Part shown: positions 1-55,710 of the stretch, one piece after another
How positions within the stretch are numbered: the first letter of the stretch is position 1
Layout: the number at the start of each line of letters is the position of its first letter
DNA from: Candidatus Pacearchaeota archaeon
Lineage (GTDB): Archaea > Nanobdellota > Nanobdellia > UBA10117 > JAFCGA01
Reading direction: 5' to 3'
Assembly: GCA_017608345.1 (NCBI GenBank)
Contig: JAFCGA010000010.1
Coordinates: forward strand, 1 to 55,710
Length of the DNA stretch: 55,710 bases
Program-made: the position numbers and the translations under genes
Notes under the pieces: model-generated
The model's database searches: none
Told to the model about the DNA's origin: nothing
What the model saw: only the letters and a program-made list of their open reading frames with translations

Positions 1-3000
1 ATAGTGGATACTAATTTACCATATAATGTTTCCGGAAATATTACCAATGGTGGAGACTATTTGCCGCTGATGCAGGTTGCTGGCGGACCAGGAGCTTGCG
101 AATGCACAACTTGTGATGCTTGCGAGGGCAACTTATCAAGCACAGCTTGTTCATATGTTAATCTAACTCAGAATATAAATAATTATATTGGCGATTGTAT
201 CAATCCAACGAACTTCTCTAATAAGATCTTTGACTGTATGGGAAATACAATCGATTGTGGTAATGGGCTCAACGTTGGTATTAACGTCGAGAATAAAGCA
301 AATGTCACCATAAAAAATTGTGTAGTAAAAGAATTTGCTCAAGGAATTACAGTAATTAATAGCACTAATGTGAATATAACAAATAATAATCTAACCCTTA
401 ACTTTTATGGAATATCAATAATTACTAATAGTTCAAATAACACGCTAATTAATAATACTGCTAGTTCGAATAATGATACAGGGATTAGAATAGAGACAAC
501 ATCGAATAATAATACCCTATTAAACAATACTGCAAATAATAACGTATATGGATTCTCTCTTGATACATCTACTGGTAACTTGATACAAAATAATATTGCT
601 CAAGAGAATACGCAGTGGGATCTCTATTTAAATCCAGCAGATGCTTCTGATTCTGCTTGTAATAATCTGATATTAAACCTCACTGGCTCGGGTGGAAGAG
701 AGATTAAATATTATAACTCAACCCAAACTATTGCTAATCAGACCTTATCTGAAGTAGTCCTGTGTAATGGAGATAATTCCATTATTGAGAATATAACTAT
801 CCGTGGATCAGATTCGGTGGATAATAATGGTATACTTTTATTACTTACTGAAAATTCCAATTTATCTTCTTTAAACTCTTCAAATAATTATAGAGGGATT
901 TATCTTTACAATAGTTCAGGTAATCGTTTAGACAACTCGATTTTTTCTTCAAATAATCAAACAGGTATATATTTATTTACTGGGTCCTCAAACAATTCTG
1001 TAATAAATAACACAGCGAACTCAAATGATTTTGGTATATATTTAGATAATAATTGTCCGAATAATTATATAATCAATAATACTGTGACTTCGAACAATTT
1101 TGGAATAATTATGAATACGGGGTCGAATAACACTCTGATACTCAACAATGAGATAATCTCAAGTGTTAGCTACGGACTCGGTTCCTCCAGCGGCTCGAAT
1201 AATTTTACAAATAATTATGTAAATAGCTCTAGTGGTTGGGACTTCTTCTCTAATGTCGCCGAGATTGATTATATTACAGATCTGGTTCTGAATGGCTCTG
1301 AAAATATTTCATTCATTGGTATGAACATTCAACTTAAGAAACATCTGGCGCCAGTAGCAGATCCAAATAATTATAAAAATCTTAGTTATTATTTGAATAT
1401 TACTGCAACAGGTGGTGGTGCTTGGATAAATCTATCTTTCAACTACAAAGATTCAGACATCGTTGGATTCCCAGAATCATCCCTAAGAATCTGGAACTCT
1501 AGCGGAACAGACTGGTCAGTTAATCCTACTACTGAATATAATGTTAGCGAAGCTAGCAACTACGTCTGGGCTAATATTTCTAGCTTCAGCATATTTGCTC
1601 CGATGGGTAACTTGAGTGCTGCTGGCGGTTCAGGGAATGATCTTGAAGAGAATACAACTTGGGGCGATAATCTTACGGGAATGGATGACGTGACTTGCGC
1701 AGTGGCGGATATAGACAATGATTCGGATATGGATCTATTTATGTCGGGAAGGGATCAAGGTGGAGTTAGGCGCTCGTTTATATATACAAATAATGGAACC
1801 TCCTTAGTTGAGAACTTAACTTGGAAGGGAGATATAAAGGGCGTAACTGGCGGATCTGCGGCGTTCGGAGATGTGGATAACGACGGCGATATAGATCTTG
1901 TATTTACTGGACAAGACATAACCACTGCAGGGAATACGATAATATACACAAATAATGGTACTGGATTTGCTGAAAATACTTCTTGGAGTGTTAATCTAAC
2001 TGGTCTTTGGCGCAGATCATCAATCGCTGTCGGAGATCTTAATCTTGATGGAAGATTAGACCTAGTTGCTACAGGATTTGATTGGACTACTCAGAGAGCT
2101 ATTGTATATATTAATAACGGAACTGCGCTAGTAGAAGCTCCAGAATGGAATAGTACTTTATTAAGGGGCGTCCAGTATGGCTCAATTGTTCTGGGAGATC
2201 TAGATAATAACATGTACTTGGACTTAGTTTTAACCGGAGAAGATTCCGGAGGAAATGTAGCTTCTTTAGTCTATATGAATAATGGTACCACTCTAACTAT
2301 GAATTCGACATGGAGCAGTAACTTGACTAACGTATCTAATAGCGCAGTAATTCTGGGTGATGTTGATAATGATGGGGATTTGGACTTGCTTCTTTCTGGA
2401 GAAGATAGTGGCGGTAATCCAACTGCATTCTTATACGAGAATAACGGAACTACTCTAGTAGAGAATGTTAGCTGGGGAATTAACTTAACTGCTGTTGAAT
2501 ATGGTTCTCAAGCATTCGGGGATGTAAATCATGATGGAAGATTAGATCTTATTCTAACTGGAGATTGGAATAGTTTTGTTGCTGGAGGAGAATTTGCTAA
2601 GATGTATCTTAATAACGGAACTGCGCTTGTTGAAAATTCTACTTGGAGTAATAATTTAACAGGAGTATGGGAAAGCTGCACAGTTTTAGTGGATCTAGAC
2701 AAGGATCTTGATTTGGATCTCATTTTAGCAGGGGAGAATAATGGTCCAAAAATAGCTAAAGTATATACAAATCGTTTAACTACTCAAAATACACTTCCCG
2801 TTGCACCGTCCGTGAATTTCTCTAGCTCTTATTCTGGAGGAATCTTGAAGCTCGGCTGGGGAGCTGGTGAAGATCATGAAGCAGTTACTAATGGATCACT
2901 TTATTATAATCTGCGTGTAGGAACTTGCTCTGGCTGTAATGATATTGTTTCGGGAGTTTATGGTGGGCACAGTCATCCCGAAGGTGGTTTATTTGGTAAT

Positions 3001-6000
3001 ATGATGCAGCGACAGAATATTAGCTTAACTGTTGCTTCCGGTACGTATTATTGGAATGTACAGACTATTGATTCTGGATTGTTAAATAGCAGCTGGAGTA
3101 GTGAGCAAACGATTGTATCTGATTCCGCATCACCGGTGGTAGTATTCATTGCACCTTCATCTGGAGCCAATGTTAGCGGATCAATACTAATAAACTCAAC
3201 AATAACCGACGCAACAACCGGAGTAAACGCTTCAAGAACATTCTACTGGCTATCAAACTCAACTGGCAATCAAACAGCTTGGACAAATCTAACTAACAAC
3301 ACTGCAACCCACTTTAATGCTACATTTAACACCAATTCAATCGGAGATGGATACTATAATATTACAATTAACGCTTCAGATAATTCTGGAAATATAAATG
3401 CAACTGAATATGTGCAAATACAAATCGACAATACTAACCCCTTAGTATTTATTATTGAACCAACAGCGGGAGGCAAAAGCGGATCTATTTTGGTCAATTC
3501 CTCGATTAATGATTCAACGAGCGGAATCGTTCAGAGCTATTACTGGCTAGAAAATTCAACTGGCAATCAGACTGCTTGGACGAATCTAACACTTAGTGGA
3601 GGAGATATTAATATTGGTTATTGGAATGCAACGTTTGATACTTCTGTTCTTGCGGACGGTAATTATAATTTAACGATTAACACGACCGATCACATGAATA
3701 ATACAAATGTCTCTGAGAAGGTTCAGATAATGCTAGATGTATCAAACCCAAATGTAACTTTTATTGCGCCAGCTAATGAAGCAAATGTTTCTAGTTCAAT
3801 ATTAATAAACTCTACTATAACTAATGGTGTTGCCGGAATAAACGCTTCAAGAACATTCTACTGGCTATCAAACTCAACTGGAAATCAAACAGCTTGGACA
3901 AACTTAACAAACAATACTGCCACTCATTTTAACGCTACATTTAATACTGCAGTACTAGCCGACGGCGCTTACAACATAACTATCAACTCTTCCGATAACT
4001 CTGGAAATATTAACGCAACAGAATATGTTCAGATACAAATCGATAATACTAATCCGAAAGTCTTTATCTTAGCGCCAAGTGCTGGCGAAAATAAGATTGG
4101 ATTATTCTTAGTAAATGCTTCAATCAACGATTCAACTACAGGGATACAGCTAGCTCGTTATTGGCTAGCTAATGAAAGCGGGAATCAAACTGCTTGGACA
4201 ACTCTTAACTTATCTGGCGGAGATATCAATATTGGCTATTGGAATACGACTTTCAATGGCGCTATTTTAGCAGATGGATACTATAATGTAACAATTAATG
4301 CTACTGATTTCATTCCAAATGAGAACTCTTCAGAAAGTGTTCAAGTTCTAATCGATAATCTCGGGCCAACAGTAACTCTCGGAGCACCAGGAGACACAAC
4401 CACGAATACCAGTGTTAATATAACTTTCACATACTCAGTTACAGATTTCTCGAACGTCACTAATTGCTCAATTTGGACGAACTCAACCGGAGTCTGGACG
4501 TTAAATACTTCTAACTCGACAGCAATTCAGGAAGGAATAGCTGGACAGCAGCTGAATATTTCTAACTTACCAACTACAACGTTTTTATGGAATGTTCAGT
4601 GTTATGATAAGCTGAATAATTCAGCATTTGCTACAAACAATTTCACTCTAACGATTTCTACTCCAACTGGTCCGATAAACGCAAGTCTAATCAGCCCACA
4701 GAATAATTTGTGGGACATGGACGGAAATATAACTTTCAGCTGTAATGCTTCTAGTACAGTAAATCTCACAAAAATATCCTTATATCATGACATGAAAGGA
4801 TCCTTCGAGCTAAACCAGAGTAATAATAGCATAACTGGGGTCTTCAATGAAACTAATTTCGATGTTACGAATGTCTCAGATGGGACTTATCTATGGAATT
4901 GTGAAGCGAATAATCCCGGCAATTCCTCTTTCGCACCAGAGAACTTCACCATAAACATAGATCGAGACTCGAACGTATCAGACGATTCTTGGGTGTTTAA
5001 CTCGAACTTGACCGATACAAATGTCACAAATAATTCCACAGTTATCAATTCCAACATAACTAATTCCACTATTGAGAATTCAACAATAATTAATTGTACT
5101 ATTTTGCATTCGACAGTTATCAATTCGACGAAGATAAATTGTATTATTATCTACAGCTATCAAGCAAATAGCAATGCAACAGACCTATTCGAGGATCGCA
5201 GCAATGTAAACCACACCGTAAGCGATAATTCTAATCTAACTAACTCGAATATAACTGTAGGGTCAAATATCTCAAATTCAAATATTACAAACTCGGATAT
5301 AACTAATTGCACAATCATAAATTCGACCGTCACTAATTCTACAAAAGCTAACTGCACCGTCATCAATGCTGTTGAAATCGGCGGGACGCTCTTCAATTCA
5401 GACGAATTAGATAGCGATGTAACTAATTCGAACATAAGTGTTGGGTCGAATGTAACTAACTCAACAATAACTAACTCTAATCTGATCAACACAACAACCA
5501 TCAATTCGACAGTAATCAACTCAACAAAAATAAATGCAGTTCTAATTAATGTGATTCAGATCGGAGGAAATACTTCTGACTCGACTGAGACTAACAGCAA
5601 TATCAGCAATTCAAACATAACTCTCGGTTCTAACTTAACTAGCTCGATAATTAATGATTCGAACATAATAAATAGTAATATAACTACTTCAACCGTAATC
5701 GATTCAACAAAGATAAACACAACGCTAATCAATGTAATCCAGATCGGCAGCAATGTGAATAATTCCTACGAGTCTAATAGCAACATAACTGACGCAACAA
5801 TTCTAGATTCAACAATATATGATTCAACAATCGATCAGGGATCCAATATAGCTAATTCAAATATAAACAATTCTCAGATAACAAACTGCATAGTAATAAA
5901 TTCCACAGTCATCAACTCAACTAAGATCAATTGCACGCTAATCAATGTGATTCAGATTGGTAGCAATGTGAATAATTCTTATGAATACAACACAAACGTT

Positions 6001-8640
6001 ACTGATTCGGATATTGTTAATTCTAACTTGACTAATTCAGTCCTCACTAATTCGAATATAACGAATTGCAATGTAACTAACTCGACAGTAATAAATTCAA
6101 CAAAGATCAACACAACGCTGATCAATGTAATTCAAATTGGAGCGACGGTAACTAACTCATATGAGATTGATAGTAACTTAACGAGCACCACAATCAATAA
6201 CTGCACCATTAACCAGACGATGATTGATACTACTGTGACAACGCTGATTGATTGCGATGTAATTGCAGATAATGTTACTGATAACTGGCTCTATTCTGGA
6301 AATGTAACTTATCAAAATATTACTTACGGACCAGTTATTAATCTCGCAGCGATATTCGGATCGAATATATTAATTACTCTTACTTCTCCAGAAGAGGCAT
6401 ATCAACTAGGAAGTTCCAGTTCAGCATTTGCTTATATGGTTAGCGGTGATCTAGCTATTTCTAATTGCTCGCTGATAATCGATAATGTGGCGGATCAGAC
6501 CGATACCACTATAACGCGAGATGTTGCTCAAGAGTTTGTTAAGTCTGGATTAACTAGCGGAACTTATTCTTGGTATATTAATTGTACAAATTCCGTAGGC
6601 TTCACAAACTCTTCAGAGACTCGGAATTTGATTGTTTCCATCGCTGCTACAACTGATGGCTCTGGCGGTGGAGGTGGAGGAGGAATGACTCCAGAGATCG
6701 TTGAAATAGTTCTTGGCGAGGAGTTCTCTCTCGGATTTGGTACTGGACAGCTAGCATTTGAATCTGAAGAATATTATTTGTTTGTAAATAATATTGATGA
6801 TGGAACTGCTCAGATTAGCATAACAAACCATCCAGTATTTGGCTTAGGAGTTGGTGGAATTGAGAGCATTGATCTCGATGGGGATGGCGTTGCAGATGTT
6901 GAAGTTAAGTTATTGGGAATTGATGGTAGGCGGGCGAAGCTAGTTCTTAACAGTGCTAGCACTACTGAAGTTGGTCCGATAGTCGAGGCTCCTGCTATTG
7001 AAAGAGATCAACCAATTAAATCTATAATCTCTGATATTCCGAAGAGAGTTTATTCTTCAGTAGATTCTGTGATTAGCGCAGTAATTATGGTTATCGCGCT
7101 TCTGGCAATCGCCTATTTGATAATCAGCAGATATATGCGAAGCAGAAGGAAGGGCGGCTCAAGAAGTACAGCTTCAATTTCTAAGTCTCCTTCGGTAAGC
7201 AAGCCATTTGAATCACCACCGCGATTAAGGAGCTTGCCGCCGATTAGACCAAAATCAGCAGGATTAATTAAAAAATGGACGGAAAAGAAAAAAGAAAAGA
7301 AGCTTATTCATCGGGAAAGAAAAGCTGAACGCATTAAGTCTCGAGAAACAACTAGCTTTCCATATGCAGCACCGCCCGTAGAAAAGCCAAGAGTTCCTCG
7401 CAAGGATCCATTTGAAAGTCTAAAAAAGAAAGTAGATGACTATAAGAATTCAATTAATAAGTTTAGTGCAGCAATAATAGCAATTCCCGTAGGACTTACA
7501 GAGGGTATTCATAAGCGTCAAGAGCAAAAGCGGAAAGAACGAGAAAAAAGAAAGGAAGAACAGGAAAGAAGGAAGAAGGAAAAAGGAAGACAGCAGGAAG
7601 CTGAAAAAGAGCGAAAGAAAAAAGAAAAAGAACTACAGCGAAAAGAGAAAGAAAAACAGCGAGAAAACGCGAAAAAGAAGAAAGCTAAGTCGAAATCAGA
7701 GACTTCGCCAATCTCAAAGAGCAAAGCTCTTCAAAGTAAGCAAGCACAGATGCCGCTAAGTGTAGCACCTCCGCTTCCGCCTCCAACCGTAGAAGAGCAG
7801 TCTAGAATACTTCCACTGATTCAAGAGAAAGCAAAGAAACGACCAAATAAATATTTCGCTGCTCTTAGAAGGATTAAGAAGTCTTTACCTGGCGAGCAGA
7901 AGAAATATTTAAATTCACTCGGGGAGATTAAAGAGTCAATTCCGAGACAGCAGAGAAAATATTTGAATTCAATTAAAGATATTAGTGCTTCGTTAGTCTC
8001 TCTACCGAAAACTCTGTCCAAAGATCTTCAGGAGGTTGGAAAGAAGATGAAAAAGAAGTTAATTCCTAAACCAAAGAAGAAACTTCCTAAATCTAAGGCC
8101 CCAAAATCTGTTCTGAAAAAGCAGATTAAGAAAGAGCCAAATAAATATTTAACTTCGCTTGAGGAGATTAAGAAATCCGTACCAAAAGAGCAGAAGAAAT
8201 ATCTGAAATCTCTTGGGAAAATCAAAGCAGCCATATTATCTATTCCGAAGAATATTGATAAAGATCTTAAGCGAGGTGCTAGGAGACGGCGTTTTGCGGC
8301 AGCTAAGCAAGCGGCTATTCGCGAAGAGCGGGCAGCAATGGCTCGAGCGCGAGAATCTCTTAAGAATTCTAAGAAACCCGCTAAGAAAGATACTATTAAA
8401 TCTCTTCGGAACCGATTCTTCAAGAAAAAGAAAACTCCTGCAATGGCTCCTGCGGAGCTTATCCGGCGAGGAAAAGAAGCAGTTAGAGTTCCTAAGCCCG
8501 CTCCCAAGAAGGCTCTGAAAAAGCGCGGAGTTATCAAATCTATTAAAAACCGTTTCTTTAAGAAAAAAGTAGAGCCCAAAGTTGTAGACCCAGAGAAATT
8601 AATGGGTGATGTTCGAGAGTTCTTAAATAGGAAATACTAA
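1..8640 (+). CDS. Giant cell-surface protein with beta-helix, FG-GAP, Ig-like and Asn/Ser/Thr repeats and a basic cytoplasmic tail (5' partial)
   Basis: The reading frame is open from base 1, so the N-terminus lies upstream; the GTG at 4 is only the first possible start inside the window. Numbering from that GTG, the order is: NosD-like right-handed beta-helix repeats (about 60-410), FG-GAP/VCBS-like repeats rich in DxDxDGDxD motifs (about 545-915), Ig/FN3-like modules (about 1040-1640), an Asn-Ser-Thr ladder (about 1650-2095), a Gly-rich linker (about 2220), one membrane helix (about 2356-2378), then about 500 Lys/Arg-rich residues predicted to be cytoplasmic. N-x-S/T sequons are extremely dense in the outer part, which implies heavy N-glycosylation. 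The role is inferred: adhesin or surface scaffold anchored from inside by the basic tail. The family is unidentified; only the domain classes are recognised. Confidence 0.85.
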   Translation: MVDTNLPYNVSGNITNGGDYLPLMQVAGGPGACECTTCDACEGNLSSTACSYVNLTQNINNYIGDCINPTNFSNKIFDCMGNTIDCGNGLNVGINVENKANVTIKNCVVKEFAQGITVINSTNVNITNNNLTLNFYGISIITNSSNNTLINNTASSNNDTGIRIETTSNNNTLLNNTANNNVYGFSLDTSTGNLIQNNIAQENTQWDLYLNPADASDSACNNLILNLTGSGGREIKYYNSTQTIANQTLSEVVLCNGDNSIIENITIRGSDSVDNNGILLLLTENSNLSSLNSSNNYRGIYLYNSSGNRLDNSIFSSNNQTGIYLFTGSSNNSVINNTANSNDFGIYLDNNCPNNYIINNTVTSNNFGIIMNTGSNNTLILNNEIISSVSYGLGSSSGSNNFTNNYVNSSSGWDFFSNVAEIDYITDLVLNGSENISFIGMNIQLKKHLAPVADPNNYKNLSYYLNITATGGGAWINLSFNYKDSDIVGFPESSLRIWNSSGTDWSVNPTTEYNVSEASNYVWANISSFSIFAPMGNLSAAGGSGNDLEENTTWGDNLTGMDDVTCAVADIDNDSDMDLFMSGRDQGGVRRSFIYTNNGTSLVENLTWKGDIKGVTGGSAAFGDVDNDGDIDLVFTGQDITTAGNTIIYTNNGTGFAENTSWSVNLTGLWRRSSIAVGDLNLDGRLDLVATGFDWTTQRAIVYINNGTALVEAPEWNSTLLRGVQYGSIVLGDLDNNMYLDLVLTGEDSGGNVASLVYMNNGTTLTMNSTWSSNLTNVSNSAVILGDVDNDGDLDLLLSGEDSGGNPTAFLYENNGTTLVENVSWGINLTAVEYGSQAFGDVNHDGRLDLILTGDWNSFVAGGEFAKMYLNNGTALVENSTWSNNLTGVWESCTVLVDLDKDLDLDLILAGENNGPKIAKVYTNRLTTQNTLPVAPSVNFSSSYSGGILKLGWGAGEDHEAVTNGSLYYNLRVGTCSGCNDIVSGVYGGHSHPEGGLFGNMMQRQNISLTVASGTYYWNVQTIDSGLLNSSWSSEQTIVSDSASPVVVFIAPSSGANVSGSILINSTITDATTGVNASRTFYWLSNSTGNQTAWTNLTNNTATHFNATFNTNSIGDGYYNITINASDNSGNINATEYVQIQIDNTNPLVFIIEPTAGGKSGSILVNSSINDSTSGIVQSYYWLENSTGNQTAWTNLTLSGGDINIGYWNATFDTSVLADGNYNLTINTTDHMNNTNVSEKVQIMLDVSNPNVTFIAPANEANVSSSILINSTITNGVAGINASRTFYWLSNSTGNQTAWTNLTNNTATHFNATFNTAVLADGAYNITINSSDNSGNINATEYVQIQIDNTNPKVFILAPSAGENKIGLFLVNASINDSTTGIQLARYWLANESGNQTAWTTLNLSGGDINIGYWNTTFNGAILADGYYNVTINATDFIPNENSSESVQVLIDNLGPTVTLGAPGDTTTNTSVNITFTYSVTDFSNVTNCSIWTNSTGVWTLNTSNSTAIQEGIAGQQLNISNLPTTTFLWNVQCYDKLNNSAFATNNFTLTISTPTGPINASLISPQNNLWDMDGNITFSCNASSTVNLTKISLYHDMKGSFELNQSNNSITGVFNETNFDVTNVSDGTYLWNCEANNPGNSSFAPENFTINIDRDSNVSDDSWVFNSNLTDTNVTNNSTVINSNITNSTIENSTIINCTILHSTVINSTKINCIIIYSYQANSNATDLFEDRSNVNHTVSDNSNLTNSNITVGSNISNSNITNSDITNCTIINSTVTNSTKANCTVINAVEIGGTLFNSDELDSDVTNSNISVGSNVTNSTITNSNLINTTTINSTVINSTKINAVLINVIQIGGNTSDSTETNSNISNSNITLGSNLTSSIINDSNIINSNITTSTVIDSTKINTTLINVIQIGSNVNNSYESNSNITDATILDSTIYDSTIDQGSNIANSNINNSQITNCIVINSTVINSTKINCTLINVIQIGSNVNNSYEYNTNVTDSDIVNSNLTNSVLTNSNITNCNVTNSTVINSTKINTTLINVIQIGATVTNSYEIDSNLTSTTINNCTINQTMIDTTVTTLIDCDVIADNVTDNWLYSGNVTYQNITYGPVINLAAIFGSNILITLTSPEEAYQLGSSSSAFAYMVSGDLAISNCSLIIDNVADQTDTTITRDVAQEFVKSGLTSGTYSWYINCTNSVGFTNSSETRNLIVSIAATTDGSGGGGGGGMTPEIVEIVLGEEFSLGFGTGQLAFESEEYYLFVNNIDDGTAQISITNHPVFGLGVGGIESIDLDGDGVADVEVKLLGIDGRRAKLVLNSASTTEVGPIVEAPAIERDQPIKSIISDIPKRVYSSVDSVISAVIMVIALLAIAYLIISRYMRSRRKGGSRSTASISKSPSVSKPFESPPRLRSLPPIRPKSAGLIKKWTEKKKEKKLIHRERKAERIKSRETTSFPYAAPPVEKPRVPRKDPFESLKKKVDDYKNSINKFSAAIIAIPVGLTEGIHKRQEQKRKEREKRKEEQERRKKEKGRQQEAEKERKKKEKELQRKEKEKQRENAKKKKAKSKSETSPISKSKALQSKQAQMPLSVAPPLPPPTVEEQSRILPLIQEKAKKRPNKYFAALRRIKKSLPGEQKKYLNSLGEIKESIPRQQRKYLNSIKDISASLVSLPKTLSKDLQEVGKKMKKKLIPKPKKKLPKSKAPKSVLKKQIKKEPNKYLTSLEEIKKSVPKEQKKYLKSLGKIKAAILSIPKNIDKDLKRGARRRRFAAAKQAAIREERAAMARARESLKNSKKPAKKDTIKSLRNRFFKKKKTPAMAPAELIRRGKEAVRVPKPAPKKALKKRGVIKSIKNRFFKKKVEPKVVDPEKLMGDVREFLNRKY
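3130..4380 (+). repeat. Ig-like module repeats inside the giant surface gene
   Basis: About four consecutive modules of roughly 100 residues share the core FYWLSNSTGNQTAWTNL (or YYWLENSTGNQTAWTNL), followed by an Ala/Asp-Gly-x-Tyr-Asn-hydrophobic-Thr-Ile-Asn strand. Two of them (near 3226 and 3841) are nearly identical in nucleotide sequence. A third near-identical copy lies in the next gene at about 9800. The similarity fits recent duplication or gene conversion. Confidence 0.8.
5035..6200 (+). repeat. Asn-Ser-Thr ladder with about six 60-70 residue super-repeats
   Basis: The translation is dominated by five-residue periods of the type N-S-x-I-T. A recognisable anchor, STVINSTKIN followed by an INVIQIG-like strand, recurs at about 5113, 5325, 5508, 5694, 5904 and 6084. 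The period resembles pentapeptide-repeat or other parallel beta-helix proteins, with Asn and Ser/Thr stacked on the faces. Many positions are N-glycosylation sequons. The fold is inferred from the periodicity only. Confidence 0.7.
7846..8270 (+). repeat. 17-18 residue basic repeats in the cytoplasmic tail
   Basis: Five copies of a KYLxSLxxIKxSIPxxQK-like unit are visible, three around 7846-8020 and two around 8143-8250. They are followed by two copies of an IKS(L/I)(R/K)NRFFKKK motif near 8395 and 8536. All lie after the membrane helix, so they should be cytoplasmic. Their basic amphipathic pattern could bind nucleic acid, ribosomes or acidic lipid; no function is shown. Confidence 0.65.
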
Positions 8641-8656
8641 TCGCGGTAGGCAGAAA

Positions 8657-8666
8657 GGTTAAATAC
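8657..8666 (+). promoter_or_regulatory. TATA-like promoter of the second surface gene
   Basis: A GGTTAAATAC sequence is centred about 25 bases before the ATG at 8687, in the 46-base gap after the giant gene. The spacing fits a leaderless archaeal transcript. Confidence 0.4.
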
Positions 8667-8686
8667 TAGCTCAGCAATTTATTATT

Positions 8687-11029
8687 ATGGTTCGGCGCAA
8701 GCAGCTACAAAATGAGCAGATTGTTGTTATAAGTTTAGTTGTAGTTATAGCTATTATCCTCTTCTCAACTGTTGGTCATATTACTGGCATGTTTGCTAGG
8801 GAGATAGAGCCACAATCATTTAAATTATATACTGAACCGTCAATAAGCTCTGCCGAGCCAGAGAGATTTGAAGTAATGGCAAATAGTGGCAATCCGAATC
8901 TACTACTGAATCCTTCTATGGAGGAAGGGATTGTGTTTACTGGATACGGAGATATTTATAACTGGTCAGATGGAACAACTGAAAATAGCATTGATTGGAG
9001 TAATGCACAAGCATATGACGGAGTAAATTCTGTTGAATTCGAGAATCCTACTACGACATATTCTGCCAGGGCATTGCAACAGAATGTCTCGGTTACTGTA
9101 GGAAGCAACTACTCAATTAGTGGTTGGTTTTATGTAGCAAAGGAGGGCACTGCAGTGATTGATGATACAGATTTCCGTATTTATGTTAACTGGCTGGATA
9201 ATGCTGATGCGATCCTAGGTACATCGGGTTTTACTACGCAACAGCATTTGGCGGCGTTTGCTACGTGGGGGAACATAAATAAATCAAATCTGACTGCTCC
9301 GGCTCTGGCTGTAACGGCACAAGTAATAATTGAGTGCAAAGAAGACCACAATAATAATAGTCACGCATTCGTTGATTTAGTATCTTTTGGAGAGGTAGGT
9401 ACCCCTGCACCGAATTGGTCAGATAATAAATCCTTCCTAGTATCTCCGTACGATGGTGGAGAATCTTCCTTTAATATCAGTTGGAATGATTCAGGTGTAG
9501 TTGAATTATCTTTCTCAGATTCAGTAGATACAGCTTTCTTCGAATCAAATTATTCTGGGAGTCCGCAGAATTATAGTATGAATAATGTGGGATTAGATGT
9601 CTATAATTACTCTGCTATAATTCCTGCAGGTTCATATTATTGGAGATCTCACGCAAATGATACTTATGGAAATTGGAATACTTCTGATACTTGGTATTTC
9701 AGTATAAATCCACCTCTAGCAGTTATACTTATCTCACCGTCAGCAGGAGCAGCCAGCGGACAGATATTAACCAACGCCACAATTACAGATGGCGCAGGAG
9801 TAAATGCTTCAAGAGTTTTCTATTGGTTATCCAACTCATCTGGCAACCAAACTGCTTGGACAAATCTAACGAACAATACCGCAACTCATTTCAATGCTAC
9901 CTTTAATACTTTCCTTCTAGCAGACGGAGCCTACAATATAACTATCAACGCTTCAGATAATTCCGGAAATATCAATGCAACAGAATATGTTCAGATAACA
10001 ATTGATAATTCTGATAATACTGCACCAACAGTAACCCTCCTCTCGCCAGCAAATCTCGCAACAGAAACAACTTCTACAGTTAGCTTCTCGTATAATGTAA
10101 TAGATACTAATAATATATCAAACTGCTCGCTAATAATCGATAATAATATCGAACAAACAGATACATCTATAACGACTAGCACAACGCAAACTTTCACACA
10201 AGTAGGTCTATTCGATGACATGACTTACAGCTGGTACATTAACTGTACTGATCAATACGGAAACAGAGCTACTACTAGCTCTCAAACGCTATATGTAGAT
10301 ACTACTCCCACTGCAGTAGTCCATGAGGGAGGAAGTAGCAGTGCAATATCTAAGATTTCTTCTTCGGGTGTAACCACTATAGCAGAAACCTCACAAATTC
10401 TAGGAACGGTCTCAAGAAACACTCCAGTAGTCATTAATATCAAAGATCCCGCCATATCTATTTCAAATGTGGAAATAACTACAAAAGAAGCTGCCAAAAA
10501 TGTTATGCTAACCGTAAGAAGTCTTTCAGATAAACCCAAAACAGTAGAAGCACTTCAAGGCAAAGTTTATCAATATTTAAGCATATCTACAAACAATTTA
10601 AGATCAGATAATATACAAACTGGAAAGATAGCCTTTGAAGTTCCAGTATCTTGGTTCGCTCAGAACAACATAAACAAAGATTCTATCCTGCTAAATCGCT
10701 ACGTAAACAACCAATGGACATCATTAGTAACAAAAATACTCACGCAGGATAAAGAATCTCTAACCTTCGAAGCAGAAACTCCTGGCTTTAGCTATTTTGC
10801 AATAACTGGAGAAGCGGAAATCGCAGTAGCTCCAGAACCAACTCCTGAGCCAGAATCAATTGTTCAACAGACAATTAGGAAGAAGTCCTTCTTTACTCCG
10901 CTAACTATTGGTTTAATCCTAATAATCCTCGCAGCAATTGGCTTCTTTATCTATCAGCAAGTAAAGTCAAAGCAACCTCAAGCTCCGCCAAAGCAACAAT
11001 TTAAAAAACCTAAACAAAAGAATAAGTAA
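8687..11029 (+). CDS. PGF-pre-PGF domain surface protein
   Basis: A 780-residue surface protein. Residues 11-31 form an N-terminal membrane or signal segment, followed at once by Ile-Thr-Gly (32-34). A carbohydrate-binding-like jelly roll begins near residue 71 (NLLLNPSMEEG). Ig-like modules follow (about 345-535), the first nearly identical to modules in the preceding giant gene. A PGF-pre-PGF domain occupies about 560-705 and ends in ETPGFSYFAITGE. A second membrane helix lies at about 734-758, with a short Lys-rich cytoplasmic tail. It is rich in N-glycosylation sequons. Its stop overlaps the carS start (TAATG), so the two are probably co-transcribed. Role inferred: glycosylated cell-envelope protein. 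Confidence 0.85.
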   Translation: MVRRKQLQNEQIVVISLVVVIAIILFSTVGHITGMFAREIEPQSFKLYTEPSISSAEPERFEVMANSGNPNLLLNPSMEEGIVFTGYGDIYNWSDGTTENSIDWSNAQAYDGVNSVEFENPTTTYSARALQQNVSVTVGSNYSISGWFYVAKEGTAVIDDTDFRIYVNWLDNADAILGTSGFTTQQHLAAFATWGNINKSNLTAPALAVTAQVIIECKEDHNNNSHAFVDLVSFGEVGTPAPNWSDNKSFLVSPYDGGESSFNISWNDSGVVELSFSDSVDTAFFESNYSGSPQNYSMNNVGLDVYNYSAIIPAGSYYWRSHANDTYGNWNTSDTWYFSINPPLAVILISPSAGAASGQILTNATITDGAGVNASRVFYWLSNSSGNQTAWTNLTNNTATHFNATFNTFLLADGAYNITINASDNSGNINATEYVQITIDNSDNTAPTVTLLSPANLATETTSTVSFSYNVIDTNNISNCSLIIDNNIEQTDTSITTSTTQTFTQVGLFDDMTYSWYINCTDQYGNRATTSSQTLYVDTTPTAVVHEGGSSSAISKISSSGVTTIAETSQILGTVSRNTPVVINIKDPAISISNVEITTKEAAKNVMLTVRSLSDKPKTVEALQGKVYQYLSISTNNLRSDNIQTGKIAFEVPVSWFAQNNINKDSILLNRYVNNQWTSLVTKILTQDKESLTFEAETPGFSYFAITGEAEIAVAPEPTPEPESIVQQTIRKKSFFTPLTIGLILIILAAIGFFIYQQVKSKQPQAPPKQQFKKPKQKNK

Positions 11030-11550
11030 TGCTAGAATTCTTTGATACGGTAGGCGCAGCGGTATGGTTTTTCTTACCCGCTTATATTGCTAATATGAGC
11101 CCTGTTTTTATTAGCAAGATAAAAGCAATACAAAAACACAATAAACCCTTAGATTTTAACAAACGATTAGGACGAAACAGAATTCTCGGCGAAGGCAAGA
11201 CTTGGGCTGGATTAATAACCGCAACGCTAGTCGGAGGATTAATTGGTTTTCTTCAGAGTCTAACAAATATTTTACCAAGGGGGTCGATTGCATTAGGACT
11301 GCTCCTCGGACTCGGAGCAATGCTCGGAGACTCAGCAGGCAGCTTCATAAAAAGAAGACTAAACATACAGCGCGGTGGAAAAGCACCGTTCTTAGATCAA
11401 TTAGACTTTGTACTCGGAGCGTTTTTATTGTCGAGTATAATAATGTTCAACTTAATGTATTTAATAATAATTATAATAATAACTCCAATATTACATTTAT
11501 CAATAAACAAATTGGGATATAAATTAAAACTAAAACGCGAGCCGTGGTAA
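11029..11550 (+). CDS. carS: CDP-archaeol synthase
   Basis: This enzyme activates digeranylgeranylglyceryl phosphate with CTP, the step before polar headgroup attachment in archaeal membrane lipid synthesis. The 173-residue integral membrane protein has the family signature GEGKTWAGL near residue 54 and the charged motif GDSAGSFIKRR with a following GGKAPFLDQLD, typical of CarS (DUF46). Four to five membrane helices are apparent. The start overlaps the stop of the upstream surface gene by one base. The stop abuts the convergent galU stop directly. Length is normal for the family. Confidence 0.9.
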   Translation: MLEFFDTVGAAVWFFLPAYIANMSPVFISKIKAIQKHNKPLDFNKRLGRNRILGEGKTWAGLITATLVGGLIGFLQSLTNILPRGSIALGLLLGLGAMLGDSAGSFIKRRLNIQRGGKAPFLDQLDFVLGAFLLSSIIMFNLMYLIIIIIITPILHLSINKLGYKLKLKREPW

Positions 11551-12456
11551 TTATAATACTATGCGCTCTTCTCCTTCTCGCTTGAATGAGCCGTTTGTGA
11601 TTTTGTTAGTTAGCCATTTTAAGTATTCAACCGCCTCATCCCGCAAATCATCTCTAGAAAGAGCATATTCGATAAATGCCTTATAATATCCCATCTTCGT
11701 GCCAATATCATACCTTACACCGTCAAATAAGTGAGCATACATTACTTGCTTCTTGCATAATTTAGCTAGCGCATCAGTTAGCTGTATTTCTCCGCCTGCA
11801 CCTGTATCAGCTCCTTCTAAAATACCGAAAATCTCTGGGGAAACAATGTATCTCCCGCTAATCGCCAAATTAGACGGTGCTTTCTCCGCTGGCGGCTTCT
11901 CAACCAGAGACCTAATCACGAATAAATTCTTTTCCATCTGCTTTCCATCAATTATCCCGAATCTGCTAACGTGCGGCTTCGGGACTTGCATAACTGAGAT
12001 AATGCTAGCATTCAGACGTTTATGCGCATCCATGAGCTGCTTGATATGTGGCGTATCGCAAACATAATAATCATCACCGAGCATAACCGCAAAAGGTTCA
12101 TTGTTAATGAAATTCTTAGCGCAGAGAATGGCGTGCCCTAATCCTTTTGGTTCTTTCTGGCGTATATAATGAATATTAGCTAGCTTAGATATGTTTTGAA
12201 TTTGCTTGAGCTGCTTTTCTTGCCCGCGAGCCTTGAGGAAATGCTCGATTTCAAAGGATTTATCAAAATGGTCTTCGATAGCTCTCTTCCCGCGCCCAGT
12301 TATAATTAGAATATCAGTAATTCCTGCATCAACAGCTTCCTGCACGACTAGTTGTATTGTTGGTATGTCTATCAACGGAAGCATTTCTTTTGGCTGAGCT
12401 TTTGTAGCTGGCAAGAATCGCGTTCCAATTCCTGCTGCAGGAATGACCGCCTTCAC
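11551..12456 (-). CDS. galU: UTP-glucose-1-phosphate uridylyltransferase
   Basis: It makes UDP-glucose from UTP and glucose-1-phosphate. The nucleotidyltransferase signature GIGTRFLPATKAQPKEMLP stands at the N-terminus, with the later GDDYY and VEKP motifs and a full-length 301-residue chain. I prefer the GTG at 12456 to the TTG six bases upstream: GGAGGT sits 8 bases before GTG, and the GTGA overlap with the ugd stop is typical translational coupling. The pair with ugd gives UDP-glucuronate, a common building block of archaeal N-glycans, which suits the sequon-rich surface proteins nearby (inference). Confidence 0.93.
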   Translation of the reverse strand: MKAVIPAAGIGTRFLPATKAQPKEMLPLIDIPTIQLVVQEAVDAGITDILIITGRGKRAIEDHFDKSFEIEHFLKARGQEKQLKQIQNISKLANIHYIRQKEPKGLGHAILCAKNFINNEPFAVMLGDDYYVCDTPHIKQLMDAHKRLNASIISVMQVPKPHVSRFGIIDGKQMEKNLFVIRSLVEKPPAEKAPSNLAISGRYIVSPEIFGILEGADTGAGGEIQLTDALAKLCKKQVMYAHLFDGVRYDIGTKMGYYKAFIEYALSRDDLRDEAVEYLKWLTNKITNGSFKREGEERIVL

Positions 12457-13736
12457 CAGCAAATACCTCCTTTGTAATTCTTCGGCGGGTTCGCAGAATC
12501 GAAGAGTTTTCTACCTTCATAGACTGGCTTATCTTTGTAGCTTAAGTCTTTGAACTCCTTCCATGCTGTCGCGATTAGAATAATGTCTGACTTGTCAATC
12601 AGCTCCTGTCCGGAGCTAGCTAGTTCTGCATTTAGATTAGATTCTTTCCTAAAGTTTTCAATTGCTTTTGGGTCGTAAGCTAGTACCTTCGCCTTGCGTT
12701 TAATTAATTCTTCAATAAGGATCAAGGATTTAGATTCGCGGATATCATCTGTATCTGGATTAAACGCTAATCCTAATACTCCTATTTTCTTATTTTTTAA
12801 TTCAAAGTCTTTAGCAACTTGTTCAATTAGTTTAAGTGGCTGTTCTGCATCTGCTTTGAGCGTAGCGTCTAATACAAATGTGTTTAGATTATTTTTTTTA
12901 GCTAGTGCTCTTATTGCTCGGACGTCTTTTGGAAAGCAGCTTCCTCCGAATCCGAGTCCTGCAACTAAAAAGCTCCTTGGGCTGATCCTAGAATCTAGCT
13001 GGGCGCCTTTCTTAACCGTCCAATAATCAATTCCTTCAGATTTGCATAAATTTGCCATTTCATTCGCAAAAGATATGTCTTTTGCTAAATAAGAATTAGC
13101 CATATATTTGATCATCTCTGCTTCGGGTAAGCCGCATCGCAGCTTTGGTCCTTTGATGCAGGAATAAACTTCGTTTAGCATATCTCCGGATTTAGAATCT
13201 AGCTCCCCAATTACTACTCGATCAGCATTAGTAAAGTCCTGTACGGCATGACCTTCCCGCAGAAACTCCGGAACCATGCAAACTCCAAAATCCTGTCCGG
13301 CTTTCTTTCCAGAAGCTTTCTCAACCGCAGGCAAGACAATATTTCTTGCTGTTCCTGGCGGGACTGTACTCCGAGTAGCAACTACAAAATATTTCGATCG
13401 ATCCTTGAGCGCTGATCCGATATCTTTGGCAGCACCTTCAATATAATCTAGATCCGCAGAGCCGTCTGCTTTCATTGGCGTTCCTACGCAAATAAGAAAT
13501 ACCTCTGAGTCTTTGGCTTCAGCTATGTTTAGAGAAGCTCTCAAGCTTCCTTTTGAAACAGAGCTGCTAATTAGCTCTTTTAGCCCTGGTTCAAAAATAG
13601 TACATTCGCCATTATTAATCGCATCCACTTTTGGTTTATCACGATCAATGCAAATCACAGAATGTCCTTTGCTGGCAAAAACAGCAGCTGTTGTTGTCCC
13701 CACATATCCGCTGCCAATAATTGCAATCTTGGTCAT
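12453..13736 (-). CDS. ugd: UDP-glucose 6-dehydrogenase
   Basis: It oxidises UDP-glucose to UDP-glucuronate with two NAD+. The N-terminal Rossmann motif GSGYVGTTTAAVFASKGH is clear. The catalytic-Cys motif GGSCFPKDVRA lies near residue 260, and a C-terminal UDP-binding domain follows; the 427-residue length is usual. The start ATG is about 25 bases after a CTTATAAAT box, fitting a leaderless mRNA. It is first in a two-gene operon with galU. The homologous haloarchaeal step (AglM) feeds N-glycosylation; the same use here is inferred. Confidence 0.94.
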   Translation of the reverse strand: MTKIAIIGSGYVGTTTAAVFASKGHSVICIDRDKPKVDAINNGECTIFEPGLKELISSSVSKGSLRASLNIAEAKDSEVFLICVGTPMKADGSADLDYIEGAAKDIGSALKDRSKYFVVATRSTVPPGTARNIVLPAVEKASGKKAGQDFGVCMVPEFLREGHAVQDFTNADRVVIGELDSKSGDMLNEVYSCIKGPKLRCGLPEAEMIKYMANSYLAKDISFANEMANLCKSEGIDYWTVKKGAQLDSRISPRSFLVAGLGFGGSCFPKDVRAIRALAKKNNLNTFVLDATLKADAEQPLKLIEQVAKDFELKNKKIGVLGLAFNPDTDDIRESKSLILIEELIKRKAKVLAYDPKAIENFRKESNLNAELASSGQELIDKSDIILIATAWKEFKDLSYKDKPVYEGRKLFDSANPPKNYKGGICW

Positions 13737-13795
13737 GTTGTTGCTTCAGCTAATAGATTTATAAGTTTTTACGTAGTTAGTTCTATAAGTAAATT

Positions 13796-14278
13796 CTAAT
13801 CAACGCCAAGTAGTAGCGTAGCATCGTCTTTTTGTATGTTTATTTTTGTTCTTAGAAATTCGTGAACTTCCCAGCCCGGTGAGCTGGATATTGAATTTGG
13901 AATTTCTGGGAATGGCACTGGCGGAAATATATTGTTTTTGACTATTTCTCCAGCTGGCTCCCGAAAACTGGAATCATGCGTCATAGCTATAACTATCTTC
14001 TTCTTGAGACATTCTAGAACGCCGATATTTCTTGGTTCTCCTTCACCTTTGGTGAAGGCACGTCGCGTCTGGCTAGAGCTAATCCGTTCTTGTGAAGAAC
14101 GGGTAGCCTGATGCGGCGCAGAGGGAACTGGTTCCGATGTGTCTAGCGTCTCTGATTCTAGCTCATTGATTTTAGCTTTGTCAGATTCTGTTAAAATGTA
14201 GAAGTTAGCTAAACCTTTGGTTTGTTGTGCACTGTCTGCAAAATGGTGGAGCTCTAGCGTTATGTCTTGCATAAGCAT
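13796..14278 (-). CDS. Unknown protein overlapping the archaemetzincin-like gene
   Basis: I do not recognise this 160-residue frame. It overlaps the upstream gene by 74 bases if the first ATG is used, so the real start may be further in. The middle (about residues 45-82) is low-complexity, rich in Ser, Pro, Arg and Thr, and is encoded by DNA full of short inverted repeats, which suggests an in-frame palindromic insertion. The C-terminal 75 residues look like ordinary globular sequence. No membrane segment is seen. It could also be a decaying gene. Confidence 0.5.
   Translation of the reverse strand: MLMQDITLELHHFADSAQQTKGLANFYILTESDKAKINELESETLDTSEPVPSAPHQATRSSQERISSSQTRRAFTKGEGEPRNIGVLECLKKKIVIAMTHDSSFREPAGEIVKNNIFPPVPFPEIPNSISSSPGWEVHEFLRTKINIQKDDATLLLGVD
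14042..14141 (-). repeat. Cluster of short palindromic elements inside a coding frame
   Basis: Three inverted repeats follow one another: CCTTCACC/GGTGAAGG (14042-14060), CCGTTCTT/AAGAACGG (14084-14102) and GGGAACT/GGTTCC followed by GATGTG (14119-14141). The first and third closely match the two hairpins in ftsY (52241-52281), and the third also resembles the intergenic copy at 19368. The reading frame stays open through all of them. Confidence 0.6.
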
Positions 14279-14816
14279 ATTTTCTAGCTTCCACTAGATC
14301 ATCATTCTGTCGCATTACGCATAAGTCATTGCTGCAATGCCCGCCTAGATGATAATAAGTATTTCTCCTTTTTGGACGAGGAACTCCGCAAGAGTGTGCA
14401 AGCTCATGATCGAACACGTCTTTTAGGTGTATTTTATCATTAATTCTTGCCATAGATATCAGTACATATTTCTTTCCGTTATGCGGCACAAAGCCTCCAA
14501 AGCACCAGTTACTGCACGTATTAGAGTAAGTATCTTCCTCGAACAAGAATATTTTCGTCTCACCACCTTTCCTTATCTCGGGGATGGAATCAATAATCTC
14601 TAGAGCATGATCAATAAGTATTTGTCCGCGAGCAGCTCTTAGAGTATATTGTTCAATTAGTTTTACTAAATTAAATCCATCTATATCTACTGCGCCAGGT
14701 CTGGGTTCGCATTGTATCTGGTTATTACTCACTATTGCTATGTCTTGTATTGCTTCTAGTAGCGTTTCTCCATAAACTGAATTTCTTGTACCATCATATA
14801 ATTTGAAGTCTATCAT
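14205..14816 (-). CDS. Archaemetzincin-like zinc metalloprotease (M54-like)
   Basis: A 203-residue protein with the zinc motif HELAHSCG (H137, E138, H141, G144). After an insertion come H160-C161, then C166-V-M168 and a C-terminal C193xxC196. The order HExxHxxG...HC-x4-CxM...CxxC is that of archaemetzincins. It departs from the family in a roughly 15-residue insertion between Gly144 and the presumed third zinc ligand His160, and a longer gap (24 residues) before CxxC. The ATG follows a TTTTTAAAT box by about 28 bases. It is probably cytoplasmic, since no signal peptide is seen. Assignment rests on motifs only. Confidence 0.7.
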   Translation of the reverse strand: MIDFKLYDGTRNSVYGETLLEAIQDIAIVSNNQIQCEPRPGAVDIDGFNLVKLIEQYTLRAARGQILIDHALEIIDSIPEIRKGGETKIFLFEEDTYSNTCSNWCFGGFVPHNGKKYVLISMARINDKIHLKDVFDHELAHSCGVPRPKRRNTYYHLGGHCSNDLCVMRQNDDLVEARKYAYARHNARAPPFCRQCTTNQRFS

Positions 14817-14881
14817 GAATATCAGTGCTAAATTTCATTTAAAAATCTATTGGTATAGTGTTACTTATAAGGAGTATTACA

Positions 14882-15802
14882 CTAACATACTAATAATGGC
14901 AACAACACAGTAGCGTCCCCTTCAATTGTTATATGTTTGGCTTCTTTAGATATCATTCCCCAGGAAATATATTCTGAGTTCCTAGCGCCAGACATAGATC
15001 CGTCATGTTCTACCGCAGTTGTTATGTTTATAGTGTAGTCTAGACCGTTCTTAAAGAGATTCCACCATAGGAGGTGGTGCTTTGAAATACCTCCGCCAAG
15101 GATTAGCCCACCAGATTTCTTAGCTTTGTGAACTATTTCTGACAATTCGTTCTCATCCTGCAATAAATCGATCTTTATATCTCTGTGTTGCTGGTAGAAT
15201 AGCCATAGCTGTGAGCCAAATAAGCCATCAGTAACTCCGGGCACATAAACGGGGATCTTGTTCTTCCAAGCCCAATATAGTATAGATTCTTCTGCTCGCT
15301 TTTCATTAGCTAGCATCTCTCCTAAGAGCCACGCCAGAGCTCGAGTTGAATAACTTTTGTAGCCGCCCTTGTAGAGAGTTTCCAGAGCTGGCTGGAAGAA
15401 GTCTTCAAACGCGGGACCATAGTCCTTCTCTTTTAGAATGACGCTTCCGATCCGGAAGCACTTTTTTCTTTTAAGCTCAATATCGTCAATATCAAATGAG
15501 CCAGCATAGAAGTCCCGAATAGTTCTAAGAACATCTAGCGCTAGCGTCCCCGCAGTTGTAATTATAACATCAACTTTTTTCTCCTTGACTAAGTCCTTCA
15601 GAATTCCTCGAGTTCCCGTAGCTACAAGACATGAAGGAAAGGATAAAAACTTCACGCAGCCCTTATCTTGCTGCATTGATTCCCATATTCTAGCTCCTAC
15701 AGCTAGCTTTTTAGCTGTAAATCCGCCTGCGGAGTGGAATTGATTGATTAAATCTTTGACTTTGAGATCCTTGGATAGACTGGTGTCTTTGATTGGTTCC
15801 AT
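14882..15802 (-). CDS. Deoxyhypusine synthase homologue lacking the catalytic lysine
   Basis: The fold and NAD-site motifs of deoxyhypusine synthase are present: GGGISKHH (236-243), ITTAVEHDGS (260-269), EYISWG (277-282) and EGDATVLLPLL near the end. The family enzyme transfers aminobutyl from spermidine to a lysine of aIF5A through a lysine intermediate in SWGK. Here that position is Met283 (codon ATG at 14954-14956). The family Asp of DGSDSG is also changed, to Met270. It may be a divergent, inactive or repurposed paralogue. I choose the ATG at 15802 (306 residues) because a TTTAAAAAG box lies 26 bases upstream and the longer form would overlap the upstream gene. No aIF5A gene is in the window. 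Confidence 0.85.
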   Translation of the reverse strand: MEPIKDTSLSKDLKVKDLINQFHSAGGFTAKKLAVGARIWESMQQDKGCVKFLSFPSCLVATGTRGILKDLVKEKKVDVIITTAGTLALDVLRTIRDFYAGSFDIDDIELKRKKCFRIGSVILKEKDYGPAFEDFFQPALETLYKGGYKSYSTRALAWLLGEMLANEKRAEESILYWAWKNKIPVYVPGVTDGLFGSQLWLFYQQHRDIKIDLLQDENELSEIVHKAKKSGGLILGGGISKHHLLWWNLFKNGLDYTINITTAVEHDGSMSGARNSEYISWGMISKEAKHITIEGDATVLLPLLVC

Positions 15803-15823
15803 GATTCGAAGTAGCTCGAATAA

Positions 15824-15832
15824 TTTAAAAAG
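15824..15832 (-). promoter_or_regulatory. TATA box for the deoxyhypusine synthase homologue
   Basis: On the minus strand the sequence reads CTTTTTAAA, centred 26 bases before the ATG at 15802. It straddles the 3' end of the upstream transporter-like gene, so the downstream gene can be transcribed on its own. Confidence 0.55.
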
Positions 15833-15836
15833 TTGC

Positions 15837-16256
15837 TCATAAGAGTAAAGCAATCGTCCCAATAACAATAAGCACAACTCCAGCAATCTTAGCTATACTG
15901 ATCTTCGCTCCGAGTGTGAATAGAGCAAAGATGGCTACCAATGCAGTACTAATCGTGACAATTGCTCTTGCGTAACCTGGATTAGGAGCTAATCTATATG
16001 ATTCCACTAAGGCGAAGTTTAGAAGTATGGCTATAGCAGATATTATAATTAGTAAGATAAGTACGCTTTTTGAGAGCAAGAGTTTCTCCTTTTTGCTAGC
16101 TGTCCAAATGATAAAACCTAAGAAAGTGAATCCGAAGATATAGAGATTAATTAATACTGTGCTAGGTTCTAATTGTGTGACTTTTTTAAGTAAGAGAGTT
16201 ACAGCAGTCAAACAAATCATACCAATGAACGCCCAGATGTACCACTGCATTTTCAT
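15837..16256 (-). CDS. EamA/DMT-type small membrane transporter
   Basis: A 139-residue protein with about five hydrophobic helices, a half-size member of the drug/metabolite transporter type. The first helix has LTAVTLLLKKVT and the last ends in GVVLIVIGTIALLL, as in EamA halves. The SYRLAPNPGYARAIVTIS segment matches the fourth-helix pattern of the family. Such half-size proteins normally dimerise. The substrate is unknown. The ATG follows an ATTATATTTA box. Confidence 0.75.
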   Translation of the reverse strand: MKMQWYIWAFIGMICLTAVTLLLKKVTQLEPSTVLINLYIFGFTFLGFIIWTASKKEKLLLSKSVLILLIIISAIAILLNFALVESYRLAPNPGYARAIVTISTALVAIFALFTLGAKISIAKIAGVVLIVIGTIALLL

Positions 16257-16325
16257 TTGTCCTTATGTAAATATAATGCTAGATCGAACTGTTTTTAATA
16301 GTTTCCTTCTAAAACAAAAAAAAGA

Positions 16326-17204
16326 ATGTCAAAAGCCAAACCAGAAGGAATTGTAGTACCTTTGTCTACGCCACTCTATCCGGATCAGTCTTATGATGCA
16401 CCGAGTATGAATCGGCTAATCGAACATGTTATAGCTGGAGGAGTTCAGGGAGTATTTGCTCTCGGAACCTGTGGCGAACAACCATATCTAAGAACAGAAG
16501 AGATTAAATTAATTACAACTCATGTAGTGAATAGCGTGGGGTCTAGAGTGCCTGTTTATGTAGGGATCGGCCAAAATAGCACCGTAGAAACTTGCGAGAT
16601 AGCAGAGCATGCAAAGTATGTTGGTGCAGATTATGGAGTTGTTCTACCGCCGTATTTCTTTAGAGATATAGAGAAAGATCAGCTGATAAAACATTATACT
16701 GAAATAGCGAAGGTAGGATTGGATATCGTATTGTATGTTAATCCAATCGCAGCTAATTTGGAGTTAGATACCGTTGCTGAGCTAGCTAAGCTAGAGAATA
16801 TTGTTGCTCTCAAATATTCTAGTGGTGATTCGGCTTTTCTAAAAAGCGCCTCGGAGATCCTACCTACTTTTCAGGGAGATGATCCATTGATATATAATAG
16901 CATGGTAAAGTGTAATGCTGTTGGTGGGGTTCCTGGAGCAGCAAATGTAATTCCTGCCAAGTTCGTTGAATTATTTGATCTGATAAGGAATGGGCAATAT
17001 GCGGAAGCTGAAGAGTTGCAAGAAAAAGTCAACGAATTTGTAAAATTACTCTATGATCTACCTCGTAGCGCTCAAGCAGGCGTTAAGCAGGGTTTAGTAT
17101 ATCTCGGTATCTGTGGCGGTACAATGAGATCACCGAATCCAGAAGTTAGTCCTGAGAATGCTGAGAAAATTAACTCTTTCTTGCGAGATAATTTAGAAAG
17201 CTGA
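16326..17204 (+). CDS. Dihydrodipicolinate synthase/N-acetylneuraminate lyase family aldolase
   Basis: A 292-residue (beta/alpha)8 class I aldolase. The pyruvate-binding GTTGE loop appears as GTCGE (about residues 48-52). The catalytic Tyr is in VLYVNP, and the Schiff-base Lys is in ALKYSSGD. Substrate choice within the family (DapA, N-acetylneuraminate lyase, keto-deoxygluconate aldolase) cannot be read from sequence, and no other lysine-pathway gene is nearby. A GTTTTTAATA box at 16291 lies 31 bases before the ATG. It faces the ACT-domain gene tail to tail. Confidence 0.85.
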   Translation: MSKAKPEGIVVPLSTPLYPDQSYDAPSMNRLIEHVIAGGVQGVFALGTCGEQPYLRTEEIKLITTHVVNSVGSRVPVYVGIGQNSTVETCEIAEHAKYVGADYGVVLPPYFFRDIEKDQLIKHYTEIAKVGLDIVLYVNPIAANLELDTVAELAKLENIVALKYSSGDSAFLKSASEILPTFQGDDPLIYNSMVKCNAVGGVPGAANVIPAKFVELFDLIRNGQYAEAEELQEKVNEFVKLLYDLPRSAQAGVKQGLVYLGICGGTMRSPNPEVSPENAEKINSFLRDNLES

Positions 17205-17208
17205 TTTG

Positions 17209-17613
17209 TTATATACTCTTCTTAACCACTTTCAAGCCCAATCCCTCAAGTGCCTTACTCGCTTTCTCGAGGTCTTCGGCTTTAATTAGAAAGTGATCTC
17301 TAGAATAAGCAGCTAGCGGCAATATACTTACTCCTGCATCTGCTAATGAGCTAGCGATTCTAGCAGTAACCCCTATTGCCTCGGAGGGATATATAATATC
17401 AATAGTTATGAGTTTCAATCCAGATTCTTTCTCGATAGATTCTATTTTCTTAGCTTTAGATGTTTCAATAACTACAGTTATTTCCTTGTCGTCTCGAATG
17501 ACTGCGAATGCATCGGGCGCGGCAGATTTAGCATGAATGACCGAAAACTCTTCTTTCCAAATATACGCTCTACCGTCTTTGAAATATTGTTCAATATCTT
17601 TCGTAGGTTCCAT
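17209..17613 (-). CDS. ACT-domain protein
   Basis: A 134-residue cytoplasmic protein. The C-terminal half (about 65-130) has the ACT beta-alpha-beta-beta-alpha-beta pattern, with a PSEAIGVTARIASSLADAGVSIL helix-strand segment typical of small stand-alone ACT proteins of the type that sense amino acids. The N-terminal half (WKEEFSVIHAKSAAPDAFAVI) looks like a second ACT-like unit. No enzyme domain is attached. A ligand is not predictable. A CTTTTTAAGT box precedes the ATG by about 25 bases. Confidence 0.75.
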   Translation of the reverse strand: MEPTKDIEQYFKDGRAYIWKEEFSVIHAKSAAPDAFAVIRDDKEITVVIETSKAKKIESIEKESGLKLITIDIIYPSEAIGVTARIASSLADAGVSILPLAAYSRDHFLIKAEDLEKASKALEGLGLKVVKKSI

Positions 17614-17683
17614 ATATTACTATAAAGGATATAACTTAAAAAGTTAGCGAAGAGCTTTTATTTAGTTGATTCTATTTCGAATT

Positions 17684-18130
17684 ATGTTGGATTATCTGCT
17701 ATTTGGGATTATACTCATTATTGCCATAATCTTTGCTATAGCTAGCATAGGTTCTTTAGAGAAGCGATTAGCAAGACAACGAGAACAAAGGAAAGTGAGA
17801 GACGAAAGATGGTGGGAATTTAGATATGAAATTATGAAACATGCTTACCAACGTATTGGTCACAAGCCCGGTATTTCTAATCCCGCGCTAGAGCGATTTA
17901 AGCAACAAGAAGTAGACGACGCCTTAGAGCATTATACATCAACGGGAGATAATCGGTACAAAGACTGGGCAGATTTGCTTAAGCGAGCAAACATTTATGA
18001 GTATAAAACCTTCGCAAAAGATAATGCTCTTGATCATTATGTAAGAGGAATAAGCAAAGAGGGAGCGATTAAAGTTATCGAACTTAAATATCCTAAAAAG
18101 AAGCTGAGAGTTAAAAGACCGCAGCGTTAA
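17684..18130 (+). CDS. Unknown protein with an N-terminal membrane anchor
   Basis: I do not recognise this 148-residue protein. Residues 2-23 (LDYLLFGIILIIAIIFAIASI) form one membrane helix. A basic helical region follows (RLARQREQRKVRDERWW), then a soluble alpha-helical domain and a Lys-rich end. An upstream TTG at 17666 is possible, but the ATG at 17684 lies 25 bases after CTTTTATTTA, which fits the local leaderless pattern. Probably a membrane-tethered cytoplasmic protein. Confidence 0.6.
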   Translation: MLDYLLFGIILIIAIIFAIASIGSLEKRLARQREQRKVRDERWWEFRYEIMKHAYQRIGHKPGISNPALERFKQQEVDDALEHYTSTGDNRYKDWADLLKRANIYEYKTFAKDNALDHYVRGISKEGAIKVIELKYPKKKLRVKRPQR

Positions 18131-18136
18131 TTAATA

Positions 18137-18382
18137 TTAGAGTAATTCTTTAAGTTTCTGTTTGATGTTGTTAAAATATCCCTTGGTGATATTATTAATA
18201 GAAGATTCATATTCCGCTAAAGATTCTCGTAATCCTGCTTTGTCGTTATTAAGTATATAGTCTGCTAAGTCATCTAAGAAGGCTATTTCAGCACTCTTAA
18301 GAGCAGCGCCTCTAAAGTTAATGCCATCTGCTCCAAATACTTCTTCGAGAGTAATATATATCTTATCTTTCTCACTTACCAT
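18137..18382 (-). CDS. Small unknown protein
   Basis: An 81-residue, acidic, mainly helical cytoplasmic protein of no family known to me. It has no Cys and no membrane segment. The ATG sits about 25 bases after a TTTTTATATAAAT box, supporting a real gene. It is tail to tail with the preceding gene and lies just downstream of the rps27ae fragment on the same strand. Confidence 0.55.
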   Translation of the reverse strand: MVSEKDKIYITLEEVFGADGINFRGAALKSAEIAFLDDLADYILNNDKAGLRESLAEYESSINNITKGYFNNIKQKLKELL

Positions 18383-18415
18383 TAAGAAGTAATATTTATA
18401 TAAAAACTTAAAAGC

Positions 18416-18481
18416 TTATTGTTTCTTAAATTCAGAAAATCCACATTTGCCACAGGAATATCTATACTTATGCTCAGAGCC
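18416..18481 (-). pseudogene. Duplicated 3' fragment of rps27ae
   Basis: This stretch translates to GSEHKYRYSCGKCGFSEFKKQ-stop, nearly matching the last 21 residues of intact S27ae upstream ([20 protein letters not shown]-stop). It keeps the second zinc-binding CxxC and a proper stop codon but has no start. The codons differ mostly at third positions, so it is not a fresh copy. It could be the remnant of a second S27ae, or the original 3' end displaced by an integration or recombination event. Confidence 0.7.
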
Positions 18482-18482
18482 A

Positions 18483-18514
18483 CTCGCTTTTTCCTAAAAA
18501 GCGAGGCCAAAAAA
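18483..18514 (-). terminator. Hairpin and T-run after rps27ae
   Basis: A perfect 10-base inverted repeat, CTCGCTTTTT/AAAAAGCGAG with a 3-base loop (18483-18505), is preceded on the minus strand by six T residues right after the rps27ae stop. It may end the ribosomal operon. It may also mark the junction at which the duplicated fragment arose. Confidence 0.45.
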
Positions 18515-18516
18515 CC

Positions 18517-18729
18517 CTACGCCTTCTTAAATTCAGAAAAACTACACTTACCACAAGAATAACGGTCTTTATGCTCAGCCATGAACACAGCTACACCGCA
18601 CTTCGGGCATTCTCTTTTTGTTTTGATTAGCTTTCCGTTTTCTACTTTATAAGCTGCTCCTTTCTGGGTTGACTTTCCTGGCTTATGCTTTTTCTTACCT
18701 TTGACGTTTACTTTTTTCTTTTTTCCCAT
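18517..18729 (-). CDS. rps27ae: Ribosomal protein S27ae
   Basis: A 70-residue small-subunit protein with a very Lys-rich N-terminus (1-25) and a zinc ribbon of two CxxC pairs, CPKC near 41 and CGKC near 59. The length is normal for archaea, where there is no ubiquitin fusion. Its ATG overlaps the rps24e stop by one base (TAATG), so it is the last gene of the ppa-rpo7-spt4-rps24e-rps27ae unit. Confidence 0.95.
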
Positions 18730-19148
18730 TATTCTTTCTTCTCAGCTTCGATAGATTTCCCTTCATTAGCTTCTTTCGTCGCATCTTCTGTAGGCTTTGC
18801 TTCTGCTTTTTCCTCAACAGGCGCTTCTGCTACAGGAGCTGGCTCTTCTTTCTTAGTAACCTTTGGCTCTTTAGCGTCTCGTTTTGTTAGGTGTTTCTTA
18901 GCTATTTTATCTAATGATGCCTTATCTGAATATAAAAATGCAGCACCTCGGCTGATATTCTTGCCGCGGTGAGATTTGACTGACTCAATAACTATTAATT
19001 CTTTATTTGCACCAAGTTTAGCAGTAAGCACATCCCTGACCTGTTTTCGTGACGGAGTAGCCTCTTTCGAGCCATGCTCTGCTGAGAAGAATATCTTAGT
19101 TCGATTAAAAACTTGATTTTCAACTTTCTTAAGAATTTCTATTTTCAT
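18729..19148 (-). CDS. rps24e: Ribosomal protein S24e
   Basis: The first 95 residues are a full S24e domain with motifs [17 protein letters not shown] and [17 protein letters not shown]. After it comes a 45-residue acidic, Ala/Glu/Pro-rich tail that most archaeal S24e proteins lack. I use the ATG at 19148 (MKIEILKK), the family start, not the in-frame ATG five codons earlier. It directly follows spt4. Confidence 0.93.
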
Positions 19149-19149
19149 G

Positions 19150-19329
19150 CTACCGTACTGCATATTCTCCTGAGTCAGTTAGTTTCATCGTCTTAGCTAA
19201 CTCGGATTTATTCGCATCGATGATTATAATCTTGCCTTTCCAGCTATCGCTAAGTGATCCAGTTTTACACACCGGACATTTGTCCCCTCGGACAAGTCTC
19301 TTACATTTTTTACATGCTTTTGTACTCAT
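19150..19329 (-). CDS. spt4: Transcription elongation factor Spt4 (RpoE'')
   Basis: A 59-residue zinc-ribbon protein that pairs with Spt5 on RNA polymerase. It has CKKC and CPVC, then the Spt4 strand WKGKIIIIDANKSELAKTM. The ATG at 19329 fits the family and has a purine-rich GGAAAGGAAAT just upstream; the in-frame ATG six codons earlier is less likely. Its stop lies next to the rps24e start. Confidence 0.93.
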   Translation of the reverse strand: MSTKACKKCKRLVRGDKCPVCKTGSLSDSWKGKIIIIDANKSELAKTMKLTDSGEYAVR

Positions 19330-19367
19330 CTTGATTTCCTTTCCCAAATCGCATTCAGGAAATTAAG

Positions 19368-19395
19368 ACACGAGGAAGCTATGCTTCCGACGTGT
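19368..19395. repeat. Intergenic copy of the palindromic element
   Basis: Arms ACACG-a-GGAAGC and GCTTCC-ga-CGTGT face each other around a 3-base loop, in the gap between rpo7 and spt4. The outer parts CACGAGGAA and TTCCGACGTG are identical to those of the copy inside ftsY (52259-52281). Confidence 0.65.
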
Positions 19396-19407
19396 AATGT
19401 ATTAACT

Positions 19408-20031
19408 TTATTTCTTACTCTTTGCTTTCTTAGCTTTATCGTTGGAAGCTTTGCTTCCTGAGCTAGGTGAGCTCTTTGACTTTAATGCAGCTTCTTTCTT
19501 ACGGGTCTCTTCGATCCATTCTAGCTTTCCGAGATAGGGTTGCCGCATCGTAAGTCCAAGCTTCATATTTTCAGCGTCTTTCATACTTATTGCGACTATC
19601 CTTGCTCTTACTTTATCGCCGGCTTTTAAAGCTTTCTTTGATTCCTTACCGAGCAGTGCTCCCTGCTTGCTTACAGATACAATGTCATTCATTGTCTGCG
19701 AGATATGGACCATTCCTTCGAAAGGTCCGAAATTGATAAATGCTCCAAATTTAGCTATTTCTCTAACTTCGCCTTCTATTATTTCATGCATTTCTGGTAT
19801 GAAATGAATCGCCTTAAAGTAAGTTTTGTAATATGCAGCTCCGTCGCCAGGAATTACCACACCTTCACCTACTTTATCTACACCAATTATAACTATTACG
19901 CGCCCTAGCTGATCAATTATAGCTCCTTCGCAGTCTGTTTTAAGCTGCTGAAGCACAGCTTCGTCTAGTTTTTCCCCGAATAGTTTAGGCTCTACTCGTA
20001 CTACTCCTTCAACTTCAGATACGTAATACAT
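19408..20031 (-). CDS. rpo7: RNA polymerase subunit Rpo7 (RpoE')
   Basis: Stalk subunit that partners Rpo4 (encoded at 38717). The N-terminal RNP-like domain begins MYYVSEVEGVVRVEP. The S1 domain (about 80-165) contains GEVREIAKFGAFINFGPFEGMVHIS. Length is 207 residues with an extra Ser/Lys-rich tail from about residue 185. The DNA for the tail holds two small inverted repeats (GGAAGC/GCTTCC and GAGCT/AGCTC, 19444-19475), again a palindrome-rich extension in a reading frame. It starts 7 bases after the ppa stop. Confidence 0.94.
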   Translation of the reverse strand: MYYVSEVEGVVRVEPKLFGEKLDEAVLQQLKTDCEGAIIDQLGRVIVIIGVDKVGEGVVIPGDGAAYYKTYFKAIHFIPEMHEIIEGEVREIAKFGAFINFGPFEGMVHISQTMNDIVSVSKQGALLGKESKKALKAGDKVRARIVAISMKDAENMKLGLTMRQPYLGKLEWIEETRKKEAALKSKSSPSSGSKASNDKAKKAKSKK

Positions 20032-20038
20032 TCTTGCT

Positions 20039-20545
20039 TTATCCTTGCCCGAATTTCTTTTGGTATTTTTTCGAGCATTTGATTATTTCTTTATGCGCGG
20101 CAGTCTTATTTAGCCAGCGTTTAATGGTTACTCCTTCTTTGTAAGTTTTAAAAAAGTATCCAATTTCGTTTTTTATATCTGTTAGATCCCTTTTAAGCTT
20201 TGCGTCTGTAGCTGGAATTGCTAGAATTTTGTTATCTCGTAAGCCATTATCGATTACTTGTAGCATGGCTAGCGGAATCACTCGTACTTTCGCTCCCCGC
20301 TTTAGCTTTTCTCCGCTATGCAGCGCGATTATATCTAGCGGATCTCCATCATCTTCGATAGTTTGAGGTATGAAGCCGTAGTTGAATGGAAACTTCCTCT
20401 TAAATGGGCGTAATATGTCTAGCGATATCTTACCTGTTTTAAGATCTAATTCGTACTTTCTAGCAGTACCCTTCGGTATCTCGATTATCGCGATAATCTC
20501 TTTTGGCGAGCTATCACCAATGCCGATGTCGTGCCAAAGATGCAT
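20039..20545 (-). CDS. ppa: Inorganic pyrophosphatase (family I)
   Basis: Hydrolyses pyrophosphate to drive biosynthetic reactions. The 168-residue length is normal for soluble family I enzymes. Visible are the substrate-site motif FPFNYGFIPQT and the metal-binding signature DDGDPLDIIAL. Further active-site acids lie in DAKLKRDLTDI. A GTATATAAGC box lies 25 bases before the ATG, so this is likely the promoter of the rpo7-spt4-rps24e-rps27ae unit as well. Confidence 0.95.
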   Translation of the reverse strand: MHLWHDIGIGDSSPKEIIAIIEIPKGTARKYELDLKTGKISLDILRPFKRKFPFNYGFIPQTIEDDGDPLDIIALHSGEKLKRGAKVRVIPLAMLQVIDNGLRDNKILAIPATDAKLKRDLTDIKNEIGYFFKTYKEGVTIKRWLNKTAAHKEIIKCSKKYQKKFGQG

Positions 20546-20603
20546 AACTGAAATAGGATTTAGAGGTATATAAGCGTTATCGACACACTGTTTGACAACT
20601 TAA

Positions 20604-20738
20604 TTAATGAGTAATTAAAGTTTTCTTCCTTGCTTTTGGTCGCTCTTTATTACGGAATAAGCTCAGAACGAGTACTACTGCGCCAATTAGAATAATCCCA
20701 ATAATCAGCCAGCTTCCAATAACCGCAACAGTGCTCAT
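20604..20738 (-). CDS. 44-residue single-pass membrane protein
   Basis: A short frame beginning MSTVAVIGSWLIIGIILIG, with one strong membrane helix (about 4-27) and then a basic cytoplasmic-looking tail (RNKERPKARKK). It starts 15 bases after the stop of the 2096-residue surface gene, on the same strand. Position and positive-inside topology suggest a real small protein co-expressed with the surface protein. No homologue is recognised. Confidence 0.5.
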   Translation of the reverse strand: MSTVAVIGSWLIIGIILIGAVVLVLSLFRNKERPKARKKTLITH

Positions 20739-20753
20739 AAAATTGATAAACTA

Positions 20754-23700
20754 TTAAGATTTATATCTTTTTCTTTTCTTATCACTATGAACTATGAGCA
20801 TAATCGCCATAAACCCGATTCCGAGGATTACTAGCCAGCTCATCAATCCACTAGACGCAGATAGCTCTTCGAAAATCTTTGTTGCTGATCCAGATATTTT
20901 AATTTGGCTGAGGGCAGGTATTTCAGCAACAATTGATGTATCTTCGCTAACGTCTTCATCTACTGCTTCATCGTTTGGCTTCTCGATTTTATCCCCCGTG
21001 ATGGCAAAATAGCTGAAACCCGGAGTAGCAGATCTGAAGACTAGAACCTGATCAGATTCGCTAATTAAAACGGTTGTTAGCGAAGTCCATTCTCCGGCAG
21101 AGAATTTCTCCATTCGGATAGTTCCCTGTTTTATTTTATTCTCCCGGATCCAATCAGTTGTCACAGCGAAAGATATTGACGCGGAGTCTACTAAACTGCT
21201 AGCAACAGAAGGTGTGCTGATATCTAAATATTGGTAAACTGGCTTATCCGGTGCTCCAATTTTCTTAGGTGCTTGCTTCAGAGCTGAAGTAGATATGATT
21301 AAATCTTCTAAGTCCCTTTCAAAAGAAATTTCGATATTTAATATAGCGATGTTCTCGTCTTTAACTTCTAATTTCACCGGGATATTTGCGGTTATTTCTT
21401 TGACAACCTTTCCCACCGAAGCAACCGCGTCGGGTATTCCGATCTCAGCAGTAGGTGTAGTTATCATTTGGTTTGAATCTTCAGTTGAAATGCTTCTTCG
21501 TACGATGCTTGAACTGCTGCTGCTCTCGCTTTCAGATAATACTGGCGTAGCATATACACAGTCATAATTATTATTCGCAGGCGCATTATTATCTGATTCT
21601 AGTTCAGTGGCGGAGTAGCAGCTATTTGTATCTGCGTAGAATCCAAGTATAAGATTATTTGACTGGCAAGAAGTATTGATTTCATACCAATCTGGGGTGC
21701 AGTAGTCACAGCTAGTTGATTGATATTCATTGAAGGTCTGGTTTACTATTTCATTACACTCATTAGCATCATATTGAATTTTGCTTCTAGACTGAATTTG
21801 AGTATCATTTGTTAGGCAATCTCCTGAATTTGTCCATTCGCTCCAGCTAGTATTTATTCTACTTGGTGTACATGCATCACAAGTATCAGAGTAATACTCA
21901 TAGAAAGTTTGATTGCTTACTTCGCCACAACTATTTGTATCATATTGTATCGAACTTCTGCGTTTATCTACGGTATCATTACTATAACACTCACTTATAC
22001 TTTCCCAACCACTCCAAGAAGTATTAGTCAAACTAGGAGTACAATAATCACAAGCAATGTCTTGATATTCATAGAAAGTTTGATTGCTGATTTCTCCACA
22101 GAAACTTGAGTCATACTGAGTTAGTTCTCTGCGCTGATTAATGGTATCCTCAGGGTTACATTCACTAATATCTTCCCATTCGCTCCAACTTGTATTTGTG
22201 CTGCTCGGAGTGCAAAAGTCGCAAGATTGAGGAGAGAATTCAGAATAATCCCCGCTGTATTGATCAGATGCTAAGCTAGTCTGCACATAACAGCCATTAG
22301 CGTCCGTTGCAGTATCACATGGCTGCTGATCACTTGAATTGCAGTCGCCATATGCCGAACAGCTCCAGTCTGGAACGCAATAATCACAAGCAATGTCTTG
22401 GTATTGATAGAAGGTTTGATTCTCTACCTCTGCACAGCCGTATAGATCATACTGCGTTAGCTCTTTTCGCTGCTGGATCGTATCATTTGTTCCACACGCA
22501 GATATATTGCTCCAATCGCTCCAAGTGGTGTTGGCTAGATCTGGCGTGCAGAAGTCACAAGCTTCCACAGTTCCATTGTCTCCAGGCAAGTTAGCGGTTG
22601 TTCCGCATTCATTTAAATCAGCATAATACTTAATCTTCTGGTCTGAAACATTGCAGTCAGTATATTGAACCGTCCAATCTTCAGTACAAGCACTTTCATT
22701 ATATTCTGAGTAACTGATATTTAGATAAGGAATTAGAGAAGCATTTGAATAATCTCCAGAATAATACTGATCAGGATTGCCTGCTCCAGTTGTTCTAAGC
22801 GCTAAAGTGATATTACTATCACCTTCTGAGTACCCTTTTGTGACCATATTTGTAGCTGTCCAGCATTGCCAGCTGCCATCTTGGTTTCCATCAGTGAGTA
22901 CGCTGCTCTCTGCAGTTAGATTACAATTGCCACTATTGTCAAAGCTGACTCCGCAAGGCTGATTGCTCCAAGTTATACTGGTTTCAGTCTGTCCCGCCCA
23001 GCTATTGACGTGATAAGAGCTTATTGTCTGGCTAGCTTGATCATTAATTAAGTAGAAACACGCCTGCGCGCCGTCTATTGTTTGATTAACAGGCACGCTC
23101 GAGATGTCGAACATAGCATAGATTACGCTGTCCGTAGGATCTGCTCGTACTTCTAAGGTGGTTTCAGCACCGTAGTTAGTACTAACCATATTACTTTGGA
23201 CATAAGAATCCCAAAGCGTATATTCCGTACCAGCTTCTCCGCCGCCAGTTCCGGTAACTGTAGCTACATAATATCTCTGACCATCGATTATATCTTCAGT
23301 TAGAGAAACGTTATTTATTGTTTCGCCTACAGAAATCCAGAATTTGCCCGGACATTTAGGATGTACTTCATCTAAACTAGCTGCGTCTGGACAAATATAA
23401 ACTCGCCCCTTTCCCGAGGAAGGTATATACAGTGTTTTATTAACATCAATATGAACATTTGCATCATCAGATTCAGGGAGATGCAAGACCGACTTCTTCT
23501 CTTCAATATTAGTCTGAGCAACTAGGTTTTTTAGATCTAAATCCTCATCGAGATTTTCAAAGTTGACTTCTAACTTCCCAATTTTTTTATTGTCTTTTGT
23601 TTTGATAGCGACAACTTTTTCTTCAATCTGTCCAGTTGTTTCTAAATCTACATTCTCGTTAGCTTCGTCGACTATTTTCAAATCATCGTTGAGATTCACA

Positions 23701-26700
23701 ATCTTCCTTGGCGCGAGAGTATCTGCGTATCCTGCCTTTACTCTGTCGATTAGGATTCCATTGCGTCCGACGTAGAGATCAAACCCGTCATTGCTGCTTC
23801 CTTCTAGCTTCTTTAAGGTGACGCCGTACCACCGCCACTCCCCGCGCTTCATTGTGACTGCGCCGAGCTTATTTCTTGAGTTTTCCTCATAAATATTTAG
23901 TCTAGCTCTCTTATTAATTGGCTTTGCGTACACCCAGATTCTGTGAGTATTTGTTAAGTTCTCAGCAAATTCTACGTGAAGCCGCTGATTAGCTAATTCT
24001 AGCGTATCATTATCTCTTGAGATTGCTTCTGAGAATTTATCATCTATGAAAGCATATCTGTTAGTCCTTCTTTCAGCACCAGTTATATTAATCTCGTCTA
24101 GTGCAGTAGTATAATTTAATGTGAACTTAGGCCAGAGAAGCGGATTTTCATGATCGCCAGAGACAAATGTTTTAGTTCCAGCACTATTCGAAGCAGACAT
24201 TAATAGAACTCCATAATTCCTTTTATCGCCATAGACCATGCTCTGAACTAGTTGCTTTATATCCCATGTGTACCAGCCTTCTTCAGTTACAGCAGTAGTT
24301 CCCCAGACTGTATCATCAATAGCTCCGCCAGGTGTCCATGAAGTTCTACCATTGTATGTAACCCAAGTTGCACCATTTTTAGATACAGTACTAGTTCCAG
24401 TTCCTTCTCTCCAACTTCGGCTTACTCGATAAATGTCTACTTCTGCAGGAAGGGTATCTCTATTTGCGTTGGATACATAGAACTCAAGGCGAGCATCAGT
24501 TATAGTTGCGTAGTCTGGAATCTCCCCGAGATCGAATTTGATTAATATCCGCGTATTCCCATTATCTTGCATCTCTAATTCTGGCGATGCGCCATAGTTT
24601 TTATTCGATGGGCTAGAAATAATCATTGTATCTGCAAAGGGTAAAACTTCGCTGAATGCTGGATCTTCAGGAGTCAAGGTAAAATCATATTTCTTTCTAG
24701 GCGTGATTTTTTGTACAAAAGTCCAATTGTCATCTGGACACACTTTGTTCGCAAAATCCCAGCTAGTACATTTGAATAGCGCTTTTCCTTTTGCTCGTCT
24801 TGCAGTGATTTTTGCGCTTGTGAAATTGATTGCAGTCGGATCGATAGCATAGACTTTCTCGTAATTTTCTAGCTCAACATCTTCCACTGCGAATTTATCT
24901 AATTTAATAAATTCTTTAACATCGTCAAATACTTCAACCTCTTCGAAATAAGCGCGAGTTATAGTTTGTCGTTTAGGACGAACATCTACATCATAAATTC
25001 CTTCTTTAACAACGACCTTAACATCATTCCGCTTAGTTCTGACGCGTTTATTAGTAACAGCATCTCGTAAATAAAGTCGAGAGTCTACTCGTTCATCTTG
25101 AGCGTCCTTGACTTCTCCAATAATAACATACTTCTCTGGCTTTCCGAATTCAAAAGCCTCAGAGTTATTTCCGACTTTGATTCTAAAGAACTTATCTTCG
25201 CTATAATCTGGTACAGTTAGAGTTATATTTTCATGGGCTTGCGCAATATCTGAGCTTAATGAATAATCTAACTTACCAATAATCCGGATTGGCAATGGCT
25301 CTTCTGAATCATGGTGGAATATTATCTCGAGAGTTCCTTCTGAGTCAATAACTGAGGAGTCAATTATAGCATCGTATCTTGCATCGTTTTTAATCTTTAG
25401 ATAGCTTACTTCAGCGATCTCGCTTTCGGATTCGATGAAAGCAAGAGTATTAGCGCTTACTTCAACTTCATATTCTTCTCCTTGCGTGATTAATTTATGG
25501 AACTTGAAGTCATCCCTGCATCTCTGACGCCTAAAATTCCATCTATCGCAGCGATATAATTTTGATCCCTTCGCTTCAACCGTTAACTTAATGGATTCAT
25601 AGTCAACCGCAGGCTGTATGGCATAACTTTGTGGAATACCTGCAATTCGCAGATCTTCGTATAATGTAGCTAGCTCATAAGTATCTTCAGTGAAAGAAAC
25701 TTGATTTAGCACTAAACTTTTTATCGTATGCTCTTCAAAAGTGCTAGTTATATTATACTTCTTTTCCTTGCTTAAATATATAATATTCCCGTCAAATAAC
25801 TCTTCATCAACGCCTTCGATCTCAAAGCTAGCAGGAATTGACTCCCCTTCGGAATCTAGAATATTAAACTCAATTTCTGCAGTTTGCTCAGCTAAGTTTC
25901 TAAGAGAATAATGAATAGAGTTTATATTAAGCGTTGTTCCTTCTTCGACTTCGATTATTAATTTATAATTCGTCTCATTGAGATTTCCCGCAGGAAGGGT
26001 ACATGTATCCTTGCAGATCGAGGAGAATCGCTGTACGTTTTCTACTTCAGTTGTAACATTCGCTTCGATAAGTTCTTCAGTAATATTCCCTTCTTCAATT
26101 ATTGTCTCTTCAGTAAGATTAGTTTCTTCCAGCAGCGCAGTAGTATCATTAATCGTTGTTGTTTCATTTAATAGCAGCTCAGAGGTTACGTTATCTTCTC
26201 CGATAGTTTCATTATTAATTAATTCTTCAGTTTCATTAGAATCTTCAATACTATCTGCGATTGGAGCTTCTGCGCTTTCATTCCCAGCTTCTTCAGTTTC
26301 ATTTGATTCACTAGCTGAACTTTCTTCTCCTTCTTGCGATTCAGGGACGTTAAGCTCAGTTTCGTCAGCAGGCGTGGATTCTCCTTCGATATCTTCTACA
26401 GGGGTTTCCGGGTCCTCTGCTACTTCTTCCGCAGGTTCTTCAGCTGCATCATCTCCTGATGTTTCAATAACGTGACCTTCTTCACTTGCGCTCATACCTG
26501 TAATAGATATCATTAGTCCAGTAATCGAGCTAGGTGAAGTGTCAATATCTTCTCCGTCAAAAATGATATATTTCTCAGCCCCGTCTATAAGATATACTCT
26601 CGCATTTCCTTCGCCAATAACTGACCCCGATATGCCTAGCGAAGTTAAATAAAATTCTTCAGGAGAATCAATTATATCCCAATCATACTCTTGATTGGCG

Positions 26701-27044
26701 CTGAACTCCAAATTAATCTGTTGAGTATGTGATTCAGCACCTTCAACAACTAGTCCAGTTATTCCAGGGTAATTTAATCCTAAAAATAGCACGATTAATA
26801 GCGCTAGCATAAGCGAAGCAGATCTAATAAATTTATTCTTCGGAGTAGTTTTTTTATGCGTTTGCTTCCCAATAAGGAGATTCTTCCGCTTTTCTCGTTT
26901 GTGAGCAGAGATAGTCTTGTTTACTAAGGATTCATCCCAGCCAGCATGCACTAATTTATGTTTAGCATAATTCAAGTCTAGCTTGCTTTCCTTACAGCTA
27001 TGCAAGAAATTTTCTATCTGCTTTTTATCTGAATTAGTAGTCAT
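20754..27044 (-). CDS. Giant surface protein: UBA-like N-terminus, two DNRLRE domains, Cys-rich repeats, PGF-pre-PGF domain
   Basis: A complete 2096-residue protein. Residues 1-50 resemble a small UBA-like helical domain with the AGW motif and should be cytoplasmic. A membrane segment lies at 74-92, followed by Ile-Thr-Gly at 95-97. Next come an acidic Glu/Thr/Asn linker (about 195-340), several beta domains, DNRLRE-type domains at about 795-975 and 1270-1450, seven Cys-rich repeats (about 1450-1800), a PGF-pre-PGF domain (about 1865-2018) ending in TPGFSYFAITGDK, and a final membrane helix with a basic tail. The two membrane segments would hold the bulk outside. Role inferred: adhesion or envelope structure. 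It is divergently transcribed from the surface operon at 27175. Confidence 0.88.
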   Translation of the reverse strand: MTTNSDKKQIENFLHSCKESKLDLNYAKHKLVHAGWDESLVNKTISAHKREKRKNLLIGKQTHKKTTPKNKFIRSASLMLALLIVLFLGLNYPGITGLVVEGAESHTQQINLEFSANQEYDWDIIDSPEEFYLTSLGISGSVIGEGNARVYLIDGAEKYIIFDGEDIDTSPSSITGLMISITGMSASEEGHVIETSGDDAAEEPAEEVAEDPETPVEDIEGESTPADETELNVPESQEGEESSASESNETEEAGNESAEAPIADSIEDSNETEELINNETIGEDNVTSELLLNETTTINDTTALLEETNLTEETIIEEGNITEELIEANVTTEVENVQRFSSICKDTCTLPAGNLNETNYKLIIEVEEGTTLNINSIHYSLRNLAEQTAEIEFNILDSEGESIPASFEIEGVDEELFDGNIIYLSKEKKYNITSTFEEHTIKSLVLNQVSFTEDTYELATLYEDLRIAGIPQSYAIQPAVDYESIKLTVEAKGSKLYRCDRWNFRRQRCRDDFKFHKLITQGEEYEVEVSANTLAFIESESEIAEVSYLKIKNDARYDAIIDSSVIDSEGTLEIIFHHDSEEPLPIRIIGKLDYSLSSDIAQAHENITLTVPDYSEDKFFRIKVGNNSEAFEFGKPEKYVIIGEVKDAQDERVDSRLYLRDAVTNKRVRTKRNDVKVVVKEGIYDVDVRPKRQTITRAYFEEVEVFDDVKEFIKLDKFAVEDVELENYEKVYAIDPTAINFTSAKITARRAKGKALFKCTSWDFANKVCPDDNWTFVQKITPRKKYDFTLTPEDPAFSEVLPFADTMIISSPSNKNYGASPELEMQDNGNTRILIKFDLGEIPDYATITDARLEFYVSNANRDTLPAEVDIYRVSRSWREGTGTSTVSKNGATWVTYNGRTSWTPGGAIDDTVWGTTAVTEEGWYTWDIKQLVQSMVYGDKRNYGVLLMSASNSAGTKTFVSGDHENPLLWPKFTLNYTTALDEINITGAERRTNRYAFIDDKFSEAISRDNDTLELANQRLHVEFAENLTNTHRIWVYAKPINKRARLNIYEENSRNKLGAVTMKRGEWRWYGVTLKKLEGSSNDGFDLYVGRNGILIDRVKAGYADTLAPRKIVNLNDDLKIVDEANENVDLETTGQIEEKVVAIKTKDNKKIGKLEVNFENLDEDLDLKNLVAQTNIEEKKSVLHLPESDDANVHIDVNKTLYIPSSGKGRVYICPDAASLDEVHPKCPGKFWISVGETINNVSLTEDIIDGQRYYVATVTGTGGGEAGTEYTLWDSYVQSNMVSTNYGAETTLEVRADPTDSVIYAMFDISSVPVNQTIDGAQACFYLINDQASQTISSYHVNSWAGQTETSITWSNQPCGVSFDNSGNCNLTAESSVLTDGNQDGSWQCWTATNMVTKGYSEGDSNITLALRTTGAGNPDQYYSGDYSNASLIPYLNISYSEYNESACTEDWTVQYTDCNVSDQKIKYYADLNECGTTANLPGDNGTVEACDFCTPDLANTTWSDWSNISACGTNDTIQQRKELTQYDLYGCAEVENQTFYQYQDIACDYCVPDWSCSAYGDCNSSDQQPCDTATDANGCYVQTSLASDQYSGDYSEFSPQSCDFCTPSSTNTSWSEWEDISECNPEDTINQRRELTQYDSSFCGEISNQTFYEYQDIACDYCTPSLTNTSWSGWESISECYSNDTVDKRRSSIQYDTNSCGEVSNQTFYEYYSDTCDACTPSRINTSWSEWTNSGDCLTNDTQIQSRSKIQYDANECNEIVNQTFNEYQSTSCDYCTPDWYEINTSCQSNNLILGFYADTNSCYSATELESDNNAPANNNYDCVYATPVLSESESSSSSSIVRRSISTEDSNQMITTPTAEIGIPDAVASVGKVVKEITANIPVKLEVKDENIAILNIEISFERDLEDLIISTSALKQAPKKIGAPDKPVYQYLDISTPSVASSLVDSASISFAVTTDWIRENKIKQGTIRMEKFSAGEWTSLTTVLISESDQVLVFRSATPGFSYFAITGDKIEKPNDEAVDEDVSEDTSIVAEIPALSQIKISGSATKIFEELSASSGLMSWLVILGIGFMAIMLIVHSDKKRKRYKS
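21650..22700 (-). repeat. Seven Cys-rich, partly thrombospondin-like repeats
   Basis: Four full units follow the pattern CTPxxxNTSWSxWxxIxEC...R...QYD...C.E..NQTFYEY...CDYC, about 58 residues each; three shorter units have CxxDW and the same Cys spacing. The W-x-x-W...C...R core resembles thrombospondin type 1 repeats. The even Cys counts per unit suggest disulfides outside the cell. Resemblance is judged by eye. Confidence 0.65.
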
Positions 27045-27174
27045 GTTTGCTCTGGATTATTCGTTATCATCCCCTCGTGAAGATTATACACTCTTTATAG
27101 GGGATTTTCGTATTAAAGCGTATGTAATTCTTGTACAATGACAACAAAATTTATTTTAAGCACGCATACTTATT
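27045..27174. promoter_or_regulatory. Divergent promoter region between two surface loci
   Basis: A 130-base gap serving the minus-strand giant gene and the plus-strand surface operon. It contains an inverted repeat with 7-base arms, ATCCCCT (27069) and AGGGGAT (27099). Its spacer carries a minus-strand TATA-like CTATAAAG. A plus-strand ATTTATTTTAAG lies about 30 bases before the ATG at 27175. The inverted repeat could be a regulator site for the giant gene. Confidence 0.4.
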
Positions 27175-27414
27175 ATGAAAAATACAATGAAAAAGGATGC
27201 TTCTAAAAATACAGTATTGGCTTTGATTGTTATTGCGGTTCTCGTTTCTGCAATCGGAACTACTTTAGTGCTAAAAGATACTATCTCTGAGCAGAGTCCA
27301 GTTAAGACTAGCGCAGAAGAGGTCGGAAAAGTCAGCTTCTATGTAGTTGATGATTCAGAATCAAAAACCGCAACCGGAAAAGTTATTTTTGAAGTTGTCA
27401 ATGAGGTAGGATAA
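27175..27414 (+). CDS. Small membrane-anchored surface protein, first gene of the surface operon
   Basis: A 79-residue protein with a short basic N-terminus, one membrane helix (about 13-33) and an outer segment ending in two predicted strands. Its VGKVSFYVVD strand follows the same G-x-x-x-F-x-V pattern seen after the membrane helix in the next genes, but it lacks the Ile-Thr-Gly motif. The next ATG begins two bases after its stop. Possibly a minor subunit or cap; no family is recognised. Confidence 0.65.
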   Translation: MKNTMKKDASKNTVLALIVIAVLVSAIGTTLVLKDTISEQSPVKTSAEEVGKVSFYVVDDSESKTATGKVIFEVVNEVG

Positions 27415-27416
27415 GA

Positions 27417-28013
27417 ATGGCAAGAAGAAAATCTAAAGATATAAGTAATCGAAGTTTAGTATATTTGCTTGTAATTGCAATCGTGATTTCCCTGAGTGGA
27501 ACAATAGCTGTAATGAACCGCGGTTCAGGAATAACTGGCGCGGCAGTTTCGAATGTGACTTCCGGAACTGGAACGACTCAATTTAGCGTAGGAGACTATA
27601 TTGTTGTGAATCTGTATGATGCTACAATAAATCTAGGATTACTTAGCTTAACTGAAACTCGAAACTCAGAAGACGTAAGCGATTGGTTTGAGCTAAGCAA
27701 CGATGGCTCTGTGAATTTTGATGTCTATGCATATGGCGTGAATTCATCAGCTAGTCCATTTTCAAGTATTAGCGCGAACACGCTTCCAAATAATTACTAT
27801 AAGATACACGCAAATGAATCTGATTCAGGTACTCCAAACACCGCATATGTATTTGTACCAGCTGGAGCAGGCAACAAAGCACTGCTAGTTGATGATTTGG
27901 ATTATCAACCAGGTCAAGATACCGCCAAGATCGGAGTGCAAGTAACAATACCTGCAGATGAGACGACTGGAGCTAAGAATTCAGATGTAGTTATCTATGT
28001 GGAACAAGCTTAG
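27417..28013 (+). CDS. Surface fibre-type subunit A (TasA/camelysin-like pattern)
   Basis: A 198-residue protein. Basic N-terminus, membrane segment 12-33, Ile-Thr-Gly at 39-41, then a candidate free strand SGTGTTQFSV. The mature part has the order 'xInLG...F.lsNdGSvnfdVyayG...GvqVtIPad', an all-beta layout like TasA/camelysin fibre subunits, where an N-terminal strand completes the neighbour's sheet. It is about 45% identical by eye to the next gene, so the two look like tandem paralogues. Assignment to the TasA-like fold is inference. A T-rich stretch follows the stop. Confidence 0.65.
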   Translation: MARRKSKDISNRSLVYLLVIAIVISLSGTIAVMNRGSGITGAAVSNVTSGTGTTQFSVGDYIVVNLYDATINLGLLSLTETRNSEDVSDWFELSNDGSVNFDVYAYGVNSSASPFSSISANTLPNNYYKIHANESDSGTPNTAYVFVPAGAGNKALLVDDLDYQPGQDTAKIGVQVTIPADETTGAKNSDVVIYVEQA

Positions 28014-28044
28014 TTCCTCTTCTTTTTTTATTTAATTTATATTT

Positions 28045-28647
28045 ATGAAACGGAAAAGCAGGAAACTAAATAAACAGAAGAAAGATAAATTAAGAAGAGA
28101 AGAGCTAGCGATTGCTATCATTTCTGTTTTTGCAATTATTGCTGTGCTAAGTTTTGTAATAAAGCCAGAAGTAGATATTACTGGTGCAGCTAGTTCTGGT
28201 ACAGGAACTACTCGCTTTGAAGTAATCGGAGTTGCTTCGATAATTATAACGAACAATTCAATAAATCTTGGTCTGCTGCAAATTAATGAGACTAAAAACT
28301 CCGAGGATGTCAATGACTTCTTTAATATAACAAACGATGGGAGTGTCAATATGGATGTTTATGTATATGGTCAAGGTGCTTCTGAGACTCCCTTTACAAG
28401 CAATCTAGCAAATACTTTGCCTAATGAGTACTATAAAGTTCATGTAAATTCGGCGGAGAGTGGAACTGCGAATACAACTTATTTCCCGGTTCCTGGACCA
28501 ATATCCCAGAAAGAGTTAGTAATAAGTGATTTAAGTTATACTGACGGTTCAGATAAAGCTGCTATTGGAATACAAGTTACTGTTCCTATTGACGAAGCCC
28601 CTGGATTGAAAAACGTTGATCTTGTGATATATGCAGAGGCTCACTAA
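28045..28647 (+). CDS. Surface fibre-type subunit B, paralogue of subunit A
   Basis: A 200-residue paralogue of the preceding gene. Very basic N-terminus (1-20), membrane segment 21-39, Ile-Thr-Gly at 45-47, then SGTGTTRFEV. Shared blocks include INLGLL, ETKNSEDV, ITNDGSVNMDVYVYGQ, ANTLPNEYYKVH and IGIQVTVP. The variable surface loops differ. Two similar subunits suggest major and minor components of one polymer or a heteropolymer. The start of the next gene lies two bases after its stop. Confidence 0.65.
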   Translation: MKRKSRKLNKQKKDKLRREELAIAIISVFAIIAVLSFVIKPEVDITGAASSGTGTTRFEVIGVASIIITNNSINLGLLQINETKNSEDVNDFFNITNDGSVNMDVYVYGQGASETPFTSNLANTLPNEYYKVHVNSAESGTANTTYFPVPGPISQKELVISDLSYTDGSDKAAIGIQVTVPIDEAPGLKNVDLVIYAEAH

Positions 28648-28649
28648 GA

Positions 28650-29798
28650 ATGAGAATAAATAAATTCGTATTACTGGCTTTCACAATTGTTCTGTTCATG
28701 TCCCTAGCTCATCCAGTCTTTGCTCTTGGACTCAGTCCCCCGAAGAATGAATTTACCTTCGAGCCCAATTTTAATGGAGAGTTTGAGGTTAACATAAGGG
28801 GAGAATCTCAGCCGTTTAATGTTAAACTTATTCCTTCAGATGCATTGAAGGAATATATAGTCTTATCACAGGATTCTTTGACTGTTCCGATTAATGGGGC
28901 AACATTCAGTTACATCTTAAATTTGCCAGCTTCATTGCCACCAGGTCGCCATAAGGGAAGCATAGTGGTGGAGAAGCAAGCTGGAAGTGGCGATGCAAGC
29001 ATGTTCGGAGCAATAGAAGCTGTAGGTCATGTGGTTGCAGTAAATGTTCCGGCGCCAGGAAAGCACGCTGAAGTTAGCTTAGCGATCAAGAGTGTTAATC
29101 TGGGCGAGCCCGTTACGATGACGTTAAATATTAAGAATTTGGGTACAGAACAAATTAGTATTTCTGGAATCATAATTGAAATATTTAATGCTGAAGATAG
29201 CAAAGTGTCTGTGCTTCAATTAGCTGGTACTTCAATAGCTGCAAAAGAAGAGAAGATCCTTGAGACAAGCTGGCCAGCAGCAAATGCGAAGGCAGGAAAA
29301 TACACGGCGAAAGTTAAAGTGACTTATGGAGATAATATTGCTGAGGCAGAAGCATCTTTTCGGATTGGTGACTTAGCAGTTACTATTCTCGATCTTACTC
29401 CCAAAGAATTTCCTTCGAATAAGATAATTCCTTTCAGCATTGAAGTGGAAAGTCTCTGGAGCGAAAATATTGGCAGCGTTTTTGCAGAACTCAAGATATT
29501 AGATGGCGAGAATGAATTAAAATCTGTCAAGACCGCTCCGATTTCAGTTGATCCGTTTAAGACAGCGAGTTTAGAGGGGTATTTGGATACTAGCGAACTT
29601 GATCTTGGAGATTATGTAGCTAAGGTTCTATTAACTTATGGTGATAAGACTTCAGAGAAGGAGTTTGAGATATCTGTTGTTAAGGCAGATAATTCTTACT
29701 TGCTTATAGTTGGAATTGTTTTGCTAATCGTGATCATCTTACTAATAATCTTTGCGCTGACACGCAAATCAAAGCGTAGAGCAAATATTATTAATTAG
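28650..29798 (+). CDS. Secreted multi-Ig-like protein with C-terminal membrane anchor
   Basis: A 382-residue protein with a classic signal peptide (1-25, cleavage likely after HPVFA). Three beta-sandwich domains follow; the second resembles CARDB-type Ig domains (VNLGEPVTMTLNIKNLGTEQ). A membrane helix (about 349-371) and a basic tail KSKRR end the chain. The N-terminal domain has the PPGRHKGSIVV strand typical of Ig-like domains associated with surface polymers and of WxL-interacting (DUF916-like) proteins. Plausible role: anchor or chaperone for the subunits encoded just upstream. Confidence 0.65.
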   Translation: MRINKFVLLAFTIVLFMSLAHPVFALGLSPPKNEFTFEPNFNGEFEVNIRGESQPFNVKLIPSDALKEYIVLSQDSLTVPINGATFSYILNLPASLPPGRHKGSIVVEKQAGSGDASMFGAIEAVGHVVAVNVPAPGKHAEVSLAIKSVNLGEPVTMTLNIKNLGTEQISISGIIIEIFNAEDSKVSVLQLAGTSIAAKEEKILETSWPAANAKAGKYTAKVKVTYGDNIAEAEASFRIGDLAVTILDLTPKEFPSNKIIPFSIEVESLWSENIGSVFAELKILDGENELKSVKTAPISVDPFKTASLEGYLDTSELDLGDYVAKVLLTYGDKTSEKEFEISVVKADNSYLLIVGIVLLIVIILLIIFALTRKSKRRANIIN

Positions 29799-29815
29799 CG
29801 TTACTTATTACTAGC

Positions 29816-30229
29816 ATGAAGCCGAAATTCGTACTTATTTTGATAGTATTTGTATTGATAAGCTGTATTTTTTGGTATATTAACTCCGCTAATCAAATCA
29901 AAGATTCTCAGATTATTGAGATGGATTTGTATGTCAAGAATTCATCGACAGGAATAAATCTGGATACTGATGCAGTGCATTTTGGAACGCTAAATCCTGC
30001 GGAGGCGAGCCGTGCTACGCGCGAGGTTACGATTAGTCATGTTCATTCTCGATCTTGCGATGTTCGTATTGTTTCTGCGGGCGAGCTCTCGAAATGGGTC
30101 TCATTGTCTGATGATAGATTTGTGCTTAATGAGGGAGCGAATAAGTCAATTCAAGTTACATTAAATCTGCCATCGGATGCAGAGTATGGCTATTATGGAG
30201 GAATGCTGATTGCTAACTTGAGATGCTGA
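29816..30229 (+). CDS. Membrane-anchored single Ig-like domain protein
   Basis: A 137-residue protein with an N-terminal membrane helix (5-22) and one Ig-like domain. The strand pattern HFGTLNPAEASRATREVTISH...VSLSDDRFVLNEGANKSIQVTLNLPSDAEYGYYGGML is that of bacterial/archaeal Ig domains of the DUF916/chaperone type. It lacks a C-terminal anchor. Its end overlaps the next start by 7 bases, indicating coupled translation. Function unknown; a periplasm-side assembly factor is one possibility. Confidence 0.6.
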   Translation: MKPKFVLILIVFVLISCIFWYINSANQIKDSQIIEMDLYVKNSSTGINLDTDAVHFGTLNPAEASRATREVTISHVHSRSCDVRIVSAGELSKWVSLSDDRFVLNEGANKSIQVTLNLPSDAEYGYYGGMLIANLRC

Positions 30230-31155
30230 AAGTGACTAATAAATTGCTCGCGGGTTTAATCTTCATCTGGATAGCAGTTTCCTTACTCAATAGCTTTGTT
30301 TTGATTACTGGCAGGAGCACTTCCACTATAGGGACAGTTAATTTTACTGTTATTGCGCCAGACGTGGTTCCAGTTTATATGGAAAATCGAGAGCCGGGTC
30401 GCCCACCCACAGTTATTCTTGATAGAACTACTGGCGCAGTTACTAATTCGAAGACTATCGAAGAATTGCTATCTATAATAACTCCTCAAGATATAGGGAT
30501 GAATATAGAGCTTACCGCTAGAGATATTAGGGTAAGAAAACTTAATGTCTTAACTATGACCACGACCATAACTGCGAATAATATCAAAGCTGCTCGCGAG
30601 CATGCAAGTGATCCGGAGTTGTTGCAGCTTATTGATAAAATAGCGCAGTCTATCGAATCGGAGAGCATTTTAGATGTTCCGGTGGTCACTACGATGATTA
30701 CTTACGGCATTCGATCAATAACTAGCGGGCAGGAAACATACGCGTCTAAATTAATTCATTATATTGTCGCAGAAGAAGCTGGAGATATAACTCTGATTGT
30801 TCTGATTCCGAAGGATATGTCTTCGCAGATCGATAATGTGTTTTTCTTTGTAGAAGATCCAAAAGTGTTGCAAGCAGATCCAGTAGTACAATGGAAATTT
30901 TCTGAAGTAAGCAAGTGGGATAATCGAGAGATTTATTATTATGTTAAGAAGGAGCTGGATTCGATAGATACAATACCTTTGGCAACTATGCCCGCTAAGA
31001 AAGTCGAGCCAGTAGCTCTTCCAATTAGTCTGCGGTTTGAGAAAGGCGCGCAGTTTTCGACGTGGCCAATAGCAGCGATAATTATGATTGTTGTAGGAAT
31101 ACTCGCAGGATATTATTTGCTAACTCAGAAGCAGAAAAAGAGAAAGCGGTATTAG
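30223..31155 (+). CDS. Membrane protein closing the surface operon
   Basis: A 310-residue protein with an N-terminal membrane segment (8-27) directly followed by Ile-Thr-Gly (28-30) and a GTVNFTV strand like the other operon members. A soluble outer domain of mixed helix and strand covers about 40-275. A second membrane helix (about 279-299) and the tail KQKKRKRY follow. The outer domain resembles no family I know. It overlaps the convergent PIN gene by 4 bases. By position it should take part in assembling or anchoring the surface structure. Confidence 0.6.
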   Translation: MLKVTNKLLAGLIFIWIAVSLLNSFVLITGRSTSTIGTVNFTVIAPDVVPVYMENREPGRPPTVILDRTTGAVTNSKTIEELLSIITPQDIGMNIELTARDIRVRKLNVLTMTTTITANNIKAAREHASDPELLQLIDKIAQSIESESILDVPVVTTMITYGIRSITSGQETYASKLIHYIVAEEAGDITLIVLIPKDMSSQIDNVFFFVEDPKVLQADPVVQWKFSEVSKWDNREIYYYVKKELDSIDTIPLATMPAKKVEPVALPISLRFEKGAQFSTWPIAAIIMIVVGILAGYYLLTQKQKKRKRY

Positions 31156-31526
31156 TAGAGTATTCGCTTTTGCCTTAGAGAAAATTTATGAATTCCAGCC
31201 TCTTTTAATTTTCTTTTCAGCGCAGCGTCATTCGTTCCCACAACTGCTTTTTCCTTTAGCGCTAGTTCAAGAATTCTCTTGTCTGTATGCCCAGATTCTA
31301 ATTCTACTATTTTAAGTTTTGAATGAGTAATTAGCTGAAGAGCTAGCTTAGCAGCTCTTTTGTCAGCTCCCTTTGGTGCTTTTTCAGTTAGCAATTCTAG
31401 CTCTTTTATCACTAAATTAGGGATTATGATTTCTGCTATTCCGAACTTGTCTTTGATCTGACTAACTAAATCTACTTTGCTTTTTGCTGCATAGACTAGA
31501 ATGTTTGAATCTAGGATAACTTTCAT
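31152..31526 (-). CDS. PIN-domain ribonuclease
   Basis: A 124-residue single PIN domain. The first metal-binding Asp is in VILDSNIL, the conserved Glu in NLVIKELELL, and the distal acidic pair in VGTNDAALKRKL. The sequence is of the stand-alone archaeal type related to VapC9/Fcf1 nucleases. No antitoxin gene adjoins, so a role in RNA processing or decay is more likely than toxin-antitoxin. It is last in the operon and overlaps the MazG-like gene by 4 bases. Confidence 0.8.
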   Translation of the reverse strand: MKVILDSNILVYAAKSKVDLVSQIKDKFGIAEIIIPNLVIKELELLTEKAPKGADKRAAKLALQLITHSKLKIVELESGHTDKRILELALKEKAVVGTNDAALKRKLKEAGIHKFSLRQKRILY

Positions 31527-31819
31527 TTTCCATGTAGAATAAAGCCTTTTGTAAACGCTCCACGCTTGTTAGCCTTGTTTTTTCTAAATCGCTCAAGTTC
31601 TTTTAAGTCGATATTTATATGTACTGCTAGCGCTTGAACAACTTCAAGAATATCTGCAAGTTCTTCTTTACACGGAGTTTCTTCGAATTCTTGTGTTTCT
31701 TCTTTTAGCTTATTTATCAGTAGTTTTTCTATTTCATTAGGTTTAGCTATTGTGATCTTTGGATTGAGAGATTTCTGTTTCATGATTTCGGGTATCCGAT
31801 CTCTTACTAGCTTTTCCAT
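31523..31819 (-). CDS. MazG-like nucleotide pyrophosphohydrolase
   Basis: A 98-residue all-alpha protein resembling phosphoribosyl-ATP pyrophosphohydrolase/MazG-type housekeeping enzymes. Start MEKLVRDRIPEIM and the metal-site helices KLKEETQEFEE and EELADILEVVQALA give the ExxE...ExxD signature. A histidine pathway is not visible, so a general nucleotide clean-up function is more likely than HisE. It overlaps PIN by 4 bases and closely follows trmY. Confidence 0.8.
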   Translation of the reverse strand: MEKLVRDRIPEIMKQKSLNPKITIAKPNEIEKLLINKLKEETQEFEETPCKEELADILEVVQALAVHINIDLKELERFRKNKANKRGAFTKGFILHGK

Positions 31820-31821
31820 GA

Positions 31822-32421
31822 TTATTTAATTTCCCTCCGATCTAGCTCATTATGAATAATAACTGAGCAATGCGAGGCAAATAACATTGTTGGACCTAAG
31901 CTAATCCGCTTAGCTCCGAAGCGATCCAGTAAACCTTCAGTTTTCCTTGGCATGCCAATATAATCACCAAACACAAAGCAAACATTCTCTCCGAATTTGA
32001 CGTTTCTAATGTCTTCTCCTTTCTTATGCAAATAATACAGCTCTGAAGTCTCAGATTTTTCTCTAACTAAGCGCTCAAAGGCTTTCTTCGAGACAGTGAT
32101 TCCCGGAGAGCTTTCCAAGCTCTCGTTGAGTTTTAATGTCTCGCCAGCGCCCAAAGCTTTCCGAATCAGTCCACCGATGCTTCGCTCATCTGGATTAGCG
32201 CCGCGCAAAGTTTCGCCGTTGAAGCTAACTGTTTTCGGCGGCAATCTCGCTCCATCCATGCAAGCGTGTATGATTGTATCTCTGCGCATACTGTTTGCTA
32301 TCCACAGCGCATTTGAGATAGCTCTGCAAACTAAATCCATTCTCCCTGCTCCCGCTAGGTCAGCCATCTTAAAGTCTGGTGTTGTTCTAGCTTTTAGTGC
32401 CCGTAGGATGAATTCTCGCAT
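31822..32421 (-). CDS. trmY: tRNA (pseudouridine54-N1)-methyltransferase
   Basis: A SPOUT-class methyltransferase that converts pseudouridine 54 of archaeal tRNA to N1-methylpseudouridine. Family marks are the N-terminal REFILRALKARTTPDF, the RMDLVCRAISNALWIANSMRRDT block, and the knot region CFVFGDYIGMP...ISLGPTMLFASHCSVIIHNELD. At 199 residues it is normal length. It lies within the CoaBC-PIN operon. Confidence 0.93.
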   Translation of the reverse strand: MREFILRALKARTTPDFKMADLAGAGRMDLVCRAISNALWIANSMRRDTIIHACMDGARLPPKTVSFNGETLRGANPDERSIGGLIRKALGAGETLKLNESLESSPGITVSKKAFERLVREKSETSELYYLHKKGEDIRNVKFGENVCFVFGDYIGMPRKTEGLLDRFGAKRISLGPTMLFASHCSVIIHNELDRREIK

Positions 32422-32435
32422 AAAAAAAGATAGAA

Positions 32436-33629
32436 TTAGCAGTTTAAAAGTTGTTTGCCAAGTACGTCGATCAGCGTCGCTGCTATCTCTTGAGATGAAT
32501 TTACTCTGTGAACTCCGTCCTTGCTGACGAAGTAAGCTTGATGTGTTGTGGCCATATCCTCACCGCGGTTAGCCACCACTAGTTGATATCCGCTTTCTAG
32601 CTGTTTCTTAGCAATGTTTATTAATTCATCAACGGTCTTCTGCTCTTCATATTTGAAAGTAACCATAAATAGTTCGGGAAAGTTCTTTCTAACATCTGCT
32701 ACGATTTTTCGAGTATCTATAAGTTTGATCTCTTTCAAGGCCCCGCCAGAAGGTACCTTTCCTTCGTGGACTTCTTGCGGCTGATAGTCTGCAACTGCCG
32801 CAGAAAATACTCCTGCATCATATTTATTTTCGACTAGCTCGTTGAGAACATTATGCAAGTAAGCAAAATAATCTTCGTGATATAATACATCTAGATAAGA
32901 TGGAAGGGTAAGACCAGTGTCTCCCATTAGAAGCTTGACTTCTGCACCGCGCAAATAAGCCTCAGTAGCTATTCTTCTAGAAAGACTACCTTTGAATTTG
33001 TTTGATAATCTTCTTACATTATCAATCTTAACTGGAGTTGGCCCGCCAGTTATTAGTAATCTTTTTCTCTTAATTGGATCCTCAGAAAGATCATGAGCTA
33101 ATCTTGCGGCGATATTTCCGACTCGTTCTATCTTTGACTTGCCTTCGCTAACTCTCGGTTTGATTATGTTAATATTATCATATTGTATTAGTGTCTCAAG
33201 GTTCTTTTGATAAGTCGGATTGGCTTCAAGCGATTCATGCATAGTCGGAGCAAGATAAATAGGGGTTCCTCTTCCAAAAGCACTAGCTACTAAGCTAGTA
33301 ACTACATTGTCTGCTAGTCCATTTGCTATCTGTCCGATTGTGTTTAATGTAGCTGGCGCCACTAAAAGTGAATCATACTCTCGGATATGTTCTGCTAATC
33401 CGCTTAATTCTGTTACAACTTCATTTTCTGTTGCCCATTCGAGCGGAATTGGAGTAATTATCTTCTGAGCAGCGGGAGTCATATACGCGTAAACATCAGC
33501 TCCGTATCGCCTTAGCATTCTAGCAATCTTCGGAGTTTCAATCGCTGCTATTCCGCCAGTTACACATATAGCGATGTTTTTGTTATCTAGATAATTCCCG
33601 ATCTTTTCGACTTGTAAATCTTTATTCAT
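32436..33629 (-). CDS. coaBC: Phosphopantothenoylcysteine decarboxylase/phosphopantothenate-cysteine ligase
   Basis: A bifunctional flavoprotein of coenzyme A synthesis. The N-terminal CoaC part has CVTGGIAAIETPKIARMLRR, the catalytic-His segment LAEHIREYD, VAPATLNTIGQIANGLADN and the PTMHESLEANP block. The C-terminal CoaB part starts near 190 with GPTPVKIDNVRRLSN and includes AAVADYQP. The 397-residue length is normal. It overlaps the upstream aldolase-like gene by 4 bases. Confidence 0.93.
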   Translation of the reverse strand: MNKDLQVEKIGNYLDNKNIAICVTGGIAAIETPKIARMLRRYGADVYAYMTPAAQKIITPIPLEWATENEVVTELSGLAEHIREYDSLLVAPATLNTIGQIANGLADNVVTSLVASAFGRGTPIYLAPTMHESLEANPTYQKNLETLIQYDNINIIKPRVSEGKSKIERVGNIAARLAHDLSEDPIKRKRLLITGGPTPVKIDNVRRLSNKFKGSLSRRIATEAYLRGAEVKLLMGDTGLTLPSYLDVLYHEDYFAYLHNVLNELVENKYDAGVFSAAVADYQPQEVHEGKVPSGGALKEIKLIDTRKIVADVRKNFPELFMVTFKYEEQKTVDELINIAKKQLESGYQLVVANRGEDMATTHQAYFVSKDGVHRVNSSQEIAATLIDVLGKQLLNC

Positions 33630-34711
33630 TTTGAACCTCCATTAGAACTCTGAGCGTAATCGCGATGTATTTCGGGAATAGTTCTTGCTACGTAAGGTAT
33701 TCCTCTCAGTCGATTAACCTCTCCGGCTAGAACTAATGAACCGTGACCTCTCAAATTAATAGCAACATCCACAGTTTTCTGATCAGGAAATACATTGACT
33801 ATCTCGCTTACTTCTTCCAATGCTCCGCATGGGACAATATTTTCAGTAAAAGGAGCGTCTTTAATATACACATGTCCGTGGAGTATGTATTTGACGTTTC
33901 TGTATTTCTCATATAGCTTTATTTGAATAGGAGTGTCTACTGAAGGTTTTGCGTTGCCATAATATCTTATCGGTAAGCTCTTTTCTACCGCTACAAATCC
34001 TTCACCACCAATATATCTTTTATCGATATTCCGCCGAGAAACATATATCTGGCTGTTATGCTTAAACGAAGGGAAACCTTTTTCGCACCGGAAAGAAGCA
34101 TTTCCGAAGAATCTATTTACAGTTTCAGGATGCGCGTGAATGAGGCGATGGAACTCTGCAGCGTGGTCCTTGATTATTGAGAAAAATTCTGTTTCGTCTG
34201 GAACCTCTTTTCTTTTTCCTATTTGCTGGCTAGGTAATCTTGTATATCTTAGCAGTTCATCTGTCCGTTTTCGTAATACCTTACCGACAAGTGTAAAATC
34301 CTTAGAATGGTCTAAGAATACGTTACCGAGCGGGTCTGCTATTCGACCGCCATAGTTAATCCCTGATTTTGTGAATTCAACAAAAAGATTACTTTTGTTG
34401 TTTAATGCGTGATATATATTGTCTGCAAATGAATATTCTCCGAAATTCCTCTTAGATGTAACTAATATGCAAGCGTTATGTTGCTGTTTTATATTTTTTA
34501 TTAATTTAGGTTTGCCGTTAGGCACATCTGCAAACCAATATATTAAGTTATAATTGTAAATATCTTCAAGTATTTTCTCTAAATCAGCAAAATCTCCGCC
34601 ATTGTGGTATACTGCATCTGGCTGGTTAATCGCTATGAATGTCTCTTCAGTGATCTTTGAGGTTCTTCCACCTGCGTCATTGAACTCTCCTGCTACGAAT
34701 AACGTTTTCAT
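33626..34711 (-). CDS. Class II aldolase/adducin-like protein with extra N-terminal domain
   Basis: A 361-residue protein. The C-terminal half (about 190-345) has the class II aldolase pattern: GNASFR near 203, a VSRRNIDKRYIGGEGFVAVE strand block, KPSVDTPIQIKLYEKY, and the metal-type HGHVY with PCGALEE. The N-terminal 160 residues form a separate alpha/beta domain I do not recognise. Four-base overlaps with coaBC and with the amidohydrolase gene suggest a shared pathway, but neither CoA synthesis nor amidohydrolase chemistry reveals the substrate. Confidence 0.7.
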   Translation of the reverse strand: MKTLFVAGEFNDAGGRTSKITEETFIAINQPDAVYHNGGDFADLEKILEDIYNYNLIYWFADVPNGKPKLIKNIKQQHNACILVTSKRNFGEYSFADNIYHALNNKSNLFVEFTKSGINYGGRIADPLGNVFLDHSKDFTLVGKVLRKRTDELLRYTRLPSQQIGKRKEVPDETEFFSIIKDHAAEFHRLIHAHPETVNRFFGNASFRCEKGFPSFKHNSQIYVSRRNIDKRYIGGEGFVAVEKSLPIRYYGNAKPSVDTPIQIKLYEKYRNVKYILHGHVYIKDAPFTENIVPCGALEEVSEIVNVFPDQKTVDVAINLRGHGSLVLAGEVNRLRGIPYVARTIPEIHRDYAQSSNGGSK

Positions 34712-35526
34712 TTCAATAACCTCCTCGCATTATTGCGGTAGATGTTTTGCTTCTCGGAAAATGAATAATCTTTGCTAGCTTTTTCTATGAAGTATACAGA
34801 ATCTTCATGTGTTTGAACTGGAAAATCAGTACCAAACAATAGCTTCTCTGATCCGCAAATATCTAGAAATTTCTTAATCTGGTCAACAGTATTTGGGATC
34901 TGATCCCTATCGAACTTCGAGTCGATTAACCCGCTCATGTCTGCGTACATATTCTGATTATTGTTGATGGTCTGAATAGCATCCTTAAAGAAGGGCTTTG
35001 ACATGTGGCTCACAATAAAATCAACATCTCTGTTTTCTTGCGCAAGTGTTTCTAAGCGACTAGCTTTGACAATATCTGTGATCGAAACTCTCCCATATTT
35101 TCGCTTGCAGGCATATGATTCTCCGCAGTGAAACATCATCGGGAGAGAATGTTCTTTTGCAAGCGAAACAAGCTGATTGAATCGGGCGGATCCTAGATCA
35201 ATATTTTGGTAGCAGGTGTATATCTTGATTCCTTGTATCAACTTTTCTTCAGCTAATTCGGTTAGCTCATTAAGTCCTTGATAAAAATAATGTTCGAAGT
35301 CCAGACTTCCGAACATCATAAATTCAGGACGGTCGTTTATCCATCGAAGTAATCGATAGTTTGATATCCCGGAGCCTTTATGCGGAAAGTACGTCGCAAG
35401 AACAGCAGTCTTCTCGATTTCATGTTTATTCATCTCTATGGCTATCGAGTCGAGAGTTGCAGATTCTGGGAGGACTCCCGCGATTTTTCTCGGCGTTGTG
35501 TGACAGTGAATGTCTATCTTTTTCAT
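34708..35526 (-). CDS. Amidohydrolase-family metal-dependent hydrolase
   Basis: A 272-residue TIM-barrel protein of the amidohydrolase superfamily (COG2159 type). Metal ligands are in IDIHCHTTP (first strand), MFHCGES, VSHMSKPFF and LFGTDFPVQ. I use the ATG at 35526 (MKKIDIHCH); the ATG six codons upstream adds non-family sequence. It opens the operon that runs through the aldolase-like gene, coaBC, trmY, the MazG-like gene and PIN. Substrate unknown; decarboxylase or hydrolase activity is possible in this group. Confidence 0.82.
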   Translation of the reverse strand: MKKIDIHCHTTPRKIAGVLPESATLDSIAIEMNKHEIEKTAVLATYFPHKGSGISNYRLLRWINDRPEFMMFGSLDFEHYFYQGLNELTELAEEKLIQGIKIYTCYQNIDLGSARFNQLVSLAKEHSLPMMFHCGESYACKRKYGRVSITDIVKASRLETLAQENRDVDFIVSHMSKPFFKDAIQTINNNQNMYADMSGLIDSKFDRDQIPNTVDQIKKFLDICGSEKLLFGTDFPVQTHEDSVYFIEKASKDYSFSEKQNIYRNNARRLLK

Positions 35527-35599
35527 ATTCGACTGTCTCAACACCAGTTCTTTAAATTTCTCTTTAAATGTTTAAACTTCATTAAATAAAATAGATATG

Positions 35600-35607
35600 T
35601 TTAAAAC
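35600..35607 (+). promoter_or_regulatory. TATA box of the PhoU-like gene
   Basis: GTTTAAAAC is centred about 26 bases before the ATG at 35629, the standard spacing for a leaderless start in this window. Confidence 0.5.
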
Positions 35608-35628
35608 AGTATTTGCTCCATTATAAAT

Positions 35629-36537
35629 ATGATACAATTAAAACGCCGTCTGCAAGGCATTTCGGGCTCGCTCTTTGTATCTCTTCCCCGGAGCTGGACT
35701 AAGCAATATAAATTAGAAAAAGGCTCAACAGTTGATATTGAGCTAGCTAAGGGCGGGCAATTGGTCTTAGCTCCGAGTTTACATCAGAAGAAAGAAACCT
35801 GGAATGCTAAGATTGTTTACAATGAGCTCTTTTACCGTAAATTCTTTCGAGAATACTTAGCGGGTAACGATTTTATCACAGTAGTATTTAGAGATGAAAT
35901 AAGTCCTGAAGAGCGCAAGAAACTATACTCTTTCTTAGATTTAATGATGAATGTTCAAATCGTCGAAGAGAGCTCTAATCAGCTAGTCTTGCAGAGCTTT
36001 AAGCTTACTGACTTGTCGGTTAGGAGCTGCTTGAAGAGAATGTTCTACTTAACTCAAACTATGTTTGATGAGTTAATATCTATTAATGATACAGCAAAAA
36101 TCAAAGAACTAGATGCTATAATTTCCAAGTACTATTATGTCTTAATCCTGCAAATTAGAAGATTTTTGGAAGAAGGAAAGTTCACGCATGAGTCAGATAT
36201 GACTATAATTGACTCGGTAGATATACGCATGATCGCCGAGAAAATAGAGCGAATCGGAGATATAATTAAGCATATAAGTGATAGCGGTATGAGCAAGGAG
36301 CTTATTCCACTTGCTAAATTAATATTTGATAAATATAAAAAAGCTGCTAATTCCCACTTTACTAATAATTTCAATAAGGCAGCTTCTTTGTGGCAGGATG
36401 AAATCAAAGTTACCGAAGCTTTCCAACTTGAACGTGGGAAGTATTTAGAATCAAACTCAATCGAAGAAATCGAGAGCTTGAATAAGCTCTTTGATGTCTT
36501 TAAGTTTGCTAAAGAGATAGCAAATATTGTACGATGA
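35629..36537 (+). CDS. PhoU-like regulator with AbrB DNA-binding domain
   Basis: A 302-residue protein with an N-terminal swapped-hairpin AbrB domain (about 1-48: GSLFVSLPRSWTKQYKLEKGSTVDIEL), followed by helical PhoU-like repeats with DSVDIRMIAEKIERIGDIIKHI near 190-215. This archaeal architecture is usually annotated as a phosphate uptake regulator. No Pst transporter is nearby. The methyltransferase start overlaps its stop by 4 bases (ATGA), so the two are translated together. Confidence 0.85.
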   Translation: MIQLKRRLQGISGSLFVSLPRSWTKQYKLEKGSTVDIELAKGGQLVLAPSLHQKKETWNAKIVYNELFYRKFFREYLAGNDFITVVFRDEISPEERKKLYSFLDLMMNVQIVEESSNQLVLQSFKLTDLSVRSCLKRMFYLTQTMFDELISINDTAKIKELDAIISKYYYVLILQIRRFLEEGKFTHESDMTIIDSVDIRMIAEKIERIGDIIKHISDSGMSKELIPLAKLIFDKYKKAANSHFTNNFNKAASLWQDEIKVTEAFQLERGKYLESNSIEEIESLNKLFDVFKFAKEIANIVR

Positions 36538-37007
36538 CTAAGGAAGACTACAACAAAACAGCTCGCTTCTACAACCAGCGCTATCGCGAGATTCAGTTTG
36601 AGAAGTATAAGATAATGCTTGCTAGTTTAGCTTTGAAAGGAAAGATTCTCGATCATGGCTGCGGTACAGGACTCTTATCTTCATTTCTAAAAAGAGATCT
36701 AATCGGTATTGACAATTCAGTAGAGATGCTAAATATTCGCGGTTCTGGGGATCTGGCGGATGTTGAGGAACTACCTTACGGAGACGCTGAATTTGATTAT
36801 ATTCTTAGCTTTTCAGTTCTAATGAATTCTAAAGATCCTGAGAAAGCAATTAAGGAAGTCAAGAGAGTTCTCAAGCCGTCAGGAGCGTTTGTTTGTACTT
36901 TTTTAAGAGACTTCGAGTCTAAGCTAAAACCCTTGCTTGAGAAATACTTAGAAATAAAGGAAAAAAGAACTTGCGGAGAAGATATTGGATTTATTTTAAT
37001 TTACTAA
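36534..37007 (+). CDS. SAM-dependent methyltransferase
   Basis: A class I Rossmann methyltransferase of 157 residues. Motif I is ILDHGCGTGLLSSFL; the acidic ribose contact is in LIGIDNS; the later motifs are LPYGDAEFDYILSF and KEVKRVLKPSGAFV. It is short for the family and ends soon after the core, so an accessory C-terminal region is missing or naturally absent. Substrate unknown. Coupled to the PhoU-like gene. Confidence 0.82.
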   Translation: MTKEDYNKTARFYNQRYREIQFEKYKIMLASLALKGKILDHGCGTGLLSSFLKRDLIGIDNSVEMLNIRGSGDLADVEELPYGDAEFDYILSFSVLMNSKDPEKAIKEVKRVLKPSGAFVCTFLRDFESKLKPLLEKYLEIKEKRTCGEDIGFILIY

Positions 37008-37070
37008 GTATTGAACCAATATTCTCGAAACTATAAGTTTTTTTAACTTCTAATATCTTTAGTTATTATA

Positions 37071-38138
37071 ATGTCAGTTATATCTTTATTTCCTGAAGAG
37101 GATTACGAAGCCGAAGTAAAAGTTGAACCACAAGTCATGACTGAAGAGGAAACCGCTCAAGCGCTTAGAGACTTAGAATCTCGCTTAGAACAAAACGAGG
37201 GCGAATTTGTTATAATTATTAAGCATGGCCATAAACGGGATGGATGTGCGGGCTTCGGCGGCAAACTTTATTGGACGCGTGAACATGTTATGCAGCTGGG
37301 TGCACCAATAAAGAAGCCCTTTCTAGAACGAACTGAAGCTGGTGGAGTCAAGATATTTGTAGATAGATATATAGCTGATTTTGGTAATTATAAATGGCAT
37401 ATGTTCGAGAGGAACATGTTCTTGCGTAGCTGGGAATTTGCTGGATTAAACAAAGAACTAGAGCCAAAAACAAAGCAAGACCTCTTGTTTCGATCACTTA
37501 CGGACTTAGCCCCCGCACCAACAAAATTGCAAATTATTATTGGTGAAGAGGGATTAAGAGAATATAATCAGTCAATATTGGAATATATATCTTCAACTTA
37601 TATAGAACTGCAGAATAAAGATCCCACTGCTTTCGAAAGAGTTTACGGAAAAAGACTTGCAGAAGCAAATAATAATAGATTAAATAATTTCATGAGTCGG
37701 TATTTCCAAGGTAGATTAGCACTAGGGCTCGAGTGTGAAGAAGCTGAAGGGCATTTTATAGATAGTTACAAGCAGATCTATAGAGAATTAGATCGTTTAA
37801 TTTACGAATCATTTAAGCGAATGGAGGAGTTAAGAGGAATAAGAGACCAAAAACCTCCAAGAACAAGTACTTTTACCGAAGGCCAATATGCTGCGATTAT
37901 TCAAGAAGATTTTAGAGACTCCCAAATACTTTCTGCTATCTCGCAGAAGCGTTCTCTCGATAGGTTTAATAATGATATTAAGCAAAGACTGCGCTTCGCT
38001 TTAGCAATTGGAATGGACAAGTCGATAACTGTGCTTAAGTCTTTACCCGGGGTTAGAGTGCATCTAGGAGAATATATTTCTGGGCTTTGCAATATATACG
38101 GAGTTAAAAGGGAAATAAGAGAAGTATCTCTTTTATGA
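37071..38138 (+). CDS. Unknown cytoplasmic protein
   Basis: I do not recognise this 355-residue protein. No signal or membrane segment is seen. The N-terminal 50 residues are acidic. A mixed region with HGHKRDGCAGFGGKLYWTREH follows, then a long helical section (about 150-290) and a C-terminal part ending in REIREVSLL. It has its own promoter (GTTTTTTTAAC at 37037). It meets the DUF655 gene tail to tail with no gap. Confidence 0.6.
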   Translation: MSVISLFPEEDYEAEVKVEPQVMTEEETAQALRDLESRLEQNEGEFVIIIKHGHKRDGCAGFGGKLYWTREHVMQLGAPIKKPFLERTEAGGVKIFVDRYIADFGNYKWHMFERNMFLRSWEFAGLNKELEPKTKQDLLFRSLTDLAPAPTKLQIIIGEEGLREYNQSILEYISSTYIELQNKDPTAFERVYGKRLAEANNNRLNNFMSRYFQGRLALGLECEEAEGHFIDSYKQIYRELDRLIYESFKRMEELRGIRDQKPPRTSTFTEGQYAAIIQEDFRDSQILSAISQKRSLDRFNNDIKQRLRFALAIGMDKSITVLKSLPGVRVHLGEYISGLCNIYGVKREIREVSLL

Positions 38139-38702
38139 TTAGACTCGCACAAAAAGCTTATGCCTATCCCCATCCTCTAACTCAAGCATAATCCTTGCGA
38201 TGATAGCTTTCTTTATGTCTGGGATAGCGCTAATCCTTTTTTTAATTTCCTCGAAGCTCTCGAAGGGTTTTTCTTCTCGCGATTCTAGAAGTAACTTAGC
38301 GTGCTTTTTTCCGATTCCGGGCAATAACTCTAGCTGGTGAGCTCTAAGGGATACTGGTCCGCAGAGATTAATGAATTGCACAAATCTTTTTTCCTGTTTG
38401 CCGACAAGTTCTTCAATGATAAATGGGAGTTCGGTCTTAGCAGTCTGAGTTAATCTATCTGCAGTTAGAGTCCCTTTAATGTATGCGATCTCTTTTCGTT
38501 CACCTTCTCCGACATAGACTTCGTCGTGTTGTTTTATAGCTATGTCTGGATTTGGGACTAATTCTAAAAGAACAAAATGCTCCTTGCCGATAGATTGTAC
38601 TATAGGTTCACGCTGATGAAATGGTCGAGAGTCCTCCGGATAGCCCTGCGTTAGCCAGTCCAGTACTATTGCGTGCTCTTCTTTTACTCTTCTTTGTAAC
38701 AT
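38139..38702 (-). CDS. DUF655 family nucleic-acid-binding protein
   Basis: A 187-residue archaeal DUF655 protein. An OB-like N-terminal half (EEHAIVLDWLTQGYP, then VYVGEGERKEIAYIKG) precedes a helix-hairpin-helix-like C-terminus (LELLPGIGKKHAKLLLESR). In many archaea this gene sits in the cluster rpl21e-rpo4-DUF655, as here apart from the inserted gene at 39321. A role near ribosome or rRNA function is inferred from synteny. GAGAGGAAACC precedes the ATG as a ribosome-binding site. Confidence 0.88.
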   Translation of the reverse strand: MLQRRVKEEHAIVLDWLTQGYPEDSRPFHQREPIVQSIGKEHFVLLELVPNPDIAIKQHDEVYVGEGERKEIAYIKGTLTADRLTQTAKTELPFIIEELVGKQEKRFVQFINLCGPVSLRAHQLELLPGIGKKHAKLLLESREEKPFESFEEIKKRISAIPDIKKAIIARIMLELEDGDRHKLFVRV

Positions 38703-38716
38703 GGTTTCCTCTCAAC

Positions 38717-39088
38717 CTACTTTTCATATTGTTTGATTGTACTTTGTATCTTTTCCAAATCTTCGGGGGTTATTGTGGTTTTTGAGCCTGCGAAGATTGT
38801 TTTAAGTTCATCGATGTCTTTCGGTATTATCGTTATTATCTGAGCTAGATGATTATCTGTTAGTCGTACTATTTTTAGGTCAGTTAGCTCTCGAAGTAAT
38901 TTAAGCTCGTCATCTTTATTAAGTTTATTGAACTTCGCTATACTATCCTTTGTTTTTTGCTGAATGCTATTCAAGGATAGCTCTTCACCTTTCTTTGAAG
39001 CTTTCCTTAGCTTCTTTTCTGAATCTTCGAGTATCTCTTTCAGATAGCCTGGACCTATGATTTCTTGCTTAAGGATCTTAACTTCCAT
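38717..39088 (-). CDS. rpo4: RNA polymerase subunit Rpo4 (RpoF)
   Basis: A 123-residue stalk subunit, partner of Rpo7. The helical HRDC-like fold is seen in LTDLKIVRLTDNHLAQIITIIPKDIDELKTIFAG, typical of archaeal RpoF. A CTTTTTAAAG box at 39112-39121 lies 28 bases upstream, so the gene has its own promoter although rpl21e, usually just upstream, is now 2 kb away. Confidence 0.9.
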   Translation of the reverse strand: MEVKILKQEIIGPGYLKEILEDSEKKLRKASKKGEELSLNSIQQKTKDSIAKFNKLNKDDELKLLRELTDLKIVRLTDNHLAQIITIIPKDIDELKTIFAGSKTTITPEDLEKIQSTIKQYEK

Positions 39089-39320
39089 TATAATACTATT
39101 GAAGAATGAGGCTTTTTAAAGATTCTCTTTAGCTTAGTTCTAAATCCTCAATTAAAACCGCAATAGATTATACAATTTTATACTTTGATCGTAAAATTTC
39201 CCATAAATTAGAAAATTATTGGAATAAATGAGGCGTTTTTAGAATTATTGAAACAGAATCCGCTATTCAGTTCAATGATTTTATAATACTTTAGTTTTTA
39301 ATTACTTACAGTGAGTAAAG

Positions 39321-41084
39321 ATGGCTATCCCGTATGCACGAAGAATAGTACAGAGAAATAATCGATTCAGATCTAGGACGGAAAATGACCCACTTAATCA
39401 TTTTAGTTCTTCTGCTGAGAAATATTGTACTCATAAGCCGGTTTACGCTCCGATGTTGCATCCGCTAGTCCGAAAAGTAAGAGTAACTGAATATGTCAAG
39501 GGAATAGATATGCCTGCGGACATAAGATCTGCATTTATTACGGCGAATTTGTATAATGCTAGACCGTCTATTAAGAAGCGGAGTTTACGGGAACTTAAGG
39601 AATATGGATCAAGTAATAAAGTTCCTAAAAAGTTCAAGACAGCGGTTGATGCTCTGGAGAATGGTCAGAGATTTTGTTATGATACTCGCGCATTCACAAC
39701 TGGGAGTGCGATAGCTACTCTAATTTTAGTGAGTTTCTTATGTACTGCCGCGGGAAGTGTGGCATACCATTTCGCTACTGAACCGCCAGAGCCATATTAT
39801 TGCGGTAGTGTGATTGATAGTGGTATTGATCAGAAGGATATAGATAATCCGCATGACGATATTTGGATGGCAAAGATAGAGCCGCGATCGAGCGCCATGA
39901 ATCATGTTGAAACGGACAAAGATCCTTTCTATATTGAAGTTCCAATTAAGCATGCGAATCTAACTGCCTTGGAGGAGAAAGTGGCTGGTTCTGAATCAGA
40001 TATAATCAAATTCAGGATTACTGAGACTGCAGGACAAAAATCAGATTTTAATAAGTATTTGGCTAACGATGTTCAAGTAATTGATGCAGCAGAAGAGAGC
40101 GAAATCTTCAGTCAGTGGGAAAAGAGAAATACTGATGAAATAACCCGCGGTTTCACGAATTTCGGACTCGCGCTTTTAGGTGTCTTTGGAATCGAAGGAG
40201 CGATATTTGGGATATATAAAGGCGGTCAGAAAGCAAGAGATGGTTTAGAGTCATTAGCTGAAATGGATGATCCTGCGCGCAGAGTGGCTCGAACTAATAA
40301 TATCAATAAGTTGATACGAACTGCTCAGTATTATATCTACGATAACTTGATTGAAGATGATAATTATGCGTTTGATGCTCTTGATAAAGCGGTTGGATTA
40401 TTTCGGAGATACAAAGACCTGGAGAGGATTGTCAATGTCGCTGCAGATGGCGCTAGACAACTTGATTATGATACTGCTTTAAACCGAGCTAATACCTGTA
40501 TTGAGCGGTGCATAAAGAAGGTCTCTCGGAAAGGTCAGTTTTATAATACTTTGTTGAATCTAAACTTGGAAAATATGAATTCAGATAAGGTATCTGAAAT
40601 ACTAGAAAATATTATTCAGTCTTATGACGGGCGAGTAGAGCGAGTTATAGAAGACCCTTATTTATATGATACGATTCGCGAGAATACTACTGATGCAGTA
40701 GTGAGTGCGGAAGAGTATGCGAAAAAAGGGCGATTTATTGAAGCTTGGCGAGATATTAATCGCGCAGAGCTATTTATAAGTACGCTATGTAAGGATAGCT
40801 ATCCGAATACAGATGCTATGGAGCTTCACAATGATTTACGTAAGTTGTTTAAAACCAAAATTGCTGGGAAGTTGAGGGATACAGAGTACTTGAGGATGGC
40901 TTTAAAGACCGATATTGGCAAGGAAGCAGCAGAAATATCCCTTACTCTAAAGAAGAAGGGTTTCTTGCCGGATTTTATAAATATCGAGCAGGTAAATATT
41001 GATCAAGGCACGCACATTGGTTCTCAATCAATAAGTATAGTTGATTCGGTTGTTCATCGTAGTAAGGTCGGTAGTTTGCGTTAG
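39321..41084 (+). CDS. Orphan membrane protein inserted between rpl21e and rpo4, with SVVxR C-terminal tail
   Basis: I do not recognise this 587-residue protein. One membrane helix lies at about 131-152 and a second at about 274-297, with a roughly 120-residue segment between. The C-terminal 270 residues are helical and TPR-like. The chain ends QSISIVDSVVHRSKVGSLR, closely resembling the end of the unrelated-looking orphan at 52469. It lies on the strand opposite to its ribosomal/RNA polymerase neighbours and breaks the conserved rpl21e-rpo4 pairing. It has its own TATA-like box (GTTTTTAATTA, about 39295). The 232-base gap before it shows no gene. Confidence 0.65.
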   Translation: MAIPYARRIVQRNNRFRSRTENDPLNHFSSSAEKYCTHKPVYAPMLHPLVRKVRVTEYVKGIDMPADIRSAFITANLYNARPSIKKRSLRELKEYGSSNKVPKKFKTAVDALENGQRFCYDTRAFTTGSAIATLILVSFLCTAAGSVAYHFATEPPEPYYCGSVIDSGIDQKDIDNPHDDIWMAKIEPRSSAMNHVETDKDPFYIEVPIKHANLTALEEKVAGSESDIIKFRITETAGQKSDFNKYLANDVQVIDAAEESEIFSQWEKRNTDEITRGFTNFGLALLGVFGIEGAIFGIYKGGQKARDGLESLAEMDDPARRVARTNNINKLIRTAQYYIYDNLIEDDNYAFDALDKAVGLFRRYKDLERIVNVAADGARQLDYDTALNRANTCIERCIKKVSRKGQFYNTLLNLNLENMNSDKVSEILENIIQSYDGRVERVIEDPYLYDTIRENTTDAVVSAEEYAKKGRFIEAWRDINRAELFISTLCKDSYPNTDAMELHNDLRKLFKTKIAGKLRDTEYLRMALKTDIGKEAAEISLTLKKKGFLPDFINIEQVNIDQGTHIGSQSISIVDSVVHRSKVGSLR

Positions 41085-41090
41085 TAATAT

Positions 41091-41381
41091 TTACAACTTC
41101 TTAAGATGAACTGACGTAGAAATAACATCTTTAGGCTTTTTATGATCTTTAATAGATATTAAATAAGCCTTACCTTGCTTCTTTTTGATAAGTCCAACTA
41201 AGTTTTTGAATCTCGGGTGAGGCATGCCTGTGTGTACTGCTGGCTCTTGGAGAATTCTAACTCGATCACCGACCTTGAATTCTTGCAGAATCCGAGTTAT
41301 AGTAACTTTTCCTCGATCTCGAGCCCGCTTGCTAAGCTTGCTTCGAGTTTTTCTTCGATATCCACCGTGTCTCTGAGTAAT
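41091..41381 (-). CDS. rpl21e: Ribosomal protein L21e, apparently starting at ATT
   Basis: The 96-residue translation reads like a full L21e: TQRHGGYRRKTRSKLSKRARDRGKV, then LQEFKVGDRV, the signature MPHPRF and a C-terminal VHLKKL. No ATG, GTG or TTG lies in frame before the conserved N-terminus; an in-frame TGA stands three codons upstream (ATG AGG TGA ATA AAA ATT). The ATT at 41381-41379 falls exactly at the family start and follows GAGGTGA by 6 bases. So ATT initiation, or a sequencing error, must be assumed. Transcription likely begins from CTTTAAAAAG at 41430-41439. Confidence 0.88.
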   Translation of the reverse strand: MTQRHGGYRRKTRSKLSKRARDRGKVTITRILQEFKVGDRVRILQEPAVHTGMPHPRFKNLVGLIKKKQGKAYLISIKDHKKPKDVISTSVHLKKL

Positions 41382-41429
41382 TTTTATTCACCTCATCCCG
41401 TATAAATGTATTACTTTGATTTGATTAGG

Positions 41430-41439
41430 CTTTTTAAAG
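41430..41439. promoter_or_regulatory. Shared bidirectional TATA box
   Basis: CTTTTTAAAG reads as a TATA box on both strands. On the plus strand it is 25 bases before the ATG at 41460. On the minus strand it would give rpl21e a leader of about 28 bases carrying its GAGGTGA ribosome-binding site. Confidence 0.5.
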
Positions 41440-41459
41440 TTTTCTAGATAAGAAATATT

Positions 41460-41747
41460 ATGGCTAATGGACAAAATCATATCTACGATCGAGGAAATCG
41501 GCCTCCGCGAGAGGCGCTGAGAGCAAGAATAGATAAAACCCCTTTATGCAATGGAAATGCTATTCGACTAAACGAAGATGAGACGCCGTACTGTAATTTC
41601 TCTGGAAATGGGAGCCTTCCTAAGTGCTTTTACTTGGGGAGAGAATCAGTATTAGCTAATGAAGATAGGGTTTATACTATCTGCACGAGATTAGATAATA
41701 AAAAAATAAATAGCAGAGCGCCTATCGCTCTTCAATCTTCCAGATAG
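41460..41747 (+). CDS. Small Cys-containing unknown protein
   Basis: A 95-residue hydrophilic protein with four Cys (near residues 30, 42, 53 and 72), possibly binding zinc. Basic N- and C-termini; no membrane segment. No family is recognised. A clear leaderless promoter supports it. It overlaps the convergent membrane-protein gene by 26 bases at its 3' end. Confidence 0.55.
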   Translation: MANGQNHIYDRGNRPPREALRARIDKTPLCNGNAIRLNEDETPYCNFSGNGSLPKCFYLGRESVLANEDRVYTICTRLDNKKINSRAPIALQSSR

Positions 41748-42099
41748 CCTTGATTGCTACAACTAGCGCTGCCGGTGATACAAATGCTACGAAGTTTGTT
41801 AGTATCGCAGTTATGTATTCTCCTACGTTAAATGAAACGAGAGCTCCAAGTAGGGAAGTCATCGACGTAATTCCTGCAGTTCCTACTAAAATTAGCGCTA
41901 TTGATGCAACAAGGAAGGGCAGGGTCTCCTTACGAGATATGTTCATGAAACCTACAACAAAACCTAGCAATACAAGTACTGCCGCCGTCCAAGCAAGATT
42001 AATCACTCCACCGAGTATTCCAGTTAGTATTGCGATAACGATACCTGCAAGGAAAGCAATGTGTCCTACTGCAGCTTTCTTTGTGTTCCTTTTTGCCAT
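41722..42099 (-). CDS. Small four-helix membrane protein
   Basis: A 125-residue protein with four hydrophobic helices (about 12-30, 33-50, 60-80, 95-117) and a basic N-terminus MAKRNTKKA. Several Gly-rich helices are seen. I know no function; similar short multi-pass proteins are common in DPANN genomes (general impression, not checked). It precedes srp54 in map order but is transcribed after it on the same strand. Confidence 0.6.
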   Translation of the reverse strand: MAKRNTKKAAVGHIAFLAGIVIAILTGILGGVINLAWTAAVLVLLGFVVGFMNISRKETLPFLVASIALILVGTAGITSMTSLLGALVSFNVGEYITAILTNFVAFVSPAALVVAIKAIWKIEER

Positions 42100-42154
42100 A
42101 CCTAAAGCAAGTTACTATAGTTAATAAAAGTTAGTAAGTATTGTCTAGTGAGGA

Positions 42155-43510
42155 CTACATTCCCGGAAGCTTCAAACCCTTCCCTTTCATCATCTTTTGG
42201 AGCTGTTTTATATTGCGTCCGCCGCCAATCATCTTAGTCATCTTTTTCATTTGCTTGTGCTGTTTCAAAAGACTTCTTACTTCGGGTTCAGATCTTCCGC
42301 TACCTTCAGCGATTCTTTTGATTCTAGAAGCGTTAATAACTTCGGGATTATTTTTCTCTTGAGGAGTCATAGAGTCCATTAAGTATTTCCAATTCTTCAT
42401 CTTGCCTTCTTGCTCTTTCAAAGCACCTTTTGGAACTTTCATTCCACCCATTCCCGGAATCATATCCATGATTTGACCGAGCGGACCCATTTTTTTCATA
42501 GCTTCCATCTGATCGTATAAATCTTGCAGAGACAAACTCTCTCCTTTGATGACTTTCTTAGCCATCTTTTCAGCGGTTTCTTTGTCAATTGCTGACTCAG
42601 CTTTCTTCAATAGAGTCTCTAGATCGCCCATTCCTAAAAGTCTAGAAACAAAATTCTTCGGCTTGAATTCTTCAATCGCGTCTAGCTTTTCTCCAACTCC
42701 GATAAACTTGACTTTCGCGTCGGTAACTGCGCAAGCTGAAAGAGCTCCACCGCCCTTAGCTGTTCCGTCTAGCTTTGTTATAATAATACTCGTTACTCCA
42801 ACTGAATCATGGAACTTCCGCGCCTGATCTTCTGCAGCCTGACCAATATCGCCTGAGAGAACTAGTAGAACTTCGTCAGGGTTCAAAACTTTGTTTACAT
42901 CTTTTATTTCTTTGATTAGCTCTTTATTTAATGCGTCTCGGCCAGCTGAATCTACAATAACTAGGTCGAACTTCTTGAACTCCTTTTCGTGAGCTTTGAG
43001 AATCTTAACTGGGTCTCGCTCTCTAGCATCGCCGAAGAACTGAACTTTTGTCTTCTCAGCTAGCGTTTTTAACTGATCATAAGCTGCCGGCCGCCACGTA
43101 TCTGTCTGAACTAAAGCGATCTTTTTACCTAGCTTTCGATAATATTTAGCTAATTTTCCTGCTGTAGTGGTCTTACCACTACCGAAAAGACCAACCAAAA
43201 GAAAGATAGTTGGCTTTTTACTGACTTTGATTTCCTCAAATTCCTTTCCTAGAAAATTAGTTAGCTCATCATAGACAATGTTTACAGTATGCTCGCGAGC
43301 AGTTAGACCCTTTGCTGGCTTTTCCTTTAGCGCCCTATCGCGTATTTTCTGAGCGATATCTTTAGATAGCTGAATATTAACATCTCCAGCTACAAGAGCT
43401 TTCTTGATATCTGATGATAGCTGAATGACTGCTTTTTTATCTACAAGGCCGATCTTCGTGATCTTCTTAAGAGCGTCCTTAAGGGAACTTCCTAGCTTGT
43501 CTAATACCAT
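42155..43510 (-). CDS. srp54: Signal recognition particle protein SRP54
   Basis: A GTPase that binds signal sequences and 7S RNA and docks on FtsY (encoded at 51231). It has an N domain (1-90), a G domain with the P-loop GLFGSGKTTTAGKLA, DTWRPAAYDQL and DSAGRD, then a Met-rich M domain from about 300 ending KGKGLKLPGM. The 451-residue length is normal. A CTTTTAAAAAG box lies 26 bases before the ATG. No 7S RNA gene is visible in the window. Confidence 0.96.
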   Translation of the reverse strand: MVLDKLGSSLKDALKKITKIGLVDKKAVIQLSSDIKKALVAGDVNIQLSKDIAQKIRDRALKEKPAKGLTAREHTVNIVYDELTNFLGKEFEEIKVSKKPTIFLLVGLFGSGKTTTAGKLAKYYRKLGKKIALVQTDTWRPAAYDQLKTLAEKTKVQFFGDARERDPVKILKAHEKEFKKFDLVIVDSAGRDALNKELIKEIKDVNKVLNPDEVLLVLSGDIGQAAEDQARKFHDSVGVTSIIITKLDGTAKGGGALSACAVTDAKVKFIGVGEKLDAIEEFKPKNFVSRLLGMGDLETLLKKAESAIDKETAEKMAKKVIKGESLSLQDLYDQMEAMKKMGPLGQIMDMIPGMGGMKVPKGALKEQEGKMKNWKYLMDSMTPQEKNNPEVINASRIKRIAEGSGRSEPEVRSLLKQHKQMKKMTKMIGGGRNIKQLQKMMKGKGLKLPGM

Positions 43511-43541
43511 ACTAGACTAGTTTAATCGTCCTTTTTAAAAG

Positions 43542-44681
43542 TTATTTATGTGCGGGATTTGCAACTTTTCCGAGAAATAGAATATTACGCTTTGAATCCT
43601 GTAAAAGATAGATAAATGGATGATCTGCTCTGAAAGTTGGTGTTCGGAAGCCTCCGCCGCGCATAGTTAGCATCATGCCAGTTGCTGCCGCAGCTTCAGT
43701 ACCTTCCTCGTTTACGTCAATAAATGCCTTATGCACTGCATCGCTTAGATATAGATCAAGTGAGCCATCCATTCCAGAGAAATCAGAATTTCCTCCGAAC
43801 GCAGACTCCATTCCTAATTGTTTTAGAGTATCTGAAATATTATAAGCAGTTTCAAGCCGGAACTTTGGTAAGTATATGTTTACCTTAGTCGTAAATAGAT
43901 CTCTCCATTTAGATAGATTCTCGGAAGTTAAGGCATTCTCAAGCGAAGATAGCCCGTCTTTTTCTCGCGGTAGAAGAATCATCATAGACATACCAAATCC
44001 CTTATAATGCATTTCTAATACTTGATGGGTTGGGAAATCACCATATTTGAAATGGCTAGGATTACTGATGAGCCGCATCGTAGGAACTTTCGTTACTTCA
44101 CCATTAGCTAGATAGAAATCTTCTGATTTAGTGTCTTTCTTATCAAATTGAGTAACCCACTTTCCCTTGAAGTAGATTGCATTTGTAAGTACTAAGCGAG
44201 TTAAGGAGTTAATTGCTGCTGGGGAAATTAAGTTCTGAATCTTGTGATTGGTGTTCTCTTCGACCCAATCATTGATCTGCCTACTTGCTCCGTAGGCATC
44301 TGAAAAGTCTAAATTATTAGCTTCTCCGAAATAGAAATTTGCTATTTTGTTTAAGAATTCTGCTTTGAACGGATATTTCTTCTGAGCCCATAATGCATTC
44401 GCTATACGAAGGTCATATTTGCTGGAGCTATTCATCTGATTAAGAATTAGTTTGAATTGTTCACTATTATTTCCCTCCGGCAAATGCAGTACTGAGCGCA
44501 TATCTTCCGCAGTTTGCTCTCTTGCGCCTTCGTATGCCATTCCGAGAGCTACGAATATACTGAATGGCGAAAAAGATACGTTCTCACGTGGATTTGGATT
44601 TAGTTTATGATACAGATCAATACCGAGTTGATTATTCCCATCTACTATTGGTTTCTCAGCTGGACCAACAAATTGTCTCAT
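43542..44681 (-). CDS. Serpin (serine protease inhibitor)
   Basis: A complete 379-residue serpin. The shutter/breach motifs NVSFSPFSI and LVLTNAIYFKGKW are seen, along with KAFIDVNEEGTEAAAATG. The C-terminal FRADHPFIYLLQD and ILFLGKVANP complete the fold. The hinge EEGTEAAAATG is intact, which predicts an inhibitory serpin. Counting 17 residues from its first Glu puts Arg at P1 (MMLTMR-G), suggesting a trypsin-like target. No signal peptide is seen, so it may act inside the cell or leave by another route. Confidence 0.93.
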   Translation of the reverse strand: MRQFVGPAEKPIVDGNNQLGIDLYHKLNPNPRENVSFSPFSIFVALGMAYEGAREQTAEDMRSVLHLPEGNNSEQFKLILNQMNSSSKYDLRIANALWAQKKYPFKAEFLNKIANFYFGEANNLDFSDAYGASRQINDWVEENTNHKIQNLISPAAINSLTRLVLTNAIYFKGKWVTQFDKKDTKSEDFYLANGEVTKVPTMRLISNPSHFKYGDFPTHQVLEMHYKGFGMSMMILLPREKDGLSSLENALTSENLSKWRDLFTTKVNIYLPKFRLETAYNISDTLKQLGMESAFGGNSDFSGMDGSLDLYLSDAVHKAFIDVNEEGTEAAAATGMMLTMRGGGFRTPTFRADHPFIYLLQDSKRNILFLGKVANPAHK

Positions 44682-44744
44682 TTTATAGCAGTGAAGAGCA
44701 ACTCTTAAAAGGATTTTGGAAACTTAGATTGTTGCTAAGCTTGC

Positions 44745-45191
44745 TTAATCTCTAAAAACATATTTACCGTTTTTTTCATAAATAACTCTCCCAAAAAATC
44801 GTTCTCCTTCTTCGTATAGTGGAGACATATAAGCTTGATTTAGAATATCAGCTACTCTGTCCGCCGCCTCGTTGTTTGTTGAATCTGGCAGTCTTGCTCG
44901 CATAAAATATTTGCATCCGAGAACCAAAAGAATTGAAAATGAAGTTTTTTCTGATAGCATCGTTGATCTTTCATGACCTGCTTTAATCGATTGTGAGCTA
45001 AGAGTTTGCAATTCCTTGCCAAGCTTTGAATTCCAATCAACGCCTTCAGTTAATAATAATTCTAATTTTTGGGGTGTTCCAATTAAGTCTCGAATAAAGA
45101 GTATCTCTGCTCCGACGTCTTCTTTTGATGCACTGCAATCGAAAATTGCATACGCTTCTCCGACTTTTCTATCTATATCTTGATATTTCAT
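44745..45191 (-). CDS. Unknown partner of the SLOG-like gene
   Basis: A 148-residue soluble protein, mainly helical, unknown to me. It has no membrane segment or metal motif. It starts two bases after the stop of the upstream SLOG-like gene, so the two are one transcript and probably act together. Confidence 0.55.
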   Translation of the reverse strand: MKYQDIDRKVGEAYAIFDCSASKEDVGAEILFIRDLIGTPQKLELLLTEGVDWNSKLGKELQTLSSQSIKAGHERSTMLSEKTSFSILLVLGCKYFMRARLPDSTNNEAADRVADILNQAYMSPLYEEGERFFGRVIYEKNGKYVFRD

Positions 45192-45193
45192 TA

Positions 45194-46081
45194 CTATCTA
45201 AACTTCCTTTTCGGAGACATTTTTTGTCTGCAGACCTGAGTAGCTACACTTCTAACATCCGAGAAAATCGCATCCCATATATCTCCTTCACTAGATCTAG
45301 TGAGCAGAACACTTGCATATGAAAAGAAAGATAGATTTCTCCCCATTGCTGCTGCGGCATTATCCACTCTGGTTATTCCATTTTCATCTGTGACTGTAGC
45401 GGGCACACCTCCAGTTTTAGAAAGAGAGTTAAGTACATCAATGAAATGGATTCGTTTGTTATATACACAAGCTGCGAGTACGTCATGCTGAAGTGCTTGT
45501 TCACGTCCGCCAGTACATATCAGTAAATCGAGTGTTTGTATGTACCTATCTGCGTATTCTTTCTCATCTGTACCTACATAAACTGGTACGCTATCATCAT
45601 CAACATATAGCATGTATCTGGGGCAAGAAAAACCAAGAGGGACTAAATTATATTTCTCTGCTACGTCTTGGATAGCGCCGTCAATTCCCATATATGTGGC
45701 GCCATGAATAAGTCGGAGCTCTGCTCCTCTGAATTTATCTTTGAGATGATGAATTGTTTCATCTAGTATTGCCTTGCAAGCTTCTTCATATGCTCCTTTC
45801 TCTACGCCGTATCTCCTACATTGCTCATCAGATATCATCGAATAGCCATTCATAGAGATAACAATTTTATCAGGGTGTTCCACATGTATTTTGACTGCTT
45901 CATCATAATCTGTGGATAAAAATATAGGTTTATTATGGAATGTTTTTTGATATATGCGTTTCTCCATAGGATCAGATGGATTAAGGCAAGTCGCTCCAAA
46001 GTCTAGACTACTCGGTGCATTGAGCGCTGTGACTAAAAAAGAGCCGTCTCCCTTTTTCTCGATCTTATCTGTTAAAGTCAT
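45194..46081 (-). CDS. Rossmann-like protein, possibly SLOG family
   Basis: A 295-residue cytoplasmic protein. The middle shows a nucleotide-binding Rossmann pattern: LRLIHGATYMGIDGAIQDVAEKY, GFSCPRYMLY, YADRYIQTLDLLICTGGREQALQHDVLAA and a following KRIHFIDV. The GATYMGIDGA and CTGG..Q.L.HD segments resemble SLOG/LOG proteins, which bind or cleave nucleotide ligands. The assignment is by eye. It forms a two-gene unit with the 148-residue protein. Inverted repeats in the upstream region may be regulatory. Confidence 0.55.
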   Translation of the reverse strand: MTLTDKIEKKGDGSFLVTALNAPSSLDFGATCLNPSDPMEKRIYQKTFHNKPIFLSTDYDEAVKIHVEHPDKIVISMNGYSMISDEQCRRYGVEKGAYEEACKAILDETIHHLKDKFRGAELRLIHGATYMGIDGAIQDVAEKYNLVPLGFSCPRYMLYVDDDSVPVYVGTDEKEYADRYIQTLDLLICTGGREQALQHDVLAACVYNKRIHFIDVLNSLSKTGGVPATVTDENGITRVDNAAAAMGRNLSFFSYASVLLTRSSEGDIWDAIFSDVRSVATQVCRQKMSPKRKFR

Positions 46082-46089
46082 CTTCTAAT

Positions 46090-46104
46090 GAGTATTATTT
46101 ACTC
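46090..46104. promoter_or_regulatory. Possible operator upstream of the SLOG-like gene
   Basis: GAGTA and TACTC form an inverted repeat around five A/T bases, 9 bases upstream of the ATG at 46081. A further GAGTA lies at 46113. The position would overlap the transcription start of a leaderless mRNA. Confidence 0.3.
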
Positions 46105-46169
46105 TTAATTAGGAGTATTTTCAAGCATTTAAAACCCTTTGGATGGCCGCCTAATTCGAGATCAAAACC

Positions 46170-46193
46170 TTTATAAAATCACTTTATAGTGAT
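46170..46193 (+). promoter_or_regulatory. TATA box with adjoining palindromic operator
   Basis: TTTATAAAA (about 46170-46178) is directly followed by a perfect inverted repeat ATCACT-TTAT-AGTGAT (46178-46193). The ATG is at 46202. The palindrome sits between TATA and start, where a bound repressor would block transcription. Confidence 0.5.
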
Positions 46194-46201
46194 ATCATAA
46201 T

Positions 46202-46651
46202 ATGAAACTAGAATGTAGATTGGTTGACGCAAATTTGAATTACTTGGACGGCGGAACTCCTATTTTATATTCCTTGGGACAAGAAGGATTTGAACCCGGA
46301 AGAACTTGGTATTCTGGTGTGTTTATTGCAAGAGATCCGATGAGATCAAACCTTGGTTATCCTGTTCCTATAGTCTTGCTTAATACTCATAAGAGCGTAT
46401 GGACTGAAGATGGATTAGATCATACTAATTTTGCAGGTGATGTCTATATACTTCCTTCTGATTGGCATTCAAGAGAGCTTACAGCTGAAGATATTGTGGA
46501 TCTAAACAGCGGATGGAAATCAGCAGAAAGAAAGGAAGTTGATATAGCGGAGATCACAAGAGATCTACCTTTGATTTATGAGAAATATGTTGCACCTGAT
46601 TCTGAACTCGTAAAATCTTGCATCAATGATCCCATAAGGGGCGCAGTTTAA
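46202..46651 (+). CDS. Unknown protein under a palindromic operator
   Basis: A 149-residue soluble protein I do not recognise. The N-terminal half is beta-rich (EPGRTWYSGVFIARD, PVPIVLLNTHKSVW); the C-terminal half is helical and acidic. No membrane segment. The operator-like palindrome at its promoter suggests regulated or self-regulated expression. Confidence 0.55.
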   Translation: MKLECRLVDANLNYLDGGTPILYSLGQEGFEPGRTWYSGVFIARDPMRSNLGYPVPIVLLNTHKSVWTEDGLDHTNFAGDVYILPSDWHSRELTAEDIVDLNSGWKSAERKEVDIAEITRDLPLIYEKYVAPDSELVKSCINDPIRGAV

Positions 46652-46677
46652 AAAAAAGCTAGAGTCGAAGCTCTAGC
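46650..46677 (-). terminator. Hairpin plus T-run terminator
   Basis: On the minus strand a 7-base stem GCTAGAG/CTCTAGC with a 6-base loop is followed by eight T residues. It lies 8 bases after the stop of the RyR-like gene, so it has the shape of an intrinsic terminator for that gene, between two convergent genes. Confidence 0.6.
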
Positions 46678-46684
46678 TCGTTTC

Positions 46685-47152
46685 TTATTTGTTCAAAGAG
46701 CGCCAGTTTGCTCTGTAGATGTCCGTTGCTCTTATTACAATGTCTCTGTCTTTTTTCTTCTCTTCTTCTGGAAGCTCTGCGTATGGCTTTAGTAAGCCAG
46801 CTTCTTCAGCCCAGCTTTCGTCTTTGTGTCTTTGTATCCAGGCATCGTGGACCTTAGTGCTTGCGTGTTCCATGTACTGCTCGTTTAACCAAGATCTTCG
46901 AAGCATCAGGCCGTGCACAGTCTCCATTGCAGAGTGCGCTGATTCTCGGTTCTCTTGCTGCCAGTTAGCAGGTAAGCTAGCGTACTGCGTATTAGCTATG
47001 TCTACTTGATCTGTTTCATGCTCTGAGATCCAAGCTTCGTCAGAAGTAGTTTTCCAGCGGGGCTCGTATACTCCTTCTTCAAGTTTACGAGGGGCTCGCC
47101 ATGATTCATGGAGTTCGCTTGCCAGCTGTTCTGCTAGTTGTTCTAAGCTCAT
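46685..47152 (-). CDS. RyR-domain-like protein
   Basis: A 155-residue soluble helical protein. The start at 47152 is set by a near-perfect GGAGGTGAT six bases or so upstream; longer starts would run through this site. The C-terminal part (VHDAWIQRHKDESW...PYAELPEEEKKKDRDIV) matches the RyR repeat pattern 'iH..W......PY.eL.eeeK..DR'. The N-terminal part (LAEQLASELHESW) looks like a second, degenerate unit. RyR-like domains in prokaryotes are often linked to nucleotide signalling or phage genes; the role here is unknown. It is divergent from the phosphoribosyltransferase gene. Confidence 0.6.
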   Translation of the reverse strand: MSLEQLAEQLASELHESWRAPRKLEEGVYEPRWKTTSDEAWISEHETDQVDIANTQYASLPANWQQENRESAHSAMETVHGLMLRRSWLNEQYMEHASTKVHDAWIQRHKDESWAEEAGLLKPYAELPEEEKKKDRDIVIRATDIYRANWRSLNK

Positions 47153-47321
47153 GTTATCACCTCCGATAATACTACCTGAAGGTGGGCATAAGAACATTTG
47201 TTGTAAGTTTTTTAACAACAAAGCAATTTAACCAGCGGGCGAGAGGTTTTAGTAGAATTTTTTAGAAGATCATATTCTCGAGCACCATCAATTTTATAAA
47301 TCTTACACAAATAAGCGAGGA

Positions 47322-47891
47322 ATGGTTCGTTTTCCGAAGATCGAAGAAGCTATTCGATCTGCAGATACTGTGCAGCTACGCTGTCTTGATGCTGGACCAT
47401 ACGATTCTAAGATTCTTCAATTCGGAGAGAGAGGGAGTTATATTGGCAGCGAGCTAAGAAATGAAATTATTACTGGCCTCTGTGATTCAATACGATGCCA
47501 GCCTCTCGGGTTTGATTATATTGTTTCTCCTGAGCCAGGAGGAAATCAATGGGGATTATTAGCTGCCGATAGATTAGACAAGCCGCTGAATATTCTGCGA
47601 ACTACAATGAGTCACCTTGAAGGAGAGTATTATCTACCCCGTAGCAATGGATTTTTAGAGAAACTTTACTTTAATAATTTCGAAGAAGGAAACAAGTTTG
47701 TGGTTGTGGATACGATCGCTAATACTGGCGAAACTCTTGAGACGATCTTTATGGCTGCACAGAGGTTGCAAGTTGAGTGCGTAGGAGTTCACTTGATTTA
47801 TGCTAAGACTGAGGAATATAAGAAGCTGCAGGAGCGATTCGGAGTTCCGATCAATGCGCTAGTTTATCAGAGCGAGCTAGAGAATAGCTGA
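47322..47891 (+). CDS. Phosphoribosyltransferase
   Basis: A 189-residue type I phosphoribosyltransferase. The PRPP loop is FVVVDTIANTGETLETIF (about 126-143), with the hood/flexible-loop region before it and YIVSPEPGGNQWGLLAADRL as the N-terminal pyrophosphate loop. The pattern is nearest to orotate or adenine phosphoribosyltransferases, but the acidic pair usually written DD or ED in the PRPP motif is reduced to VD. The base specificity is not readable. GAGGA just before the ATG may aid initiation. Confidence 0.78.
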   Translation: MVRFPKIEEAIRSADTVQLRCLDAGPYDSKILQFGERGSYIGSELRNEIITGLCDSIRCQPLGFDYIVSPEPGGNQWGLLAADRLDKPLNILRTTMSHLEGEYYLPRSNGFLEKLYFNNFEEGNKFVVVDTIANTGETLETIFMAAQRLQVECVGVHLIYAKTEEYKKLQERFGVPINALVYQSELENS

Positions 47892-47931
47892 CTCTAGTAA
47901 GGTTCTTAAGTTATAAGGATATTAATATTAA

Positions 47932-48483
47932 ATGAAGAGAATCTCAATTGTGATCGTAGTGATTAGCATACTTTTATTTTCCGGTTGCATACAGCCAGAT
48001 CTGGATGAGGATTTCCGGGATTTCCAAAACTTGCCCGGTGCTTTTAAACATTCTGTATTCCTAGACGCGCTAGAATCTAGGGAGTATCCCGACCGGATGT
48101 ATTATAACATCTTTAATGAGCTGAACTGGCCGGGAACAAGACCGTCTATTGAATGCATAGCAAATAAAGAGACTGCTGAATGTCTCTATATTCATAGCAT
48201 CCTTAATAGTAACTTGGATTTGTGTGAGAAATTTCCCGAACAAAAAGAAGCTCTGAGTTGCGGCAGTCCAGGTTGCAGAAATGTAACGGTTTATTATCGC
48301 GATTCTTGTAAGGCTTACACGCGAGCTTATGCTCATTATGCTGGCGCGCAGGATAAATTAGCTTTCTGCAACGCATTTGAAGAAGACTATATAACTCGCT
48401 CATGCATTATTTATACCTGCGGATCAGAGTTCTTAGATAAGCCTGCGGCGTGTGAGAATATAGATATTAATGATTATATCTAA
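47932..48483 (+). CDS. Putative lipoprotein rich in cysteine
   Basis: A 183-residue exported protein. Signal sequence 1-18 ends in a lipobox-like LLFSGC, which suggests lipid attachment at Cys19. The mature part has about 12 further Cys, such as SCGSPGCRN and CNAFEEDYITRSCIIYTCGS, probably paired in disulfides. No family is recognised beyond archaeal Cys-rich lipoproteins. It has its own TATA-like region. Confidence 0.7.
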   Translation: MKRISIVIVVISILLFSGCIQPDLDEDFRDFQNLPGAFKHSVFLDALESREYPDRMYYNIFNELNWPGTRPSIECIANKETAECLYIHSILNSNLDLCEKFPEQKEALSCGSPGCRNVTVYYRDSCKAYTRAYAHYAGAQDKLAFCNAFEEDYITRSCIIYTCGSEFLDKPAACENIDINDYI

Positions 48484-48563
48484 GATTTACATGACTTTAA
48501 GGTATAATAGCCTCAACTAAACAATATCGGAACTTTTTTAAAGCCAGATTTGCATTTTTTCTT

Positions 48564-49628
48564 ATGAGAAAAAGCTTATTACTGACGCTTATTTTTATAG
48601 CGCTAGTCTTAATTGTAGCTAGCCCGGTGGCAGCTAGAGAAACGCCACCTTCTTTAGTTACTTTTGCAGGTGATGCTGGACCGTCAGATGTAATTCTCGG
48701 AACAAATATTGCTGTAAAATTGAGAAATTTGGGATATGACCCTATACCCGCCATGACTTTAGCTGAAGTAGACTTATCTGATATTGCAGATAAGGTCGTT
48801 ATTGTTGTTTACGAAGGAGATGTTCGAATCGTAATCGGAGAAGACGCAACTTCTGAACATGCTGTTTTTGCTACGAATGTAGCAGATATGCTAGATGACA
48901 TGGGCGTTGAGAATGAGGCTATTTCTAGCTATGAATTTGATAGTACTGATTTGAATGAGTTATTTACTGGCGAGCCTGAATTTGAGGCGCTCTTAGCAGC
49001 GGGGGATGATAGCCCAACTGGCGATATAATTGTGTTAACTAATCTAGCTGTGAAATTATACGGGCGCGGCTTTGTAAATGTTCAGCCAGATAATTTATTT
49101 AGTGATATTAATCCTCAGCAGCTAAATAAGAAAGTCTTAGTAGCGGTGTGTAATAATCGGGGATTAGTAATAATTGGAGATAATTTTGGTACGAGACATA
49201 CGCTTTTCGCGTCTCATGCTAGCGATGCCTTGGATGATTTGAATGTAGATCATCAAGTTATTACTAATTATGATATAGATAGTAGTAATGTTTTAGATTT
49301 ATTCGGAGTTGATAGTTGTTCACCCGATGGATCCGATAGTTCTGATCCCGCCGGTCCAGATGATGTTGCTGATGATTCAACGTTAGATGATGAGCCACAA
49401 ATACCTGCTTGCAATGGATGTATGAAAAATAACAATTGTCTTCCAATCGGCTACCGCGAAGACGGAGAATACTGCTCAGCAAGCGGAGGATTTGTTCCTC
49501 AGCAAGTAGCAGATAATTATTGCCAAAATAATTTTGAATGTTCAAGTAACTTATGTATTAGTAATGCGTGTGTTAGCGAAGGCTTATGGCAGCGATTTTT
49601 AGATTTTATATCTAGTTGGTTTAGCTAA
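48564..49628 (+). CDS. Secreted S-layer-like protein with internal duplication and Cys-rich end
   Basis: A 354-residue protein with signal peptide 1-24 (cleavage after VAA). Two tandem alpha/beta domains (about 30-130 and 150-250) share the motifs 'D(V/I)I..TN(I/L)AVKL', 'I(V/I)G(E/D)......H..FA......LDD' and a '(I/T)..Y(E/D)(F/I)DS' end. They resemble archaeal S-layer substrate-binding-like repeats. An Asp/Ser-rich linker leads to a Cys-rich knot (NFECSSNLCISNACV). The last residues LWQRFLDFISSWF form an amphipathic helix that may attach to the membrane surface. TATA box at 48533-48543. Confidence 0.7.
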   Translation: MRKSLLLTLIFIALVLIVASPVAARETPPSLVTFAGDAGPSDVILGTNIAVKLRNLGYDPIPAMTLAEVDLSDIADKVVIVVYEGDVRIVIGEDATSEHAVFATNVADMLDDMGVENEAISSYEFDSTDLNELFTGEPEFEALLAAGDDSPTGDIIVLTNLAVKLYGRGFVNVQPDNLFSDINPQQLNKKVLVAVCNNRGLVIIGDNFGTRHTLFASHASDALDDLNVDHQVITNYDIDSSNVLDLFGVDSCSPDGSDSSDPAGPDDVADDSTLDDEPQIPACNGCMKNNNCLPIGYREDGEYCSASGGFVPQQVADNYCQNNFECSSNLCISNACVSEGLWQRFLDFISSWFS

Positions 49629-49690
49629 CGATAAGGAATAAGCCTACGAACCAAAGCTTTTTTAAAAGAGTATACTACTCATTAATAGTT

Positions 49691-50620
49691 ATGATAAGAA
49701 AAAGAGTAATCGAGGTTCGAACTAGGACTAGAAATATACCTAGAGTTCGAGCTATTCCTGAATTAATAAATGCAGATGGAACTAATGAACAAGCAGAGTT
49801 CGTACGATACTTGCAAGGCGCGCTATATTGGCAGCTGCCGAGAAAATTTAATGAGAGACTAAGAAGCAAGGTTGATCGAGTTATCCTCGGCGCTTCATCA
49901 AGTTACTTAGCAAAAGACATTGGTGCATATAGTATTAAGGGCAGAAAGGTCTATATTTCTTCAGATGTTTTATCCGCTAATGATCCGCAGCTTATCGCAG
50001 AGGTCTTTTACTATGAGTGTGGTCATCCATTACTTAATCGGCTAAATATCTTACGCGGAATAGACGATAAGACCTCCGCAGAGTTCTTAGTACATTATTC
50101 ATTTAATGATAGCTTACTATTCAATAGATCAAAGGACCTGTATCAAGAGTATGCACCAGCAATGCAGGTCTTACTCGGAGATAATACTGGATTTGTAGCG
50201 GAAAATACACAAGCAGTATTAAAGAGAAAAGAGGAATGGTACAAACGACTAGGAAAAGAGTTGTGCGGCATTTGTGGGATAGAGCTACCTGCGAAGTGGG
50301 AAACCGAAATAAGTCCTAGTTTAAGAGAACTATATCCTTATGTAGATGAGATGGTTGAGGCCTATAACGCTGGAGCTGGTCCTTATGGTAAGTTCCGTAT
50401 CAAGAGAAATATCGATGAGATGGAAGATACATTGAACTGTCCTGTAAGAGATTTCTCGGGTTGTGTTTCTGATATTCCTTACGAGCTTGCTGAAGAAATC
50501 GGAAGGAGAACAGGTATCTATTTACGCTCCCATTTAATGACGCCTAAAAATGATGTTCTTTATACCCTCAAAGAGATTTTAGCGAGAGATCTGAGATTTG
50601 ACATTGGACACCCTCTTTAG
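49691..50620 (+). CDS. Unknown protein with degenerate HExxH-like motif
   Basis: A 309-residue soluble protein. Basic N-terminus (MIRKRVIEVRTRTRN). Near residue 111 the segment VFYYECGHPLLNRL is laid out like a zinc-protease HExxH helix, but the first His is Tyr. A CGICG pair lies near 195. It could be an inactive metalloprotease relative or the resemblance may be chance. The promoter CTTTTTTAAAAG at 49657 is 28 bases upstream. Family unknown. Confidence 0.55.
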   Translation: MIRKRVIEVRTRTRNIPRVRAIPELINADGTNEQAEFVRYLQGALYWQLPRKFNERLRSKVDRVILGASSSYLAKDIGAYSIKGRKVYISSDVLSANDPQLIAEVFYYECGHPLLNRLNILRGIDDKTSAEFLVHYSFNDSLLFNRSKDLYQEYAPAMQVLLGDNTGFVAENTQAVLKRKEEWYKRLGKELCGICGIELPAKWETEISPSLRELYPYVDEMVEAYNAGAGPYGKFRIKRNIDEMEDTLNCPVRDFSGCVSDIPYELAEEIGRRTGIYLRSHLMTPKNDVLYTLKEILARDLRFDIGHPL

Positions 50621-50766
50621 TAGTTAGTGATTAGTTCGCTTGCAAGCACTCTATTTTCTGTAAGCGTTAATTAAGAGTAATTACAAATGATATTCTTAGA
50701 GTCAGGGTTTCTTGATATGTTCCCGCTAGCAGAAACTTCTTAAGGTTTTTGTTGCTATTCGATAGT

Positions 50767-51234
50767 ATGATGACACCAATGCCTAAACCTTACAAGTCTA
50801 AAGCTTTCGTAGATGAAGTTGCACTCGAACATTATCTGTCTGCGCTGGGGAATATATGGATGAAGGGACATAAAACCTTAGCGGATGCTCGTAGCGCGCA
50901 GATGGCAGGCAGTACTCTGGATTCTACTTTAAAGTATAATTTAGAATTTGCCGTGGTAAGTTCTCTGTTTCCAAAACAACTAGCAGAGATTGAAGAACGC
51001 GTAATTCCAATTGGAGATGAGACCGAGAATAGACACATTAACGCACTGATAGCATATGATAAAGCACTGCGGGAAGCATATGCGGGCGAAGGTATGAGTG
51101 TAGAAGATTATTACTCTCTGCGAAAGTCACTAGATCTTTTAGTTTTCTATGGTGTGACTCCAGAAGAGCACGTACGAGTAGAATGCGGAATTTGTAAGCT
51201 GCCCCCAATTGCTGGTCAATTTTATGAGCTCTAG
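50767..51234 (+). CDS. Unknown small cytoplasmic protein
   Basis: A 155-residue, mostly helical protein, not recognised. The ATG at 50767 is preferred to a TTG six codons earlier. It has a single Cys pair (VECGIC) near the C-terminus. Its stop overlaps the convergent ftsY stop by 4 bases. The 146-base gap upstream shows no other gene. Confidence 0.55.
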   Translation: MMTPMPKPYKSKAFVDEVALEHYLSALGNIWMKGHKTLADARSAQMAGSTLDSTLKYNLEFAVVSSLFPKQLAEIEERVIPIGDETENRHINALIAYDKALREAYAGEGMSVEDYYSLRKSLDLLVFYGVTPEEHVRVECGICKLPPIAGQFYEL

Positions 51235-52379
51235 AGCCCGATTTTCTTGATTAACTTCTCTGCGTCGAATTTCTCAAGGTCTTTGTAAGTCTGCCCTTTT
51301 CCTAAGTACAAAATAGGCTTCCCGGTCTCGTACCCAACAGAAATAATTGCTCCGCCTCGCTCGTCAGCATCAGTTTTAGTTAGAATGGCTCCGTCTATGC
51401 CGATTTTCTCATTGAAGAATTTAGATTGTTCAACAGCATCATTACCAGTTAGCGAATCCACTATCAACAGAACTAAATCTGGTTTTGAGACTCGCTTGAT
51501 TTTGGCTAGCTCGGCCATTAAATCCTCATTTGCGTGCTGGCGGCCAGCAGTATCAATTAAAACTACGTTCAATCCTTTTGCTTTTGCATGCTCGACAGCG
51601 TCGTAAGCTACGGCAGCGGAATCAGCGCCGTACTTGTGCTTGATAATTTTGACTTTGAGCTTCTTGGCATGATATTCTAGCTGTTCAATCGCCGCGGCTC
51701 GGAAAGTATCTCCAGCTGCTAACACGCAAGATAGCTTATTATCTTGAAACATTTTGGCTAGCTTTGCGATAGTAGTTGTCTTTCCTACGCCATTTACACC
51801 TACAAATAAGATTACTAGTGGCTTCTTTGTTTTAGCTAGCTCTAAAAGGTCTATTTGTTTTGGTTTAGTTAGAATTTCATGAATAAGCTTTGATAAGCTG
51901 TTTTTGATAATATTAGCGACTTCTGACCGTTTGAGAGACTTATCTACTAGCTGCTTTTGAAGGTCTTCTTTAATTTTGTCAATAATAGCTGTAGAAACGT
52001 TATTTTGTAATAGCTCGTCTTCTAAATCTTCGAAAAGCGTTTCGAACTTATCTTCTGAAATCTTAGTTTCAGTAATGCCTGCGAAGATACTCTTTTTTTC
52101 AGTAGGTTCTTCTTTTGCTTTTTCTTTCTCGACTTGCTTAGCCGCTTTTGCCTTGATTTTTTCAGCTTTCTTTGCTTCTCGCTCGGCTTTCTTCTGAGCT
52201 TTAGCTTCCGCTCTAGCTTGCTTTTTAGCTTCTCGCTCACCTTCAGCTCTGCTGGAGGCACGAGGAACTCGTTCCGACGTGGCTTTCCTTACGAATAGCT
52301 TCTTTTTCTCTTTTGGAGTAGCTTCTTCCTCTACTTTTTTGCCCCAGCTAGAGAAGGTCTTTTTTAGCTTTTCAAACAT
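51231..52379 (-). CDS. ftsY: Signal recognition particle receptor FtsY
   Basis: Membrane-associated GTPase that receives the SRP54-ribosome complex. An A domain rich in Lys/Glu/Ala (1-110) precedes the NG domain. The P-loop is GVNGVGKTTTIAKLA; further motifs are DTFRAAAIEQL, DTAGRQ and TKTDADERGG. Residues 33-49 (ATSERVPRASSRAEGER) are encoded by two palindromes that also occur elsewhere in the window, so this part looks like an in-frame insertion into the unstructured A domain. CTCTTTAAAAC lies 26 bases before the ATG. Confidence 0.95.
   Translation of the reverse strand: MFEKLKKTFSSWGKKVEEEATPKEKKKLFVRKATSERVPRASSRAEGEREAKKQARAEAKAQKKAEREAKKAEKIKAKAAKQVEKEKAKEEPTEKKSIFAGITETKISEDKFETLFEDLEDELLQNNVSTAIIDKIKEDLQKQLVDKSLKRSEVANIIKNSLSKLIHEILTKPKQIDLLELAKTKKPLVILFVGVNGVGKTTTIAKLAKMFQDNKLSCVLAAGDTFRAAAIEQLEYHAKKLKVKIIKHKYGADSAAVAYDAVEHAKAKGLNVVLIDTAGRQHANEDLMAELAKIKRVSKPDLVLLIVDSLTGNDAVEQSKFFNEKIGIDGAILTKTDADERGGAIISVGYETGKPILYLGKGQTYKDLEKFDAEKLIKKIGL
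52241..52281 (-). repeat. In-frame palindromic element in ftsY
   Basis: Two hairpins: CCTTCAGC/GCTGGAGG (52241-52258) and CACGAGGAAC/GTTCCGACGTG (52259-52281). The first is like 14042-14060. The second shares its outer 9-10 bases on both sides with the intergenic copy at 19369-19394. It encodes part of the charged A domain. Confidence 0.6.
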
Positions 52380-52468
52380 ACTCTACGGTTAGAATTCTAG
52401 TTTTAAAGAGTTGTGATTCTATCTAAATCGGAATCTTTTTAAAGTCAAGATATGCCTGATTAGTAGTG

Positions 52469-53164
52469 ATGAAACCTCTAATTAATAGACGGAAAGCTAA
52501 GGAAGTTAAATTAGCACTTCTAACCGATAAGAGAGCTTCTAAAGAAGTGAGATTAAGCATAAAAGATGCAGAAACGTATCTTAATTCTGGATTAAAGAAA
52601 AATATACCTCTTGCGTATTCATGTTTAGATGAAGCTATTGAAGCTGCTCAAGACTCTAATGATTTAGGTGCAGTTGTTGATGCAGTTGTACATAGTCCGT
52701 TATTCGAGTCTGACCTTAGTGCAGTTTATCGATATGGAATGAAGTGTTCGGATTTATGTGCGGATGACAGTCTTATATGCAAATTACATCCGGCTAGAAT
52801 TTATATGCTAATGAATGTTCGCAAGGCCGAGAAGAGGTGTGTAATGGGGAGCTATATTGATTCACTTAATTATCTAAATCCTGTAATAACTGCAATAGAA
52901 GAGAATCTCATGCCGTTTAGAGATGATGATACTCGTAAGCTGTATTCTGATGCGCTTAGAGTAAGGGCGCAGTGTTCTGAGCAATTAGGTCTTTCTGAGG
53001 GAGAGATAAAAGATCTGCAGAAGCTAGATAAAGAACAATTACTTCGAGCAGTAGAAAGCATGAAACTAAGAAATTCTGTAAAAATATATAATATAACTCA
53101 GAATAATACTAAGAAGAATATCCATATAGCTAATTCAGTTATTCAGCGAGCTAATATTGGATAA
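52469..53164 (+). CDS. Orphan helical protein inserted between pfdA and ftsY, with SVIxR C-terminal tail
   Basis: A 231-residue cytoplasmic protein, mainly helical, perhaps TPR-like. Unknown to me. It ends KNIHIANSVIQRANIG, closely like the tail of the 587-residue orphan at 39321 (SISIVDSVVHRSKVG). Like that gene it is on the plus strand and separates genes that usually adjoin (pfdA and ftsY). CTTTTTAAAG at 52435-52444 is its TATA box. The GTG one codon before the ATG is also possible. Confidence 0.62.
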   Translation: MKPLINRRKAKEVKLALLTDKRASKEVRLSIKDAETYLNSGLKKNIPLAYSCLDEAIEAAQDSNDLGAVVDAVVHSPLFESDLSAVYRYGMKCSDLCADDSLICKLHPARIYMLMNVRKAEKRCVMGSYIDSLNYLNPVITAIEENLMPFRDDDTRKLYSDALRVRAQCSEQLGLSEGEIKDLQKLDKEQLLRAVESMKLRNSVKIYNITQNNTKKNIHIANSVIQRANIG

Positions 53165-53174
53165 TCGCTTGTTC

Positions 53175-53615
53175 TTATTTTCCACTGAGATCATGCTCCA
53201 AAACCTGAGCTTGATAAGCCATTACTTGCATGCTTTGAGTTAGCTGGCTAGTTATCATGGTGAATTGTTCTAATTGCTTGTCTAGAATCTCCTGAACCTC
53301 AGCTACTTTCTTCTTGACTAATAAATTTGCGCCGACATTAACCAATAATTCCTTAGTATCCGAAATAGTGCTTTCTGCGTAGATTCCTAAACCAATCTGG
53401 GAGAAACTCTTTGATTTTGATTTCGTGTTCTTTAGCTCGCCTAGGCTATCTCTAAGACCAGCTAATTCTTGCTGCTTTTGCTCCAATTGCGCCATTTCCT
53501 TTTGCGCTTGCTGCATCTGAGCTTCAATCATTTGTAGATGATAATATTTTTGCTGAAGAGCTTGCTGACTAGTCGGTCTCTTCTCTGCTTTCTTTTTTAT
53601 CTTCCGCTTTGCCAT
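53175..53615 (-). CDS. pfdA: Prefoldin alpha subunit
   Basis: Subunit of the prefoldin chaperone that hands unfolded proteins to the thermosome. It has the coiled coil-beta hairpins-coiled coil plan: N-terminal helix rich in Gln (about 18-55), a central hairpin region with the conserved IGLGIYAESTI and LVNVGANLLVKK, then a C-terminal helix. The 146-residue length includes a basic N-terminal extension. Its start overlaps the end of rpl18a by 47 bases; a later start is possible but not needed. Confidence 0.92.
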   Translation of the reverse strand: MAKRKIKKKAEKRPTSQQALQQKYYHLQMIEAQMQQAQKEMAQLEQKQQELAGLRDSLGELKNTKSKSKSFSQIGLGIYAESTISDTKELLVNVGANLLVKKKVAEVQEILDKQLEQFTMITSQLTQSMQVMAYQAQVLEHDLSGK

Positions 53616-53817
53616 GAGGTTCTAGAACAACGCTATGTTTAGCTACTTCAGCTACCGAAGCGATGTTTATAAACCTTTTTGGTAGCTTGTGTTTGCTTCC
53701 GTAAGTCACTAATATCTGTGTTTTAGCGTGTTCCTCGTGCTCAGCTTCTACTTCCCGCGTGAAGCTCTTCCACTGCGAGCCTAGCTTAAAATTTCCAGAA
53801 ACATTGTAAATTGCCAT
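53569..53817 (-). CDS. rpl18a: Ribosomal protein L18ae (LX/L20a)
   Basis: An 82-residue large-subunit protein with the family start MAIYNVSGNFKLGSQWKSFTREV, then GSKHKLPKRFINI. A hydrophilic Glu/Lys tail follows. I use the ATG at 53817, which matches the family; the ATG six codons earlier is non-conserved. The order rpl18a-pfdA-ftsY is common in archaea; here an orphan gene separates the last two. Confidence 0.9.
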   Translation of the reverse strand: MAIYNVSGNFKLGSQWKSFTREVEAEHEEHAKTQILVTYGSKHKLPKRFINIASVAEVAKHSVVLEPHGKAEDKKESREETD

Positions 53818-53934
53818 GCAAGAGAAAGAGCACACAAGTTTATATTAATTGTTTTCTCACTGAGGTGTGATTAGACAAGAGAGTCTACAAATTCTTTTAT
53901 AGTCTTTGACGATCAGCTTCAATAGGGTGCTTCA

Positions 53935-55710
53935 ATGGATGTTAACGAAGCGGATTTACAAGCTTTAAGATATCTGGCTAATGAGAGCCGAAAAGATACG
54001 ATAAAATCAGTTAACTCGGCTGGTTCTGGACATATTGGCGGATCTTTATCTCAGGATGAGCTTCTTTGGGGGATATTCTATTATACTAGCCGCGCTCCGA
54101 TTCAGGAGTGGAATGATCGCGATAGGATCGTTTTATCAAAGGGTCATGCAGCGCCAGACCTAAATTCTAAACTAGCACGTTTAGGCTATTTTGATAAACA
54201 GCTGCTATTGCCTTTCTTGCAACGCAGAAATGGTTCAGTACTGCAATTTGTCAAGCATGAAGGTCTTTATGGAGTAGATTTACTAAGCACGCTGAGGAAA
54301 TTGAATTCACCGCTCCAAGGACATCCAGATATGAATAAGTGTCCTGGCGTAGAGATATCAACTGGCTCGTTAGGCATGGGAATAAACGCTGCAGAAGGTA
54401 TGTCCATTGCTGGATTAAAAAACAAACCGCAGTATGCTGTTCATTGCATTACTGGAGATGGGGAGCTTGAGACCGGATCCTTTTGGGAAACAATCTGGCG
54501 GGCACCAAATCTTGCTAATCTAACAATCCATGTTGATTCGAATGGCTTGCAAATTGATAATCCCGTTAATCAAGTTTTTCCAGCACTAAAAGCGGTATCT
54601 GCTGCGGGACCGGAGAAATTATTAAGTATATTTCGGAATTTTGGTTGGAATACTTTGTATGTTTCAGATGGACATGACGTCGAGCAAGTCCTCACCGCTA
54701 TTGATGCAGCAGTAAATACTGACGGCGGATCAATTATTGTGTATAATACTGTTAAGGGAAAAGGCATTGGATTCGCAGAAGGTAAGCTAGCGTACCACGG
54801 TCGCGCGCTAACTGAGGAAGAATATCCTATAGCTATGGATGAGCTCAATCGCCGAGAGCTACCAAAAGGGAATCTTGAAGGAATTTTACAATCTTATCGG
54901 CACAATATTTTGTCTAAATTTGATCCCGAACCTTTTGCTGTTCCGTGTTTTCCAGAGCAGATATTTGAAGAATATTCTAAACCTATCGCGACTAGAGCAG
55001 CATTTGCAGAAGCACTCATTGAGCATATGAATTATGATTCGCGGATAATCCCGCTTAATGCGGATTTGGGCGGCTCAGTAGGGCATAATCCAATAATGGA
55101 GAAATTCGGAATATTCTCGCCAAATAATATTGATGGAAGAGTCTGTAAATGCGGTATCGCGGAGTTCTCAATGCTTGGTGTTGCCGCAGGTTTAGCGGCG
55201 TCAGGATATGTTCCATTTCCGAGTACATTTGGCGATTTCATGATCCGGGGATATGAGGCAATGAAGAAGATTATTGCTCATACAGAGGTTAATGTAAAAA
55301 TAGTTAATACACATGCTGGGCTACAAGTTGCTGGAGACGGTAGAAGTCATCAACCAAATGATGTAGTCTATCTTGCTTGTAATCTTCCGAACGTCCGTGT
55401 TTATGAGCCTTACGATGGAAATAACACTCGAGAAATATTTAGCAATATGCTTAACCGCGTCGGTCCAGATTTAGTCTCTTTGACTAGAAGTCCCGTCCAA
55501 ACTCTGCCTGTGCCGCAAATTAAGACAGATTCTTTTGTAGCTTTTGGGTCAACTGAACCAGATATTAATATTGTTACTGCCGGAGCTACAGTTGCAGAAG
55601 CGTATAGAGCAATTCAGCCGCTAAATAAAGAAGGCATAAACGCTAGAGTTATCGGCATATATTGGCATAATCCACTAGCATCTGAGTTCAGGATGCTTGA
55701 CTCTGCTTTA
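53935..55710 (+). CDS. tkt: Transketolase (3' partial)
   Basis: A thiamine-diphosphate enzyme moving two-carbon units in the non-oxidative pentose phosphate pathway. 592 codons are present; the end lies beyond the window. N-terminal part: GSGHIGGSLS, SKGHAAPDLN, LQGHPD, STGSLGMGINAAEGM, the cofactor motif GDGELETGSFWE...NLTIHVDSNG, and KGKGIGFAE. Pyrimidine part: KCGIAEFSMLGVAAGLAASG, STFGDF and THAGLQVAGDGRSHQPND. Many archaea split transketolase into two genes, whereas here it is one chain of bacterial/eukaryal layout. DXS is less likely because of the GLQVAGDGRSHQ pattern. Confidence 0.92.
   Translation, partial: MDVNEADLQALRYLANESRKDTIKSVNSAGSGHIGGSLSQDELLWGIFYYTSRAPIQEWNDRDRIVLSKGHAAPDLNSKLARLGYFDKQLLLPFLQRRNGSVLQFVKHEGLYGVDLLSTLRKLNSPLQGHPDMNKCPGVEISTGSLGMGINAAEGMSIAGLKNKPQYAVHCITGDGELETGSFWETIWRAPNLANLTIHVDSNGLQIDNPVNQVFPALKAVSAAGPEKLLSIFRNFGWNTLYVSDGHDVEQVLTAIDAAVNTDGGSIIVYNTVKGKGIGFAEGKLAYHGRALTEEEYPIAMDELNRRELPKGNLEGILQSYRHNILSKFDPEPFAVPCFPEQIFEEYSKPIATRAAFAEALIEHMNYDSRIIPLNADLGGSVGHNPIMEKFGIFSPNNIDGRVCKCGIAEFSMLGVAAGLAASGYVPFPSTFGDFMIRGYEAMKKIIAHTEVNVKIVNTHAGLQVAGDGRSHQPNDVVYLACNLPNVRVYEPYDGNNTREIFSNMLNRVGPDLVSLTRSPVQTLPVPQIKTDSFVAFGSTEPDINIVTAGATVAEAYRAIQPLNKEGINARVIGIYWHNPLASEFRMLDSAL

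Follow-up and report, generated by a model that had tools for sequence, protein, structure and literature searches.

A conserved six-gene surface operon of a DPANN archaeon that may encode a donor-strand-complemented system

The window, a 55,710-nt contig stretch, contains six closely spaced open reading frames (g1 to g6) on the + strand (Table 1), with gaps of 2, 31, 2, 17 and -7 nt in gene order according to an ORF check. The first-pass annotation, made from the sequence, had described this arrangement correctly and had taken all six products to be exported or membrane-anchored. Hydropathy bears this out, identifying a helix or signal peptide in each: all six have an N-terminal helix, and g4 and g6 have a C-terminal one as well. 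The products of g2 and g3, regarded in the same annotation as paralogous all-beta subunits, are 48% identical and the core of the g3 model is indeed all-beta; both are referred to here as subunit S. They are the only full S copies identified in a search of the source genome (1.05 Mb, 88% complete). A T-rich hairpin is found after g2, and scans for promoters and terminators were otherwise uninformative.

Table 1 Genes and candidate strand-exchange features of the operon (positions in the 55,710-nt window).
Feature	Position	Strand	Description
g1	27175-27414	+	79 aa; membrane helix, linker and two G-K-V-x-F-x-V copies; putative strand-only anchor
g1 candidate donor strand 1, GKVSFYV	27325-27345	+	residues 51-57; from sequence
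g1 candidate donor strand 2, GKVIFEV	27376-27396	+	residues 68-74; from sequence and motif score
g2	27417-28013	+	198 aa; subunit S: membrane helix, ITG, candidate donor strand, putative acceptor domain
g2 candidate donor strand, TGTTQFSV	27567-27590	+	from sequence and motif score
g3	28045-28647	+	200 aa; subunit S, paralogue of g2
g3 candidate donor strand, TGTTRFEV	28201-28224	+	residues 51-60 with mean pLDDT 61, no strand in model
g3 predicted all-beta acceptor domain	28228-28644	+	~residues 62-200; mostly high pLDDT; Foldseek
g4	28650-29798	+	382 aa; signal peptide, Ig-like domains, C-terminal membrane helix; WxLIP-like
g5	29816-30229	+	137 aa; membrane-anchored, single Ig-like domain
g6	30223-31155	+	310 aa; double-anchored, N-terminal candidate donor strand, variable middle
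g6 candidate donor strand, IGTVNFTV	30328-30351	+	from sequence; top motif score of the window

Four of the products (g1, g2, g3 and g6) carry the same short strand, G-(T/K)-x-x-(F/Y)-x-V, as had been recognised previously; for g1 only the copy VGKVSFYVV had been listed, which is real, while a second copy (GKVIFEV) had been missed. The pattern by itself is weak evidence, being common after N-terminal helices: it occurs there in 30/161 control proteins (19%), against which its presence in four of six operon proteins gives P about 0.013. It was therefore tested through conservation in relatives, where 21/24 g1 proteins (Fisher P 5e-11) and 11/17 g6 proteins (P 1e-4) carry it. A position-weight matrix built from S strands only was then scored on g1, g4, g5, g6 and controls, and placed g1 (AUC 0.86, P 7e-9) and g6 (AUC 0.82, P 9e-6) above the controls, with g4 and g5 scoring the same as controls. 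The AUC for g6 is probably conservative, as several top-scoring proteins left unassigned come last in clusters that lack g5. When the S profile was run on the whole genome (1.05 Mb), the best five places were g2, g3, g1 (E 4e-4, model positions 1-51), g6 (E 0.008, model positions 1-52) and g5 (E 0.02); since g5 has no such strand, part of these weak scores may be due to membrane-helix composition.

A g3 search retrieved the same gene set from other genomes of the order and the class of the source archaeon, and alignments were made of S (g2/g3), g4, g1 and g5. Two same-order relatives, found in a scan with a relative's g4, are DPANN groundwater MAGs; the source archaeon itself is small and probably host-attached. 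A g3 query against sequence collections gave no match. Within the class, g4 is matched in 152/280 genomes and S in 101/280, and 98 of the 101 S-positive genomes also have a g4 match (Fisher P about 1e-31). S was matched in 102/237 genomes of a phylum-wide draw, where the S-positive genomes among the matches listed all belong to the same class, and the gene set is present in roughly 36-43% of the sampled class or phylum genomes. The synteny comparison proposed in the first-pass annotation shows that gene order is conserved as well, the usual arrangement (34 loci) being a very large protein (LARGE; see below), a ~165-aa membrane-helix protein, g4, g1, S, g4, g5 and g6. g4 is the next gene after S in 24/35 cases and after LARGE in 13/26; in 8 more, the gene next to LARGE encodes another protein with an N-terminal helix. 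g5 is followed by g6 in 17/22 cases (g6 being defined as following g5), and g1 lies directly before S in 24/24 (closeness to S being part of the definition of g1). The six genes are part of a widely conserved and apparently undescribed set of surface proteins; a literature search confined to open-licence papers returned no description of the archaeal gene set.

In addition to the subunits themselves, the S profile matches the very C-terminal end of proteins that can reach several thousand residues, designated LARGE here. The match starts at about model position 46, lacking the helix and running from the strand onward, and this S-domain is always C-terminal, with 0-7 residues remaining in all clear cases. 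Upstream there is usually the end of an FN3-like domain (YYWxVRAxDG...WSxxxxFxI), the last strand of which occupies the position of the free TGTxNVTV strand in S. Some LARGE proteins have FG-GAP or LamG-type domains, which are typical of adhesins. An S-profile search of the source genome (1.05 Mb, 88% complete) found no LARGE partner; the C-terminus of a 2096-aa divergent neighbour of the operon consists of PGF-pre-PGF plus a helix, not an S-domain.

S has no family match in Pfam or NCBIfam, and its profile matched none of the PDB chain sequences at E<=10. The g3 model (mean pLDDT 79.6, pTM 0.64) has an ordered all-beta core, and residues 39-65, which hold the TGTTRFEV strand, are unpaired in the predicted monomer. 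The best Foldseek matches of this model are TLP-1a/b (9IKJ/9IKK; E 9e-5 and 4e-4), followed by FimA/F/G, PapE, CS20, Csu and Pyrodictium cannulae, mainly donor-strand pilins, with modest TM-scores (about 0.5 or less) that are partly explained by inclusion of the membrane helix in the g3 query. Prediction of the single subunit is thus consistent with the strand donation suggested by the first-pass annotation. The S helix is apparently uncleaved, which would limit the length of any fibre. [ILVFM]TG is found shortly after the helix in 30/35 S and 10/17 g6 proteins, and in 0/24 g1, 0/49 g4 and 0/22 g5; it may represent a release site, at which a cut would free S and leave g1 anchored.

The g1 counterparts in relatives (33, leaving out one of 34 listed, L090, which looks spurious) have hardly anything but a single membrane helix, a linker and one or two strands. 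Helix and strand are the only conserved parts of the g1 alignment, and g1 aligns onto the N-terminus of S; judged by its sequence, g1 is a headless subunit, with the helix, linker and strand of S but without the domain. Donation of the g1 strand was tested by modelling a natural same-frame S-g1 pair of one relative (L089), with the single stop read as Q. An alignment with g1 rows was left unused for this model, as these rows fell on the S N-terminus rather than the g1 part. In the model, the g1 motif GMVALNV becomes a seven-residue strand (252-258) of low confidence (pLDDT about 52-55), in a part uncovered by aligned rows, and the S motif of the same chain (GTVKLEV) forms no strand. GH123 and PapD-like Ig domains are the top Foldseek matches, ahead of pilins that include self-complemented FimA and CsuA/B (6s09, 2jty, 6fm5), some C-terminally extended, which share the topology of the modelled chain. 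This read-through model is suggestive only of g1 strand donation to S. Tandem S-S read-throughs (L086 and L103) were left unmodelled, since single-domain rows would stack on one copy.

WxLIP_HBD (PF11797) matches 8/10 g4 proteins, with scores above the cut-off (28.9 bits) in some relatives only (34.7 and 30.9 bits). DUF916 was undetected in g4, and PF06030 was never among the matches of the general Pfam scans. The g4 and g5 profiles cross-match, and g5 resembles the first domain of g4. WxLIP proteins belong to the csc/WxL clusters of Gram-positive bacteria, in which CscA has an Ig-Ig-TM structure, CscB is a small domain protein, CscC is large with that domain at its C-terminus and CscD is tiny and anchored (PMC1534035). 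A strand of WxLIP is predicted to enter a gap in WxL (PMC10599100). We read the parallel as a likeness in working, with g4 possibly a distant relative of WxLIP, rather than as membership. This relation, the csc/WxL parallel, the LARGE proteins and the second g1 strand all go beyond the first-pass annotation.

Taken together, we favour the reading that the operon encodes a donor-strand-complemented surface system (probability roughly 0.6); complementation of some form is likely. S (g2 and g3) would combine an N-terminal donor strand with an all-beta acceptor domain one strand short, so that the G-x-x-x-(F/V/L)-x-V strand of one S could fill the groove of the next S or, where a giant adhesin is present, the groove of its C-terminal S-domain. 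The donor-only proteins g1 and g6 would occupy the final groove and fasten the chain to the membrane, and g4, with its single-domain relative g5, would hold the S-domain or pass it on, the role predicted for WxLIP towards WxL. Donor-only (g1, g6), donor-plus-acceptor (S) and acceptor-only (LARGE) proteins would give the chain a direction, running from the membrane to the adhesin. If S retains its helix, a membrane-bound platform or coat would result rather than a fibre, and we see little to choose between a fibre and a short membrane platform. The shared donor-strand assembly scheme of the first-pass annotation finds support in the conserved gene set, the unpaired S strand, the pilin matches and the g1 strand of the low-confidence L089 model; the exchange itself we infer from these.

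A more elaborate version, to which we give a probability clearly below even, is an usher-less DPANN attachment pilus, with acceptor-only LARGE proteins as tips, an S shaft released from the membrane at the conserved ITG, headless g1-type donors as base anchors and a dedicated, membrane-tethered Ig chaperone encoded beside the acceptors; Gram-positive WxL clusters would be a cousin relying on the same principle.

The strongest alternative, which falls only a little short of an even chance, is a non-polymeric dock resembling the WxL/csc system, in which S and LARGE domains at the membrane surface would be completed by a strand of g1, g6 or g4 and adhesins would be anchored non-covalently, with no fibre. 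The parallel between the gene set and cscA-D (PMC1534035), the PF11797 match of g4, above cut-off in some relatives, the predicted insertion of a WxLIP strand into the WxL gap (PMC10599100) and the membrane helix retained by S all fit such a dock; however, the WxL motif and a PF13731 match are absent, archaea are not expected to have peptidoglycan, and donor strand plus acceptor in one S chain is the arrangement of a polymerising pilin. The probabilities of this dock and of the favoured reading overlap, because both rest on strand complementation. It is unlikely that this is an ordinary Ig-type surface operon in which the strand merely opens a domain or reflects a sequence bias close to the membrane and is never exchanged. 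The motif is short and frequent enough among controls (19%) to allow this, and g4 and g5 have common Ig-like folds, but the strand is the sole conserved part of g1 besides the helix, and g1 lacks a domain to which it could belong; in two models the strand of S stays without a partner, and g1 and g6 are separated from controls with strong statistical support in relatives. Type IV pilin-like subunits with the N-terminal helix as filament core are highly improbable: a hydrophobic N-terminal helix does precede a beta domain and a T2SSF-type platform is encoded in the genome, but that platform is on a different contig (C4), neither an assembly ATPase nor a platform gene was seen within the clusters inspected or next to them, a flexible linker follows the helix, and the matches with a pilin fold are donor-strand pilins.

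Attachment of DPANN archaea to their hosts still awaits an explanation, and annotation is lacking for most of the proteins on their surfaces. Strand complementation offers a concrete, testable assembly code that sorts the proteins into strand donors, strand acceptors and those that are both. Proteins with hardly more than a membrane anchor and one or two beta-strands are already unusual. If true, the favoured reading would mean that archaea can build donor-strand surface structures with no usher, and would link archaeal systems to Gram-positive WxL clusters.

Among known systems, the kinship of the paralogues with TasA/camelysin proposed in the first-pass annotation did not hold up. PF12389 has no match in the genome or in the 44 S-alignment members, the S profile has no PDB sequence match, and TasA is not among the 50 structural matches listed. 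None of the six is a SipW-type gene, and the genome has a single signal-peptidase-like match, on another contig (C7) and below cut-off. S was accordingly rejected as a TasA/camelysin member, for want of both a PF12389 match and a SipW-type gene. The likeness to TasA, TapA and camelysin fibres and to archaeal bundling pili (AbpA) is that of small all-beta subunits with an N-terminal donor strand, a candidate one in S, and the accessory protein TapA has a donor strand similar to that of the TasA subunit (PMC9674648, PMC10151520). TapA, however, includes an Ig domain, which g1 lacks, and the archaeal set differs from TasA-type systems in its extra LARGE, g4, g5 and g6.

Donor strand complementation has been shown in archaea for the threads of Sulfolobus (Saci_0406; PMC9715654). 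These and the Pyrodictium cannulae are likewise archaeal surface filaments or tubes, and cannulae are among the Foldseek matches. Threads differ in that their description includes a cleavage site for signal peptidase I and a single putative cap protein rather than this gene set, and homology to Saci_0406 was rejected, no PDB sequence matching the S profile. Type IV pilus membership was also rejected, with no platform or ATPase in the clusters inspected (signal class judged by eye only).

Chaperone-usher membership was rejected, as no usher (PF00577) is found in the genome. The likeness lies in the predicted pilin-like fold one strand short, in shaft subunits that would be both donor and acceptor and, as for FimH/FimA, in a putative acceptor-only tip adhesin with a C-terminal pilin domain, with PapD-like Ig proteins encoded alongside. 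The archaeal system differs in the lack of an outer membrane, the membrane helix of S, the donor-only anchors and the membrane-tethered Ig partner.

Membership of WxL/csc was rejected too: neither a W-x-L motif, PF13731 nor DUF916 was found, S having no match to WxL (PF13731) and the S alignment no conserved W-x-L. The archaeal anchors are N-terminal membrane helices, not LPXTG, the candidate donor strand is on the subunit and the mini-anchor, g5 and g6 are extra, and peptidoglycan is not to be expected in an archaeon. The two sets are nevertheless alike in encoding exclusively exported proteins, in a small and a large protein with a common C-terminal beta domain (the large one in relatives only), in a 320-400 aa Ig-Ig-TM partner, a tiny anchored protein and the PF11797 match of g4, and in the predicted insertion of a strand into a domain (PMC10599100).

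The divergent giant surface protein encoded beside the six-gene operon begins with a helical, probably cytosolic N-terminal segment. A membrane helix follows, then ITGLVV and DNRLRE/CBM96 domains, and the protein ends in PGF-pre-PGF and a further helix at the C-terminus. Judged by eye, a similar N-terminal segment is present in two giant proteins of relatives, in L029 and L105, that end in the subunit domain (LARGE). Shortly C-terminal of the helix, [ILVFM]TG, a candidate processing site, is conserved in the subunit-type proteins (g2, g3), the double-anchored g6 and some giant proteins, and is absent after the N-terminal helix from all g1 (strand-only anchor), g4 and g5 (Ig-like) proteins, in both the window and relatives.

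In L031 and L121, genes just upstream of g1 encode proteins with a probably coiled-coil N-terminal part, a single membrane helix, ITG and then a subunit-like domain, a possible additional component of the system. Between LARGE and the first g4, a ~165-aa protein with an N-terminal helix is encoded in L104, L107, L115, L116 and others, and the sequence IDDNxEFSSP recurs in these proteins.

The hairpin and T-rich run after g2, overall not above chance, possibly cause partial termination before g3. A type IV pilus-like system is probably present separately from the operon in this genome, since a T2SSF-type platform gene lies on another contig.

Coordinates of features in the window, its genome and relatives.
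Feature	Position	Strand	Remark
Divergent giant surface protein	window 20754-27044	-	2096 aa
Hairpin, then T-rich run	window 28001-28030	+	directly after g2
T2SSF-type pilus platform gene	G000:C4:37230-38374	-	same genome
S-like domain protein	L031:2619-3464	-	domain E 2e-6
S-like domain protein	L121:3986-4849	+	domain E 1e-5
LARGE protein	L029:1827-7733		
LARGE protein	L105:11400-13682
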